Source: Sphingomonas sp. CL5.1
Lineage (GTDB): Bacteria; Pseudomonadota; Alphaproteobacteria; Sphingomonadales; Sphingomonadaceae
Direction: 5' to 3'
NCBI RefSeq assembly: GCF_013344685.1
Contig: NZ_CP050137.1
Location: 4,271,001 to 4,335,000, forward strand
DNA: 64,000 nt
A program made the translations under genes and the position numbers. The stretch's first letter is position 1, and each line of letters starts with the position of its first letter. The notes beneath the pieces are model-generated. The model made no database searches. It saw nothing but the letters and a program-made list of their open reading frames with translations, and had not been told where the DNA came from. Below, piece after piece: positions 1 to 64,000 of this stretch.

Positions 1-2409
1 GATCCTGATCCCGCCGCCCGATTGCTTGACGAAGCCATAGACCTGCGCCAGCCCCAGTCCCGATCCCTTCCCCACCCCCTTGGTGGTGAAGAACGGCTCG
101 AACACGCGCGCGCGCACCTCCGCGCTCATCCCCTCGCCGGTATCGGAGACCGAGACGACGACATAATCGCCGGCCGGCGGCTCGTCCGGCGAGGCCGGCC
201 CGCCCAGCGCGACATTGCCGGTGGCGAGCATGAGCGAGCCGCCGGCCGCGCCCATCGCGTCGCGCGCGTTGATCGCGAGGTTGAGCACCACCAGCTCGAA
301 CTGCGTCGGATCGACCAACGCGTGCCACAATTCGTCCGCCAGCCGCATGTCGATGGTGATCGCACGGCCGAGCGTGCTCTCCATCAGCTCGCGCATCCCC
401 GCGATCGTCTGGTTCAGCTCGACCACCTTCGCCTCGAGCCGCTGGCGGCGCGAGAAGGCGAGCAGTTGCGCCGTCAGCGCCGCGCCGCGCTCGGCCGCCA
501 TGCGCACATGCTCCAGCCGCTGCCGGTCGCGCGCGTCGGCCGTATCGCCCAGCGTCCGCTCCAGCGTCGCGACATTGCCGAGCACGACGGTCAGCAGGTT
601 GTTGAAATCGTGCGCCACGCCGGAGGTGAGCTGCCCCACCGCCTCCAGCCGCTGCATCTGGTGGAGCGCGGCCTCAACCCGCTCGCGCTCGGCGATCTGC
701 TCGGTCAGCTCGCGGGTGCGCTCGGCGACGCGGCGCTCGGAAGCCTCGCCGGCGAGATGCGCCTCGCTCACGTCCACCGCGCAGCAGATATAGCCGCGAT
801 AGGCGCCGTCGACGAGGCGCGGCCGCGCCTCCGCATGGACCCAGCGCGATTCGCCGCGCGCGGTGCGCAGCCGCAGGTCGCCGCCCATCGGCCGGCGCTC
901 GACATCGGCCTGCGCGCGGATCGCCGCCATCATCGCGCGGTCCTCCGGCAGATAGAGCCGCGTCCAGCCTTCGCGGATGATCTCCGCCGGGGATACGCCG
1001 AGGAACGTCTCGAAGAACTGGTTGGCGAAGACGATCTCGCCCTTCTCGTCGGTCTGCCAGACCAGCGCGGGCAATGAATCCGAAAGGTTGCGGAAGCGCG
1101 CCTCGCTCTCGCGCAGCGCCTCGCGCTCCTGCCGCCGGCGGGTGATGTCGATCACGGTGCCGGCCGCGCGGACGCAGCGGTCGCCCTCGAAGATGCCGCG
1201 CCCGGTCGCCGCCAGCCAGCGCAATTCGCCGTCGTCGGCGCGCCGGACGCGGAACTCGACGTCGAGCGGCTCGCGCCGCGCCGGGTCCACCGTCGCCTCA
1301 AGGCTGGCGCGGACCGCCTGCTCGTCGGCGGGATGGAGATGGGCGTAATAATCGTCCAGCGTCATCGGATGATCGGGCGCGAAGCCGTAGATCGCCTTGG
1401 CCCGGTCGGACCACAGGCTCTGCCGCTCGGGCAAATGGATGTCCCAGGTGCCGATCCCCGCCGCTTCCGCCGCCAGTTCCAGCGATTCGCGGCTCAGCGC
1501 CAGCGCCCGCTCGGCGCTGTGGCGATCGGTGACGTCTGTGCCCTGCACGAACACCCCCGTCACCGCGCCGGTCGCGTCGACCAGCGGCTGGAACAGGAAA
1601 TCGACGTAGCGCGTCTCCGCTTCCATGCCCGGTCGACGGCGCAAACGCGCCGCTGAGCCATTCTCGCGATAGGATTCGGCGCTCGCCCACACCGCGTCCA
1701 GCCGTTCCAGATAGCCCTGCGTCGCGATCTCCGGCAGCACGTCGCGGGCGGCGCGCCCGACGATGCCGCCCTCCCGCTCGCCGATCAGGTCGCGGAACGC
1801 GCGGTTGGCCAGCTCGACGACATGGTCGCGGCCGCGTAGCACGACGATGAAGCCCGGCGCCTCCTCGAACATCTGCGCCAGCCGCGCGCGATCGTCCGCC
1901 AGCGCGCGGGCCGCGCGCACCTGCGCGGTGGTTTCGGAGACGATGCACAGCACCCCGCCGATCTCGCCGCTATCCTCCCGGACCGGGGAATAGGATACGT
2001 CGAAGAACACTTCCTCGCCGTAGCCGGCGCGCTCGATATAGAAGGGGCGGTCCTTCGCGCGGAACGTCTCGCCGGTCTCGCGGACATGCGCGAGCAGCGG
2101 CTCGAGGTCATCCCACAGCTCGCTCCATGCCTCGCGCGCCGGGCGGCCGAGCGCGGCCGGGTGCTTGTCGCCGATCGTCGGCGCATAGGCATCGTTGTAG
2201 AGCGCGACATAGTCCGGCCCCCAGAACAGCACGATCTCGGCGGCGGCGGGGAGCATCAGGGCGACCGCGTTGACCAGCGCCGGCGGCCAATGCCCGATCG
2301 GGCCGAGCGGCGATGACGACCAGTCCTTCGCCAGCATCATCTCGCCCAATGCGCCGCAACCGGCGAATTGCCGCGCAACCCTGCGCGCGTCTGTCGGCGG
2401 GTCGTCCAT
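1..2409 (-). CDS. Multi-PAS sensor histidine kinase (C-terminus beyond window)
   Basis: Sensor kinase that would autophosphorylate on His and pass the phosphate to a response regulator. Translated from the ATG at 2409, 803 codons are visible before the frame leaves the left edge. It opens with a PAS-like segment (PLGPIGHWPPAL) and contains about four PAS/PAC repeats (roughly residues 20-560). A dimerisation/H-box follows with HDFNN and His at about residue 599, then an ATPase domain with N box (LAINARDAMG), G1 (SDTGEGM), F box (FEPFFTTK) and G2 (GSGLGLAQVYGF). No transmembrane segment is seen, so it is probably cytoplasmic. HDFNN-type kinases of this build often end in a receiver domain, which would lie outside the window. 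It is divergent from nadE with 85 bp between the starts. The PAS ligand or cofactor cannot be told. Confidence 0.9.
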   Translation of the reverse strand, partial: MDDPPTDARRVARQFAGCGALGEMMLAKDWSSSPLGPIGHWPPALVNAVALMLPAAAEIVLFWGPDYVALYNDAYAPTIGDKHPAALGRPAREAWSELWDDLEPLLAHVRETGETFRAKDRPFYIERAGYGEEVFFDVSYSPVREDSGEIGGVLCIVSETTAQVRAARALADDRARLAQMFEEAPGFIVVLRGRDHVVELANRAFRDLIGEREGGIVGRAARDVLPEIATQGYLERLDAVWASAESYRENGSAARLRRRPGMEAETRYVDFLFQPLVDATGAVTGVFVQGTDVTDRHSAERALALSRESLELAAEAAGIGTWDIHLPERQSLWSDRAKAIYGFAPDHPMTLDDYYAHLHPADEQAVRASLEATVDPARREPLDVEFRVRRADDGELRWLAATGRGIFEGDRCVRAAGTVIDITRRRQEREALRESEARFRNLSDSLPALVWQTDEKGEIVFANQFFETFLGVSPAEIIREGWTRLYLPEDRAMMAAIRAQADVERRPMGGDLRLRTARGESRWVHAEARPRLVDGAYRGYICCAVDVSEAHLAGEASERRVAERTRELTEQIAERERVEAALHQMQRLEAVGQLTSGVAHDFNNLLTVVLGNVATLERTLGDTADARDRQRLEHVRMAAERGAALTAQLLAFSRRQRLEAKVVELNQTIAGMRELMESTLGRAITIDMRLADELWHALVDPTQFELVVLNLAINARDAMGAAGGSLMLATGNVALGGPASPDEPPAGDYVVVSVSDTGEGMSAEVRARVFEPFFTTKGVGKGSGLGLAQVYGFVKQSGGGIRI

Positions 2410-2494
2410 CGACACCCTCACTATCGCTTTCAACCCATCGCGAAAAGCGCCGAAGCATGGCGCGGACGTACAAAGCGCGTTAGACCGGCGACAG

Positions 2495-4537
2495 ATGAAG
2501 CCGGCATTCCGTTCAATCCACGCCCATCGCCTGCTGCGCGTCGCCGCGGCGACCCCGCGCGCCTCGGTCGGCGACGCCGCCGCCAACGCGCGGGCGGCGA
2601 TCGCGCTGGCGCACAGCGCGCACGACCAGGCGGTCGATCTCGTCGTCTTTCCGGAGCTGAACCTCACCTCCTATGCGATCGACGACCTCCACCTGCAATC
2701 CGCGCAGCAGGCGGCGACGCTGGCCGCGCTGGAAGCGGTGACGGAAGCGACGCGCGACCTCACGCCGGTGCTGCTGGTCGGCGCCGCGCTGGCGCGCAAC
2801 GGACGGCTCTACAATTGCGCGGTGGCGATCGCGCGCGGGCGCGTGTTGGGCGTGGTGCCCAAGTCCTTCCTGCCCAACTACCGTGAATATTACGAGAAAC
2901 GCTGGTTCGCGTCGGGCGCGGGCCTCGCCGGGCTGACGATCGCGATCGGCGGGGATGAGGTGCCGTTCGGCACGGACCTGATCTTCGCCGCCAGCGACCT
3001 GCCGCACTTCGTGTTCCACGCGGAGATCTGCGAGGATTACTGGGCGCCGACCCCGCCGTCGACGCCCGGCGCGCTGGCCGGGGCGCTGGTGTGCTGCAAC
3101 CTTTCCGCCTCGAACATCACGATCGGCAAGGCGCGCGAGCGGGCGATGCTGTCGGCGGCGCAATCGGCGCGCGCGCTCTGCGCCTATGTCTATGCCGCCG
3201 CCGGGCCGGGGGAGAGCACCACCGACCTCGCGTGGGACGGTCAGGGCACGATCCACGAGCTTGGCGAGTTGCTCGCGGAATCGGCGCGGTTCGGGCACGA
3301 TCCCGAACTGTGCATCGCGGACGTGGATTGCGAGCGGCTTATGCAGGAGCGCACGCGCTTCGGCACGTTCAACGACGCCGCCGCGCTCGCCGGCCACCCG
3401 GAGACGCGCTTCCGCCGCGTCGGCTTCGCGCACCGGCCCGATTTCGCCGACGTCGGCCTGCGCCGCGCGCTGCGTCGCTTCCCGTTCGTGCCGAACACGC
3501 CGGAGAAGCGCGACGCCGATTGCTACGAAGCCTTCAACATCCAGGTCGAGGGGCTGGCGAAGCGGCTGGAAGCGACCGGCGCGAAACGGCTGGTTATCGG
3601 CGTGTCGGGCGGCCTCGATTCCACCCACGCTTTGATCGTCGCGGCCAAGGCGCTCGACCGGCTCGGGCGCGCGCGGAGCGATATCCTCGGGGTGACCATG
3701 CCCGGCTTCGCCACCAGCGAGGGCACCAAAGGCAACGCGTGGAGGCTGATGCACGCGCTCGGCGTGACGGCGGAGGAGATCGACATCCGCCCCGCCGCGC
3801 GCCGGATGCTGGAGGATATCGGCCATCCCTTCGCGAACGGCGAACCGGTCTATGACGTGACGTTCGAGAATGTGCAGGCGGGGCTGCGCACCGACTATCT
3901 GTTCCGCCTCGCCAACCAGCGCGACGGCATCGTCGTCGGCACCGGCGACCTGTCGGAACTGGCGCTCGGCTGGTGCACCTATGGCGTCGGCGACCAGATG
4001 AGCCATTACGGCGTCAACGCCGGCGTGCCCAAGACGCTGATCCAGTTCCTGATCCGCTGGTGCATCGCGACCGACCAATATGACCCGGAGACCGATACGG
4101 TGCTGGAGGCGATCCTCACCACCGAGATCAGCCCGGAGCTGGTGCCCGCCGGCGCGGACGGCGCGATCCAGAGCACGGAGGCGCGGATCGGCCCCTATGC
4201 GCTCAACGATTTCTTCGCGCATCATGTGATCCGCTACGGCCTCGCGCCGTCGAAGATCCTGTTCCTCGCATGGCACGCATGGCGCGACGCGGAAGCGGGG
4301 CGCTGGCCGGAGGGCGTGCCGGCGGCGGCGCGCGTCGCCTATGACCTCGACACGATCCGGGGGTGGCTGGAGAAATTCCTCCACCGCTTCTTCCGCACCA
4401 GCCAGTTCAAGCGCTCGGCGCTGCCCAACGGGCCGAAGGTGTCGTCCGGCGGCGCGCTCAGCCCGCGCGGCGACTGGCGCGCGCCGAGCGACGGCACGGC
4501 GGCGGCGTGGCTCGCCGAACTGGCGGGGTGGGATTGA
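2495..4537 (+). CDS. nadE: Glutamine-dependent NAD(+) synthetase
   Basis: Amidates deamido-NAD to NAD using ammonia released from glutamine, the last step of NAD synthesis (cytoplasmic). The 680-residue protein has an N-terminal nitrilase-type glutaminase domain with the Glu (PELNLTSY), Lys ([16 protein letters not shown]) and Cys (ICEDYW) triad regions. A C-terminal NAD synthase domain carries the ATP pyrophosphatase P-loop SGGLDST at about residue 370. The length matches the glutaminase-fused class (about 680 aa). The frame stays open upstream to 2270, but the ATG at 2495 is chosen because the upstream part is the reverse of the kinase N-terminus and the homologous protein begins here. It converges with the membrane-protein gene, with 6 bp between their stops. 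Confidence 0.95.
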
Positions 4538-4543
4538 GATAGA

Positions 4544-5032
4544 TCAGGGCAGCCCGGCAGCGATCCACAGCACCAGCGCGTTGCCGAAGCCGAGCGAGGC
4601 GTCGCGCCACGCAAGCGGCGCTAGCATCGCGCCGATCGAGATCACGCACATCGCCAGCGCGATATAAAGGAAGCGCGCCGCGCCGCTCGCCCGCCACAGG
4701 CCGATGAAGTGCAGCCCGACGATCACCCCGACCGCGCAGAGGAAATAATCCCCCCACCCGAAACGCGGCAGCAGCGAGGAGGCGAGCATGATCGCCGCGA
4801 TCTCGAACGCCACGGCCAGCAGATAGGCGCGACGGCGGAACAGCGCATTGCCTTCGCCACGTATCTGCGCGCGGAGCCACAGGCGGCCCAGCAGCCCTGC
4901 CGCGATCAGCGTCACCGCTCCGCCCGCAATGGCCCGCATCGGATACGGCAGCGACAGCGCCAGTGTGCCGATCACACCCCACAAGGCACCGAACAGCACC
5001 CCGATAACGCGCGGGATCGGCCATGCACGCAT
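4544..5032 (-). CDS. Conserved multi-pass membrane protein of unknown function
   Basis: No function recognised. The protein has 162 residues and about five hydrophobic segments, and must sit in the inner membrane. Charged residues cluster in one loop after the second segment (RAQIRGEGNALFRRR). The start ATG at 5032 shares one base with the TGA of the upstream nitronate monooxygenase gene, and a GTG lies directly before it, so the two are translationally coupled. The tight coupling suggests co-expression with the oxygenase but says nothing about its biochemical role. Confidence 0.75.
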   Translation of the reverse strand: MRAWPIPRVIGVLFGALWGVIGTLALSLPYPMRAIAGGAVTLIAAGLLGRLWLRAQIRGEGNALFRRRAYLLAVAFEIAAIMLASSLLPRFGWGDYFLCAVGVIVGLHFIGLWRASGAARFLYIALAMCVISIGAMLAPLAWRDASLGFGNALVLWIAAGLP

Positions 5033-5964
5033 CACCCGCGCGGCAGGCCCGCGACCACCGTTTTATATTCCCGTATCGTCTCCTCGAAAATCCGCGCGAC
5101 CGGCTTCACCTCGTGGATGCGCCCGGCGACCTGCCCGGTGAGCGCGATGCCCGCCTCCAGGTCGCCTTCGAAATAGACCTTCCGCGTGTCGGCGAACTCG
5201 CCGAAGATATTGGGCGAGCCCTCCGCCGCGATCCGCGTCGACCGCCCGGTGCGCAGCGCGCGGAGCGCCGGCCCCGGCCCCTTGCGGTTGAGGAACACCG
5301 TATCCGTGGCATCGGCGTCGAGGATCGCCTGCTTCCAGTTCCCGTGCACGGGGCTTTCGGCGGAGGAGAGGATGCGCGTGCCCATCAGCACGCCCTCGGC
5401 GCCGAGCGCGAAGGCCGCCGCCATCGTCCTGCCGTCCATGATCCCGCCGGCCGCGACGACTGGCACGTCGACCGCCTCCACCACCTGCGGCACCAATACC
5501 ATGGTGGAGACATCCTTCGGATTCTTGAACCCACCGCCCTCGCCGCCCTCGACGATCAGGCCGTCCACGCCCGCCTCCACCGCGCGCAACGCGCCCGCCA
5601 GATTGGGGACGACATGGAACACGGTCAGCCCCGCCTCCTTCAGCATCGCGGTATATTTCATCGGATCGCCGGCGGAGGTGGTGACGAACTTCACCCCCTG
5701 ATCGATCACGAAACGGATGATGTCGGGGTCGCGGACGAAGGCCTGCGCGACGTTCACGCCGAACGGCTTGTCGGTAAGCTCGCGCATCTTGAGGATCTCC
5801 TCGCGCACCGCGTCCAGCTCGCCCGAAGAGGTCTCGATGATCCCCATGCCGCCCGCGTTCGACACGGCGGAGGAAAGCTGCGCGCGCGCGATCCAGCCCA
5901 TCGCCGCCTGGATGATCGGCTTCTCGATCCCCAGCATTTCCGTGATGCGCGTGCTTACCGCCAT
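5032..5964 (-). CDS. Nitronate monooxygenase (NMO/2-nitropropane dioxygenase family)
   Basis: FMN-dependent TIM-barrel flavoprotein that oxidises alkyl nitronates such as propionate 3-nitronate, a detoxification role. The protein has 310 residues. It shows the family N-terminus (PIIQAAMGWIA), the glycine-rich loop (GLIVEGGEGGGF) and the phosphate-binding AAGGIMDGR followed by ALGAEGVLMGTR. Start: ATG at 5964 with GGGAGAGG upstream, rather than the longer frame from 6012 that lacks a ribosome site. It follows gcvPB on the same strand with an 89-bp gap, so it may be read from the gcv promoter or from its own. Family members are often annotated loosely; the true substrate is not established. Confidence 0.88.
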   Translation of the reverse strand: MAVSTRITEMLGIEKPIIQAAMGWIARAQLSSAVSNAGGMGIIETSSGELDAVREEILKMRELTDKPFGVNVAQAFVRDPDIIRFVIDQGVKFVTTSAGDPMKYTAMLKEAGLTVFHVVPNLAGALRAVEAGVDGLIVEGGEGGGFKNPKDVSTMVLVPQVVEAVDVPVVAAGGIMDGRTMAAAFALGAEGVLMGTRILSSAESPVHGNWKQAILDADATDTVFLNRKGPGPALRALRTGRSTRIAAEGSPNIFGEFADTRKVYFEGDLEAGIALTGQVAGRIHEVKPVARIFEETIREYKTVVAGLPRG

Positions 5965-6053
5965 TACCCTCTCCCGCTTTTTAGAAGAACGGGTTGGCAC
6001 GAAGCGCGCCACGGCGCCAGCCCGAAACGGGCCGGCGCCGAATTGCGGGTATG

Positions 6054-7628
6054 CTACTCGGCGGCGACCGCCGCCGGTTCCGGCTCCTGCCAGACGAGCT
6101 TCGGCTTGCGCGCCGCCAGCGTCTCGTCGAGCCGGTTGCGCGGCGCGAAATGCGGCGCGGTGCGCAACGTCTCGTCGCCGGCCCGCGCCCGTTCCGCCAC
6201 CGAGCGCAGCGCGCCGATGAACTGGTCGAGCGTCGCCTTGCTCTCGGTCTCGGTCGGCTCGACGAGCATCGCGCCGTGGACGACGAGCGGGAAATACATC
6301 GTCATCGGATGGAAGCCCTCGTCGATCAGCGCCTTGGCGACGTCGATCGTCGAGAAGCCCTCCGCGAAGCCTTTATCCGAGAAGATCGCCTCGTGCATGC
6401 ACGGCCCCGATGCGGCGAATGGCGCGTCGAGCACGTCCTCAAGGCTGCGCAGCACGTAATTGGCGTTGAGCACCGCGTCCTCCGCCACCTGCCTGAGGCC
6501 GTCCGCGCCGTGGCTGAGGATATAGGTGAGCGCGCGGGTGAACATCCCCATCTGGCCGTGGAACGCGGTCATCCGGCCGAAGCTGTCGGCGTGATGATCC
6601 TGCGCCGTCTCCTCCTCGACCAGCACGAAATGATCGCCCTGCTTCTCGACGAACGGCAGCGGCGCGAACGGCGTAAGCCGCTCCGAAAACACCACCGGCC
6701 CGGACCCCGGCCCGCCGCCGCCGTGCGGGGTGGAGAAGGTCTTGTGCAGGTTGATGTGCATCGCATCGACGCCGAGGTCGCCCGGCCGCACCCGGCCGAC
6801 GATCGCGTTGAAGTTCGCGCCGTCGCAATAGACATAGCCGCCGGCCGCGTGGACCGCTTCCGAGATCGTCTTGAGATCGCGCTCGAACAAGCCGCAGGTA
6901 TTGGGGTTGGTTATCATCACCCCCGCAACGTCCGGCCCGAGCCGCGCCTTCAGCGCCGCCGTATCGACGCGGCCTTCCTCGGTCGCGGGGATATTCTCCA
7001 CCGAGAAGCCGGCGAAGGCGGCGGTGGCGGGGTTGGTGCCGTGCGCGCTCTCGGGCACCAGGATCACCTTGCGATGCCCCTCGCCGCGCTTCTCCAGCGC
7101 CGCCTTGATCGCGAGGATGCCGCACAATTCGCCATGCGCGCCCGCTTTCGGGCTCATCGCGACCGAATGCATCCCCGTAAGCGTCACCAGCCAGTGCGCG
7201 AGCTGCTGGATCACCTCCAGCGCGCCCTGCACCGTGTCGATCGGCTGGAGCGGGTGGACGTCCGCGAAGCCCGGCAGCCGCGCCATCTTCTCGTTGAGGC
7301 GCGGGTTGTGCTTCATCGTGCACGAGCCGAGCGGGAACAGCCCGAGGTCGATCGCGTAATTCTGCCGGCTGAGGCGGGTGTAATGCCGCACCGTCTCCGG
7401 CTCGCTGAGACCGGGAAGGCCGATCGGCGCGGAGCGCGCGAGGCCGCCCAGGCGGCTGGTCGCGGTGGCGGGCGGCGCGATCTCCACGCCGGTCGTCTCG
7501 CTGCCGCCGATCTCGAAGATCAGCGGCTCCTCCAGCATCAACGCCTTGTTGCCGGTGAAGGTGGGCCCGGCGTTGCCGCCCTGCGCAGGCGTCGTCGGAC
7601 GCCAGCCGCTCTGGTTGATCGCGGTCAT
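6054..7628 (-). CDS. gcvPB: Glycine dehydrogenase (decarboxylating) subunit 2
   Basis: PLP-binding half of the heterodimeric P-protein, which decarboxylates glycine and transfers the aminomethyl group to lipoyl-GcvH. It is 524 residues long. The PLP lysine lies in [16 protein letters not shown] at about residue 295, preceded by the cofactor motif [14 protein letters not shown]. The ATG at 7628 overlaps the TGA of gcvPA by 4 bases, as expected for two subunits made in equal amounts. It is the last cleavage-system gene of the riboswitch-controlled operon. Confidence 0.96.
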
Positions 7629-8983
7629 GCCAACACCTCCTCGAGCGCGTTGGCGAGTGTTTCGACATCCTCCGGCGTGGTCGTCTCCGTCACCGCGACG
7701 ACCAGCCCGTTGGCGAGACTCTCGACGCCCGGATAGAGCCGCCCGAGCGAGACGCCCGCGAGCACGCCTTTCTCCGCCAGCGCGCGGACGATCGGGCGCG
7801 CCTCCTTGCGCAGATCGAGCGTGAACTCGTTGAAGAAGGTGTCGTTCACCAGCCGCACGCCCGGCACCTTCGCCAGCCGCTCCGCCGCGACGACCGCGCC
7901 GGCGTGGTTGGCCGCCGCCAGCGCGCGCAGCCCCGCCTCGCCCAGCAAGGTCATGTGGATCGAGAAGGCGAGCGCGCAAAGCCCTGAATTGGTGCAGATG
8001 TTCGACGTCGCCTTCTCGCGCCGGATATGCTGCTCGCGCGTGGAGAGCGTCAGCACGAAGCCGCGCCGGCCGTCGGCGTCCACCGTCTCGCCGCACAGCC
8101 GCCCCGGCATCTGGCGGACATATTTGTCCTTGCAGCCGAACAGGCCGACATAGGGCCCGCCGAACTGGAGCCCGACGCCGAGCGACTGGCCCTCGCCCAC
8201 CACGATATCGGCGTCCATCTCGCCGGGCGAGCGGATCGCGCCGAGCGCCACCGGCTCCGTCACCACCGCGACCAGCAGCGCCTTTTGCGCGTGGCATGCG
8301 TCGGCGAGCGGGCGCAGGTCCGCGATGCGACCGAGAATGTCGGGATATTGCACCACGACGCACGAGGTGTCGCCGTCGATCTTCGCGATCAGCGCGTCGA
8401 TATCGGTTTCGGCGGTCAGCACCGGCGGCGACACGTCGAGCGCATCGCCGGTATATTTCGCCATCGTCCTGGCGACCGACACATAATGCGGATGGAGGCC
8501 GCCGGAGAGGATCGCCTTGCCGCGCCTGGTGATGCGCCGCGCCATGCCGATCGCCTCCCAGCATGCGGTGGAGCCGTCATACATGCTGGCGTTGGCCACA
8601 TCGGTCCCGAGCAGGCGCGCGACCTGCGTCTGGAACTCGAACAGCATCTGGAGCGTGCCCTGCGCGATCTCGGGCTGGTAGGGCGTGTAGGCGGTCAGGA
8701 ACTCGCCGCGCTGGATGATATGGTCCACGCTCGCCGGCACATGATGGCGATAGGCGCCGCAGCCGAGGAAGAACGGACCGTCGCCGGCCGCCATGTTCCT
8801 GCGCGCCAGCGCCGACATGTGGCGCTCGACCGCAAGTTCGCTGGCATGGCCGGGCAGGCCGGCGATCGGGCCGGCGAGGCGGACGCTTTCGGGCACGTCG
8901 ACGAACAGGTCGTCGATCGAGGACGCGCCGATCGCGGCGAGCATCGCCGCGCGGTCCGGCTGGGTAAGGGGCAAGTAACGCAT
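7625..8983 (-). CDS. gcvPA: Glycine dehydrogenase (decarboxylating) subunit 1
   Basis: Partner subunit of the split P-protein. It is 452 residues long and keeps the family features: the N-terminal [15 protein letters not shown], the [17 protein letters not shown] block and [19 protein letters not shown] towards the C-terminus. It lacks the PLP lysine, which is in GcvPB. The ATG at 8983 overlaps the stop of the upstream methyltransferase gene by one base. A split P-protein is seen in many bacteria and archaea, whereas E. coli has a single fused protein. Confidence 0.96.
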
Positions 8984-9750
8984 CAGTCGGGCTTTCTCAT
9001 CGTGAAGCGCAGGCGGACGTAATCGGCGACCCATGCGCCGTCCGGCCCGCGTAGCCGGTCGGCGAGCCGCGCCTCGATCGCCTCCGCGATCGCGGGCAGG
9101 TCGGCGGGGTCGATCCCGGCGGCGTCGAACGCGCCGGTCATGAAGGTGGCGATCCAGCCCGTCACGCCGCCGGGCAGCGGCGTCGGGCGCGGGATCAGCG
9201 TGGCAGCGATGTCGGTGAAGCCGGCATCGGCATAGACGCGGGTGAACTCCTCGACGGAGGGATACCAGTGCCGCGCGCTGTCCGGGATCGCATGGCCGCG
9301 CGCGGCAAGCTCCGCGTCGATGCCCTCCCACAACGCGGCGCAATTTCCCCCGCCGCCCATCTCGCCGACGAAACGCGCGCCGGGCTTCAGCGCGCGCATC
9401 ACGCCGCGCGCCACCGCGCCGGCATCGCGCATCCAGTGCAGCGCGGCATTGGAGAAAGCGGCGTCGAACCCGGCAGAAAAGTCCAGCGCCTCGCCGCTCA
9501 TCACCCGCGCGTCGAGACCGCGCTCGCGCGCCGCGGCGGTCATCGCGGGCGAGGCATCGACCCCGACCACTTCCGCGCCGGTCGCGGCGATGGCCGCCGT
9601 CAGCACGCCATCACCACAGCCGACGTCGAGAATCCGCTCCCCCGCGCGCGACGCGAGCAGCGCGACCACCGGCTGCCCCAGCGCCGGCACGAACGCGGCG
9701 TTGGCGGCATAGGCCGCGGGGCTCCAGTCGGAGGTGGGGGAAAGGGTCAT
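8983..9750 (-). CDS. Class I SAM-dependent methyltransferase embedded in the gcv operon
   Basis: Small-molecule type methyltransferase of 255 residues. SAM motif I is [17 protein letters not shown], followed by the acidic motif EVVGVDAS. Later, the [13 protein letters not shown] block resembles the Tam/UbiE-like group of the family. The gene sits between gcvH and gcvPA, starting 7 bp after the gcvH stop and overlapping gcvPA by one base, so it is under the glycine riboswitch. The start at 9750 (MTLSPTSDW) is preferred over the extension from 9783, which would run into gcvH. The substrate is unknown. A link to one-carbon metabolism is inferred only from position. Confidence 0.85.
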
Positions 9751-9757
9751 CGCCGGA

Positions 9758-10129
9758 TCACAGCTTGGCGACGAACGCCTCATAGGCGCTTTCGTCCATC
9801 AGCCCGTCCAGCTCGGACGGGTCGGACAAGGTGATCTTGAAGAACCAGCCCTCGCCTTCCGGGTCGGTGTTGACCAGGCCCGGCTCGTCGGCCAGCGCCG
9901 GATTGCCCTCGATCACCGTGCCGGAGACGGGCGCATAGACGTCGCTCGCCGCCTTCACGCTCTCGACGACCGCCGCGTCGTCGTTCTTCGACAGCGCCTT
10001 GCCTTCCTCCGGCACCTCGACGAACACGATATCGCCGAGCTGGCCTTGCGCATAGTCGGTGATGCCGACGGTGCCGACCTCGCCGTCGACGTCGATCCAC
10101 TCATGGTCTTCGCTGAAATAACGGCTCAT
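9758..10129 (-). CDS. gcvH: Glycine cleavage system H protein
   Basis: Lipoyl carrier that shuttles the aminomethyl group between P, T and L proteins. It is 123 residues long, the normal size. The lipoylated lysine lies in [14 protein letters not shown] at about residue 59. It begins with the typical [11 protein letters not shown]. The gene starts one base after the gcvT stop, and its ribosome site (GGAGTG) lies inside the last gcvT codons, so translation of the two is coupled. Confidence 0.97.
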
Positions 10130-10130
10130 C

Positions 10131-11273
10131 TCACTTCACTCCTCGGAAGTAACGGTGGGGAACGAAAGGCATCGGCATCACGGTCGCATTGTGGACCTTG
10201 CCGCGCTGGGTGAGCTGGATATGCGTGCCGGGCGCGGCGAGCGCGGGCGGCACATAGGCCATCGCGATCGGCGCGCCGACCGTGGGCGCGAAGCCCCCGG
10301 ACGTGACCTTGCCCACGTCGCTGCCGTCGGCATCGAGCACCGACGCGCCCTCGCGCACCGGCTGGCGCCCCTCGACCAGCAGGCCGACGCGCTTCGCCGC
10401 CGGGCCGTTCTCGCGCTCCAGCAGGATGCGCTCGGCGCCGGGGAAGTCGCCCGCCTCGCGGCGGCGCTTGAACAGGGCGAAGCCGAGATCGGCCATCACC
10501 GGCGTCGTCTCGGGCGACAGGTCGTGGCCGTAGAGCGGCAGCCCCGCCTCCAGCCGCAGTGAATCGCGCGCGCCCAAACCGATCGGCCTGACCTCCGGCT
10601 GCGCCACCAGCGCATCGGCCAGCGCCTCGGCGGCGTCGGCCGGCACCGAAATCTCGAACCCGTCCTCGCCGGTATAGCCGGAGCGGCTGATCCACAGGCC
10701 ATGCCCCTGCCATTCGAACGGCGCGGCCTGCATGAACACCAGGGCATCGACGCCGGGAACGATGCGCGCCAGCGCATCGACCGCCTTCGGCCCCTGCACC
10801 GCCAGCAGCGCGTGATCGTCCATCAGGTTGAGCGTCACCTCGTCGGGCAGATGCTCGATGATATGGCCGATGTCGTCATATTTGGTCGCGCCGTTGACGA
10901 CCATGTAGATGCGGTCGTCCGCCTGCCGCGTCAGCATCAGGTCGTCGAGGATGCCGCCCGCCGCGTCGAGCAGCAGCGAATAGCGCGCTCGATTGAAGGC
11001 GAGGCCGGCGATATCGGCCGGCATCAGCGCCTCCAGCGCCGCGACCACGCCTTCGCCGGTGAAGGTGAGCTGGCCCATGTGGCTCACGTCGAACAGGCCG
11101 GCGGATTCGCGCGTCCACAGATGCTCGGCCATGATGCCTTCATACTGGACGGGCATGTGATAGCCGGCGAACTCGACCATGCGGCCGCCCTTCGCGCGAT
11201 GCCATGCATCGAGCGGCAGCGTCTGGATCGGCGGTTCCTCGAAATCGTCGTCGCGGCGGGTGGTGTCGTTCAC
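10131..11273 (-). CDS. gcvT: Aminomethyltransferase (glycine cleavage T protein)
   Basis: Transfers the methylene group from aminomethyl-GcvH to tetrahydrofolate and releases ammonia. It is 380 residues long with typical blocks: [31 protein letters not shown], the substrate-facing [12 protein letters not shown] and the [19 protein letters not shown] segment. Start: GTG at 11273 with GGAAGAA about 7 bases upstream. The longer frame up to 11366 is rejected because it runs into the riboswitch aptamer. It is the first gene of the operon and lies directly downstream of the tandem glycine riboswitch. Confidence 0.95.
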
Positions 11274-11282
11274 GGGGCTTCT

Positions 11283-11322
11283 TCCGGCAGAAAGGGCGAT
11301 GAACGCGGGAACGCTCCCCGCG
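11283..11322 (-). promoter_or_regulatory. Putative expression platform between glycine aptamer II and gcvT
   Basis: On the minus strand a 6-bp perfect hairpin (CGCGGG/CCCGCG, loop 7) lies at 11304-11322 just after aptamer II. It has no T-run, so it does not look like an intrinsic terminator. Further down, CTTTC can pair with GGAAG of the gcvT ribosome site. This points to control of translation initiation rather than of termination, but that is inference. Confidence 0.4.
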
Positions 11323-11334
11323 GTCGATCCGTTC

Positions 11335-11541
11335 ACCCCCTCTGTCACGGAACCTGAGAGCTTCACGCCGCGCGCCGCGCGGGGCTTACCCCTTCGGTGA
11401 GGCGGGCTGAAAGCGCGCCTGCTTTCCAGAGTATCGTTTGGCCCGCGCGGTCCTTCTGCCTGAGAGATTCCGGGGCGGTTGCTCCTTCGGCGGCCTCTTG
11501 CCCGATCCTCGAAGGAAGGGTTCGGAGGCTCTCTCCCGCGC
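11335..11541 (-). ncRNA. Tandem glycine riboswitch
   Basis: The minus strand shows the hallmarks of both aptamers in order. Aptamer I has GGGAGAG at the 5' end, then GCCGAAGGAGCAA (near 11480-11492) and CTCTCAGGCAGAAGGAC (near 11451-11467), then ACTCTGG (11427-11433). Aptamer II has CACCGAAGGGGTAAGC (near 11385-11400) and CTCTCAGG...GACAGAGGGG (11335-11360). The linker between them is short, as usual for this class. Glycine binding normally switches on the gcv operon, and the gcvT start lies about 60 nt downstream. The exact ends are approximate. Confidence 0.95.
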
Positions 11542-11629
11542 GTGCCTTGCCGGTTGCCCGGGTCACGATGCGCGCAAGGCTGTGACCGCGCGGACGCGGA
11601 GAGTCAATCGCGTTTCGGCGACCGCCCGC

Positions 11630-12865
11630 TCATTTCCGCGAAAGGCGGAACAGCCGTCCCTCGGCACCGCGTCCGCCATCCTCCACCAGCCAGATCGCGC
11701 CGTCCGCCGCCTGCGCCAGCCCGCGCACGCGGAAACCCATGTTCCACTGGTTGGCGGGCGTCGCTTTCGCCCCGTTCAGCGTAACCCGCACCAGCGTCTT
11801 GCCGGACATGCCCGCGATCATCAGCGAGCCTTTATATTGCGGGAACATCGCGCCGGAATAGACGATCAGCCCGCCAGGCGAGATCGTCGGCGACCACCAC
11901 AATTCCGGCGCGGCGAATTCCGGCTTCGAGGGATGATCGGGGATCGGCGCGCCGGAATAATTGTCGCCGTTCGACACGATCGGCCAGCCGTAGTTGCGGC
12001 CGGGCCGGAGCAGGTTCAGCTCGTCGCCGCCCTTCGGCCCCATCTCCACTTCCCACAAGCGTCCGTCCGGCGTGAAGGCGAGACCGTAGGGATTGCGGTG
12101 CCCGAGCGTCCAGGTCTGCGCGCGGACGCCGCCGGCCTTATATTGCGGGTTACCCGGCCACGCCGCCCCGTCGAGCGTCAGGCGCAGGATCTTGCCGAGC
12201 GCCTGTTCCGGGTCCTGCGCCGGCATGAAGCGCTGACGCTCGCCGGAGGAGAGGAACAGCGACTTGCCGTCCGGCGCGAAGGCGATCGCCCCGCCGAACT
12301 GCCCGCCGGGACCGTCCGATCCGGCGCGCCAGATGACGCGCTGGCCGGTGAGCGCCGCGCCGTCGAACACCGCTTTCATCAGCGCGAGGCTCGCGCCGCC
12401 ATTGGGGCGCGGCTCGGAATAGCTGAGGTAGATCGCGTGGCTTGTCGCATAGTCCGGCGCGAGCACGACGCCGAGCAAGCCGCCCTGGCTGCTGAGTTGC
12501 ACCGCCGGCACGCCCGTCACATTGGTGACCTTCCCGTCCGCCGCGCGCAGCTTGAGGTGCCCCGGCTTCTCGGTGACGAGCGCGGCCCCGCCGGGCAGCA
12601 TCGCGAGCGCCACTGGCTGATCGAACCGGCCGATCTCGGTGACGGTGAAGGGTGGCGGCGTGAGCGCGAGATTCGCGTGGCCGGTGGTCGCGGGGACGTT
12701 CCTGATCGACGGCTCGGCGGGCGAATCCTTCGGCACCGGATTGTTCGCGCCGGCCGGCTGCGGCCCCTGCGGCCCCTGCTCCGCCGCCGACGGATTGGCG
12801 GGCTGCTGCGCCGAGCAGGCCGTGCCGACCAGCAGGGCCAGGGCGAGGGAATGGCGGCGAATCAT
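11630..12865 (-). CDS. PQQ-dependent sugar dehydrogenase-like exported protein (GDH/Asd family)
   Basis: Six-bladed propeller of the soluble aldose sugar dehydrogenase family, a PQQ quinoprotein oxidising sugars in the periplasm. It is 411 residues long. The N-terminus MIRRHSLALALLVGTAC is a signal peptide; the cysteine could be a lipidation site, but position -3 is Gly, so the lipobox is poor. A low-complexity Pro/Ala linker precedes the propeller. Family motifs include the SSQGGLLGVVLAPDY block, TLGHRNPYGLAF, EMGPKGGDELNLL and NYGWPIVSNGDNYSG. The ATG at 12865 has GGGAGAG upstream. It is divergent from rimP with 173 bp between. No PQQ synthesis genes are in the window, and the substrate is unknown. 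Confidence 0.9.
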   Translation of the reverse strand: MIRRHSLALALLVGTACSAQQPANPSAAEQGPQGPQPAGANNPVPKDSPAEPSIRNVPATTGHANLALTPPPFTVTEIGRFDQPVALAMLPGGAALVTEKPGHLKLRAADGKVTNVTGVPAVQLSSQGGLLGVVLAPDYATSHAIYLSYSEPRPNGGASLALMKAVFDGAALTGQRVIWRAGSDGPGGQFGGAIAFAPDGKSLFLSSGERQRFMPAQDPEQALGKILRLTLDGAAWPGNPQYKAGGVRAQTWTLGHRNPYGLAFTPDGRLWEVEMGPKGGDELNLLRPGRNYGWPIVSNGDNYSGAPIPDHPSKPEFAAPELWWSPTISPGGLIVYSGAMFPQYKGSLMIAGMSGKTLVRVTLNGAKATPANQWNMGFRVRGLAQAADGAIWLVEDGGRGAEGRLFRLSRK

Positions 12866-13038
12866 GGAGCTCTCCCGTCGATCATCGTCACGTCGCTTAA
12901 CACAATAACGCCCGCGCGGTTGCCAGCTTGCGCCGCGTGCGCGTTCGTCATATATCGCCCTCGCTTTCTCTACATCGCGAGATGAAGAGGCTGCGGGGTT
13001 CGCCCTCGCGGCGGCAACAACGCATATCTGGAGCATCC

Positions 13039-13575
13039 ATGGCGGATATCGCCGCACTGACCCGATTGATCGAGCCCGAGGCGACCGCGCTGGGCTTCGA
13101 GCTCGTGCGCGTGCGGCTGTTTGGCAAGGGCGACGAGCGCACGTTGCAGGTGATGGCCGAGCGCCCCGACACGCGCCAGCTCACCATCGAAGATTGCGCC
13201 GAGCTGTCGCGCCGCCTGTCCGACATGCTCGACGAGACCGATCCGATCGAGGACGCCTATCGGCTGGAAGTCTCCTCCCCCGGCATCGACCGGCCGCTGA
13301 CCCGGCTCAGGGATTTCGCCGACTGGGCGGGGCATGAGGCGCGGATCGTGCTCGATGCGCCGATCGACGGTCAGAAGCAGTTCAAGGGCGAGCTTTCCGG
13401 CGTGGAAGGCGAGACGATCGTCATCGTCCAGCAGAAAAGCGGCACGGTCGCCCGCGTCCCGTTCAGCGGCGTGGTGGACGCGAAGCTGGTGCTGACCGAC
13501 AAGCTCATCAAGGCAACCGTCCCGCTCTCCGCCGAGGGCGCGGAAGAAGAAATCGAAGCAGAGGAAACCAACTAA
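13039..13575 (+). CDS. rimP: Ribosome maturation factor RimP
   Basis: Needed for maturation of the 30S ribosomal subunit. It is 178 residues long with the N-terminal alpha/beta domain (LIEPEATALGFELVRVR) and the LEVSSPGIDRPLTR motif that defines the family, followed by an SH3-like C-terminal domain. The ATG at 13039 follows TCTGGAG. Its TAA shares one base with the nusA ATG. It is the first gene of the nusA-infB operon. Upstream, TTGCCA and TATATC-like boxes around 12918-12957 could be a promoter but are not certain. Confidence 0.96.
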   Translation: MADIAALTRLIEPEATALGFELVRVRLFGKGDERTLQVMAERPDTRQLTIEDCAELSRRLSDMLDETDPIEDAYRLEVSSPGIDRPLTRLRDFADWAGHEARIVLDAPIDGQKQFKGELSGVEGETIVIVQQKSGTVARVPFSGVVDAKLVLTDKLIKATVPLSAEGAEEEIEAEETN

Positions 13576-15185
13576 TGGCCACCGGCGTCACCGCCAACCG
13601 GGCGGAGCTGATCGCGATCGCGAATTCTGTCGCCAGCGAGAAGATGATCGACAAGGCGATCGTCATCGAGGCGATGGAGGATGCGATCCAGCGCGCGGCG
13701 CGCACCCGCTACGGCCAGGAGATGGACATCCGCGCCAAGCTCGATCCGAACAACGGCGACCTCAGGCTGTGGCGCGTCGTCGAGGTGGTCGAGCAGGTCG
13801 ACGACATCTACAAGCAGGTCGACGTGAAGGGCGCGCAGAAGCTGAAGGAAGGCGCCGTGGTCGGCGACTTCCTGGTCGATCCGCTGCCCCCGATCGAGTT
13901 CGGCCGCATCCAGGCGCAGGCCGCCAAGCAGACGATCTTCCAGAAGGTCCGCGACGCCGAGCGCGAGCGGCAATATGAGGAGTTCAAGGATCGCGCCGGG
14001 GAGATCATCACCGGCGTCGTCAAGCGCGTCGAGTTCGGCCATGTCGTCGTCGATCTCGGCCGCGCCGAGGGCGTGATCCGCCGTGACGCGCAGATTCCGC
14101 GCGAGGTGGTGCGCGTCAACGATCGCATCCGCAGCCTGATCCTGAAGGTGGTGCGCGAGAATCGCGGACCGCAGATCTTCCTCAGCCGCGCGCACCCGGA
14201 TTTCATGAAGAAGCTGTTCGCGCAGGAAGTGCCGGAAATCTACGACGGCATCATCGAGATCAAGGCCGCCGCGCGCGATCCGGGCAGCCGCGCCAAGATC
14301 GGCGTTATCTCCCATGATTCGAGCATCGACCCGGTCGGCGCCTGCGTCGGCATGAAGGGCAGCCGCGTGCAGGCGGTGGTGCAGGAGATGCAGGGCGAGA
14401 AGATCGACATCATCCCCTGGTCCCCCGACACCGCGACCTTCGTGGTCAACGCGCTCCAGCCCGCCAACGTCAGCCGCGTGCTGATCGACGAGGAAGAGGA
14501 CCGCATCGAGGTGGTGGTGCCCGACGACCAGCTTTCGCTGGCGATCGGCCGCCGCGGCCAGAACGTCCGCCTCGCCTCGCAGCTCACCGCCAAGGCGATC
14601 GACATCCTCACCGAGACGGACGCGAGCGAGAAGCGCCAGCAGGAATTCGTCCGCAATTCCGAGCTGTTCCAGAACGAGCTGGACGTGGACGAGACGCTCG
14701 CGCAGCTCCTCGTGGCCGAGGGCTTCAGCGAGCTTGAGGAAGTGGCTTACGTCGAGCTGGACGAGCTGGCCGGCATCGAGGGCTTCGACGAGGATCTCGC
14801 GCAGGAGCTGCAAAGCCGCGCGCAGGAAGCGCTGGAGCGCCGCGAGGCCGCCGCGCGCGAGGAGCGCCGCGCGCTCGGCGTCGAGGATGCGTTGGCGGAC
14901 CTTCCCTATCTGACCGAGGCGATGCTCGTCACGCTGGGCAAGGCCGGGATCAGGACGCTGGACGACCTCGCCGACCTCGCCACCGACGAACTGGTCGAGA
15001 AGCGTCGTGCCGAGCCGCGTCGCCGCAACGAGGATGCGCCGAAGCGTCCCGAGAACAAGGGCGGCGTGCTCGCCGAATACGGCCTCAGCGAGGAGCAGGG
15101 CAACGAGATCATCATGGCCGCCCGCGCGCACTGGTTCGAGGACGAGGACGTAGGCGCGCAGGCTTCGGAGGAATCGGAAGCCTGA
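13575..15185 (+). CDS. nusA: Transcription termination/antitermination protein NusA
   Basis: Binds RNA polymerase and RNA and modulates pausing, termination and antitermination. The 536-residue protein has the N-terminal polymerase-binding domain, S1 domain (EIITGVVKRVEFGHVVVDLG), KH1 (IDPVGACVGMKGSRVQAV) and KH2 (LAIGRRGQNVRLASQLT). A long acidic C-terminal part contains helix-hairpin-helix-like repeats (LLVAEGFSELEEVAYV, LGKAGIRTLDDLADLA), as in other alphaproteobacteria. The start overlaps rimP by one base, and the stop overlaps the following tautomerase gene. Confidence 0.97.
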   Translation: MATGVTANRAELIAIANSVASEKMIDKAIVIEAMEDAIQRAARTRYGQEMDIRAKLDPNNGDLRLWRVVEVVEQVDDIYKQVDVKGAQKLKEGAVVGDFLVDPLPPIEFGRIQAQAAKQTIFQKVRDAERERQYEEFKDRAGEIITGVVKRVEFGHVVVDLGRAEGVIRRDAQIPREVVRVNDRIRSLILKVVRENRGPQIFLSRAHPDFMKKLFAQEVPEIYDGIIEIKAAARDPGSRAKIGVISHDSSIDPVGACVGMKGSRVQAVVQEMQGEKIDIIPWSPDTATFVVNALQPANVSRVLIDEEEDRIEVVVPDDQLSLAIGRRGQNVRLASQLTAKAIDILTETDASEKRQQEFVRNSELFQNELDVDETLAQLLVAEGFSELEEVAYVELDELAGIEGFDEDLAQELQSRAQEALERREAAAREERRALGVEDALADLPYLTEAMLVTLGKAGIRTLDDLADLATDELVEKRRAEPRRRNEDAPKRPENKGGVLAEYGLSEEQGNEIIMAARAHWFEDEDVGAQASEESEA

Positions 15186-15406
15186 TGCCTTTCGTCTCGA
15201 TCCGGCTGGCAGGCTCCGCGTCGAAGGAGCAGAAGGCGGGGCTGGTGGCCGACGTCACCGCCTCGCTCGTCGCGCGGCTGGGCAAGAGCCCGGCGGCGGT
15301 GCAGGTCGTGATCGAGGAGGTCTCGCCGGAGAATTACGGCGCGGCCGGCATCCTGATCGCGGACCGCAAGCCCGAGGGGGACGCACATGCGGCACCCTCG
15401 CAATGA
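15185..15406 (+). CDS. 4-oxalocrotonate tautomerase family protein
   Basis: Small tautomerase-superfamily protein of 73 residues. The catalytic Pro follows the initiator Met (MPFVSIRLAGS), and the body is the usual beta-alpha-beta repeat with VQVVIEEVSPENYGAAGI. Family members form hexamers and use Pro1 as general base. It is inserted in the nusA-infB operon: it starts within the nusA stop (ATG overlaps TGA) and its last 20 bases overlap ylxR. The substrate is unknown, and a role in translation is not implied by the family. Confidence 0.88.
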   Translation: MPFVSIRLAGSASKEQKAGLVADVTASLVARLGKSPAAVQVVIEEVSPENYGAAGILIADRKPEGDAHAAPSQ

Positions 15407-16115
15407 GACCGTAAAGGCCCCCACCCGCACCTGCATTCTCGGCCGCGAGCATGGCCCGCGCGACGTGCTCGTGCGGCTGGCGCTCTCGCCGGACGGTCGC
15501 GTGCTGCCCGACGTGCGCGCCAAGGCGCCGGGGCGCGGCGCGTGGATCGGGGTGACGCGCGCCGAGCTGGAAGCCGCCGCCGGGCCGAAGGGCAAGCTGC
15601 GCGGCGCGCTGGCGCGGGCGTTCAGGACCAACGACTTCATTGTCCCCGACGACCTGCCCGATCTGGTCGCCGCCGCGCTGGAGCGCAACGCGCTCGACCG
15701 GCTGGGGCTGGAGGCGCGTGCCGGCACGCTGGTGACCGGCGCGGAGCGGATCGAGGCGGCGGCGCGGGCGGGACAGCTCCACGCGCTCTATCACGCCGCC
15801 GACGCGGGCGAGGACGGGCGCGGGAAGCTGGCGCAGGCCTGGCGCGTCGGCTCCGGCCGCGAGGGAAGCGACCTCAAGGGGTTGGCGTTGCCGCTGAATC
15901 GTCCCATATTGTCGATGGCGCTGGGCCGCGAGAACGTGGTACATATCGGCGTCACCGACCGTCTGGCGGCCGGGCGACTGGGCGATGCGCTCGATCGCTG
16001 GCTGCACTTTATCGGCCCTGAACTGAATTCGATGCCTTGCGAAACGGCCTCGCAAGGCGCATCGCCGCCCGGACCATCCGGGCAACCGGCCGTGACGACG
16101 CGACGAGGAATTTGA
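15387..16115 (+). CDS. ylxR: YlxR-type nucleic-acid-binding protein with L7Ae-like C-terminal half
   Basis: DUF448/YlxR protein of the nusA-infB locus. At 242 residues it is longer than free-standing YlxR (about 90). The N-terminal domain has RTCILGREHGPRDVLVRLALSPDGRVLPD and the PGRGAW turn that precede the conserved Arg-rich helix. The middle (about residues 100-200) looks like a ribosomal L7Ae-type fold, and the last 30 residues are low complexity. YlxR proteins bind RNA or act in RNase P regulation in some bacteria; the role here is open. It ends with a TGA that is followed directly by the GTG of infB. Confidence 0.85.
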   Translation: MRHPRNETVKAPTRTCILGREHGPRDVLVRLALSPDGRVLPDVRAKAPGRGAWIGVTRAELEAAAGPKGKLRGALARAFRTNDFIVPDDLPDLVAAALERNALDRLGLEARAGTLVTGAERIEAAARAGQLHALYHAADAGEDGRGKLAQAWRVGSGREGSDLKGLALPLNRPILSMALGRENVVHIGVTDRLAAGRLGDALDRWLHFIGPELNSMPCETASQGASPPGPSGQPAVTTRRGI

Positions 16116-18842
16116 GTGAGCGAGACCGACAACGACAAGCCGAAACTTGGCATGCGCGCGCCTCTGGGGCTGAAGCGCACGGTCGAGACCGGCAAGGTGA
16201 AGCAGAGCTTCAGCCACGGCCGTTCGAACACGGTGGTGGTCGAGGTGAAGCGCCGCCGCGTGCTCGGCCCCGGCGGCGCTCCGGCACCCGAACAGACCCA
16301 GGCCCCCGCCCCCGCCCAGCCCGCGCCGGAGCCGGCGCGTCCGGTCGCACCGCGCGCGCCAGCCGGCGAGACGCCGCAGGAGCGTCAGGCCCGCCTGCTG
16401 CGCGAGGCCGAGGAGCAGCGGATGCACGCGCTGGAGGACCAGCGCCGCCGCGAGGAAGCGGAGCGTCACCGCGCCGCCGAGGAAGAGGCGCGCCGCGTCG
16501 AGGAGAAGCGCGAGGCCGAAAACAAGGTTACCGCGCAACCCGCGCCGGAGCCTGAACCCGCTCCCGCGCCGGAACCGCAGCCGGAAGCCGTCAAGGCCGC
16601 CGAGCCGGAGCAGCCCGCGCCTGTCGCCGCCGAAGAGCCCGCCGCGCCGAAGCCCGCGCCTGTCGCGCCACCGGCACCCCCGCCCGCCCCCCCGGCGGTG
16701 GAGCTTGGCCGCGATCCGTCACTGCCCGCACCGCGCCGCTTCTCGCCGGTCGTCCGCCCCGAGATTCCGAAGCCGCAGCCCAAGCCGAAGCCCGAAGCGG
16801 CCAAGCCCGCCGCTCCCGCTGCCGCGTCGTCCTCCGCCCCGGCGAGCGGCGGCGGTCAGCAGCAGCGCAGCCTGCCCTCGGGTCAGGCGACGCCGCGCAA
16901 CGCGCCCCCGGCGCGGCCGCAGCAGCGCGATCGCAAGGGCGACGAGCGGCGCGGCGGCAAGCTCACCGTCAACCGCGCGCTGAGCGAGGAAGGCGCGCGC
17001 GCGCGCAGCCTCGCCGCCTTGAAGCGCGCGCGCGAGAAGGAACGCCGCACGCAGTTCGGCGGCCCGCGCGAGCCGCAGGCGAAGCAATATCGCGACGTGC
17101 AGGTGCCCGAGGCGATCACCGTCCAGGAACTCGCCAACCGCATGGCCGAGAAGGGCGCCGACCTCGTGAAGGCGCTGTTCAAGATGGGCATGCCCGTCAC
17201 CGTCAACCAGACAATCGACCAGGACACGGCCGAACTGCTCGTCACCGAGTTCGGGCATAACATCGTCCGCGTCTCGGATTCGGATATCGACCTCCAGGTC
17301 GATGCCGCGCTGGACGAGGAAGCGGAGCTGAAGCCGCGTCCGCCGGTGGTGACGATCATGGGCCATGTCGACCACGGCAAGACCAGCCTGCTCGACGCGC
17401 TGCGAGGCACCGACGTCGTGAAGGGCGAGGCCGGCGGCATCACCCAGCACATCGGCGCCTATCAGGTGACGCTGAAGGACAAGTCGAAGATCACCTTCCT
17501 CGACACGCCCGGCCACGAGGCGTTCACCGCGATGCGCGCGCGCGGCGCGGACGTGACCGACATCGTGGTGCTGGTGGTCGCCGCCGACGACGGGCTGATG
17601 CCGCAGACGATCGAGGCGATCAACCATACCAACGCGGCCGGCAAGCCGATGATCGTGGCGATCAACAAGATCGACAAGCACGAAGCCAATGCCCAGCGCG
17701 TGCGCGAGCGCCTGCTGGAGCATGAGGTGGTCGTCGAGCAGATGGGCGGCGAGGTGCAGGACGTTGAAGTCTCCGCGCTCAAGAAGACCGGCCTCGACGA
17801 CCTGATCGAGAAGATCCAGCTTCAGGCCGAACTGATGGAGCTGAAGGCCAATCCGGATCGCGACGCCGAGGGCATCGTGCTCGAGGCGAAGCTGGACAAG
17901 GGCCGCGGCCCGGTCGCGACCGTGCTGGTCACGCGCGGCACGCTCAAGGTGGGCGACGTGTTCGTCGTCGGCGCGGAGAGCGGCAAGGTTCGCGCCTTGG
18001 TCGATGACAAGGGCCGCCAGCTCAAGAAGGCGGAGCCGTCGATGCCGGTCGAGGTGCTGGGCATTTCCGGCACGCCATCGGCGGGCGACCAGTTGCAGGT
18101 GGTGGAGAACGAATCCCGCGCCCGCGAGGTGGCGGAATATCGCCAGAGCGTGCTCACCCAGAAGCGCACCACCGCAGCCCCCGCGAGCCTGGAGAGCATG
18201 TTCTCCGCGCTCAAGGCCAATCAGGCGATCGAATATCCGCTCGTCGTCAAGGCCGATACGCAGGGCACGGTGGAAGCGATCGTCGCCAGCCTCAACAAGC
18301 TGTCGACCGACGATATCAAGGTGCGCATCCTGCATTCGGGCGTCGGCGGCATCACGGAGAGCGACGTGAACGTCGCGGCCGCTTCCGGCGCGCCGCTGAT
18401 CGGCTTCCATGTCCGTGCCAACGCCAAGGCGCGCGAGATCGCCGAGCGGCATCATGTGGCGCTGAAATATTACGACGTCATCTATGACCTGATCGACGAG
18501 ATCCGCGCCGGCATGGCGGGCGAACTCGGCCCCGAGGCGTTCGAGACGGTGGTGGGCCGCGCGGAAATCCGCGAAGTCTTCTCCGCCGGCAAGCACGGCA
18601 AGGCGGCCGGCCTGCTCGTCACCGAGGGCGCGATCCGCAAGGCGCTCAAGGCGCGCATCACACGCAACGACGTCATCATCTACAACGGCGAGATCGCGTC
18701 GCTGCGTCGCTTCAAGGACGATGTGGCGGAAGTGCGCGCGGGGCTGGAATGCGGCGTGACGTTCACGCAGAACTTCACGGACATCAAGCCGGGCGACTAC
18801 CTCGAAACCTTCGAGGTCGAGCTGCGCGAGCGGACGCTGTAA
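16116..18842 (+). CDS. infB: Translation initiation factor IF-2
   Basis: GTPase that places initiator tRNA on the 30S subunit. The 908-residue protein has the alphaproteobacterial IF-2 N-terminal segment ([20 protein letters not shown]), a long Ala/Pro/Glu-rich variable linker and the IF2N helix bundle. The G domain carries GHVDHGKT at about residue 415, DTPGHEAF and NKIDK, followed by domains II-IV. The GTG start at 16116 follows GAGGAATT and lies immediately after the ylxR stop. The stretch near 16540-16860 is repetitive in Pro/Ala codons, as is normal for this linker. Confidence 0.98.
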
Positions 18843-18858
18843 CGGCGGCCCGCTCGCC

Positions 18859-19239
18859 ATGTTCGGCGCGCCCACCCCGATCCTGCGCAGCTTCGACGAG
18901 GCGCGGGCGAAGGCGTTCTATCTGGATTTCCTCGGCTTCGAGCTGATGTTCGAGCATCGGTTCGAGCCGGGGCTTCCGCTCTACATGGGCGTGCGCAAGG
19001 GCGATTGCGTGCTGCACCTGTCCGAACATTACGGCGATGGCTGCCCGGGCGCGGCGCTGCGTATCCCGGTCGATGACGTCACCGGCTATGTCGCCGGGCT
19101 GCGCGCAAGGCAGTTCGGCAATGCGCGGCCGGGCGAGCCGCAACAGGCGCCATGGGGATCGCTGGAGATCACCATCGCCGATCCGGCGGGCAACCGCCTG
19201 ACCTTCTATACCGAGAGCGAAGATGGCGCGAGCGAATGA
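18859..19239 (+). CDS. Glyoxalase/VOC superfamily protein (bleomycin-resistance-like)
   Basis: Small VOC-fold protein of 126 residues with two beta-alpha-beta-beta-beta units. Recognisable parts are [27 protein letters not shown] at the start and [20 protein letters not shown] at the end, with Glu/His positions in metal-ligand places. VOC proteins include glyoxalases, dioxygenases and antibiotic-binding proteins, so the function stays open. It is inserted between infB and rbfA (17 bases overlap with rbfA, 16 bp after infB) and is therefore probably transcribed with the translation genes. Confidence 0.85.
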
Positions 19240-19612
19240 CACTGCGGGAGACCGTTCGGTCCGCACCCTGAGGGTCGGCGAGCAGGTGCGGCATGTGCTG
19301 TCCGAAATCCTGCAACGCGGCGACGTGCATGACGACACGCTCGCCTCGCACCTCGTCTCGATCACCGAGGTGCGCATGTCGCCGGACCTGCGCCATGCCA
19401 CCGTGTTCGTGAAGCCGCTGCTCGGCAAGGACGAGGAGGTCGTGTTGAAGGCGCTGCGCACCCACACCGCCTTCCTCCAGCGCGAGGTCGCGCGGCGGGT
19501 GAACATGAAATATGCGGCGAAGCTGAAGTTCCTCGCCGACGAGAGTTTCGACGAGGGCAGCCATATCGACGCGCTGCTCCGCGCGCCGGGCGTCGCGCGC
19601 GACCTGGACTGA
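19223..19612 (+). CDS. rbfA: Ribosome-binding factor A
   Basis: Late 30S assembly factor that binds 16S rRNA near helix 1. It is 129 residues long with a KH-like fold: [19 protein letters not shown], then [17 protein letters not shown] and [19 protein letters not shown]. The start lies inside the end of the VOC gene (17-base overlap). It belongs to the nusA-infB transcription unit. A family member in this position is the rule in proteobacteria. Confidence 0.96.
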
Positions 19613-19627
19613 ACCGGGGGCGGCGGG

Positions 19628-20215
19628 GTGGCGAAGCTCTATTTCTACTACGCCTCGATGAACGCGGGGAAGTCGACCACGCTGCTGCAGGCCGATTTCA
19701 ACTATCGCGAGCGCGGCATGGCGACGATGCTGTTCACCGCCGCCGTGGACGATCGCTTCGCGGCGGGGACGATCTCGTCGCGGATCGGCCTCACCGCCCC
19801 GGCGACGCTGTTCGATGCGGCGACCGACATCGCCGGCCTCGCGCTGGAGCGGCACGCGGCCGGGCCGCTGGCCTGCGTGCTGGTGGACGAGGCGCAGTTC
19901 CTGACCGCCGCGCAAGTCGATCAGCTCGCGCATCTCGCCGATACGCATGGCATCCCGGTGCTCGCCTATGGCCTGCGCACCGATTTCCGGGGCGCGCTGT
20001 TCGAGGGATCGGCGCGGCTGCTGGCGCTGGCCGACGCGCTGATCGAGATAAAGTCGGTCTGCGCATGCGGGCGCAAGGCGACGATGAACCTGCGTGTCGA
20101 TGCGGAAGGCCGCGCGGTGGCGGAAGGCCGCCAGACCGAGATCGGCGGCAACGACCGCTATGTCGCGCTGTGCCGGCGGCATTTCGTGGAGGCGATGGCG
20201 GAAGCGCGCCGATAG
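19628..20215 (+). CDS. tdk: Thymidine kinase
   Basis: Phosphorylates thymidine to dTMP in nucleoside salvage. It is 195 residues long and of the class II (TK1-like) type. Motifs: P-loop SMNAGKST at residues 10-17, VDEAQFL, the lasso region with the zinc-site remnants CAC...CRRHF and GGNDRYVALC. The GTG at 19628 is preceded by a G-rich ribosome site (GGGGGCGG), 15 bp after rbfA. The first zinc pair is C-x-C where E. coli has C-x-x-C, a one-residue shortening. Confidence 0.95.
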   Translation: MAKLYFYYASMNAGKSTTLLQADFNYRERGMATMLFTAAVDDRFAAGTISSRIGLTAPATLFDAATDIAGLALERHAAGPLACVLVDEAQFLTAAQVDQLAHLADTHGIPVLAYGLRTDFRGALFEGSARLLALADALIEIKSVCACGRKATMNLRVDAEGRAVAEGRQTEIGGNDRYVALCRRHFVEAMAEARR

Positions 20216-20261
20216 GCCCCTCCCCTATCCATCCGCCCGCTTCGTCCCTAGATCACGCGCC

Positions 20262-20954
20262 ATGAACCCCGACAATGTCTTCTATGCCGCGGCGGTGTGG
20301 ATCATCCCGCTGGTGATCGCGATCGTGTTCCACGAGGTGGCGCACGGGCTGATGGCGCGCGCGCTCGGCGATCCGACCGCGCATGAACAAAGGCGGCTGA
20401 GCTTCAACCCGCTACGCCACGTCGATCCGATCGGGACGGTGGTGCTGCCGCTGATCCTCGCGCTCGCCAAGGCGCCGGTGTTCGGCTGGGCCAAACCGGT
20501 GCCGGTCGATGCGACGCGGCTGCGCAACCCGCGCTGGGGGATGGTGGCGGTGGCACTCGCCGGGCCGGGGATGAACCTGCTGCTCGCCGCAGTGACGGCG
20601 TTGGCGGTCGGCGTGATCTCGGGCAGCGCGCTCGGCAACGGGCCGCCGCAGGGCGTGACCGGCTTCGTCTGGGCGAACCTCGTCAACTTCCTGATGATCA
20701 ACATCTTCCTCGCGGTGTTCAACCTGCTGCCGATCCCGCCCTTCGACGGCGGGCATGTCGTGGAGGGCGTGCTGCCCCGCCGACCCGCCGCGCAATGGGC
20801 GAAGCTGGCGCGGTTCGGCTTTCCGCTGCTGATTCTGCTGCTGGTGGTGCTGCCGACGATCTTCCCCAGGGCGAGCATCATGCAGCATATCGTCGGCCCG
20901 CCCGCCGACGCGCTGCTCCACGCCTATCTGCGGTTCGCGAACCTGTTCGCGTGA
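20262..20954 (+). CDS. Site-2 protease-like membrane peptidase (M50 family)
   Basis: Intramembrane zinc metalloprotease of the SpoIVFB/S2P-like group without PDZ domains. The protein has 230 residues and about five to six hydrophobic helices. The metal site is HEVAH (about residues 24-28) together with the downstream LLPIPPFDGGHV block that supplies the third ligand. An internal arm (FGWAKPVPVD) is typical of this subgroup. The 4-base overlap with truB (GTGA) indicates translational coupling. No substrate is known for these short housekeeping members. Confidence 0.9.
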   Translation: MNPDNVFYAAAVWIIPLVIAIVFHEVAHGLMARALGDPTAHEQRRLSFNPLRHVDPIGTVVLPLILALAKAPVFGWAKPVPVDATRLRNPRWGMVAVALAGPGMNLLLAAVTALAVGVISGSALGNGPPQGVTGFVWANLVNFLMINIFLAVFNLLPIPPFDGGHVVEGVLPRRPAAQWAKLARFGFPLLILLLVVLPTIFPRASIMQHIVGPPADALLHAYLRFANLFA

Positions 20955-21841
20955 ACGGCTGGATCATTATCGACAAGCCGCTCGGCCTCGGCTCGACGCA
21001 GGCGGTGAGCGCGGTGAAGCGGGCGCTGCGCGCCGGCGGGTACGGCAAGGCGAAGGTCGGGCACGGCGGCACGCTCGATCCGCTCGCGTCGGGCGTGCTG
21101 CCGATCGCGCTGGGCGAGGCGACCAAGCTCGCCGGGCGGATGCTCGACAGCGACAAGATCTACGACTTCACGATCCGCTTCGGCGAGGAGACCGACACGC
21201 TCGACGCGGAAGGCCCGGTGACCGCCACCAGCCCCGTCCGCCCGACCCGCGCGGCGGTGGAGGCGGCGCTGCCGCGTTTCACCGGCCCGATCGCGCAGGT
21301 GCCGCCGGCCTATTCCGCGCTGAAGGTGGACGGCCAGCGCGCCTATGACCTCGCGCGTGCAGGCGAGGAAGTAGCGCTCAAGAGCCGCGACGTAGTGATC
21401 CACGCGCTCACCCCCCATTCCACGCCGGACGGCGCGCTGGAGGAGATCACCCTCACCGCCAATGTCTCGAAGGGCACGTACATCCGCTCCCTCGCCCGCG
21501 ATATCGCGCGGACGCTTGGAACCCTCGGCCATGTCACCTATCTGAGGCGGGTCAAGGCGGGGCCGTTCGGCCTCGATCACGCGATATCGCTGGACAAACT
21601 GGCCGAATTGGGCCAAGGGCGCGCGCTTGAACAATCTCTCCTGCCATTGAGGGCGGCGCTGGACGACATCCCGGCTCTCTCCCTCTCTCCCGACCAGGCA
21701 GGGGCGCTCCGTCAGGGGCGCGTTCTGGCCGGGATCGCCGCCGGGGATGGCCTTCGCCTCGCGCTGCTGGACGATGTGCCGGTGGCGCTGGTCGATGTGG
21801 CGGATCGTGAGGTCCGCGTCGTCCGCGGCTTCAACCTGTGA
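20951..21841 (+). CDS. truB: tRNA pseudouridine(55) synthase TruB
   Basis: Converts uridine 55 of the tRNA T-arm to pseudouridine. It is 296 residues long. The catalytic Asp lies in GHGGTLDPLASGVL (about residue 42), with the tRNA-binding QVPPAYSALKVDGQRAY block and the KGTYIRSLARD motif of the family. The start GTG (20951) overlaps the protease TGA by 4 bases. A longer frame up to 20795 is the shadow of the protease gene. rpsO follows after 25 bp. Confidence 0.96.
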   Translation: MNGWIIIDKPLGLGSTQAVSAVKRALRAGGYGKAKVGHGGTLDPLASGVLPIALGEATKLAGRMLDSDKIYDFTIRFGEETDTLDAEGPVTATSPVRPTRAAVEAALPRFTGPIAQVPPAYSALKVDGQRAYDLARAGEEVALKSRDVVIHALTPHSTPDGALEEITLTANVSKGTYIRSLARDIARTLGTLGHVTYLRRVKAGPFGLDHAISLDKLAELGQGRALEQSLLPLRAALDDIPALSLSPDQAGALRQGRVLAGIAAGDGLRLALLDDVPVALVDVADREVRVVRGFNL

Positions 21842-21866
21842 CATGATGTCGAAGGACTGAAATTCT

Positions 21867-22136
21867 ATGTCGATTACCGCTGTGCGCCGTCAGGAACTCA
21901 TCAAGGAGCACGCCCGCCAGGAAGGCGATACCGGCTCCCCCGAGGTGCAGGTCGCGATCCTCACGGAGCGCATCCGCAACCTGACCGAGCACTTCAAGGG
22001 CCATGCGAAGGACAATCACTCCCGCCGCGGCCTGCTGATGATGGTCAACCAGCGCCGCTCGCTGCTCGACTATCTCCGCAAGAAGGACGGGGATCGCTAC
22101 CTCGCCCTCATCGCGAAGCTCGGTCTTCGCAAGTGA
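21867..22136 (+). CDS. rpsO: 30S ribosomal protein S15
   Basis: Primary 16S rRNA-binding protein of the small subunit. It is 89 residues long, the universal size, with the conserved [17 protein letters not shown] and [20 protein letters not shown] motifs that contact helix 22. It is followed by the structured leader of pnp, as in E. coli where rpsO and pnp are cotranscribed. Confidence 0.99.
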
Positions 22137-22139
22137 CAC

Positions 22140-22274
22140 GAAGGGCGCCCTCGCGGCGCCCTTCTCGTATTCGTCGATCCGCAATCCGGCGGATCGGCAT
22201 GAGGCGAAATCTCGCCTCGCGCCGCGCAGGCCGGACAGCCTGCAAAGAGGCCCCCGTCGCATCGGGCGACGGGA
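22140..22274 (+). promoter_or_regulatory. Five-hairpin rpsO-pnp intergenic RNA
   Basis: Five perfect inverted repeats follow each other with almost no free sequence: 22141-22163 (9-bp stem AAGGGCGCC, loop 5), 22176-22195 (7-bp, GATCCGC), 22201-22218 (7-bp, GAGGCGA), 22226-22243 (6-bp, GCAGGC) and 22253-22273 (8-bp, CCCGTCGC). The last ends about 15 nt before the pnp ATG, next to its ribosome site. None is followed by a long T-run. In E. coli the same interval holds a terminator/processing stem, and PNPase autoregulates through RNase III cleavage of its leader. A similar role here is inference. Confidence 0.75.
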
Positions 22275-22288
22275 GTGAAGGAAAACAA

Positions 22289-24619
22289 ATGTTCGATACC
22301 CAGAAGGTAAGCATCGAGTGGGGCGGAAAGACCCTCACGCTCGAAACGGGCAAGGTTGCCCGTCAGGCCGACGGCGCGGTGATCGCGACGCTCGGCGAAA
22401 CGGTGGTGCTGTGCGCCGTCACCGCCGCCAAGTCGGTGAAGGAGGGGCAGGATTTCTTCCCGCTCACCGTCCATTATCAGGAAAAATTCTCGTCCGCCGG
22501 GCGCATCCCGGGCGGCTTCTTCAAGCGCGAGCGCGGCGCGACCGAGCGTGAGACCTTGGTCAGCCGCCTGATCGACCGCCCGGTCCGCCCGCTGTTCCCG
22601 GAAGGCTTCTACAACGAGATCAACTGCATCGCGCAGGTGCTCTCCTATGACGGCGAGAACGAGCCGGACATCCTGGCGATGGTCGCCGCATCCGCCGCGC
22701 TCACCATCTCCGGCGTGCCGTTCATGGGGCCGATCGGCGCCGCGCGCGTCGGCTACAAGGACGGCGAATATCAACTCAACCCGACCGATGCCGAGATCGC
22801 CGAGGGCGAGCTGGATCTGGTCGTCGCCGCCACGCATGACGCGGTGATGATGGTCGAATCCGAAGCCAAGGAGCTTTCGGAAGAGGTGATGCTCGGCGCG
22901 GTGCTGTTCGCGCACAAGGCGTGCCAGCAGGTTGTCGACGCGATCATCGACCTCGCCGAGAAGGCCGCCAAGGAGCCGTGGGAGCTTCCCGCCAACGACG
23001 GCCAGAAGGCGCTGAAGGCCGAGCTGAAGAAGCTGATCGGCAAGGACATCACCGCCGCCTACAAGCTCACCGACAAGCAGGCGCGCCAGACCGCACTGGG
23101 CGAGGCGCGCGCCAAGGCGAAGGCCGCGATGGCCGACAAGCCCGCGCGGGAGCAGCTCGTCGCCGGCAAGCTGGTGAAGAAGCTGGAGGCGGATATCGTC
23201 CGCACCGCGATCCTGAAGGATGGCAAGCGCATCGACGGCCGCACCACCACGCAGGTCCGCCCGATCGAGGCGGAGGTGCACTTCCTGCCGCGCGCGCACG
23301 GCTCCGCCCTGTTCACGCGCGGCGAGACGCAGACAATCGCCACCACCACGCTCGGCACGCGCGACGCGGAGCAGATGATCGACGGGCTGAACGGCCTCTC
23401 CTACCAGCATTTCATGCTGCACTATAACTTCCCGCCCTATTCGGTCGGCGAGGTTGGCCGCTTCGGCGCGCCGGGGCGCCGCGAGGTCGGCCATGGCAAG
23501 CTGGCGTGGCGCGCGCTGCATCCGGTGCTGCCGACGAAGGAGGAGTTCCCCTATACGATCCGCGTCACCAGCGACATCACGGAGTCGAACGGCTCCTCCT
23601 CGATGGCGACGGTGTGCGGCGGCTCGCTGAGCCTGATGGACGCCGGCGTGCCGCTGAAGCGCCCGGTTTCCGGCATCGCGATGGGCCTGATCCTCGAAGG
23701 CAAGGATTTCGCGATCCTGTCCGACATCCTGGGCGACGAGGATCACCTCGGCGACATGGACTTCAAGGTGGCCGGCACGTCCGAAGGCATCACCACGATG
23801 CAGATGGACATCAAGATCGCCGGCATCACCAAGGAGATCTTCGAGGCCGCGCTGGCGCAGGCCAAGGAAGGCCGCGCGCACATCCTGGGCGAGATGAACA
23901 AGGCGCTGGGCGAAACCCGCACCGAGCTTTCCGCCCATGCCCCGCGCATCGAAACGATGCAGATCGACAAGTCGAAGATCCGCGACGTGATCGGGACCGG
24001 CGGCAAGGTGATCCGCGAGATCGTCGCCACCACCGGTGCGAAGGTCGACATCGACGACGAGGGCGTCATCAAGATCAGCTCGTCGGACGGCGCGCAGATC
24101 GAGGCGGCGATGAACTGGATCAAGGGCATCGTCGAGGAAGCCGAAGTCGGCAAGATCTATAACGGCAAGGTCGTCAATCTCGTCGATTTCGGCGCGTTCG
24201 TGAATTTCATGGGCGGCAAGGACGGCCTCGTCCACGTCTCCGAAATCCGCAACGAGCGGGTCGAGAAGGTGTCGGACGTCCTGAAGGAGGGCCAGGAGGT
24301 CAAGGTCAAGGTGCTGGAGATCGACCAGCGCGGCAAGGTTCGCCTGTCGATGCGCGTCGTAGATCAGGAAACCGGCGCCGAACTGGAGGACACCCGCCCG
24401 GCGCGCGAACCGCGCGGCGATCGTGGTGATCGCGGCCCGCGCCGTGACGGCGGCGACCGTGGTGGCCGTGGTGGCGATCGCGGGGACCGCGGCGGCGACC
24501 GTGGCGATCGCGGCCCCCGCCGTGACCGCGGCCCGCGCCGCGAGCGCGGCGAAGGCGGCAGGGAAGACGGCCCCGCCCCGGATTTCGCTCCCGCCTTCCT
24601 GACCGGCGACCGCGACTGA
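22289..24619 (+). CDS. pnp: Polyribonucleotide nucleotidyltransferase (PNPase)
   Basis: Phosphorolytic 3'-5' exoribonuclease, a component of the RNA degradosome. It is 776 residues long with two RNase PH domains (the second catalytic one with [20 protein letters not shown] and [14 protein letters not shown]), a KH domain ([15 protein letters not shown]) and an S1 domain ([15 protein letters not shown]). The last 60 residues are a basic/acidic RGD-RGG-type low-complexity tail (24410-24560), longer than in E. coli. Such tails bind RNA or partners in alphaproteobacteria. The ATG at 22289 follows GAAGGAAAAC. Confidence 0.98.
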
Positions 24620-24647
24620 TCGTCGGCACCGTTCTAGGTGAAACGGA

Positions 24648-24681
24648 AAAGCCCCGGCAGCGATGCCGGGGCTTTCTTTTT
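24648..24681 (+). terminator. Intrinsic terminator after pnp
   Basis: A perfect 12-bp stem (AAAGCCCCGGCA, loop GCGA) is followed by CTTTTT. It ends the rimP-pnp transcription unit, 29 bp after the pnp stop. Confidence 0.95.
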
Positions 24682-25014
24682 CTCCGGTCGCGCAGTTCGC
24701 GAACCCGGCACATGAATGACGAACGCTTCATCCCCTGCCAGCCAGGACCGATCGCCATCTCCTGAATGGCGATCGGTCCCAAGCCTCATGCCGTGGATGA
24801 TGCGGCCGCTATTGCACCCCGGTGGCGATGCCAGTTTTCGCTGCACGTCGACGTGGGGACGGAAGCGGTAATCCTGTCCCGGTTTGCGGGACGTGCAATC
24901 ACGTTCTTTGCCCGCACGGCCGCGTGACGGTTTCTTCCAATCCAACGCGCGGTCACCGGCGTATCCTCCGCGCGCAAATCTCCGGGAGAGTCAACGAACA
25001 TACAGGAGAGAATC
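24682..25014. other. Intergenic region, no gene seen
   Basis: No convincing reading frame in 333 bp. It holds the 14-bp inverted repeat at 24745-24779 (listed separately), a perfect 12-bp palindrome CACGTCGACGTG at 24844-24855 and a short hairpin GTCCCG/CGGGAC at 24876-24892. The ribosome site of the next gene (ACAGGAGAG) is at the right end. The promoter of the methyltransferase gene must lie here but is not recognisable. Confidence 0.6.
24745..24779. repeat. Perfect 14-bp inverted repeat
   Basis: GGACCGATCGCCAT is separated by 7 bases (CTCCTGA) from its exact reverse complement. There is no T-run on either side, so it does not read as an intrinsic terminator. It may be an RNA hairpin or a repeat element. 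Confidence 0.8.
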
Positions 25015-26076
25015 ATGCCCGCCGCGATCGATGAAGCGAAGCTCCACGCCTTTGCCATGAAGATGCTGGGCGATCTGGGCGGCGCGATGAGCGTGCCGAC
25101 CGTGCGGCTCGGCTTTCGGCTGGGGCTGTTCGATGCGCTCGCGGCCGGCCCGGCCACTTCAACCGAGCTGGCGCAGCGCGCGGGTGGCCTGCACGAACGC
25201 TATGTGCGCGAATGGGCGCTGGCGCAGGCGGCCAACGGCTATGTCGAGTTCGATCCCGCGACGGAACGGTTCAGCCTCTCGCCCGAGCAGGCGATGGTGT
25301 TCCACGTCAGCGACAGCCCGGTGTATCTCGCCGGCGCGTTCGAGGTGGTCGCCGCGATGATCGAGGCGGAAGCGAAGGTCGAGGAATGTTTCCGCAACGG
25401 CAGCGGCGTGCGCTGGGGCGATCACGCCGGCTGCCTGTTCTGCGCGACCGGCGCTTTCTTCCGGCCCGGCTATGTCAACAATATCGTCCAGTCGTGGATT
25501 CCGGCGCTGGACGGGGCGGAGGCGAAGCTGCGCGGCGGCGCGAAGGTGGCGGATATCGGATGCGGGGTCGGATTCTCGACGCTGCTGATGGCCCGCGCCT
25601 ATCCCGAGAGCAGGTTCGTCGGCTATGACTTCCACGCGCCCTCGGTCGAGCAAGCGCGGCGCCACGCGCAGGAACATGGCCTCGACGACCGGGTGCGCTT
25701 CGAGGTTTCGGCCGCGAAGGACATCGCCGGGCGCGATTTCGATCTCGTCACGACGTTCGATTGCCTGCACGACATGGGCGACCCGCGCGGCTGCGCCGCG
25801 CATGTCCGCGAGATGCTCGCGCCCGGCGGAAGCTGGATGATCGTCGAGCCGATCGCGGGCGACCGGCCGGAGCAGAACCTCAATACGATCGGCCGCCTGT
25901 TCTACAACGCCTCCACCATGATCTGCGTCCCCACCTCGCTCGATCAGGAAGTCGGCGCGGGCCTCGGCGCGCAGGCCGGCGAGGCCAAGCTCACGCAAGT
26001 CGTCCGCGACGGCGGCTTCGCCAGTGTGCGCCGCGCGACGGAGGGGCCGTTCAACATGGTGCTGGAGGCGCGATAG
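25015..26076 (+). CDS. Class I SAM-dependent methyltransferase with winged-helix N-terminus
   Basis: Methyltransferase of 353 residues. The N-terminal 90 residues form a helix-turn-helix-like dimerisation part (FRLGLFDALA...RYVREWALAQAANGYVEFD), as in rhodomycin/O-methyltransferase-like proteins. The Rossmann part has motif I VADIGCGVGFSTLLMA (about residue 178) and LVTTFDCLHDMGDPRG later. Its GCLFCATGAFF segment contains two Cys. The start follows AGGAGAG. It is transcribed alone, towards the aldolase gene (9 bp between stops). The substrate is unknown. Confidence 0.88.
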   Translation: MPAAIDEAKLHAFAMKMLGDLGGAMSVPTVRLGFRLGLFDALAAGPATSTELAQRAGGLHERYVREWALAQAANGYVEFDPATERFSLSPEQAMVFHVSDSPVYLAGAFEVVAAMIEAEAKVEECFRNGSGVRWGDHAGCLFCATGAFFRPGYVNNIVQSWIPALDGAEAKLRGGAKVADIGCGVGFSTLLMARAYPESRFVGYDFHAPSVEQARRHAQEHGLDDRVRFEVSAAKDIAGRDFDLVTTFDCLHDMGDPRGCAAHVREMLAPGGSWMIVEPIAGDRPEQNLNTIGRLFYNASTMICVPTSLDQEVGAGLGAQAGEAKLTQVVRDGGFASVRRATEGPFNMVLEAR

Positions 26077-26085
26077 TCGCTCCGC

Positions 26086-26859
26086 TCACTCCCGATAGCT
26101 GGGGTCGATCCGGTCGAGCTTCCTGAGCAGCGCCGGCCATGCCAGCCTCTCCGCCACCATCCCCATGCCCTTCGGCGCGGATTGCCGCGCCACCTTGTCC
26201 TCCACGCCCTGCGGCGGGGTGTTGAGGTTCTCCTTGCCGGCCGAGAGCATCAGCACCTGCGCCTCACACGCGCGCTCCAGGAAATAGAGCCGCAGGAAGC
26301 ACGCCCCAACGCTATTGCCCACCGTCAGCGTGCCGTGGTTACGGAGGATCATCGCATGCTTGTCGCCGATATCCACCACCAGCCGCTCGCGCTCCTCCAG
26401 ATCGGTCGCGATGCCCTCGTAATCGTGATAGGCAACGTCATGCCCCGCGATCATCGAAGTCTGGGTATGCGGCAGCAGGCCGAATTCCATCGCCGACACC
26501 GCCTGTCCATGCGGCGTATGCAGGTGCATCACCGCCTGCGCGTCCTCGCGCGCGATGTGGATCGCGGAATGGATGGTGAAGCCCGCCGGATTGACCGGGT
26601 GCGTCGTCGGGCCGACCGGATTGCCCTCCACATCGATCTTCACCAGCGAGGAGGCGGTGATCTCCTCGAACATCATGTCATAGGGATTGATGAGGAAATG
26701 ATGCTCCGGCCCCGGCACCCGTGCCGACAGATGCGTGAAGATCAGGTCGTCCCAGCCGTAGAGCGCGACGAGGCGATAGGCGGCGGCGAGATCGACCCGC
26801 GCTTCCCACTCGCCGGGGGCATATTGCGGCTTGCTATCGACGGTCGCCAGCGTGGCCAT
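26086..26859 (-). CDS. Class II aldolase/adducin family protein
   Basis: 257 residues of the zinc-dependent aldolase/adducin fold. Metal-binding histidines are visible in AVMHLHTPHG (about residues 110-120) and in the distal ILRNHGTL. GDDLIFTHLSAR-type sequence is at the N-terminal end (GWDDLIFTHLSARVPG). The family includes fuculose- and ribulose-phosphate aldolases as well as many of unknown substrate; the long acidic C-terminal tail fits the latter group. The ATG at 26859 has CAGGAGAG upstream. It is divergent from clpB, with a palindrome in the shared 128-bp interval. Confidence 0.88.
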   Translation of the reverse strand: MATLATVDSKPQYAPGEWEARVDLAAAYRLVALYGWDDLIFTHLSARVPGPEHHFLINPYDMMFEEITASSLVKIDVEGNPVGPTTHPVNPAGFTIHSAIHIAREDAQAVMHLHTPHGQAVSAMEFGLLPHTQTSMIAGHDVAYHDYEGIATDLEERERLVVDIGDKHAMILRNHGTLTVGNSVGACFLRLYFLERACEAQVLMLSAGKENLNTPPQGVEDKVARQSAPKGMGMVAERLAWPALLRKLDRIDPSYRE

Positions 26860-26939
26860 GACTCGCTCTCCTGTTTCGATTTGCAACCCTTGTACCGCCG
26901 ATCCGTTGCCATCGCCACCTTCCTCGCCGCACCCTCTTG

Positions 26940-26957
26940 TGTGGCAAAAATGCCACA
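26940..26957. promoter_or_regulatory. Operator-like palindrome between the aldolase gene and clpB
   Basis: Perfect dyad TGTGGCA-AAAA-TGCCACA in the 128-bp divergent interval, 31 bp before the clpB ATG. It has the form of a transcription-factor site. A CTTG box (26936-26939) just before it could belong to a heat-shock sigma factor promoter for clpB, but the -10 element is not convincing. Confidence 0.45.
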
Positions 26958-26987
26958 TTACATCCCTGCCATCTCAAGGGGAGCTGT

Positions 26988-29567
<2,580 letters not shown>

Positions 29568-29583
29568 GAACGGGGCGGGCGAG

Positions 29584-29623
29584 GAGTCATGCGATCCTCG
29601 CTCGCCTCCGTCGCTCATGACTC
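29584..29623. repeat. Inverted repeat at the clpB / sulfotransferase junction
   Basis: GAGTCATG (29584-29591) and its reverse complement CATGACTC (29616-29623) flank 24 bases. A competing stem (CGAGGA/TCCTCG) overlaps it. It lies between two convergent stops. It may reduce read-through, but no T-run is present. Confidence 0.45.
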
Positions 29624-31496
29624 AAAGTGCGTAATGCATCCGCTCCGCCCAGCGAGCGAGAGTGGGGAGCGCCGGCTCCAGATACTTCTGATAATTGCGC
29701 CACCGCCCGATCGAGCGATCGTTGATAGGTTGCGTAACCTGCGCGTAGCTGGCGGTCGCTACGACGCGATTAGCCGCCGCGCCGGCGCGGTTGTCCAGTA
29801 CTGCAGGGTTCCATGCGATTTCCAGGAAATCGAGCAGCGATCGCATCTCCGCTTCCGGATTTGTCACCATTTGTTCGTAACGGATGCGATGCACGTTTAG
29901 CGGCAGCCGTTCCTCGGCAAGACTCCATGCATTGAACGACAGGTCAAAAAGGCGCGCGGCGCTTTCGATATGCTGGAAATGCACCATCGCCTTATTCGGC
30001 ACGAACCGCGCCATGAAGCAACTGAGCAAGCTGTCGCATGGGTGACGTTCGACAAAAACGAATTTCGCCGCCGGAAACAAGCGATGAATCAGCGGCACAC
30101 GGACCATATGCAGGGGATATTTGTCGACGACCGTTCGCTCGGCGATCTCCTCGCCGGCATGTCGGGTCAGATGATCGAAATAGGTGGCGCGCCCGTTCGC
30201 AATCCGCTCTTCGCTTAATGCGGCGGGATCGATCGATCCGAACGAGCGCTCCACCGCCTCCAGCATCGGCGGCTCCTCCAGAACCATGAGTTCAGAAAGA
30301 TTGCGCAGCATCGTATCCAGCAAGGTAGTGCCGGAACGGGGAAAGCCGATGATGAAAACTGGCGACGTCGTTGTCGGTATCGGCGAGACCGATGGTGATC
30401 GGACGGCCGGCTCATTACGCAATCGCGCTATCGTCGCAGTGATTTCGCCCGGAAAATTCATTGCCTGGGCCACCAATGCCGCCGGCTCAGCCGCTCCGAT
30501 TCGGTTCATTTCGGTAAAGGCGGCAAAAGCCTCGTCAAAATTTCCGAGCGCGTCGTTCAATTGCCCGCGCAATTCAGCGAAGCGCGCGGGGTTGATATCG
30601 TCCCCTGCCCCGGCAAGCGCCTCCAACGCTTCGACCGGTTTGCCGCGTCGCCGCATCAGCGTAGCCTCCACGAAGGCGATCGCTGCATCACTTAACCCGC
30701 GTCTACGCGCATCTGCAATCAGCTCTTCTAGGGCTTCGAGCCTGCTCATCCGATCGAGCAGCATGCCAAGCTCTCGCCAAGCCGGGGTATGATGCGGATC
30801 GATCCTCAGCGCGCTGCGATACGCCCGCTCCGCCGCGTCGAAATCATCCACCCCTCCCTCGGCCAGTCCTAGCTCGGTCAGAATCGAGATATCGCCCGGA
30901 AGCAGTGTTGCCGCACGGCGCATTACTTGCTGCCGCTCGCCATGACGTGCGGCGGCAGCAAGGGCTTGCGACAGACCGATATGAAATAAGGAATCGCGCG
31001 GACGCAATGCCACGGCGCGGGAAAAGGCTTCGATCGCCTCACCCAGCGCACCGGCATCGCGAGTCAAGAGACCGAGGTTGTTCCAGCTTTCATAGTCATC
31101 CGGCATTTCAGCCAGAACCGCACGAAAGCCGACAATTGCGGCATTGTGCCGCCCTTGCTGTTGATCGACATAAGCAACGATACGCCGCAGTTGCGCAGCC
31201 GGCGAATGCGAAGCCGCGCGGCGAGCGTCATCCAACCGCCCCGCTTCGATCAGTGCGAATGCAAGCTTGGTCAACAGCGCCGGATGCCCTGGCGCTGCGT
31301 CAAGCGCACGCTCGAGCTGAGGAATAGCCTCAGGCGCCCTGCCCAAAGCGAGCAAACTTTGCCCCCGCAGCGCCGCGAGGCGAGGATCAATCGAACCTGC
31401 GGCAACCCAACGAGCAACCTTCCCCTCCGCAGCCGCGGGATCGCCGCGCTGTAAATCCTCGAACGCGGCCGTCAGCGCAGCTTCCAGATCGGTCAT
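29622..31496 (-). CDS. TPR-repeat sulfotransferase
   Basis: 624-residue protein with an N-terminal TPR array (about residues 1-340) and a C-terminal sulfotransferase domain that would transfer sulfate from PAPS. The 5'-phosphosulfate loop is FIIGFPRSGTTLLD (about residue 382), and the 3'-phosphate site is FVERHPCDSLLSCF. The domain plan resembles bacterial TPR-sulfotransferases and, distantly, tyrosylprotein sulfotransferases. It lies downstream of the TonB-dependent receptor on the same strand with a terminator between, so it may be read at a lower level. Base composition is less GC-rich than the core genes. The acceptor is unknown; a protein or peptide is plausible because TPRs bind proteins. 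Confidence 0.9.
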   Translation of the reverse strand: MTDLEAALTAAFEDLQRGDPAAAEGKVARWVAAGSIDPRLAALRGQSLLALGRAPEAIPQLERALDAAPGHPALLTKLAFALIEAGRLDDARRAASHSPAAQLRRIVAYVDQQQGRHNAAIVGFRAVLAEMPDDYESWNNLGLLTRDAGALGEAIEAFSRAVALRPRDSLFHIGLSQALAAAARHGERQQVMRRAATLLPGDISILTELGLAEGGVDDFDAAERAYRSALRIDPHHTPAWRELGMLLDRMSRLEALEELIADARRRGLSDAAIAFVEATLMRRRGKPVEALEALAGAGDDINPARFAELRGQLNDALGNFDEAFAAFTEMNRIGAAEPAALVAQAMNFPGEITATIARLRNEPAVRSPSVSPIPTTTSPVFIIGFPRSGTTLLDTMLRNLSELMVLEEPPMLEAVERSFGSIDPAALSEERIANGRATYFDHLTRHAGEEIAERTVVDKYPLHMVRVPLIHRLFPAAKFVFVERHPCDSLLSCFMARFVPNKAMVHFQHIESAARLFDLSFNAWSLAEERLPLNVHRIRYEQMVTNPEAEMRSLLDFLEIAWNPAVLDNRAGAAANRVVATASYAQVTQPINDRSIGRWRNYQKYLEPALPTLARWAERMHYAL

Positions 31497-31541
31497 GATC
31501 CCAATCTAGGCGACCGCAAATGGATACGGAAGCATTTCATG

Positions 31542-31572
31542 AAAAAGGGCGACGCATTCGCTGCGCCGCCCC
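31542..31572 (-). terminator. Terminator/attenuator after the TonB-dependent receptor gene
   Basis: On the minus strand GGGCGGCGCA pairs with TGCGTCGCCC (one G.T pair, loop GCGAA) and is followed by TTTTTC. It lies 25 bp after the receptor stop and 46 bp before the sulfotransferase start. It would end most receptor transcripts and let a fraction read into the sulfotransferase gene. Confidence 0.85.
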
Positions 31573-31595
31573 ATTTCGTTAACAATCGCGTTCGA

Positions 31596-34574
31596 TCAGA
31601 ACTTCATCTTGGCGCTGACGAAGAACGACCGGCCGAGAACGTCATAGACAGTCGGGTAGGTGTTCGACTGCTCGCCGTTGCCGCCGTTCTGCGCCGAAGC
31701 AGCGAGCGGTGGCTTCTTGTTGAACAGGTTGCTGACGCCGAAGTTGAGCGAATAATGCTCGTTCACATCGGCCGAAAGCGTCAGGTCGAAGTAGTTGACG
31801 GCGCCGAGACGCTCCGAAGCGTAAACGTACGAGGGATCGTCGTCACGAACCGAACCGAAATAGCGCCACTGGACCGAGGTGCTGATCGCGCCAATGCCCA
31901 AGGTCGTACGCAGGCTGTGCCGCCACTTCGGCGTCGGGACACCGCAAGCCAACACACCGAAGCGACCAGCGCATTCAGTCGTCGTCGTCGGATCGCCCGA
32001 AATCTGCGTGATGATGTTATGGATCAGACGCGTGCCGTTAAAGTTGAAGCTCAGCCTGGCGTCACCGCCAAACAGTTCACCCAGCGGATAATTATAAGTC
32101 GCGCCGACATCGATACCCGAGTTCTTCAACCCGCCAGAGTTAACGTTCTGAGCGGAGAAGGTATCAATTTCACCAGCCGCGTTGCGCGTAATCAGCGAGC
32201 AGAATGACTGATTGAAGTTGATGAAGCACTCGTTGCCGATCGTGGTGGTTGTTACGGTGTGGATGAAATTGTCCACCTTGATGTTATAGTAGTCGACCGT
32301 CAGCGAAAGGCGCGGAACGAACGACGGCTGGATCACCGCACCGACCGTGTAGGTCTTGGCCGTCTCTTCACGCAGGTTCGGGTTGCCGCCGATGAAGGTC
32401 AGCGGGTTTACCACGTTCGGATCCTGGATCGCCGGATTGCCGATCAGGGAAACCGGCGCGCCGGCACCCGAGAACTGCGCAACGCAGATGTCATGCAACC
32501 TGCCCGCATTGACAGCAGCAGCGGTGCCACACTGATCCGCATTGCCCGCGAAGCTGACCGTGTTGCCGAGATACAGCTCGTTGACGCTCGGACCACGAAC
32601 CGCCTTCTGATACTGGCCGCGGAAGGTGATGTCCCGAACCGGAGCCATCTCCACGCCAGCAGACCAAGTGAACACGTTGCCCGGCGCATTGGAATAATGC
32701 GATGAACGAGCCGCGCCATTCAGCTCAAGGCGATGAATGATCTGGTCGTTAAGCAGCGGAACGCGAATTTCGCCGAAGAACTCCCGCACCGAATAGCTGC
32801 CGGAAGTCGGCTGCCCGGAGTTGAAGCCGGCCACGTTGCCGGAAGCGAGATAGGTGTCAGGAGTGACCGACCCCGCCTCGTTGCGCCACTCCGCACCGAA
32901 CGCCACACCAACGCCGCCTGCACCGAGATCAAACAGGTTCGGGTTGCTTACGACGAAGCTCGCGACCTGAGTGGTATACTCCTCAAGGTTCGTCGCACCG
33001 ACGGAGATGTACTTCGCCGCCTCCGGGCTGAGCTGGTTCAGGCCGAAGATGTTCGCAGGATAGCAACCCGCTGCGCGTGCCGTTGCGTCAGCGCAAACGA
33101 GCGTGCCGCCAGCAACCGGGAACGGAGAAATCGAGCCATCGGCGGCCTGGAACGCGGTCTTGGTCGCAGCAAGAAAATTGCTGATCGCGACGTTCCCGAG
33201 CTGGCGCTGCGAGTTCTTGGTACGGGCATACATATAATAGCCATCGTAACTGAAGCCCGCGCCGATATCGCCCTTCATGCCCGCGACGATGCGATAAGCA
33301 CTGCGATCGTCATAGTTCACACGGGGACCAATCTGGGTCGTGCGGAACGCCCAGCTCGGCACGCTGACATAGCCCGTGTTGCCGGTGTCGAGGGCCTGCA
33401 GCGCTGCCTGCATTGCTGGCGAGAAAAACGGCGAGTTCGTCTGCAAAGTCAGCGGCCCCGTGGTGCCGCTCGCATTGCTTGCATAGGGTGAACCCTGGCC
33501 AATCGGCGTCGCTGCGAGCTGCGACTCAACCCGGTTGTTGACGAACTGGGCTTCGAAATACGGCGTGAAATGCTCGTTGATCTCATACTGCCCCATCGCC
33601 GAAACGAGGAAGCGCTCCTGCGGAACCTGCAGGTAGTTGACCGGCGAGTAATTGTAGCCGTTCGCGCCGACGTAGCAGCGGCCGACGCCCGGGCTACCGA
33701 AATCTTGGTTGTCGCAGCCAAGGCCCGAGGTGATCCCGAGACCGGGCTTGATAACCGTCTTTCCATCAGCGGCGTAAACGGTGGGGATATTGATACGGCC
33801 CTGCGGCACGGACGGCGAACCGCCGGCGGCGACAAGGTGTCCCTTCCCATCGTCGACCAGCGCGTTATACGCGAAATCGCGCTGACCCGCATAGGTCGGG
33901 TTACGCTTCGTGTAATCGACGAACAGCGTGACGTTGCCGCGATTGTCATCGAAGTTCGAACCGATGGTGCCGTTGACGTTCCACATCTGGCCATCACCCT
34001 TTTCGGTGACGCCATACTGGCTGTTCAGCTCAACGCCCGAGAAATCGCGCTTGAGGATGAAGTTGACGACACCCGCGATCGCGTCCGAACCGTAAACCGC
34101 GGACTGGCCGCCAGTCACGACGTCGACGCGGCTGATCAGCGAGCTCGGAATGGTGTTGAGGTCGACGATCTGGTTGACGTCGTAAGACATGTAACGACGG
34201 CCATCGACCATCACCAGGGTGCGCTGCGAGCCGAGGCCACGCAGGTTGACCGTCGCAACGCCGCCGCCTGGGTTGTTCGAAGTCGACGAGGTAGTCGGCG
34301 TCACCTGCGGCAGGTCGTTCAGGACGTTTTCGATGTTGGCGCTGCCAGCACGCTTCGCGATGTCAGCCGAGCTGACGATCGAGATCGGGCTGGTGCCCTC
34401 AAGATCAGGGCGCGCGATGCGCGAGCCGGTCACAACGATGTCCTGCTGCGGAGCGGCATCGGAAGCGGAAGGCGCCTGTTGCGCGAAGGCCGGCGTGGAA
34501 ACCAGAGCCAAACCGATCGCCAGCGTAGCCGCACCGCAATAGAGCGCAGCTTCAGTTGAACGACGATTAATCAC
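31596..34574 (-). CDS. TonB-dependent outer-membrane receptor
   Basis: 22-stranded gated porin for uptake of a large ligand. It is 992 residues long with signal peptide (cleavage near LVSTPAFA-QQ) and a TonB-box-like DIVVTGSR. The plug domain has VNLRGLGSQRTLVMVDGRRY and SRVDVVTGGQSAVYGSDAIAGVVNF; a long barrel ends in an aromatic-type C-terminus (SFFVSAKMKF). Start: GTG at 34574 is chosen because AAGGGGA lies 7-8 bases before it; a TTG at 34580 is too close to that site. Sphingomonads hold many such receptors, usually for glycans, peptides or siderophores. The ligand is unknown. It has its own terminator and lies next to the oxygenase operon. Confidence 0.92.
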   Translation of the reverse strand: MINRRSTEAALYCGAATLAIGLALVSTPAFAQQAPSASDAAPQQDIVVTGSRIARPDLEGTSPISIVSSADIAKRAGSANIENVLNDLPQVTPTTSSTSNNPGGGVATVNLRGLGSQRTLVMVDGRRYMSYDVNQIVDLNTIPSSLISRVDVVTGGQSAVYGSDAIAGVVNFILKRDFSGVELNSQYGVTEKGDGQMWNVNGTIGSNFDDNRGNVTLFVDYTKRNPTYAGQRDFAYNALVDDGKGHLVAAGGSPSVPQGRINIPTVYAADGKTVIKPGLGITSGLGCDNQDFGSPGVGRCYVGANGYNYSPVNYLQVPQERFLVSAMGQYEINEHFTPYFEAQFVNNRVESQLAATPIGQGSPYASNASGTTGPLTLQTNSPFFSPAMQAALQALDTGNTGYVSVPSWAFRTTQIGPRVNYDDRSAYRIVAGMKGDIGAGFSYDGYYMYARTKNSQRQLGNVAISNFLAATKTAFQAADGSISPFPVAGGTLVCADATARAAGCYPANIFGLNQLSPEAAKYISVGATNLEEYTTQVASFVVSNPNLFDLGAGGVGVAFGAEWRNEAGSVTPDTYLASGNVAGFNSGQPTSGSYSVREFFGEIRVPLLNDQIIHRLELNGAARSSHYSNAPGNVFTWSAGVEMAPVRDITFRGQYQKAVRGPSVNELYLGNTVSFAGNADQCGTAAAVNAGRLHDICVAQFSGAGAPVSLIGNPAIQDPNVVNPLTFIGGNPNLREETAKTYTVGAVIQPSFVPRLSLTVDYYNIKVDNFIHTVTTTTIGNECFINFNQSFCSLITRNAAGEIDTFSAQNVNSGGLKNSGIDVGATYNYPLGELFGGDARLSFNFNGTRLIHNIITQISGDPTTTTECAGRFGVLACGVPTPKWRHSLRTTLGIGAISTSVQWRYFGSVRDDDPSYVYASERLGAVNYFDLTLSADVNEHYSLNFGVSNLFNKKPPLAASAQNGGNGEQSNTYPTVYDVLGRSFFVSAKMKF

Positions 34575-34848
34575 ATGCAATCCCCTTTACAGTGAGAGAC
34601 CCCCAACAATCGAACATGCGCTCTATTAAACTTGCCGCATTGCCCGATCACCACCTTGCGGTGGAGGAAGCCTCATTTGGATGGTCAATCTGTGCGTTCG
34701 GAGATTCATACTGTAAAGCGGGAACGACGTTTGCGAACGTAATCGACGACGATATGTCGCAATAGTGCAACACCTTTGCACAGCCGTCAGCTTGCCGCCT
34801 CGCGCCGCGGCGGTTAGGTTCGGTCATCAGATCAGGGCATAGCCGCAG
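34575..34848. other. Divergent promoter region of the receptor and the small exported protein
   Basis: 274 bp without a supported gene. It must carry the promoter of the receptor gene (minus) and of the gene starting at 34849 (plus). It is clearly AT-richer than the flanks. I looked for a short precursor-peptide frame that could be the substrate of the neighbouring oxygenases and sulfotransferase and found none with a ribosome site. Confidence 0.5.
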
Positions 34849-35364
34849 ATGAAAATTTCCCGTCTTTCTGCCGTCGTTATCGTCACGCTGGGCACGACCG
34901 GCATCGCCGCCGCCGGGCAGCGGCAGCAAGCGGGGATTTTTCGCGATCTGGTGGATTGCCGGGCAATCGCCGACGATAAGGCGCGGCTGGCATGCTATGA
35001 CGGCAAGGTTGCGGCAATCGCGCAGGCCGCGGACGCCGGGGACGTTGTCGTTGCGGACAAGACCCAGATCAAGGAAGCAAAGCGCGCGCTGTTCGGCTTC
35101 GGCAGTGTGCGATTGCCGCTCCTGGGCGGGAGCGACAAAAACGGCGACGCGCCGAGCGAGATCGACGCCAAGATCGTGCGCGTCCGGCAGATCGGCTATC
35201 AGAAATGGGAATTCGCGCTCGATAACGACATGACGTGGCGCCAGACCGACGATGAGGCGACTTACCCACGCGCTGGCGATACAGTGACGATCAAGCGCGC
35301 AGCGATGGGCAGTTACATGATGAAGGTCGGGCCCAAATTTATTCGCGTGATGCGTACGCAATAG
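34849..35364 (+). CDS. Exported protein of unknown function
   Basis: 171 residues with a signal peptide (MKISRLSAVVIVTLGTTGIAAAG). The mature N-terminus carries FRDLVDCRAIADDKARLACYD, in two adjacent parts that hold two cysteines 14 residues apart, a motif recurring in small exported proteins of sphingomonads. The C-terminal half is beta-rich (WEFALDNDMTWRQTDDEATY). Function not recognised. It is divergent from the receptor gene and converges with the TPR-hydroxylase gene (24 bp between stops), the only plus-strand gene inside this cluster. Confidence 0.8.
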   Translation: MKISRLSAVVIVTLGTTGIAAAGQRQQAGIFRDLVDCRAIADDKARLACYDGKVAAIAQAADAGDVVVADKTQIKEAKRALFGFGSVRLPLLGGSDKNGDAPSEIDAKIVRVRQIGYQKWEFALDNDMTWRQTDDEATYPRAGDTVTIKRAAMGSYMMKVGPKFIRVMRTQ

Positions 35365-35388
35365 TCGACCATATCATTCGCCCATCGA

Positions 35389-36672
35389 TCACGTCTTAAC
35401 TTCGCCCATACGCGCCAGTACTTGGTTCGTAGTGCGCAGCAAAGCTCTTTCCTCTTCGTCGAGGAACGGATTCCACACGTCGATAATCATGATTATGCGC
35501 GTGTCGTCGCTCTCATTCCATGCCTCATGCTCGATCGTATCGTCGAATGCCCACGCCTCTCCCTCGCGCCACTCGCGCGTCTCCGAACCAACGCGAAAGC
35601 CGCACCCCTGTGGAACGATCAGCGGCAGGTGCACCACAGCGCGGATATTGGTCACGCCGTGGTGCGGCGGTATCCGGGTGTGCGGCTTCAGCGTGGAGAA
35701 CATCACCGTCGGGCCGCGATGCGGGATATCTAGCAGCGGCAGGTCGGCAAGCGCGCTCGCCGTAACCGGGCAACGATCGAGCATATCGCGGATCGGCTCG
35801 CCATCCTTCAAAAGGAAAATCGCGCCCCAGTTCAGTGAGCGGTTCAGCGCGTGCCATTGGTTTTCCGGCGTGCCGGGGGCGATGTTGACATAAGGCACAT
35901 TTGGATCGGCACCTTGGAGAAGGCCGAGAAGTTCGCGCCGAATGTCGTCGGTCGCCTTTTCCAGCTTTTCGAACCAGGGAAATTGTGCGCGATCGAAGAA
36001 TTGCATCGCCGGCAGATAGGGAAAATGCAGACCAGCAGGTTTGGGATGGTAGATCTTACGCCGCCCCCCCAAAGCCTCCAGCGCATGTTCGAACCGTTGC
36101 GAGGCGATCGGGCGGTCGCCGATCTCCGCGCGGATCTCCCGCTCGATGCTCTGGTCTTCGCTGTCGACCAATGCCTTGCCGTGGCGTAAGGCATCGGCGA
36201 CGCGCGGTGGCAGCGTTTCGAAGGCCGGCGCCGCGTCGTTTAGCGCGCGATAGGCCAGAACAGCTTCGGCCTTGCGATCATGGCGCTCAAACCACTGGGC
36301 TTTTTCCAGCAGCGCGACCACGAAATAGGGATCGGCCACCAACGCCCGATCCAGCGCGGCAAGTTCGGCGGCGGAATCGCCCGTCGCCCGCGCCGCGAAC
36401 GCTAGGTTCAGCCAGATCGGGGGTGCCTGCGGGTCTTGCGCCACGGCCCGCTCGAACATGCGGCGCGCGCCCGCCGCATCACCACCCGAGAGAAGCCGAT
36501 TGCCGATCATATTCAGCGCGCGAGGATGTTCGGGCGCGATCGCCAATATCCCGCTGAGACAGGCGGTCACTTCCGCATCACGCCCCGCTCTCGCCGCATG
36601 TTCGACTTGCTCGAACAAACGCCCGATCCTGGCGGCGGCGGAACCATCGTTCACGGCCTGGACCTCAGCCAT
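35389..36672 (-). CDS. TPR-containing aspartyl/asparaginyl beta-hydroxylase family protein
   Basis: 427-residue protein with N-terminal TPRs (about residues 10-150) and a C-terminal Asp/Asn hydroxylase domain (Fe(II)/2-oxoglutarate). The first iron ligand is in the HTRIPPHHGVTN block (about residue 332), followed by VPQGCGFRVGSETREWREGE and the distal DDTIEHEAWNES (about residue 380). The 2OG-binding Arg would be in DTRIIMIIDVWNP. The start overlaps the preceding oxygenase gene by 22 bases. It is the last gene of the four-gene oxygenase operon. The domain plan (TPR plus AspH) suggests hydroxylation of a protein or peptide, but the substrate is unknown. Confidence 0.9.
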   Translation of the reverse strand: MAEVQAVNDGSAAARIGRLFEQVEHAARAGRDAEVTACLSGILAIAPEHPRALNMIGNRLLSGGDAAGARRMFERAVAQDPQAPPIWLNLAFAARATGDSAAELAALDRALVADPYFVVALLEKAQWFERHDRKAEAVLAYRALNDAAPAFETLPPRVADALRHGKALVDSEDQSIEREIRAEIGDRPIASQRFEHALEALGGRRKIYHPKPAGLHFPYLPAMQFFDRAQFPWFEKLEKATDDIRRELLGLLQGADPNVPYVNIAPGTPENQWHALNRSLNWGAIFLLKDGEPIRDMLDRCPVTASALADLPLLDIPHRGPTVMFSTLKPHTRIPPHHGVTNIRAVVHLPLIVPQGCGFRVGSETREWREGEAWAFDDTIEHEAWNESDDTRIIMIIDVWNPFLDEEERALLRTTNQVLARMGEVKT

Positions 36673-37385
36673 CCGGTGATCGAAACCCTCTTTTTTCCAG
36701 CCGCCGGACTTACTAGCGAAACGCTATGCGGCACAGGTACGGCGAATATATCCAGCACATTGAACTCCGGGGAAAGCGCACGGGCTTCGCCGCCGTCCGC
36801 GCCATGAAACAGCAGCAAACCACCCCATTCCAATCGCCAGAACGGCGTCAGCCCACAAACATAGGCTGCGTGGCGGCTCTTGCCTTCGACCAGATCGTCA
36901 TGGCCGGTAAGGAAGTCGCCACCCGAAAAGCGGGTGGCCTGAGCATCGGCGAAGTCAATTCGATCCTCGCCAGTGATCCTGCGAAGGAAATTTCGCGCTT
37001 CGCCTTGCGATAGCCACAGAGCGAAACGGTTCAACAGATCACCACATTCCGCACGCTCCGCTTCAGCGTCCGGCGTGCGGATCGTTTCATAGCGGAACTG
37101 GAAGCCATGCGTGGCGCCCGAATAGACCGCCGCGTCGAGCGCGGCCACGCGCTCCGCATCCATTTGCGCGCGGACATCGGCATCAAGCTCATAGACCTTA
37201 TCGCCGGCGTTCAGCACCTGGCGCCAATCTGTCCGACCATGTAAATGATCGGAAAGCGGAATGGGGTCGGCAAGAAAATTTCGAATCCGCACGCTTCCGC
37301 GCTCGCGATAACAACGCGCGAGCGCGGTAATATCGTGATTACCCAGCACGAAGTCCAGCGATGGGCCCTTCGCCTTCTCCGGCAT
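36651..37385 (-). CDS. Prolyl-4-hydroxylase-like 2OG-Fe(II) oxygenase
   Basis: 244 residues, double-stranded beta-helix oxygenase. The HxD motif is in FLTGHDDLVEG (about residue 161). The distal His is in VPHSVSLV (about residue 220), and the 2OG-binding Arg is in KKRVSITGW. The overall form (SGGDFLTGHDD...FRLEWGG-like WRLEWGGLLLFHG) matches the Tpa1/P4H-type family. Start: ATG at 37385 is two bases after the TGA of the previous gene, with GGGGAGCG upstream; the longer frame from 37481 would overlap that gene by 94 bases. The reaction is probably hydroxylation of a protein side chain; the target is unknown. Confidence 0.88.
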   Translation of the reverse strand: MPEKAKGPSLDFVLGNHDITALARCYRERGSVRIRNFLADPIPLSDHLHGRTDWRQVLNAGDKVYELDADVRAQMDAERVAALDAAVYSGATHGFQFRYETIRTPDAEAERAECGDLLNRFALWLSQGEARNFLRRITGEDRIDFADAQATRFSGGDFLTGHDDLVEGKSRHAAYVCGLTPFWRLEWGGLLLFHGADGGEARALSPEFNVLDIFAVPVPHSVSLVSPAAGKKRVSITGWLRSRP

Positions 37386-37387
37386 GC

Positions 37388-38029
37388 TCACGCGCTCCCC
37401 AGCGCCGCGATAAGCGAGATATCTATCAGCCGGCGAGGCCTCGTTCTCGCTCCCATCATTCTGTGACGTAGCTGCATCCACCCCGGGAACATCAATATGC
37501 TGCCGGAGCCGGGACGAACGGTAACTTCCGGAGAATAGAGCGCCGCCTGCGGCGCCAAAACGGTTTTGACACGCAACCCGGCCATCTCAATCATCGGCGC
37601 CGGGAGACGTGGGTCGAGAAAGACCAGTTCTCCGCCTAACGACTGCTCCGTTCTTCCGGCATAGCCGTCGTCTACAATATGCAGGCATCGCCAGAAAGCT
37701 TCGTAATCCGGCCGCAGATCGAGATGCTCGCCATGAGCAATCTCGTAGGCCGAACCTGTGATCCGCCAATCGACAGTCGCAGGATGCCCGTTTGCCCCGG
37801 CCGTTCCGCGATCGGCCAGCGCGCGAACATGGCTGGAGAGCACACGCAACGAAGCCGGCCACGCATCCCGCCAATCCACCTTTCGAGGACGACCCGTTCC
37901 GCGATCTACAGCAACACCTTCGAAAAGCAGCGCATCGAGCGTGGCGGCAATGCCCACGTCCTCCAATCGATCGATCACCAACGCCGTAGCGAAAAGCGGC
38001 TCGGCGTGAATCTGCATCATCGTCTCCAT
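37388..38029 (-). CDS. Putative 2OG-Fe(II) oxygenase (Oxy_5-like), paralogue of the next gene
   Basis: 213 residues. It shares the block VDDGYAG...LGGELVFLDPRLP with the upstream gene, so the two are related by duplication. The HxD motif is HLD (about residue 100); the distal His is in LRHRMM (about residue 189), followed by an Arg-rich stretch (RPRRLIDISLIA). Compared with its neighbour, the first iron ligand is HxD instead of HxH and the spacing to the shared block is 4 residues longer. Start: ATG at 38029 shares one base with the TAA of the upstream gene. The longer frame to 38155 is its shadow. Confidence 0.82.
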   Translation of the reverse strand: METMMQIHAEPLFATALVIDRLEDVGIAATLDALLFEGVAVDRGTGRPRKVDWRDAWPASLRVLSSHVRALADRGTAGANGHPATVDWRITGSAYEIAHGEHLDLRPDYEAFWRCLHIVDDGYAGRTEQSLGGELVFLDPRLPAPMIEMAGLRVKTVLAPQAALYSPEVTVRPGSGSILMFPGWMQLRHRMMGARTRPRRLIDISLIAALGSA

Positions 38030-38667
38030 TACTGCGTTCGCGCGATCATGTTGATCGCGATCGAGATGCGCGTTCCTGAGCCATGATAGGGGCGGACCGA
38101 ATGACCGAGAAATGAGGGAAACCCGATCAACAATCCGCTGAACGGCCTTACCCATGTCTCCTGTTCCTCGACATTGCCGCCGGCGACACGATGGCGAAGG
38201 CCCGGCGTCCGCATCCTCAGGAACGGCATGCGGGGATCGACGAACACCAATTCTCCACCCAGCGCGGGATCGGCCGATCCGGCATATCCATCGTCGACGT
38301 AATAGACGAACGAAAGATACGAGCCAGGGTGCCAGTGATTTTGATTCGAATCGCCCACACGATTGATATTAGCCCACATTTCCGGTCGCCATGCCACCGA
38401 CGGGGTTGATCCATCGGAGTTTGCCGTCAACCGACGACACGCCTCCGTCACGATTCGGGCGAGTGAGGCCGCCGCCTCGCCACCCCAGCGCAGCATGTCT
38501 ATTTCCGACTGCCAGCCGCCGACATTGGATCGGCTCACGCCGTTCTGCCCGGCGCTTCGCTGGACGATCGCCTCGCGCAATGACGCGCTCAACGCGCCGC
38601 TATTCGGCACCACGACAGTATAAACCGAGGTCGGAAATACAGAGGCTATGCGCACGCTCGGACCCAT
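38029..38667 (-). CDS. Putative 2OG-Fe(II) oxygenase (TIGR02466/Oxy_5 type)
   Basis: 212 residues. It begins with the family FPTSVY motif near the N-terminus and has NHWHPGSYLSFVYYVDDG (first iron ligands, about residue 108), the GGELVFVDPR block, the distal His in FLGHSVRPY and the 2OG Arg in TRISIAINM. The ATG at 38667 is close to an AAGG; a GTG at 38655 is a possible alternative. It is the first gene of the four-gene minus-strand oxygenase operon, the others being overlapping or 2 bases apart. Substrate unknown. Confidence 0.85.
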   Translation of the reverse strand: MGPSVRIASVFPTSVYTVVVPNSGALSASLREAIVQRSAGQNGVSRSNVGGWQSEIDMLRWGGEAAASLARIVTEACRRLTANSDGSTPSVAWRPEMWANINRVGDSNQNHWHPGSYLSFVYYVDDGYAGSADPALGGELVFVDPRMPFLRMRTPGLRHRVAGGNVEEQETWVRPFSGLLIGFPSFLGHSVRPYHGSGTRISIAINMIARTQ

Positions 38668-38731
38668 CCTTCATTCGTTCGGTTTCCGCCAGCCAAGTGC
38701 GTGGAGCGTATCACGTGTGGAAGGAGCGACA

Positions 38732-39634
38732 TTACCGCCCCATATTCCCCGCTACCCGCATCGGGTCGATCCTCTTCCCACGCCACATCATCGCCCAGTG
38801 GAGATGTGGCCCCGTCGCGCGCCCCGTCGCGCCGACGCGGCCGATCTCCTGGCCCTGGCGGACGTGATCGCCGACCTTCACCTCGATCCGCGACAGGTGC
38901 AGGAAGGCGCTGTTCAGCCCCATGCCGTGATCGAGCATCAGCAGATTGCCCTCCAGCGTGAAGGACGATGACGCGGCCAGGATCACCACGCCGTCCGCCG
39001 GGGCGACCACCGGCGCGCCGGCCGGCTTCGCCACATCGACGCCGCCGTGATAGGCACCCGGCTCGCCCCGATAGATGCGCTGCGCGCCGAACAGGCCGGA
39101 GATGCGGCCGCTCGCCGGCCAGATGAAGCGCTGACGCCAGCCGTCGGCGTCGGTGCGCATCGCGCGCGCGACCTTGATCTGTTCCAGTTCAGCGGGGCGG
39201 CGACGGGCGAATTCGGCGCTCGGCACGGGGACCTTGGCGACGGTGTCGAGCCGTTCGATCCGCCAATCGCCGGGCGCGATGTCGAACTCCCGCGTCGCAT
39301 GGCGGCCATCGGCGAGTGTCGCGACCAGCGTCGCGCGCGGGCCGGCGTCGCGGTCGAAGGCGATCAGGAAGCGACCGTCGCTCGCCACCTCGATCGGCAT
39401 CCCGTCGAGCGCCAGCGAAACAGTGCCGGACGGCGCGGTGCCGAGCATCAGCGCGCCTTGCCGCGGCGCACCTGAAAAGGCGCCGAAGGCCGCTGGCGGC
39501 AGCGGTCGCGGCGCAGGCGGCGGCGCGGGACGCGGAACAGGCATGGGCGGCGGCGCTTCGCTCGCCGGCGGCACGCAACCCGCCGCCAGCGTCGCGATCA
39601 GCGTGATCCCGGCCCACCGCCTCGCACGGCTCAT
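38732..39634 (-). CDS. M23 family metallopeptidase lipoprotein
   Basis: LytM-type endopeptidase or an inactive activator of cell-wall amidases in the periplasm. The protein has 300 residues with a lipobox (LAAGC, about residue 20), a Pro-rich linker, an Ig-like part and a C-terminal M23 domain. Metal ligands are seen in AYHGGVDVAKPAG (His and Asp) and GPHLHWAM (HxH), so the site looks complete and it is probably active. The ATG at 39634 overlaps the DUF2093 stop by 4 bases. The extension upstream to 39700 is out of context. Confidence 0.92.
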   Translation of the reverse strand: MSRARRWAGITLIATLAAGCVPPASEAPPPMPVPRPAPPPAPRPLPPAAFGAFSGAPRQGALMLGTAPSGTVSLALDGMPIEVASDGRFLIAFDRDAGPRATLVATLADGRHATREFDIAPGDWRIERLDTVAKVPVPSAEFARRRPAELEQIKVARAMRTDADGWRQRFIWPASGRISGLFGAQRIYRGEPGAYHGGVDVAKPAGAPVVAPADGVVILAASSSFTLEGNLLMLDHGMGLNSAFLHLSRIEVKVGDHVRQGQEIGRVGATGRATGPHLHWAMMWRGKRIDPMRVAGNMGR

Positions 39635-39831
39635 CGCGGCGAGAGCGCCTCGGTCGCCAGCGTCGCGGAGGCGAAGGCGCGCTGCCCCATCACGTCCCAA
39701 TAACGCAGGTCTTCCAGCGGGATGCGCGCGCCGGAAACCGCGCAGACGACATGATCGCCCGGCGTCAGCACGCGGAAGCCGTTGGCGAGATAATGCAGCC
39801 GCGCGGGCCGGTCGGTATTGGACATCAGCAT
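39631..39831 (-). CDS. DUF2093 family protein
   Basis: 66-residue conserved alphaproteobacterial protein with the hallmark block HYLANGFRVLTPGDHVVCAVSGARIPLEDLRYWDV. A single Cys and several Gly give it a compact appearance. Function unknown. It starts 12 bp after xseA and overlaps the M23 gene by 4 bases, so it belongs to the xseA operon. The ATG at 39831 and an in-frame ATG at 39825 are both possible starts. Confidence 0.88.
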   Translation of the reverse strand: MLMSNTDRPARLHYLANGFRVLTPGDHVVCAVSGARIPLEDLRYWDVMGQRAFASATLATEALSPR

Positions 39832-39843
39832 CGGATCACAAAC

Positions 39844-41208
39844 TCATAGAAGGGATGGCTGTTCGGGCGGAGGCGGAGCATAGGTCCGCTGCCGCGCGCC
39901 CTCAACCTTCGCGTCGACATTGCCGTCGTGGAAATGGAGCGTCACCGCCCCCGCCGCCCGCACGGCGGCGGCGGTGGTGAGGGTCGCGCCGGCGCGCGCG
40001 GTGACGCGGGCATAGCCGCGCTGCAACGGCGCATCCGGGTTCACCGCCGCCAGCAGCCGCCCGAAATCGGCGAGCCGCTGCCGCGCCGCCTCCAGCCGCC
40101 GGTCGAGCGTCGCGGGTCGCAGCGCGCCGGCAATACGGTCGAGCTGGCCGCGCGATTGCGTGACGCGGCGCTCCAGCGCGCGATCGGCGCGCTGGCCGGC
40201 GTCGTCGAGCCGCTGGCGCTGCGGGCCGAGCAGCCGATCGCGCGTCGGCAGCAGCCGCGCCTGCGCCTCCAGCCGCTCACGTCCGCGCTCGACATAGCGG
40301 CGCGCGCAGCGCTCGGCGCGCTGGGCGTGGGCGGCAACCGTAAGACGGATGTCGGCGAGCACCGGCACCGCCAGTTCGGCAGCGGCGGTGGGGGTCGGCG
40401 CGCGCAGGTCGGCGGCATGGTCGCAGAGCGTCGTGTCGGTCTCGTGTCCGACCGCCGAGATCGTCGGAATATCGGAGGCCGCGACGGCGCGCACCACCAC
40501 CTCCTCGTTGAACGCCCAGAGGTCCTCGATCGAACCGCCGCCGCGCGCGACGATGATAAGCTCGGGCCGCAATTCCTCCGCCAGCGCGTTGAAGCCGCGC
40601 ACCGCCGCCGCCACCTCGTTCGCCGCGCCGTCGCCCTGCACCTTCACCGGCCAGACGAGGACGTGGCTGGGGCAGCGGTCCTCCAGCCGGTGCAGGATAT
40701 CGCGGATCACCGCGCCGGTCGGCGAGGTGACGACGCCGATGCGGCGCGGCAGGAACGGCAGGCGGCGCTTGCGCTCCTGATCGAACAGCCCCTCCGCCGC
40801 CAGCGCGGCGCGGCGCTTCTCCAGCAGCGCCATCAGCGCGCCCGCGCCGGCCAGCTCCATCCGCTCGATGATGATCTGGTATTTGGAGCGGCCGGGATAG
40901 GTCGTCAGCCGCCCGGTGGCGATCACCTCGATGCCGTCCTCCGGGCGGAAGGCGAGGCCCGCCGCCTGCCCCTTCCAGATCACCCCGTCGATCACCGCCG
41001 CCTCGTCCTTGAGGCAGAGATAGGCGTGGCCGGAGGCGACGCGCTTGTAGCCGGAAATCTCGCCGCGCAGGCGGACATGGCCGAACTCGCCCTCCACCAC
41101 CCGCTTCAGCCGCTGGGAGAGCTCGCCGACGGAAAGCGCAGGCGCGTTGCTGCCGGGAGCGGCCTCGGCTACCAGCCGGCCCGGCGGATCAAGGAAGGGA
41201 TCGGACAT
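39844..41208 (-). CDS. xseA: Exodeoxyribonuclease VII large subunit
   Basis: Catalytic subunit of the single-strand-specific exonuclease that degrades long DNA to oligonucleotides in repair. The 454-residue protein has the OB-fold N-terminus ([28 protein letters not shown]), the catalytic block [19 protein letters not shown] and [38 protein letters not shown], and a long coiled-coil C-terminal half. The ATG at 41208 shares its first base with the TTG start of purD on the other strand. The small subunit xseB is not in the window. Confidence 0.96.
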
Positions 41209-42458
41209 TGAATGTATTGCTGATCGGCTCTGGTGGACGTGAACATGCGCTGGCGTGGAAGCTGGCGCAATCGCCGAAGCTCGATACCCTGTTCGCCGCT
41301 CCCGGCAACCCCGGCATCGCGCGACATGCGACGATCGCCGCGCTCGACGTGACGGATCACCGCGCGGTGATCGATTTCTGCCGCCGCGAGCATATCAAGC
41401 TGGTGGTGATCGGGCCGGAGGCGCCGCTGGTCGAGGGGCTGGCCGACAATATCCGCGCGATTGGCGTCCCCGTGTTCGGCCCCGGCCGCGCGGCGGCGCA
41501 GCTCGAAGGGTCGAAAGGCTTCACCAAGGACCTGTGCGCGCGCGTCGGCATCCCCACCGCGCGCTATTTCCGCGTGACGAGCCGGGATGGCGCGCTCGCC
41601 ACGCTCGACGATTTCGGCGAGAAATGCGTCATCAAGGCGGACGGCCTCGCCGCCGGCAAGGGCGTGACGGTGGCGCAGACCCGCGCCGAGGCGGAAGCGG
41701 CGATCGCGGCGCTGTTCGCGGACGGCCCGGCCGAAGCGGTGATCGAGGAGATGCTGGAAGGCCCGGAGGCGAGCCTGTTCGTCCTGTCGGACGGCACCGT
41801 CACCGCCGCGTTCGGCTCGGCGCAGGACCACAAGCGCGTCGGCGATGGCGATACCGGGCCGAACACCGGCGGCATGGGCGCCTACAGCCCCGCCGCCGTG
41901 CTGACGCCGGAGCTGGAGGAGCGCGCGCTGGGCGAGATCGTCCGCCCGACGATCGACGCGCTGGCGGAGGCCGGAACACCCTATGTCGGCGTGCTCTACG
42001 CCGGGCTGATGCTGACGGCGGACGGGCCGAAGCTGATCGAATATAACGTCCGCTTCGGCGATCCCGAATGCCAGGTGCTGATGATGCGCTTCGCCGGCGA
42101 TCTGGTGGAATTGCTGCTGGCGGTGGCGGAGGGGCGGCTTGCGGACCAGCCGGAACCCGCCTTCTCGCCGGAAGTTGCCCTGACGGTGGTGATGGCGGCG
42201 AAGGGCTATCCGGGGACGCCCGTCACCGGCGGCGCGATCGGCGGGATCGACGCGGCGGAGGCGACTGGGGCGATCGTGTTCCAGGCCGGTACGAAGGAAG
42301 CGGATGGCAGGCTGGTGGCGAGCGGCGGCCGCGTGCTCGCCGTCACCGCGAGCGGGCCGGACGTGAAAAGCGCACAGGCCGCCGCCTATCGCGCGGTCGA
42401 CGCGATTGACTTCCCGGACGGTTTCTGCCGCCGCGACATCGGCCGGGGCGCGATCTGA
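41208..42458 (+). CDS. purD: Phosphoribosylamine-glycine ligase
   Basis: Second step of de novo purine synthesis (ATP-dependent formation of glycinamide ribonucleotide). The 416-residue ATP-grasp protein begins with [19 protein letters not shown], with [12 protein letters not shown] as the ATP-grasp phosphate loop, [22 protein letters not shown] and [10 protein letters not shown] as metal ligands. The TTG start at 41208 has AAGGAAGGGA 7 bases upstream, which supports this unusual codon. Its start codon overlaps that of xseA on the opposite strand. Confidence 0.96.
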
Positions 42459-42514
42459 CCGCTGGACAGGCGCGGGTACGCGAGTAAGGCTCGGCACGGA
42501 CACGGGAGCACGAG

Positions 42515-43204
42515 ATGGGGTCACGAATGGCAGACACCGGCACGCTGACGACGATCGCGCTCGCGCTGATCGCGGTGGTCGCGGTGCTGACGATCATCGG
42601 CATCCTGTGGGGCGCGCATCTGAAACGCCAGCGTGTCGCGGCCGAGCGGATCGAGGAACTGGCCGCCGAGCAGGACCGCAAGGCCGCCGCCCGCACCCGC
42701 GCCGCCGCGAAGCCGCCGGTGGACGCCGTGCCACCTGTGCCGCCGCTGCCGGTAGCACCGCCGCCCCCGCCGCTCGCCCCCGAGCCGCCCGCGCCACCGC
42801 CGGTCGAGGAGGAAACGGCGTCCGACCCCGCGCCGCTCGCCGACGAGCCGATCGTGGCGGCCGGTCCGCTGGAGGCTTCCCCGGCGGTGGAGGCGTCGTC
42901 CACGCCGGCCGCGCCGCCCGAGCCTGAGCCTGAGTCCGAGCCAGCGCGCGAAGGCCCCTCGCCCGCCGACGGCCCGATCACCCAGCTCAAGGGGCTGGGA
43001 CCGAAGCTGGCCGAGCGGTTGACGGAGCTGGGCATCACCACGGTCGGGCAGCTCGCCGCGCTCGACGCGGCGGAGGCGGAGGCGCTCGACGCGCGGCTCG
43101 GCCCGTTCACCGGCCGGATGAAGCGCGATCGCTGGATCGAGCAGGCCCGCTTCCTCGCCGCGGGCGACCGCGCCGGGTTCGAGGCGGCATTCGGGAAGCT
43201 GTGA
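42515..43204 (+). CDS. Membrane-anchored helix-hairpin-helix protein
   Basis: 229 residues. One N-terminal transmembrane segment (TTIALALIAVVAVLTIIGILWG) is followed by a basic coil, then a Pro/Ala/Glu-rich disordered middle (about residues 65-150). The C-terminal helix-hairpin-helix domain is ITQLKGLGPKLAERLTELG...TVGQLAALDAAE, resembling the tails of NuoE or ribosomal L21 in alphaproteobacteria. The HHH may bind DNA or another protein. No function assigned. The ATG at 42515 follows GGGAGCACGAG; an in-frame ATG at 42527 is possible. It sits 56 bp after purD. Confidence 0.75.
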   Translation: MGSRMADTGTLTTIALALIAVVAVLTIIGILWGAHLKRQRVAAERIEELAAEQDRKAAARTRAAAKPPVDAVPPVPPLPVAPPPPPLAPEPPAPPPVEEETASDPAPLADEPIVAAGPLEASPAVEASSTPAAPPEPEPESEPAREGPSPADGPITQLKGLGPKLAERLTELGITTVGQLAALDAAEAEALDARLGPFTGRMKRDRWIEQARFLAAGDRAGFEAAFGKL

Positions 43205-43274
43205 GCCGTCGATCCTCATTGCGCTCGCGCCTTCACCGCCCCACATAGTCGGATAACACACCAACGGGGATTCG

Positions 43275-44222
43275 ATGGCCGATCCATATTCGACGCTGGG
43301 TGTCGCGCGCGGCGCTTCCGAGGCGGACATCAAGAAGGCGTATCGCAAGCTCGCGAAGGAGCTGCATCCCGACCGCAACAAGGACAATCCCAAGGCCTCC
43401 GAGCGCTTCAGCCAGGTGACGTCCGCTTATGACCTGCTGACCGACAAGGAGAAGCGCGCGCGCTTCGACCGCGGCGAGATCGACGCGGACGGCAATCCCA
43501 CCTCCCCGTTCGGCGCAGGGTTCGCCGGCGGACGCGGAGGTGCCGGCGGCGGCGGCTTCCGCTCGCAAGGCTTCGAGTTCGGCGGCGACGGCGAAGGCGT
43601 CGACATGTCCGACATCTTCGAGGGCCTGTTCGGCGGGCGCGGCGGCGGTGGAGCCGGCGGCGGCGGGTTCGCCAGTGGCTTTGGCCGGCGCCAGCCACCG
43701 CCCAAGGGCGCCAACGCCGCCTATCGCCTGCGCGTGCCGTTCGTCGACGCCGCGGCGCTCGCGCCGCAGCGGATAACGCTGGGCGACGGCAAGACGATCG
43801 ACCTCAAGCTCCCCGCCGGGGTCGAGGACGGGACGCAGATGCGCCTGTCCGGCAAGGGGGAGCCGGGGCCGGGCGGCGCGGGCGACGCGATCGTCACGAT
43901 CGAGGTGGTGCCGCACCGCTTCTTCACCCGCGACGGCGACGACGTGCGGCTCGACCTGCCCGTCACGCTCGGCGAGGCGGTGCTGGGCGGGCCGGTGAAG
44001 GTGCCGACCGTCGAGAAGCCGGTGATGCTCACCGTCCCGGCCGGCTCAAGCTCCGGCAAGGTGCTGCGTCTCAAGGGCAAGGGCTTCCACAAGAAGGGCG
44101 GCGGGCGCGGCGACCAGCTCGTCACGCTGATGGTGGACCTGCCGGCGAACGACGCCGCGCTCAGGCAGTTCGTGGAAGGCTGGGACGGCGGCGGGAACCC
44201 GCGCGCGGCGATGGGCGTCTGA
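43275..44222 (+). CDS. DnaJ-type co-chaperone without zinc finger (CbpA-like)
   Basis: J-domain protein that stimulates DnaK. It is 315 residues long: J domain (about residues 4-68) with HPDR at about residue 37, a Gly/Phe-rich linker (about residues 75-145) and two C-terminal client-binding beta-domains (LPAGVEDGTQMRLSGKGEPG, GSSSGKVLRLKGKGF). The Cys-rich zinc domain of DnaJ proper is absent, so it is of the CbpA/DjlA-like class B type. It is a second copy beyond any dnaK-linked dnaJ, which is not in this window. Confidence 0.93.
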   Translation: MADPYSTLGVARGASEADIKKAYRKLAKELHPDRNKDNPKASERFSQVTSAYDLLTDKEKRARFDRGEIDADGNPTSPFGAGFAGGRGGAGGGGFRSQGFEFGGDGEGVDMSDIFEGLFGGRGGGGAGGGGFASGFGRRQPPPKGANAAYRLRVPFVDAAALAPQRITLGDGKTIDLKLPAGVEDGTQMRLSGKGEPGPGGAGDAIVTIEVVPHRFFTRDGDDVRLDLPVTLGEAVLGGPVKVPTVEKPVMLTVPAGSSSGKVLRLKGKGFHKKGGGRGDQLVTLMVDLPANDAALRQFVEGWDGGGNPRAAMGV

Positions 44223-44250
44223 TAACCGGATCCGAAAAAGGGGAGCGCGG

Positions 44251-45207
44251 TTGGACGATGTCACGAACACGCTGACACCGGAGGCCCGGGCGGAACGCTT
44301 CCACGGCGCGCTCGGGGACGAGCTTTCGAGGCTTGAATCGGGCAATCGCGCGCTGGAGGTGCTGAAACGCGCCGCCAATGGCGTCTATACCGTCGGCTTC
44401 ATGCACGCCGGCAACCTCGCCTATCTGGCGCTGATGGCGGTGTTCCCCTTCTTCATCGTCGCGGCGGCGGTGCTTTCCGCGCTGGGCGAGAACGACCGCA
44501 TCCAGATGGCAGTCACCTCGTTCCTCCATGTCCTGCCGCCCGACGTATCCGATATCCTGCGCAAGCCGATCCACGACGTGCTGACCGCGCGCACCGGCTC
44601 GCTGCTGTGGCTCGGCGCGCTGGTCGGGCTGTGGACGGTCGGCAGCTTCGTCGAGACGATCCGCGAGATTTTCCGCCAGGCCTATGGCACGAAAAGCACG
44701 CAGCCGATCTGGCGCGCGCGGCTGGGGCTGTCGTTCGGCATCGTCGTGTCGGTGGTGCTGGCGCTGATCTCGTTCCTCGTGCAGGGCCTGCTCACCGCCG
44801 CCGAACAGTTCGTCTATCGCCTCATCCCTTGGGCGCAGGACGTCGCCGGCTGGATCGGGATCAGCCGCGCGATCCCCGGCGTGGTGATGTTCGGCGCGCT
44901 GTTCATGCTGTTCTATTTCGTCACCCCGTCGAAATACCGCTACACCGGCAGCCGCAAATGGCCCGGCGCGCTGTTCACCACCGCGTGGTGGATCGGGATG
45001 ACGGCGGTGCTGCCGCTCGTCCTCGCGCAGTTCGGCGGCTATAGCCTAACCTATGGCGGCCTCGCCGGCGTGGTGGTGACGCTGCTATTCTTCTATCTGA
45101 TCGGCCTGGGGCTGGTATTCGGCGCGCACCTTAACGCGGCACTGGCGGAACCGCCTGAAACGAGGCTAGAGGACGCGTCCGAGCAAGAAGAAAAGGCGGG
45201 ACCGTGA
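44251..45207 (+). CDS. YihY/UPF0761-type inner-membrane protein
   Basis: 318-residue integral membrane protein of the YihY/BrkB family, with about six hydrophobic helices and a soluble N-terminus. Typical blocks are FFIVAAAVLSALGEND, LWLGALVGLWTVGSFVETIREIF and GGYSLTYGGLAGVVVTLLFFYLIGLGLVFGAHLNAAL. The family is often labelled ribonuclease BN, which is wrong for this fold. The TTG start at 44251 follows AAAAGGGGAGC. The stop overlaps fabI by 4 bases (GTGA), so both are probably in one transcript with dnaJ upstream. Confidence 0.9.
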   Translation: MDDVTNTLTPEARAERFHGALGDELSRLESGNRALEVLKRAANGVYTVGFMHAGNLAYLALMAVFPFFIVAAAVLSALGENDRIQMAVTSFLHVLPPDVSDILRKPIHDVLTARTGSLLWLGALVGLWTVGSFVETIREIFRQAYGTKSTQPIWRARLGLSFGIVVSVVLALISFLVQGLLTAAEQFVYRLIPWAQDVAGWIGISRAIPGVVMFGALFMLFYFVTPSKYRYTGSRKWPGALFTTAWWIGMTAVLPLVLAQFGGYSLTYGGLAGVVVTLLFFYLIGLGLVFGAHLNAALAEPPETRLEDASEQEEKAGP

Positions 45208-46007
45208 GCGGATTGATGGCCGGAAAGCGCGGGCTGATTATGGGCCTCGCAAACGACAAGTCACTGGCGTGGGGGATCGCGAAGAAGTTGAGCGAGGCGG
45301 GCGCGGAGCTTGCCTTCAGCTATCAGGGCGCGGCGATGGAAAAGCGGGTGCGCCCGCTGGCCGAGCAGCTCGGCGTGGCGCGGCTGTTCGACTGCGACGT
45401 CAGCGACATGGCCGCGCTGGACGCCACCTTCGCCGCGCTGGCGCGGGAGTGGCCGACGATCGATTTTGTCGTCCATGCGATCGGCTTTTCCGACAAGTCC
45501 CAGCTTCGCGGCCGCTTCTACGACACGACGCTCGACAATTTCCTGATGACGATGAACGTCTCCGCTTACTCGCTGGTGGCGGTGGCGAAGCGCGCGCGGG
45601 AGATGATGCCTGAGGGCGGATCGATCCTGACGCTGACCTATTACGGTGCGGAGAAGGTGATCCCGCATTACAACGTGATGGGCGTCGCCAAGTCCGCGCT
45701 GGAGACGAGCGTGAAATATCTCGCGGTCGATCTCGGGCCGGAGAATATCCGCATCAACGCCATCTCCGCCGGCCCGATCCAGACGCTCGCCGCACGCGGG
45801 ATCGGCGATTTCAACTACATCCTCAAATGGAACGAGCTGAACTCCCCGATGCGCCGCACCGTGACGATCGAGGATGTCGGCGGCGCGGGACTCTATCTGC
45901 TCTCCGACCTCGCGAGCGGGGTGACGGGCGAAATCCACCATGTCGACGCGGGCTATAACGTGATCGGCATGAAGGCGGAGGACGCGCCGGACATCGCGCT
46001 GGCCTGA
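45204..46007 (+). CDS. fabI: Enoyl-[acyl-carrier-protein] reductase (NADH)
   Basis: Reduces the enoyl-ACP double bond in the fatty-acid elongation cycle. 267-residue short-chain dehydrogenase fold with GLIMGLANDKSLAWGIAKKL as the NADH-binding loop. The catalytic Tyr-x6-Lys is YNVMGVAK in TYYGAEKVIPHYNVMGVAKS, and SAGPIQTLAARGI follows. This is the triclosan-sensitive FabI type. The GTG start overlaps the preceding gene by 4 bases. A GNAT gene and aroC follow in the same direction. Confidence 0.97.
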   Translation: MSGLMAGKRGLIMGLANDKSLAWGIAKKLSEAGAELAFSYQGAAMEKRVRPLAEQLGVARLFDCDVSDMAALDATFAALAREWPTIDFVVHAIGFSDKSQLRGRFYDTTLDNFLMTMNVSAYSLVAVAKRAREMMPEGGSILTLTYYGAEKVIPHYNVMGVAKSALETSVKYLAVDLGPENIRINAISAGPIQTLAARGIGDFNYILKWNELNSPMRRTVTIEDVGGAGLYLLSDLASGVTGEIHHVDAGYNVIGMKAEDAPDIALA

Positions 46008-46010
46008 GCC

Positions 46011-46535
46011 GTGACCGTCACCGTCCGCCCCGCGCGCGCCGAGGACGTGGCCGCGATCGATGCGCTACTGCGCGCGAGCTTCCCCGCGCCGGACGAAGCA
46101 AACTTGGTGCGTGACCTGTGCATGGAGGGCGACATGGTGCTCACCCTGATCGCCGAGGACGAAGGCACGGACACGCTGGCCGGGGCGATCGTGTTCAGCC
46201 GGATGGACGTGACCGTGGCGGGCAGGCAGGTACCCTCCGTCGCGCTCGCCCCGCTCGCGGTCGCCGCGCCTTACCGGCGGCAGGGGGTGGCGGAGGCGCT
46301 GGTGCGCGCCGGGCACGACCGGCTGGAGGCAGAGGGCGTGGTGCTGAGCTTCGTGCTCGGCGAGCCGGATTATTACGGTCGCTTCGGCTATGACGCGGTG
46401 GTCGCGCGCAACTTCTCCTCGCCTTATGCGGGGGAATATTTCATGGCGCTGCCATTGCAGGGCGGCCTCGTGCCGTGCGGCGTGCGCGAGGCGGCACATC
46501 ATGCGCCCGCTTTCTCACGATTGGGAACGCAATGA
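46011..46535 (+). CDS. GNAT family N-acetyltransferase
   Basis: 174-residue acetyltransferase of the YhbS-like group. The GNAT pyrophosphate loop is [20 protein letters not shown], followed by [19 protein letters not shown], a conserved block of this subfamily. The substrate is unknown. The GTG at 46011 comes 3 bases after the fabI stop, and its TGA overlaps the aroC ATG by 4 bases. Confidence 0.88.
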
Positions 46536-47605
46536 GCTTCAACACCTTCGGCCGCGTCTTCCGCTTCACCACCTGGGGCGAGAGCCACGGCCCGGCGCTC
46601 GGCGCGGTGGTGGACGGCTGCCCGCCGGGGATCGCGATCAGCGAGGACGACATCCAGCCGTGGCTCGACAAGCGCCGGCCCGGCCAGTCGCGCTTCACCA
46701 CGCAGCGGCGCGAACCGGATCAGGTGCGCATCCTCTCCGGCACGTTCGAGGGCCGCACGACCGGCACGCCGATCAGCCTGATGATCGAGAATGTCGACCA
46801 GCGTTCGAAGGATTATTCGGAGGTGGCGCGCGCCTATCGCCCCGGCCATGCCGATTACGCTTATGACGCGAAATACGGCTTCCGCGACTATCGCGGCGGT
46901 GGACGCTCCTCCGCGCGCGAGACGGCGGCGCGCGTCGCGGCGGGCGCGGTGGCGCGGCTGGTGGTGTCTGAAGTGCGCATCCGCGCATGGGTGGAGGCGA
47001 TCGGCGGCGACGCGATCGACCCTGCCGTTTTCGACGACGCGGAGATCGACCGCAACGCCTTCTTCTGCCCAGACGCCGCCGCAGCGCTTCGCTGGGAGGC
47101 GAAGGTGGATGCCGCGCGCAAGGCCGGCTCCTCGCTGGGCGCGATCGTGGCGTGCGAGGCGACCGGCGTGCCGCCCGGCTGGGGGGCGCCGCTCTACGCC
47201 AAGCTCGACAGCGAGTTGGCCGCCGCCTGCATGTCGATCAACGCGGTGAAGGGTGTGGAGATCGGGGACGGCTTCGCCGCCGCCGCGCTGACCGGCGAGG
47301 AAAATGCCGACGCGATGCGCCCCGGCCCGGACGGCTGGCCGCATTTCCTCGCCAACCACGCCGGCGGGATCGCGGGCGGCATCTCGACCGGTCAGCCCTT
47401 GCGGCTGCGCGTTGCGTTCAAGCCGACCAGCTCGATCCTGACGCCGGTGGAGACGATCACCCGCGCAGGCGAGGCGAGCGAGATCGCCACGAAGGGACGT
47501 CACGATCCCTGCGTCGGCATTCGCGGCGTACCGGTGGTGGAGGCGATGGTCGCACTGGTGCTCGCCGATCAGGCATTGCTGCATCGCGCGCAATGCGGCG
47601 GCTGA
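46532..47605 (+). CDS. aroC: Chorismate synthase
   Basis: Last step of the shikimate pathway; makes chorismate from EPSP with reduced FMN. The 357-residue protein begins with [20 protein letters not shown] and has the signature [20 protein letters not shown] and [20 protein letters not shown]. Later [14 protein letters not shown] and [21 protein letters not shown] follow. The ATG at 46532 overlaps the GNAT gene by 4 bases. Confidence 0.97.
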
Positions 47606-47819
47606 GGCGCGATCAGTTCCGCCAAGAAACACGAATCACCAATATGAACAACGGTTAATAATCGCTTCGTCTCCGGCACCGAACATTTCAGCGCTGCAAT
47701 AATATTTCCCGCTTGAATAGCCGAGCTGAAAGGTGGCTGGATCAAGACCAGACGACACTACATCCCGAATTTTCTCCTTATATTGATTCCCATAACGGGG
47801 AAGCACCAGGAGAAGATTT
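47606..47819. other. AT-richer intergenic region before the small exported protein
   Basis: 214 bp without a supported gene, clearly poorer in GC than both sides. It must contain the promoter of the gene at 47820; its ribosome site CAGGAGAAG lies at the right end. A 66-codon minus-strand frame (47636-47836) crosses it but has no ribosome site and would overlap the start of the exported-protein gene. Confidence 0.5.
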
Positions 47820-48116
47820 ATGAAGTTCATCCACATCCTTGCCGCCGGCGCCCTTATCCTTCCCGCGGTCGCGATCGCGCAGTCCGCTCCCGGCGATCAG
47901 CCGACCACGTCCGCCAAGCACAAGAAGGGCAAGAAGCATCACGAAACGATGAGCGCCCCGGAGGCGGCCCCGGCCGACACGACCACGCCGCCGGCCGCGA
48001 CCGACCCGGCGACCACCGCGCCGCCGGACTCGACCATGCCGCCGGCCACCACCACGCCGGAACCGGCGCCGGCTCCTGACCCCGCGCCTACCAGCCAGAC
48101 GCCACCGCGTCTCTGA
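47820..48116 (+). CDS. Small exported Pro/Thr/Ala-rich protein
   Basis: 98 residues. Signal peptide MKFIHILAAGALILPAVAIA-QS, then a short basic Lys/His cluster (SAKHKKGKKHHE), then a Pro/Thr/Ala-rich low-complexity tail that repeats TTPP/ATDP/APPDS-type units. The tail looks disordered. Function not recognised; the Lys/His patch could bind metal or anionic polymers, but that is a guess. The ATG at 47820 has AGGAGAAG upstream. A bidirectional terminator follows. Confidence 0.75.
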   Translation: MKFIHILAAGALILPAVAIAQSAPGDQPTTSAKHKKGKKHHETMSAPEAAPADTTTPPAATDPATTAPPDSTMPPATTTPEPAPAPDPAPTSQTPPRL

Positions 48117-48138
48117 TCGGTTGGCGGGATTCTCCCGG

Positions 48139-48174
48139 AGGGGTCGGCGGATTTCGGTCCACCGGCCCCTTTGT
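48139..48174. terminator. Stem-loop terminator between the exported protein and purA
   Basis: AGGGGTCGGCGGA pairs with TCCACCGGCCCCT (two mismatched or G.U positions), loop TTTCGG, followed on the plus strand by TTGTCTT. It separates the convergent genes 47820-48116 and purA. Confidence 0.7.
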
Positions 48175-48182
48175 CTTACAGG

Positions 48183-49472
<1,290 letters not shown>

Positions 49473-49580
49473 GGATACAATACTCCCCCTGCCGAGGGAA
49501 TCCACGCGCCCTTCGACAGGACTCGGCGCGAGGATGTGTGCAGATTTTCGCCGCGCCGGTAGCCTTGCGCGACGCCAGCG

Positions 49581-50675
49581 TCAACCGCCTAGCAGCCGCG
49601 CCTCGCCGCGATCGAGGATATGCGTGCAGAGCTGCGCCTCGGGCGTGTCCCCCGCCTCCAGCGCGGCGACCGTCACCCAGCCGGCGGCGCGCATCCGCGC
49701 GCCTTCGGCGGCAGGCGCGCCGTAAGGGAGGAACAGCCGCCGCCGCTCCGGCGTGGTCGTGCCCACCAAGACATCGGCGTAGAGCGAGAAGCCCGTCGCC
49801 ATTTCCTCCGTGCCGTCCTCGCGCACGATGCGATAGGTGCCGCCGCGCCCGACCTCGCGATCGACGCCCCTCACGAACAGCGAGAAGCCGAGCCAGGTCT
49901 GATATTCGAACCCGTGCCGCTCGGTCGGATCGAGCGTGAGCTGCACGCGGTCGCCGAGCGAATCGACGATCTCCGCGAGGCCCGCGATGCGCGAGGCGAG
50001 GATGCCGTGCGTGTCGAAGGCGCGCAGCCGCTCCAGCGCTTCCGGGAACGGCCCGGCGGCGGCGATCAGCGGGAGATAGGCGGGCGCGAGCGTGGCGACG
50101 CCGCCCGCGTCCTTGGCGTCGAGTCGCTCGCGCAGCGCGTCGACATCCGCCACCGGCAGCGTTCCGGCCATCGCATCGACCAGATCGGGCAGCGTGAAGT
50201 CGATCGAGATGCCGCTCGCTCCCGCCGCCTCCAGCGCATCGACCGCGACCGTCACCACCTCGCGCGCGGCCGCGACCGAATCGAGGCCGATCAGCTCCGC
50301 ACCGATCTGCCGCGCCTCGCGCGCGGGGTTGAGCGCGTCGCCACGCAGCTTGAGCACCGGCCCGGCATAACTCAGCCGCACCGGGCGCGGATGATGCGCC
50401 ATGCGTGTTGCCGCGATCCGCGCGATCTGCGCGGTAAGGTCGGGCCGGATCGCCAGCGTGCGCTGCGACACCGGATCGACGAAACGCACCGCGTTGCGCA
50501 GCCCGCCGTCCTTCAGCCGCGAACCAAGCCCGTCGGCGAACTCCGCGAGCGGCGGATCGGCGCGCTCGTAACCGTGGCTCGCCGCCGCCGCGAGCGCCCG
50601 CGCCTCCACCGCCGCCGCCGCATCGGCGAACGGGGGAAGCGTGTCGCGGAAACCTTCGGGGAGCAATGCGGTCAT
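49581..50675 (-). CDS. hisZ: ATP phosphoribosyltransferase regulatory subunit HisZ
   Basis: HisRS-like paralogue that partners the short-form HisG to start histidine synthesis. The 364-residue protein has class II aaRS-like motifs (EGFRDTLPPFADAA, RPDLTAQIARIA, YAGPVLKL) but lacks the tRNA-binding part of HisRS. Motif 3 remains as a short FLPYG-like end. A short-form hisG must exist elsewhere in the genome. It is followed by purA, 108 bp away. Confidence 0.93.
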   Translation of the reverse strand: MTALLPEGFRDTLPPFADAAAAVEARALAAAASHGYERADPPLAEFADGLGSRLKDGGLRNAVRFVDPVSQRTLAIRPDLTAQIARIAATRMAHHPRPVRLSYAGPVLKLRGDALNPAREARQIGAELIGLDSVAAAREVVTVAVDALEAAGASGISIDFTLPDLVDAMAGTLPVADVDALRERLDAKDAGGVATLAPAYLPLIAAAGPFPEALERLRAFDTHGILASRIAGLAEIVDSLGDRVQLTLDPTERHGFEYQTWLGFSLFVRGVDREVGRGGTYRIVREDGTEEMATGFSLYADVLVGTTTPERRRLFLPYGAPAAEGARMRAAGWVTVAALEAGDTPEAQLCTHILDRGEARLLGG

Positions 50676-50770
50676 GATAGTGCGAATCCGTTGGGGCCGG
50701 GCCTGCCGATCCCCTGCCCTTTCTCACCGCGAAAGGACAGTCCTCCGGCTGGCCCGGCCCCGATAGGCTG

Positions 50771-52348
50771 TCAGAACGCCAGCCCCATCGCGGTCTTCAC
50801 GCCGGGCAGCGCCTTCACCCTGGCGAGCAGGTCGGCGCTCACCTCGTCGTCGACCGAGAGCAGCAGCACCGCCTCGCCGCCCGCCTGACGGCGGCCGAGG
50901 TGGAAGGTGCCGATATTGACCCCGGCCTCGCCCAGCAAGGTGCCGATGCGGCCGATGAAACCCGGCGCATCCTCATTGACGACATAGAGCATATGGCCGG
51001 CGAGATCGGCCTCCACCTTGATGCCGAACAGCTCGACCAGACGCGGCGCGGCATCGCCGAACAAGGTGCCCGCCACCGAGCGCTCGCCCGCGTCGGTCTT
51101 CACCGAGACGCGGACGAGCGTGTGGTAATCGCCCTCCCGCTCGGTGCGGATCTCGCGCACCTCGATGCCGCGCTCCTTCGCGAGGAAGGGCGCGTTGACC
51201 ATGTTCACCGTGTCGGTCTGCGTGCGCAGGAAGCCGGCCAGCACCGCCGAGACGATCGGCTTGGGGTTCAGCTCCGCCGCCGCGCCCTCGGTGTGGATCG
51301 AGATGCGCGGGATCACGCCATGCGAAAGCTGGCCGACGAGGCTACCGAGCTTCTCGGCCAGGGCCATATACGGCTTGAGCTTGGGCGCCTCCTCCGCGCT
51401 CAGGCTCGGCACGTTGAGCGCGTTGGTCACGCCGCCGGTGACGAGATAGTCCGCCATCTGCTCCGCGACCTGGATCGCGACGTTCACCTGCGCTTCCGTG
51501 GTGGACGCGCCGAGGTGCGGGGTGGAAACGAAGTTGGGCGTGCCGAACAGCGGGCTTTCCTTCGCCGGCTCGGTGACGAACACGTCCAGCGCCGCGCCCG
51601 CGATATGGCCTGAATCCAGCCCTTCCTTCAGCGCCGCCTCGTCGATCAATCCGCCGCGCGCGCAATTGATGATGCGCACGCCCTTCTTCGTCTTGGCGAG
51701 ATTCTCGGCCGACAGGATGTTGCGCGTCTGGTCGGTCAGCGGCGTATGCAGCGTGATGAAGTCGGCGCGGGCGAGCAACTCGTCGAGCGTCACCTTCTCC
51801 ACGCCCATCTCCAGCGCGCGCTCCGGCGTCAGGAACGGATCATAGGCGACGACCTTCATCCGAAGGCCGTGCGCGCGATCCGCGACGATCGAGCCGATAT
51901 TGCCCGCGCCGATCAGGCCGAGCGTCTTGCTGGTCAGCTCGACGCCCATGAAGCGGTTCTTCTCCCACTTGCCGGCCTGCGTGGAGGCGTCGGCCTCGGG
52001 AAGCTGGCGGGCGAGCGCGAACATCAGCGCGATGGCGTGCTCTGCGGTGGTGATCGAATTGCCGAACGGGGTGTTCATCACCACCACGCCCTTGGCGGAG
52101 GCGGCGGGGATATCGACGTTGTCGACCCCGATCCCGGCGCGGCCGACCACCTTCAGGTTGGTCGCGGCGTCGAGAATCTCCTTCGTCACCTTGGTCGAGG
52201 AACGGATGGCGAGGCCGTCATACTGGCCGATGATCGCTTTCAGCTCCTCCGGCGTCTTGCCGGTGATCTCGTCCACTTCCACGCCGCGCTCACGGAAGAT
52301 CTGCGCGGCCTTGGGGTCCATCTTGTCGGAAATCAGTACTTTAGGCAT
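50771..52348 (-). CDS. serA: D-3-phosphoglycerate dehydrogenase
   Basis: First step of serine synthesis, oxidising 3-phosphoglycerate with NAD. The 525-residue long-form protein has the substrate domain, NAD domain (GLIGAGNIGSIVADRAHG), catalytic Arg/Glu/His in NCARGGLID, and STPHLGAST. An ASB domain and a C-terminal ACT domain (MLYVVNEDAPGFIGRIGTLLGEAGVNIGTFHLGR) follow and would provide serine feedback control. It lies downstream of serC with a REP-like palindrome between them. Confidence 0.97.
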   Translation of the reverse strand: MPKVLISDKMDPKAAQIFRERGVEVDEITGKTPEELKAIIGQYDGLAIRSSTKVTKEILDAATNLKVVGRAGIGVDNVDIPAASAKGVVVMNTPFGNSITTAEHAIALMFALARQLPEADASTQAGKWEKNRFMGVELTSKTLGLIGAGNIGSIVADRAHGLRMKVVAYDPFLTPERALEMGVEKVTLDELLARADFITLHTPLTDQTRNILSAENLAKTKKGVRIINCARGGLIDEAALKEGLDSGHIAGAALDVFVTEPAKESPLFGTPNFVSTPHLGASTTEAQVNVAIQVAEQMADYLVTGGVTNALNVPSLSAEEAPKLKPYMALAEKLGSLVGQLSHGVIPRISIHTEGAAAELNPKPIVSAVLAGFLRTQTDTVNMVNAPFLAKERGIEVREIRTEREGDYHTLVRVSVKTDAGERSVAGTLFGDAAPRLVELFGIKVEADLAGHMLYVVNEDAPGFIGRIGTLLGEAGVNIGTFHLGRRQAGGEAVLLLSVDDEVSADLLARVKALPGVKTAMGLAF

Positions 52349-52370
52349 GGAACATATCCTGCAACTGCGC

Positions 52371-52446
52371 CGTCATCCCCGCGAAGGCGGGGATCCATTA
52401 TCGCTGACGGCAGTGAGTATGGATTCCCGCCTTCGCGGGAATGACG
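52371..52446. repeat. REP-like palindromic repeat between serC and serA
   Basis: Two inverted copies: 28 bases at 52371-52398 (CGTCATCCCCGCGAAGGCGG and following) and their near-exact complement at 52419-52446, with a 20-base loop. Each arm is itself a small palindrome (CCCCGC-GAAG-GCGGGG). This GTCAT(C/T)CCCGCG element is a common dispersed repeat type in sphingomonads and other proteobacteria. It would form a strong stem in the serC-serA transcript. Confidence 0.9.
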
Positions 52447-52452
52447 GATGCT

Positions 52453-53616
52453 TCAGGCGGAAGCCTTCACCTCGGCATAGGCCCAGTCGAGCCACGGGCC
52501 GAGCGCCGCGATATCGGCGGTGTCGACGGTCGCGCCGCACCAGATGCGCAGGCCGGCCGGCGCATCGCGATAGCCCGCGACGTCGAACGCCGCGCCTTCC
52601 TTCTCCAGCAGGCCGGCCATCGCCTTGATGAAGGCCTCGTCCGCGCCCTCCACCGTGAGGCAGACGCTGGTGCGCGAGCGGATGCCCTTGTCCACCGCGA
52701 GGTGGCCGAGCCAGTCGCGCTCGGCGACGATCTTGTCGAGCGCCGCCGCGTTCGCGTCCGAACGCGCGATCAGGCCCCTGGCGCCGCCGATCGACTTCGC
52801 CCATTCGAGCGCGAATATCGCATCCTCCACCGCCAGCATCGACGGCGTGTTGATCGTCTCGCCCTTGAACACGCCCTCGGCGAGCTTGCCCTTGGAGACG
52901 AGGCGGAACACCTTCGGCAGCGGCCACGCCGGAGTGTGATTCTCCAGCCGCTCCACCGCGCGCGGGCCGAGGATCAGCACGCCATGCGCGCCCTCCCCGC
53001 CCAGCACCTTCTGCCACGAGAAGGTGGCGACATCGATCTTGTCCCACGGCAGGTCATAGGCGAACACCGCGCTGGTCGCGTCGGCGAAGCTCAGGCCCTC
53101 GCGGTCGGCGGCGATCCACTCGCCGTCCGGCACGCGCACGCCGCTGGTGGTGCCGTTCCAGGTGAACAGAACGTCGCTCGACCAGTCGACCTTGTCGAGA
53201 TCGGGAAGCTGGCCGTAATCGGCGCGATGCACGGTCGGCTCGAGATTAAGCTGCTTGACCGCATCCGTCACCCAGCCCTCGCCGAAGCTCTCCCATGCGA
53301 GGCACGTCACGTCACGCGCGCCGAGCATCGTCCACATCGCCATCTCGAACGCGCCGGTGTCGGAACCGGGCACGATGCCGATGCGATGCGTGTCGGGCAG
53401 CGCGAGCATCTCGCGCATCAGGTCGATGCAATATTGCAGCCGCTGCTTGCCGAGCTTCGAGCGATGCGAACGGCCGAGCACCTCGGCGTTCAGCTTCGAC
53501 GCATCCCAGCCCGGAGGCTTGGCGCAGGGACCGGATGAGAAATGGGGACGAGCCGGCCTGGTGGCGGGCTTGGCAGGCGCATTGGTGGCGCCGGTAACGA
53601 GCGTCGTATCAGTCAT
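52453..53616 (-). CDS. serC: Phosphoserine aminotransferase
   Basis: PLP enzyme making phosphoserine, the second step of serine synthesis. It is 387 residues long and of the alphaproteobacterial/Methanosarcina-like SerC type, opening with RPHFSSGPCAKPPGW. The PLP lysine is in VATFSWQKVLGGEGAHG (about residue 201). GSDTGAFEMAMWTMLG is the phosphate-binding part. The ATG at 53616 follows GAGGAGAG, which lies inside a hairpin of the leader RNA. It is the first gene of the serC-serA unit. Confidence 0.96.
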   Translation of the reverse strand: MTDTTLVTGATNAPAKPATRPARPHFSSGPCAKPPGWDASKLNAEVLGRSHRSKLGKQRLQYCIDLMREMLALPDTHRIGIVPGSDTGAFEMAMWTMLGARDVTCLAWESFGEGWVTDAVKQLNLEPTVHRADYGQLPDLDKVDWSSDVLFTWNGTTSGVRVPDGEWIAADREGLSFADATSAVFAYDLPWDKIDVATFSWQKVLGGEGAHGVLILGPRAVERLENHTPAWPLPKVFRLVSKGKLAEGVFKGETINTPSMLAVEDAIFALEWAKSIGGARGLIARSDANAAALDKIVAERDWLGHLAVDKGIRSRTSVCLTVEGADEAFIKAMAGLLEKEGAAFDVAGYRDAPAGLRIWCGATVDTADIAALGPWLDWAYAEVKASA

Positions 53617-53677
53617 GTAACTCTCCTCGCAGAGAGCACGCGCGGCGTTGGGACCGCGTGGCCCGTCGACGGCCCTA
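53617..53677 (-). ncRNA. Probable serC leader RNA motif
   Basis: Upstream of serC the minus strand shows three consecutive stems: GGCC/GGCC with a GTCGAC-type loop (about 53660-53675), CGCGG/CCGCG with TCCCAACG between (53641-53658), and CTCTC/GAGAG (53621-53636). The last includes the Shine-Dalgarno sequence GAGGAGAG. A conserved serC leader RNA is known from alphaproteobacteria upstream of this gene. Membership is inferred from position and stem arrangement, not checked against the model. Confidence 0.6.
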
Positions 53678-53827
53678 GCGATGCGCGGGCGCGCTGGCAA
53701 GCGGCTACCGTCACTGTTTCCCGATCGACCGGCGTTAGAGGATGCAGCGATTCGGATCACCTCATCAACGAGTCGCTTCGTCACACCCCGCTTGCCCCGC
53801 GGTCCGCCGTCGCGGCAGGCTCCCCCC

Positions 53828-54490
53828 GTGCGGAGCGTGGGGAAAGTTGGCCGCGGGCGCGCGGCGATGGCGTTGCTTGCCGCGCTTACCCTCGCCGCGT
53901 GTGGGCGTACCGAGCGCCCGGCCTCGCCGCGCGGCTATGCCCCGATCATCGGCCCCTCGGCGCGCGAGACCGCGCAATGCCTTGCGGACCTGCGCATGCT
54001 CGGCGTCGATTACCAGCCGTTGCCGGACCGGCAGTTCGGCCCCGGCTGCGCGATCCTGGGCACGGTGAAATTGCTCGACGTTGGCGTGCCGACCACCAAT
54101 CTCGGCGCGGTGCGCTGCGGCGAGGCGCGCAGCTATGCCGCCTGGGCGCGCAACGCGGTGGGGCCGGCGGCGTATCAGATCCTCGGCAGCGAGCTGGCGC
54201 GTATCGATTCGATGGGCAGCTATTCGTGCCGCAACGTCGCCGGCACCGCGCGCCGCTCCGGCCATTCCATCGCCAATGCGATCGACGTGGGCGCGTTCGT
54301 GCTGAGGGACGGGCGGCGGATCACCGTGCTGAACGACTGGAACTCGCCAGACCCGAACGTGCGGCAATTCCTGCGCGTGATCCACCAGTCCGCGTGCAGA
54401 CGTTTCGGCACCGTGCTGTCGCCGGATTACAACACCGCGCACCGCGACCACCTGCATCTGGAGGATGACCGGGCGAGTTTTTGCCGCTAA
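53828..54490 (+). CDS. Extensin-like family lipoprotein
   Basis: Exported protein of the extensin-like C-terminal family (about 220 residues). The signal sequence ends in a lipobox (LTLAAC). The mature part has the family hallmarks: four or more Cys (CLADLRMLGV, CAILGTVKL, SCRNVAG, SACRRFGTV) and the RSGHSIANAIDVGAFVL block with the HxxxxxxD pair and the HRDHLHLE motif. These resemble the zinc site of LAS/VanY-like peptidases, so cell-wall hydrolysis is possible. The start is uncertain: GTG at 53828 with GCAGG upstream is preferred for its basic n-region; GTG 53837 and ATG 53867 are alternatives. Confidence 0.82.
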   Translation: MRSVGKVGRGRAAMALLAALTLAACGRTERPASPRGYAPIIGPSARETAQCLADLRMLGVDYQPLPDRQFGPGCAILGTVKLLDVGVPTTNLGAVRCGEARSYAAWARNAVGPAAYQILGSELARIDSMGSYSCRNVAGTARRSGHSIANAIDVGAFVLRDGRRITVLNDWNSPDPNVRQFLRVIHQSACRRFGTVLSPDYNTAHRDHLHLEDDRASFCR

Positions 54491-54499
54491 CGATTTTCG

Positions 54500-55372
54500 A
54501 TGACCGAAACTCGCGTACCAAGCCGCGTCTTCCCGCGCGCGAAACAGGATGCGGAAGCCGCCAAGACCGGCATCTCCACCCCGCAGACCGAAAACCCCGC
54601 CTACCGCCTCGCCTTCCAGGACCTCGACTTCCTGCTGCGCGAGGACCTGCGCCCGGTGCGCTTCCAGCTCGAGTTGCTGAAGCCGCAACTGCTGATCGAC
54701 GAGGCGCATATCGGCTCGACCTTCGTCTTCTACGGCTCGGCGCGCATCCCTGAGCCGGACAAGGCGCAGGCGCTGCTCGACCTCGCCACCGACGACAAGA
54801 GCGGCGCCATCGCCGAGCGGCTGGTCGCCAAGTCGAAATATTACGAGATGGCGCGCGAACTGGCGCGACTCGCCAGCAACTTCCCGCGCGACGAGAGCGG
54901 TCGGCGGCATTTCGTCGTCTGCTCGGGCGGCGGCCCCTCGATCATGGAAGCGGCGAATCGCGGCGCGACGGACGTCCATGCCGATTCGATCGGGCTGAAC
55001 ATCGTGCTGCCGCACGAGCAGGCGCCGAATCCCTATGTGACGCCAAGCCTGTCGATGCAGTTCCACTATTTCGCGCTCAGGAAGATGCACTTCCTGCTCC
55101 ACGCGCGCGCGCTGGCCGCCTTCCCCGGCGGATTCGGCACGTTCGACGAACTGTTCGAGCTGCTGACGCTGATCCAGACCGGCAAGATCGCGCCGATCCC
55201 GGTGCTGCTGTTCGGCCGCGAATTCTGGGAGCGGGTGGTGAATTTCGACGCACTGGTCGAGGAGGGTGTCGTCTCGGAGCGCGACCTCGACATCTTCACC
55301 TATGTCGAAAGCGCGGCCGAAGGCTGGCAGGTCGTCCAGCGCTTCTATCAGGAGCAGACGCCGCCGGCCTGA
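54500..55372 (+). CDS. LOG family protein (TIGR00730-type)
   Basis: 290-residue Rossmann-like protein with the phosphoribohydrolase signature PGGFGTFDELFELLTLIQTGK (in two parts: PGGFGT and DELFE). It also has FYGSARIPEP and VVCSGGGPSIMEAANRGA. Such proteins cleave nucleoside 5'-monophosphates (cytokinin activation in plants, AMP nucleosidase-like in bacteria). The N-terminal 60 residues are an extension beyond the basic LOG fold. It starts 9 bp after the extensin-like gene and ends at a strong terminator. Confidence 0.9.
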   Translation: MTETRVPSRVFPRAKQDAEAAKTGISTPQTENPAYRLAFQDLDFLLREDLRPVRFQLELLKPQLLIDEAHIGSTFVFYGSARIPEPDKAQALLDLATDDKSGAIAERLVAKSKYYEMARELARLASNFPRDESGRRHFVVCSGGGPSIMEAANRGATDVHADSIGLNIVLPHEQAPNPYVTPSLSMQFHYFALRKMHFLLHARALAAFPGGFGTFDELFELLTLIQTGKIAPIPVLLFGREFWERVVNFDALVEEGVVSERDLDIFTYVESAAEGWQVVQRFYQEQTPPA

Positions 55373-55393
55373 ACGCCGGCGATCCGACACAAG

Positions 55394-55430
55394 AAACGCG
55401 CCGGAGGACGATCCTCGCGGCGCGTTTTCT
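55394..55430. terminator. Bidirectional terminator between the LOG gene and the cytochrome gene
   Basis: AAACGCGCCG-GAGGA-CGA-TCCTC-G-CGGCGCGTTT forms a 15-bp stem with one bulged G, followed by TTCTT on the plus strand and by TTTCTTG on the minus strand. Confidence 0.9.
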
Positions 55431-55465
55431 TGCCTCTCGCCCGAAGGCAAGGGCCTTGACGGGAA

Positions 55466-56125
55466 TTACTTCTTCGCCGGTTCTGCAGCCGGAGCGGCGG
55501 CATTGGCCGGGGCAGCGGCGTTGCCGGCCGCTTCCGCCGGAGCCGACGCATTGCCGGCCGCGCCTTCCGCGCCGGCTGCCGGCTTCGCATCGGCCGCCGG
55601 GGCGGCGGGCAGCGGCAGGTTCGAGCCCTGCTGGTTGATGTAGAGGATGATGTCGGCGCGATCCTGCGCGTTCGACAGGCCGGCGAAGGTCATCTTCGTG
55701 CCGGGGGCGAACTTGCGCGGGCTGGTCAGCCACGCGTTCATCTTGTCGAAGTCCCACTTGCCGCCGACCGCCTTCAGCGCGTCGGAGAAGGCGAAGCCGC
55801 CCTTACCCTCGGCGATCCCCTCGCCCAACGTGGCGTACAGGTTCGGGCCGACGCCGTTCGCGCCACCCTGGTTGATCGTGTGGCAGGCGGCGCACTTCTT
55901 GAACACTTCCGCGCCCTTCGCCGCATCGGCCTTCGGCAGCAGCGCCGCGATCGGCACCGCCGCTTCGGCCGCGCCCGCGCCGCCTTCGTCGGCGGCCTCC
56001 ACGGGATAGCCGAACTTCTCGACATGGCCGGAGTGGAAAATCATCCCGCCGGCGATCGACAACCCCAAGGCCGCGCCACATGCCGCAAGCACCCACCCCG
56101 CAATGGTGTTGTTCCGATCGTTCAT
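55466..56125 (-). CDS. Membrane-anchored c-type cytochrome
   Basis: Class I cytochrome c of the CycM type, carrying electrons to terminal oxidases. 219 residues: N-terminal membrane anchor (WVLAACGAALGLSIAGGMIF), heme-binding CAACH (about residue 82), and the Met ligand probably in GTKMTFAG. The last 45 residues are an Ala/Pro-rich low-complexity tail ending in PAKK. The gene is divergent from pheA and terminated by the bidirectional stem at 55394-55430. Confidence 0.93.
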   Translation of the reverse strand: MNDRNNTIAGWVLAACGAALGLSIAGGMIFHSGHVEKFGYPVEAADEGGAGAAEAAVPIAALLPKADAAKGAEVFKKCAACHTINQGGANGVGPNLYATLGEGIAEGKGGFAFSDALKAVGGKWDFDKMNAWLTSPRKFAPGTKMTFAGLSNAQDRADIILYINQQGSNLPLPAAPAADAKPAAGAEGAAGNASAPAEAAGNAAAPANAAAPAAEPAKK

Positions 56126-56234
56126 ATCGTGAAACCGCCCCTTGAATTATCACGAACCCCATAGAAAAGCCGCGATGCGACCGCAAGCGGCGCTTTGCTT
56201 CCCCGTCGATCGCGCGCTAACGGCCGTTCCCGAG

Positions 56235-57125
56235 ATGGAGAACTTCGCCGCCCCCGCCCGCCCGATCGTCGCCGCCATGGCCGCCGCCGCCGCCGCCGAG
56301 CCGGAGCGCGCCGTCGCCTTCCAGGGCGCGCCCGGCGCCAATAGCCACGTCGCGGCGCTGGAGGCGTTCCCGGAGGGGCTGCCGCTGCCGTGCTTCTCGT
56401 TCGAGGATGCGATCGACGCGGTGAAGGAAGGGCGCGCGGGCCATGCGATCATCCCGATCGAGAATTCGCTGCACGGCCGCGTCGCCGATATCCATTTCCT
56501 GCTGCCCGAGTCGGGGCTGGTCATCACCGGCGAGCATTTCCTGCCGATCCGCTACGCATTGATGGGGCTGGGCGAGCGCGACGAGGTGCGCGAGGCGATG
56601 AGCCATCCGCAGGCGCTCGGCCAGTGCCGCCACTGGCTGAAGGCGCACGGGATACAGCCGCTCGCCTATCCCGACACCGCCGGCGCCGCCGCGATGGTGG
56701 CGGAGATCGGCAAGCCCGAAACCGCCGCGCTCGCCCCGCCGCCCGCCGCCGGGATCTACGGCCTGAAACTGCTGGCGAACGACATCGCCGACGCCGATCA
56801 CAACACCACGCGCTTCGTGATGCTGGCGCGCGGCGGCCGCCCGGCGGTGGGCGACGGCCCGTGGATGACGACCTTCATCTTCGAGGTGAAGAATATCCCC
56901 GCCGCGCTCTACAAGGCGATGGGCGGCTTCGCGACCAACGGCGTCAACATGACCAAGCTGGAGAGCTACCAGCGCGGCGGCAGCTTCGCGGCGACCGAAT
57001 TCTTCGCCGATGTCGAGGGGCGACCCGGCGACGCGGCGTTCGATCGCGCGATGGAGGAACTGGGCTTCCATTCGAAATGGGTGCGCGTGCTCGGCACCTA
57101 CCGGCAGGCGCGCAAGCGGGGCTGA
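56235..57125 (+). CDS. pheA: Prephenate dehydratase
   Basis: Converts prephenate to phenylpyruvate in phenylalanine synthesis. The 296-residue monofunctional protein has an N-terminal catalytic domain (AFQGAPGANSHVAAL, AIIPIENSLHGRVADIH, and the DHNTTRFVM threonine motif). A C-terminal ACT domain (GALYKAMG-type ALYKAMGGFATNGVNMTKLESY) would give feedback by Phe. Start: ATG at 56235; an in-frame ATG at 56175 would add 20 residues. It is divergent from the cytochrome gene. Confidence 0.94.
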   Translation: MENFAAPARPIVAAMAAAAAAEPERAVAFQGAPGANSHVAALEAFPEGLPLPCFSFEDAIDAVKEGRAGHAIIPIENSLHGRVADIHFLLPESGLVITGEHFLPIRYALMGLGERDEVREAMSHPQALGQCRHWLKAHGIQPLAYPDTAGAAAMVAEIGKPETAALAPPPAAGIYGLKLLANDIADADHNTTRFVMLARGGRPAVGDGPWMTTFIFEVKNIPAALYKAMGGFATNGVNMTKLESYQRGGSFAATEFFADVEGRPGDAAFDRAMEELGFHSKWVRVLGTYRQARKRG

Positions 57126-57138
57126 TCCCCCTTCCCGT

Positions 57139-57669
57139 TCAGGCTCCCGCCCCCAATATCCGGCAGGTCGAACCGCGCCGCGCGGCATCGATCGCCGGGA
57201 AACGCGCCGGATCGTCGACGAGGATGCGGATCAGCGCCACGCCGCGCGCGCCCTTCACCCGCACCACCTCCGCGCCGGCCGGCACCACCTGTCCCTCCTG
57301 CGCGACCACCACCCGCATCGACTTGCCGCCGTTCTCGACATTATTGCGGATGAAGGCGACGTCGGTGTTCGCCTGGAACACCGACAGCGACCAGTAATTC
57401 GCCGGCACCGGCGCGACCGAGATCGCCAGCGGCCCCTTCGACAGGTCGAATGCGCAGGACGAATAAGCGAGATCGGGGCTGGGCCGCACCACCGCGCGCG
57501 ACTTGTCGGTGGCGAGCGGCATATGCCCGAAGCCGTTCATCCCCAGCTCGGCCATTCGCGACACCGCCGCGCTCATCAGCATCTGCGGCGTGCGCGAAAG
57601 CGTGACGAAATAAGTGACGACCGCCAGCACCACCGCCAGCACGACCGGTCCCGCCCAGCGCCGCATCAT
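57139..57669 (-). CDS. DUF1254-type exported/membrane-anchored protein
   Basis: 176 residues with one N-terminal membrane segment (GPVVLAVVLAVVTYFVTL) and a domain with DLAYSSCAFDLSKGPLAISVAPVPANYWSLSV (in two parts), the DUF1254 hallmark. Start: ATG at 57669, overlapping the stop of the DUF1214 gene by 4 bases, with GGGAGG 7 bases upstream; an ATG at 57675 is too close to that site. The pair of DUF1214 and DUF1254 genes is common in alphaproteobacteria as separate small proteins and elsewhere as a fusion. Function unknown. Confidence 0.82.
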   Translation of the reverse strand: MMRRWAGPVVLAVVLAVVTYFVTLSRTPQMLMSAAVSRMAELGMNGFGHMPLATDKSRAVVRPSPDLAYSSCAFDLSKGPLAISVAPVPANYWSLSVFQANTDVAFIRNNVENGGKSMRVVVAQEGQVVPAGAEVVRVKGARGVALIRILVDDPARFPAIDAARRGSTCRILGAGA

Positions 57670-58235
57670 GCGCATGCCTCCCGCCGGATGCTCGGCAACT
57701 GGTCGCGCGCCGGATTGGTCCTGCCTTCATCGGGCGGCAGATAGGTGCGCACGGTCAGCTCGAAATGGTCGAGGCCGGCGGTGGGCAGCCAATGCCCGGC
57801 CTGTTGCTTCGGCGACACCAGCACCGTCCAGCGCCCCTGCTCCACCGGCGGGATCGCCGCGCTCTCGATCGAATAGGGTCCGTCGCCGGCGAGATAGCCG
57901 TCGCCGTCGTAGAGCGTCATGCTCCACCACCGCCCCGGCAGCATGCCGCCGGTGACCCGATAGCTGCACCGCCCGTCGAGCGAGCGGCCTGCATCGTCCG
58001 TCGCCGCCGTGTAATAGCGCGCCTCCCGCGCCGGCAGCGCGAGCAGCCCGCGCCGCGCGACCACCGCCCGCGTCCGCGCGCTCTGGTCGGCGGTGCCGAA
58101 ATCCATGCCCGTCGTCCACGGGCCGATCATCACATTGGAACCGAGCGCGCCGGCGCGCACGACATGGATCGCGCCCGCCAGCCCGGCCACCACGCCCACC
58201 ACCGCAAGGATCAGATAGCGGACGTATGGCCTCAT
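57666..58235 (-). CDS. DUF1214-type exported/membrane-anchored protein
   Basis: 189 residues. The N-terminal membrane segment (YLILAVVGVVAGLAGAIHVV) is followed by the DUF1214 core RVTGGMLPGRWWSMTLYDGDGYLAGDGPYS (two adjacent parts). It lies 10 bp after ppdK on the same strand and overlaps the DUF1254 gene by 4 bases, so it probably belongs to the glyQ-glyS-ppdK transcription unit. Function unknown. Confidence 0.82.
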   Translation of the reverse strand: MRPYVRYLILAVVGVVAGLAGAIHVVRAGALGSNVMIGPWTTGMDFGTADQSARTRAVVARRGLLALPAREARYYTAATDDAGRSLDGRCSYRVTGGMLPGRWWSMTLYDGDGYLAGDGPYSIESAAIPPVEQGRWTVLVSPKQQAGHWLPTAGLDHFELTVRTYLPPDEGRTNPARDQLPSIRREACA

Positions 58236-58245
58236 GCGCGCTCCC

Positions 58246-60918
<2,673 letters not shown>

Positions 60919-60980
60919 GTCCAATCCCTAAGTGTCTGTTTTCGCTGCGGGAGCGAAAGGTCTGGAAGGCGAGGGCGCGA

Positions 60981-63212
60981 TTATCCCTCGATTCTGGAGA
61001 AATCCGCGACGCTGTGCACCGCAGCACGAACGCGCGCAAGCAGCGCGAGCCGGGCGTCGCGCTTGACGGGATCGGCGTCATTGACCGTCACCGTATCGAA
61101 AAAGGCGTCGATCGGCGCGCGCAGCGTGGCGAGCGCCGCCATCGCCGCCTCGAAATCCTCATTGGCGACCGCGCGCGCGGCGGCCGGCTCGGCGGCGTCG
61201 AGCGCCGCGATCAGCGCCGCTTCGTCGGGCTCCGGGGTCTGATTCACGCGGCCCGGCTCGTACTTCTCTTTCTTGAGGATGTTGGCCGCGCGCTTGTATC
61301 CCGCGAGCAGGTTCGCGCCGTCATCGGTGCCGATGAACGATTGCAGCGCATGGACACGCGCGAGCAGGCGGACGAGATCGTCCTCCCCGCCGAGCGCGAA
61401 CACCGCGTCGATCAGGTCATGCCGGACGCCCGCCTCGCGCTGCTGGACCTTGAGGCGGTCGGCGAAGAATCGGGTAACTTCATCCGCATGTGTGCCAGCG
61501 AAGAAAAGCGCCTTGGTGACCGCATCGTCAGCACTGCTTTGAGCGCCTTTCGTTCCCAGCAAACCGGAAATCGGACTATCGAGTGCAGCCGCGACGTGAA
61601 CATCCATCAGTCGCTGACCGACATCGGACAGCCCCTCACTCAAAACCTTATCAATTGAACCCGCAATATCGTGATGTGCGGGTTCGCTCGCCCAACCAAG
61701 CAACATCATTGTGAACAGAAATCGGTCGAAATCCAAACGAATGCCGATTTTAAGTATGATACTAATGCAGCCCAAGGCGGCCCGTCGCAAAGCAAACGGA
61801 TCTCGCGACCCACTCGGGCGCTCATCAATGCCGAAGAAACTCGAAATCGTATCGAGCTTATCCGCCAGCGACACCGCCACCGTAACCGGCGCGGTCGGCA
61901 CGTCATCGCCCTGTCCGACCGGCTTGTAGTGATCGCGGATCGCCTCGGCCACTTCGCGCGGCTCACCCTGCGCGGCGGCGTAGTATCCGCCCATCAGGCC
62001 CTGAAGCTCGGGGAACTCGCCGACCATGCCGGTGACGAGATCGGCCTTGCACAATTCCGCCGCGCGGCGCGCCAGCTTCGGATCGCAACCGGGGACGATC
62101 TTTTCCGTCGCCAGCCATTCCGCCAGCTTCGCGACGCGCTCCACCTTGTCGGCGACGGTGCCGAGCTTTTCGTGGAAGACGATCTTCTCCAGCTTCTTCG
62201 CCTGCACCTCCAGCGGCACCTTGAGGTCCGTCTCGTAGAAGAAGCGCGCATCCGAAAGCCGCGCGGCGAGCACCTTGCGGTTGCCCTCGACGATCTTCGC
62301 GCCGCCATCGGTCGCGGCGATGTTGGCGGTGCAGACGAAGGCGTTGGCGAGCTTGCCGTGCCCGTCGCGGCAGACGAAATATTTCTGGTTCACCCGCGCG
62401 GTGAGCTGGATCACCTCGGGCGGCACCTCAAGGAAGGCCGCGTCGAACCGGCCGAGCAGTGGCACGGGCCATTCGGTCAGCCCGGCATTCTCCGCGACCA
62501 GCCCCTCGTCCTCGATCAGTTCCAGCCCGGCCGCGCGCGCCAGCGCGGTCGCGCGGTCGCGGATGATCGCCATGCGCTCGTCCTGATCGACGATGACATG
62601 GGCGGCGCGCAGCTTCTCGACATAATCCGCCGCCGAGCCGATCGTGATGACGCCCGGATGGTGGAAGCGATGGCCGAGCGTCGCCGCCCCGCTCTCCACG
62701 CCCGCGACGGTGACGGAGACGATTTCGCCCCCGAACAGCGCGACGATGCCGTGCAGCGGGCGGACCCAGCGCTGGCTCTCTGTCGAGCGCGAGTCCGCGC
62801 CCCAGCGCATCGACTTGGGCCATGGGAAGGCGCGGATCACCGCCGGGATCGCCGCTGCCAGCACCTCCGCCGTCGCGCGGCCGGGGCGTTCGGTGACGGC
62901 GAACAGCACGCCGTCGCGCTCCTCCAGTTGCTCGCGCGTCAGGCCGGTCTTGCGCAGGAAGCCCTCCAGCGCCTGCGGCGGGGCGGATGCGCGCGGCCCC
63001 TTGATTTCCTCGCGCACCGCCTCGGTCGCGTCGGGCAGGCCGCGCAGGATCAGCGCGAGGCGGCGCGGGGTGGCCCAGGTAACCGTCTCCGCCGCAGAGA
63101 TGCCGGATTGCGCCAGCTCGGCCGCGAACAGGCGGGCGAGGTCCTCGCGCGCCTTGGCCTGCATCCGGGCGGGGATTTCCTCCGAGCGGAGTTCGAGCAG
63201 GAAATCGGTCAC
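60981..63212 (-). CDS. glyS: Glycyl-tRNA synthetase beta subunit
   Basis: Beta chain of the alpha2beta2 glycyl-tRNA synthetase; binds tRNA-Gly. It is 743 residues long, beginning with [18 protein letters not shown] (GTG at 63212, overlapping the glyQ TGA by 4 bases). Family blocks include [18 protein letters not shown] and [15 protein letters not shown] near the middle, and the C-terminal [25 protein letters not shown]. The part near 61621-61800 is markedly AT-richer (about 49% GC counted over 180 bases) than the rest of the gene; the frame is intact there. Confidence 0.95.
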
Positions 63213-64000
63213 GCGGCATTCCATTCGGGATATTTCGCCTGCCATGCGGGCGTGTTCTTCTCGATCCACGCCGCGCAGCTCGCCTTGGCCAGATCGCGCA
63301 CGCGGCCGATATAGGCCTGCCGTTCCGCCACCGAGATCACGCCGCGCGCGTTGAGGAGGTTGAAGATATGGCTCGCCTCGATCGCCTGTTCATAGGCGGC
63401 GATCGGCAGCTTGGCGGCCAGCGCGTTCTCGCATTCGGCGGCCGCCTTGCGGAACAGGTCGAACAGCGCGTCGGTATCGGCGACCTCGAAATTCCACGTC
63501 GACATCTCGCGCTCGTTCTCGAGGAACACGTCCCCGTAACTGACGCCCTCGTCATTGAAGCGCAGGTCGTACACGTTGTCGACGTTCTGGATATACATCG
63601 CCAGCCGTTCGAGCCCGTAGGTCAGCTCGCCCGCCACCGGCTTGCAGTCATAGCCGCCCATCTGCTGGAAATAGGTGAACTGGGTGACTTCCATCCCGTC
63701 GCACCACACTTCCCAGCCCAGTCCCCATGCGCCGAGCGTCGGACTTTCCCAATCGTCCTCGACGAAGCGAATGTCGTGGACGCTCATGTCCACGCCGATC
63801 GCGGCAAGGCTGCCGAGATAGAGCTGTTGCAGGTCGGGCGGGCTGGGCTTCAGGATCACCTGATACTGGTAATAATGCTGGAGCCGGTTGGGATTCTCGC
63901 CATAGCGACCGTCGGTCGGGCGGCGGCTGGGCTGGACGAAGGCGGCGTTCCACGTCTCCGGCCCAAGCGCGCGCAGCGTGGTCGCGGGGTGGAAGGTGCC
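63209..64000 (-). CDS. glyQ: Glycyl-tRNA synthetase alpha subunit (5' end beyond window)
   Basis: Catalytic class II alpha chain of glycyl-tRNA synthetase. 263 residues are visible, starting inside the family block [39 protein letters not shown] (in parts) and running through the motif 2/3 regions to the stop; roughly the first 30 residues lie outside. The ATG near 63859 is not the start. It overlaps glyS by 4 bases. Confidence 0.97.

Follow-up and report, generated by a model that had tools for sequence, protein, structure and literature searches.

Protein hydroxylation and tyrosine-type sulfation are seldom documented in bacteria, in which RaxST is a protein-tyrosine sulfotransferase. PiuC/Fiu-type systems pair a receptor with a 2OG oxygenase in iron uptake, AspH acts on EGF domains, and capsule and O-antigen clusters are exchangeable surface loci of the serotype type. 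A TonB receptor that has modifying enzymes of its own is not known to us, and searches of the open-licence PMC literature showed none.

The locus described here lies in a 64,000-nucleotide stretch of Sphingomonas sp. CL5.1 DNA, the whole of which is called the window. The catalytic domain of its TPR-sulfotransferase is homologous to that of TPST1/TPST2 over most of its length and keeps the P-loop and the aligned Glu; unlike those enzymes, it is fused to a long TPR array and linked to TonB receptors. This architecture follows a logic like that of O-GlcNAc transferase, a TPR array with a catalytic domain acting on proteins, although the likeness is an analogy only and the chemistry differs. The AspH of the locus shares the PF05118 domain, the aligned His residues and a preceding TPR with the described AspH, but is apparently a cytoplasmic bacterial protein. 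As in PiuC/Fiu-type pairs, a TonB receptor stands beside a 2OG oxygenase, whereas here several oxygenases are joined by sulfotransferases and the receptor scores far under the siderophore, heme and B12 cut-offs. As in capsule and O-antigen loci, the flanks are fixed and the middle is replaced between relatives, but this middle consists of a receptor and protein-modifying-type enzymes instead of polysaccharide synthesis. The lasso-peptide clusters given in Table 2 of PMC10040529 carry the same enzyme pair, a sulfotransferase and an Asp hydroxylase, whereas the locus has no recognised precursor or maturation genes.

Our preferred reading (probability about 0.4) takes the locus as one allele of an exchangeable receptor cassette, in which the enzymes would hydroxylate and sulfate a protein associated with the receptor; the likeliest candidate is the receptor itself. 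Of this, the cassette part is well supported, and the substrate part is what we infer. The reading builds on linkage, enzyme classes and replacement between relatives, all of which were demonstrated.

One fixed flank of the exchanged segment is clpB (26937..29567, plus strand), with conserved synteny, and the other is the M23 peptidase gene with xseA (38732..41208, minus strand). Between them, OXYA-OXYB-P4H-AspH form one minus-strand unit and the TonB receptor and sulfotransferase genes another, with the plus-strand EXP gene (34849..35364) separating the two. The OXYA/OXYB, OXYB/P4H and P4H/AspH gene pairs have adjoining ends or overlap. The sequence-only reading had named a TonB receptor, a TPR-sulfotransferase, a TPR-AspH, a prolyl-hydroxylase-like gene and two Oxy_5-like genes, and all of them were present. 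It had also placed four oxygenases in a single minus-strand operon and listed an exported protein with them. The four genes do lie on the minus strand, but EXP is on the plus strand, so the arrangement is two minus-strand units and not one operon.

OXYA (38029..38667, minus strand), the first gene of the upstream unit, is of the 2OG-FeII_Oxy_5 kind (PF13759, 66.3 bits, cut-off 27). It aligned with the solved homologue 2rg4 at E 0.001, and the HxHP motif and distal His common to both presumably provide the His residues that bind iron. OXYB (37388..38029, minus strand) is its divergent sister and matched no Pfam or NCBIfam model. All five aligned OXYB copies, each of which adjoins an OXYA, were missing both His of the HxHP motif as well as the distal His that OXYA has in common with 2rg4; OXYB is probably a degenerate partner or pseudo-oxygenase. 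Because it has lost the residues aligned with the putative iron ligands of OXYA, three oxygenases look active, not the four of the earlier claim. P4H (about 36651..37385, minus strand), a prolyl-hydroxylase-like 2OG-Fe(II) oxygenase, matched PF13661/PF13640 at 67.9 bits (cut-off 27) with an intact HxD...H motif; H163, D165 and H221 were invariant in 23 sequences, and the nearest solved structure was OGFOD1 (4nhx, E 3e-5). AspH (35389..36672, minus strand) joins a TPR part to an aspartyl/asparaginyl beta-hydroxylase domain (PF05118, 142.3 bits), aligned with 5apa at E 8.9e-24 and retained the His residues aligned with human AspH.

The sulfotransferase (29622..31496, minus strand) combines a TPR part with a Sulfotransfer_3 domain that is nearest to the human protein-tyrosine sulfotransferases TPST1/2 (E 4e-12 to TPST1, P-loop PRSGTT aligned). 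Glu408, which we take to be the counterpart of the TPST catalytic base, was kept in 41/42 sequences. Among solved chains the TPR part was nearest to designed consensus TPRs, with OGT next, and no signal peptide was apparent when the sequence was judged by eye. Another family, U10, aligned with the sulfotransferase profile (hhalign 95.7%, E 9e-9; nine other profiles at 0.5% or less) and showed no hhalign match to ST2, the other sulfotransferase family; it appears to be a divergent sulfotransferase. One cassette (L141) encodes a PAPS-making CysN-CysC-type protein, whose predicted function supports genuine sulfation chemistry.

The receptor (31596..34580, minus strand) has 994 aa and carries a Plug (PF07715, 82.3 bits) and a barrel (PF00593, 111.8 bits). 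Its nearest solved chains were BtuB, aligned only across residues 43-193. By its scores against the model cut-offs (TIGR01783, 50.4 of 223.5; TIGR01779, 98.2 of 599.7; TIGR01785, 96.2 of 316.85), it is not a named NCBIfam siderophore, heme or B12 type. PiuC pairing in iron uptake was set aside on these receptor scores, which are far under the siderophore and heme cut-offs. EXP, a small protein with a signal-peptide-like start encoded on the strand opposite to its neighbours, often accompanies this receptor family: it was found in 24 of the 40 receptor-bearing xseA-anchored loci and in 2 of the 50 others.

The xseA-anchored sample covered 99 genomes and comprised 95 stretches plus the window, which stood for G000; xseA lay at a contig end in G025, G038 and G061, which were left out. 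After removal of six incomplete stretches (L100, L145, L152, L161, L164 and L166), 90 loci including the window were compared. The receptor family was present at the xseA/M23-to-clpB site in 40/90 of these Sphingomonadaceae loci. Hydroxylase and/or sulfotransferase genes accompanied it in 28/40 (19/27 among those with clpB in reach), and no recognised enzyme was found at the remaining 12. Hydroxylase-type and sulfotransferase-type genes occurred together in 19 of the 28 enzyme-bearing loci. Enzyme sets varied from 0 to 5 enzymes per locus, and one relative selected by P4H (L004) carried all cassette genes minus the sulfotransferase. The sequence-only reading had taken four oxygenases beside one receptor as exceeding what PiuC-type pairing would need; in this range, four is not special. 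It had also let the idea of one system depend on a conserved neighbourhood and on oxygenases not being scattered without receptors. The idea came through this check for the most part: enzymes were present in 28/40 receptor loci, and TPR-sulfotransferases of the family stand beside receptors across genomes. Against it, P4H-like genes also occur with no receptor nearby: 34/80 P4H-like loci had no receptor called at >850 aa, several of them being short contigs and a few having shorter receptor pieces. The neighbourhood is kept as a kind, and its gene set is not fixed.

Co-occurrence at the xseA site (Fisher 8.5e-13) was set aside as a clean test; it is confounded because nearly every receptor-less locus is also without clpB in reach. 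This applied to 48 of the 49 loci in which neither a receptor nor an enzyme was scored, and the 49th (L178) carries AspH, U10 and a receptor beyond clpB, outside the scoring rule. As a separate observation, G074 has its cassette next to one end of clpB and not near xseA (L099 vs L213).

The strongest result, missed by the earlier reading, is exchange of the cassette at a site that itself stays fixed. Across 27 loci, the Spearman correlation was 0.54 between xseA and clpB and -0.04 between flanks and receptor, the latter reached by 300/500 permutations. Within one genus (n = 12), the values were 0.50 (0/1000 permutations) and -0.23 (919/1000), respectively; this sample was drawn from 19 stretches out of 40 genomes with xseA and leans to the distant half, the 20 most window-like in xseA being absent. 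Receptor similarity is decoupled from the flanking genes, and enzyme-set similarity follows receptor and flank similarity alike (0.26 and 0.26). In the L240/L257 pair, the flanking proteins were 94% identical, the receptors only 34-35%, and the enzyme DNA was not alignable. On either strand, their DNA homology ended just before EXP and restarted inside the 3' end of clpB, with one 224-base receptor piece as the sole homologous DNA within the exchanged segment. The DNA comparison covered four pairs on the plus strands, and three of them, repeated on both strands, gave the same result. The swap between strains presumably occurs by recombination in the flanks. That the set can differ altogether even among close relatives points to frequent replacement and chemical customisation of this receptor system.

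Linkage was also found away from this site. In Sphingomonadaceae, TPR-sulfotransferases were receptor-linked in 16/19 cases (4/4 in the own genome, including that of the window, and 12/15 in other genomes), in tandem, convergent or divergent pairs, with receptor plus sulfotransferase as the smallest unit. Non-TPR sulfotransferases were receptor-linked in 0/18, a class in which 17 regions were sampled from 20 matches in other genomes and weak partial matches were left unclassed. Among P4H-selected loci, five stretches without xseA, M23 or clpB (L010, L040, L062, L071 and L083) carried a receptor with P4H, with EXP in 4/5 and TPR-Oxy5 in 3/5. Outside Sphingomonadaceae, related sulfotransferases stood beside a receptor plug in only 2/21 cases from 11 of 25 other genomes with matches, where adjacency was judged by eye from coordinates and several cases lay near contig ends; one genome had the sulfotransferase and no plug match. 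This 2/21 gives no support to an Alphaproteobacteria-wide link.

In the preferred reading, a TonB receptor, often with EXP, occupies the fixed site between xseA-M23 and clpB, and the enzymes of protein-modifying type that go with it vary: the hydroxylases are TPR-AspH, P4H-like or Oxy_5, and the sulfotransferases either TPR-TPST-like or divergent (U10). These enzymes would act in the cytoplasm on an unfolded polypeptide bound to the TPR arrays, which might be hydroxylated first and sulfated after. The most economical substrate would be the co-encoded receptor, or EXP, ahead of export, because TPR-sulfotransferases are receptor-linked in 16/19 cases and non-TPR ones in none of 18. Modification would then adapt the receptor surface, either to select ligands or to ward off phages and bacteriocins. 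Joint hydroxylation and sulfation of one protein, as proposed earlier, fits the pairing in 19/28 loci; no tyrosine signature emerged in the receptors, and no candidate peptide precursor in the window gaps of at least 80 bases. Receptor columns associated with the sulfotransferase showed no Tyr enrichment, and acidic-Tyr density did not differ between receptors next to a sulfotransferase and those with none beside them (27 vs 115, p 0.74). Overall Tyr was slightly higher in the former (27 vs 115; p 0.016, uncorrected). A receptor residue signature matching the enzymes was not obtained; the P4H column is biased, the named loci having been picked by P4H. Besides the absent signature, several findings count against the preferred reading: the 12/40 receptor loci without recognised enzyme, the equal tracking of receptor and flank similarity by the enzyme sets, the 2/21 outside Sphingomonadaceae, the confounded co-occurrence at the site and the failure of U10 to match ST2.

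The enzymes could instead be tailoring a peptide ligand, ribosomal or small and RiPP- or siderophore-like, that is secreted and retaken via the receptor, with the swap tracking ligand type. Such tailoring of peptides by a hydroxylase and a sulfotransferase is chemically natural, and gaps at 18 related loci repeatedly contain a gene for a small exported CK..TGSR protein. For two related genera, Table 2 of PMC10040529 gives clusters numbered 1738-1748 with a lasso-peptide B2 protein, nucleotidyltransferase, sulfotransferase, aspartyl beta-hydroxylase, sulfotransferase, PqqD, asparagine synthase and glycosyltransferase, and the close numbers probably denote neighbouring genes. However, the window gaps of at least 80 bases, the xseA-M23 gap excepted, held no ORF shared with other loci in a search of P4H-selected and xseA-anchored loci that was confined to gaps, ORFs inside genes being outside its scope. 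Moreover, domains of peptide maturation, of transport or of the NRPS type were absent from the Pfam-scanned proteins (8, 10 and 8), save for an HlyD-type protein in L106, and a smallest unit of receptor plus sulfotransferase also argues against a peptide ligand, which we consider somewhat unlikely. A RiPP cluster, such as a lasso one, was rejected: the same window gaps held no precursor and the cluster no maturation domain.

Receptors co-located with catabolic genes are a common theme, and the enzymes might process a receptor-imported compound in assimilation or detoxification, cassettes differing because nutrients differ. Peptidase M16, M28, M19 and DUF885 genes in or near several loci agree with this, but the window cassette lacks a recognised transporter or hydrolase, and TPR arrays in three enzyme types together with a protein-tyrosine-like sulfotransferase suit a protein over a nutrient; we judge this explanation unlikely. 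That the site is a mere recombination hotspot gathering receptor and enzyme genes with separate jobs is quite improbable. The 12/40 receptor loci without recognised enzyme, the P4H-like genes far from receptors and the mostly unlinked sulfotransferases outside Sphingomonadaceae would suit a hotspot, whereas TPR-sulfotransferases of the family stand by receptors at many sites elsewhere, whatever the orientation, the non-TPR class shows no such link, and receptor and enzymes also occur together on stretches without xseA, M23 or clpB.

A bolder form of the preferred reading, offered tentatively and more doubtful than likely, is a serotype-like locus in which each allele would combine a TonB receptor and the hydroxylases and TPR-sulfotransferases dedicated to it, these enzymes modifying the receptor chain (or EXP) in the cytoplasm before export. 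Swapping and coat together would alter the range of ligands, phages or bacteriocins able to use the receptor. If true, it would be a dedicated hydroxylation and sulfation system for TonB receptors. The cassette suggests what the TPR-sulfotransferases of Sphingomonadaceae may do. It is also a concrete study site: it has a receptor and candidate enzymes, each enzyme is present in some natural alleles and absent from others, and alleles are swapped between close relatives.

The cluster had been described as poorer in GC than its flanks, and this was borne out at about 60% G+C: its genes ranged from 0.596 to 0.626, compared with 0.672 in clpB, 0.727 in M23 and 0.734 in xseA. Part of the drop is a trait of such receptors, because the receptor lay on average 7 points under xseA/clpB over 28 loci; as proof of recent transfer, the drop is weakened by this general difference. 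The mean deficits of the enzymes were 0 points for the methyltransferase, 2 for TPR-Oxy5, 2 for AspH, 4 for the sulfotransferase, 4 for U10 and 7 for P4H, and OXYA/OXYB were 10 points lower (window only).

The locus is an exchangeable, recurring cassette, consisting of a TonB receptor with a variable enzyme set between xseA-M23 and clpB, which improves on its first description as a modification and uptake cluster. The genes of the window were checked by six-frame reading and Pfam, and the cluster members named in the sequence-only reading were all present. The minus-strand order starting at xseA and the M23 peptidase gene was OXYA (Pfam PF13759), OXYB (no family), the prolyl-hydroxylase-like P4H (PF13661/PF13640) and TPR-AspH (PF05118); these four genes abut or overlap and therefore probably form one unit. 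Next after TPR-AspH was EXP, on the plus strand, encoding a protein of 171 aa whose start resembles a signal peptide. The TonB receptor (PF07715, PF00593) and the TPR-sulfotransferase (PF13469) formed a second unit, which stops some 55 bases short of the clpB end (plus strand). The single minus-strand operon first proposed was thus replaced by two units with EXP on the opposite strand. The lower G+C content claimed for the cluster was confirmed (about 0.60 versus 0.67-0.73 in the flanks), and the receptors at this site averaged 7 points below xseA/clpB across 28 loci.

Conserved residues were compared among the enzymes. OXYA shared an HxHP motif and a distal His, putative iron ligands judging from the family, with the solved homologue 2rg4. 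These positions were lost in all five OXYB copies, each of which adjoined an OXYA, and we read OXYB as a probable pseudo-oxygenase partner. Of the four oxygenase genes first described, three rather than all four look active. P4H kept HxD...H, which was invariant across 23 aligned sequences, and the AspH domain retained those His residues that align with human AspH. The sulfotransferase catalytic domain most closely matched human protein-tyrosine sulfotransferases (E 4e-12), with the aligned Glu in 41 of 42 sequences; its TPR part was closest to designed consensus TPRs, followed by O-GlcNAc transferase.

xseA was located in 99 genomes of Sphingomonadaceae, and 95 downstream stretches were read, of which 90 were usable, including the window. 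This receptor family was found at 40 of the 90 loci, with at least one enzyme at 28 and none at 12. Hydroxylase-type and sulfotransferase-type genes occurred together at 19 of the 28 enzyme-bearing loci (counting the U10 family as sulfotransferase-type), hydroxylase-type genes alone at six and sulfotransferase-type genes alone at three. Enzymes were present at one of the 50 loci scored without this receptor, a contrast confounded because 49 of these also lacked clpB within reach; in the fiftieth, L178, genes for a receptor, AspH and U10 lay past clpB. The one locus scored with enzymes was L144, where two sulfotransferases adjoined a 1120-aa protein that, by its size and position, was put in one group with the L104 barrel described below. 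Of the 27 receptor loci that had clpB within reach, 19 carried enzymes. L178, with its inverted clpB, is a rearranged form of the site, and genome G074 has its cassette next to a clpB end (L213), at a distance from xseA. At L141, a CysN-CysC-type protein gene sat between a methyltransferase and a sulfotransferase; its APS kinase domain scored 215 bits, and the protein exceeded the NCBIfam adenylyl-sulfate kinase cut-off and fell below the full-fusion cut-off, giving direct support for sulfation chemistry.

Exchange at the fixed site was evident from sequence identities. Across 27 loci with xseA, clpB and receptor, the identities of xseA and clpB were correlated (Spearman 0.54), and those of flanks and receptor were not (-0.04; 300 of 500 permutations as high). 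The survey of the window's own genus covered 19 more genomes, which make up the more distant half of the intended sample. Five had neither receptor nor clpB nearby, four had a receptor without recognised enzymes (one stretch incomplete), and ten had a receptor with enzymes in seven different sets. The corresponding values for the 12 genomes of the genus with xseA, clpB and receptor, the window and G086 among them, were 0.50 for xseA versus clpB (0 of 1000 permutations) and -0.23 for flank versus receptor (919 of 1000). The flanking proteins of L240 and L257 were 94% identical, and their receptors were 34-35%, sulfotransferase domains 29% and EXP 31% identical, with different other enzymes. DNA homology on either strand ended just before EXP and resumed inside the clpB end at 88%, leaving one 224-base receptor piece in between. 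The same break pattern was seen in L246/L248, where homology extended across the greater part of EXP and the receptor kept two matching pieces, and in L242/L247 with three pieces. The window and L004 had the set in common at 74-78% DNA identity, except for the sulfotransferase (window only). OXYB matched strongly in one and weakly in seven of 80 other genus genomes. Enzyme-set similarity tracked receptor and flanks equally (0.26 each), so no closer association of the enzymes with the receptor than with the species is claimed. The window and L104 (G086), of the same genus, differed strongly in the cassette that they carry at this site. The L245 receptor was called in two frames (337 + 655 aa) without recognised enzymes and is possibly a decayed allele.

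The link between sulfotransferase and receptor was also observed away from the site. The window's genome had 102 receptor-barrel matches, about 98 receptors, and five Sulfotransfer_3 genes; all four of TPR length, including the window's own, adjoined a receptor, and the fifth did not. Sulfotransferase matches in 12 other genomes were classed by domain length. TPR-type matches numbered 17, two already at the site. In the 15 regions examined, 11 directly adjoined a receptor with no gene called between, one (L213) was separated only by a TPR-Oxy5 gene, and three were unlinked (L199, L208 and L203, the last with a receptor 4 kb off). Non-TPR matches numbered 20, and in the 17 regions covered none adjoined a receptor; the nearest cases, L214 and L226, had one or two genes before it. 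Pooled linkage was 16/19 for TPR-type versus 0/18 for non-TPR genes (Fisher 9e-8), or 15/19 when only direct neighbours were counted. Orientations were tandem, convergent and divergent, so the linkage is not that of one inherited operon. Receptor and P4H also occurred on five 20-kb stretches without xseA, M23 or clpB (L010, L040, L062, L071, L083), with EXP in four and TPR-Oxy5 in three; L040 and L083 retained a peptidase-type gene that elsewhere flanks clpB, so that both may represent the site in rearranged form. Of 21 such sulfotransferases listed for 11 genomes of other families, two adjoined a receptor plug by coordinates, both in G180, which counts against generality of the link outside Sphingomonadaceae; G276 had a sulfotransferase and no receptor plug match.

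In a second sample, 80 loci were selected by the P4H profile. Many had the order purD-xseA-M23-[enzymes]-EXP-receptor-[enzymes]-clpB, and further members were a TPR-Oxy5 protein, a methyltransferase, two AspH-like families and one sulfotransferase family. U10, of about 340 aa and no Pfam family, was aligned by hhalign to the sulfotransferase profile (probability 95.7%, E 9e-9) and to none of nine other profiles, including the other sulfotransferase family ST2 (at most 0.5%).

The smallest recurring unit was receptor plus TPR-sulfotransferase. TPR arrays were present in three enzyme types. Inspection by eye showed no evident signal peptide in the window's enzymes, which belong to families acting on protein or peptide side chains. 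Together these features make the receptor chain, or EXP, the most economical substrate, which the enzymes would modify ahead of export. Tyr enrichment was not found in receptor columns associated with the sulfotransferase, and acidic-Tyr density showed no difference between receptors that neighbour a sulfotransferase (27) and those that do not (115; p 0.74); total Tyr was 4.25% versus 3.82% in the same sets (p 0.016, uncorrected). The main rival is that the enzymes act on a peptide serving as ligand of the receptor. Sulfotransferase and Asp hydroxylase clusters in related genera bear numbers close to those of lasso-peptide clusters in PMC10040529, in keeping with such a peptide; however, no peptide precursor was found in the window gaps examined. 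No report of such a locus was found in the open-licence literature searched, which is weak evidence of novelty.

Several other genes were noted. A second, stronger PF13759 gene (G000:C1:4337788-4338066; L001/L003) lay about 2.8 kb past the window's end, with no receptor-barrel match within 30 kb. A second outer-membrane barrel type occupied the same site at L104:6998-10159 (PF25183 with a carboxypeptidase-type regulatory domain, by Pfam on L104 only), and similar ones in L106, L110, L116, L144, L254, L255, L007 and L011. The gene immediately after it was a sulfotransferase in L104, L110, L116, L144, L254 and L255 and P4H in L007 and L011; L106 had neither there. A small exported Cys-containing protein with a CK..TGSR..CKT..W pattern, an uncurated single-linkage group, was found in cassette gaps of 18 related loci (e.g., L013, L045, L049, L063), not in the window. 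The xseA-M23 gap of 25 loci encoded a conserved protein of about 70-80 aa with a GDHVVCAVTG...LRYW pattern, and the corresponding gap of the window has ORFs that match other loci as well.
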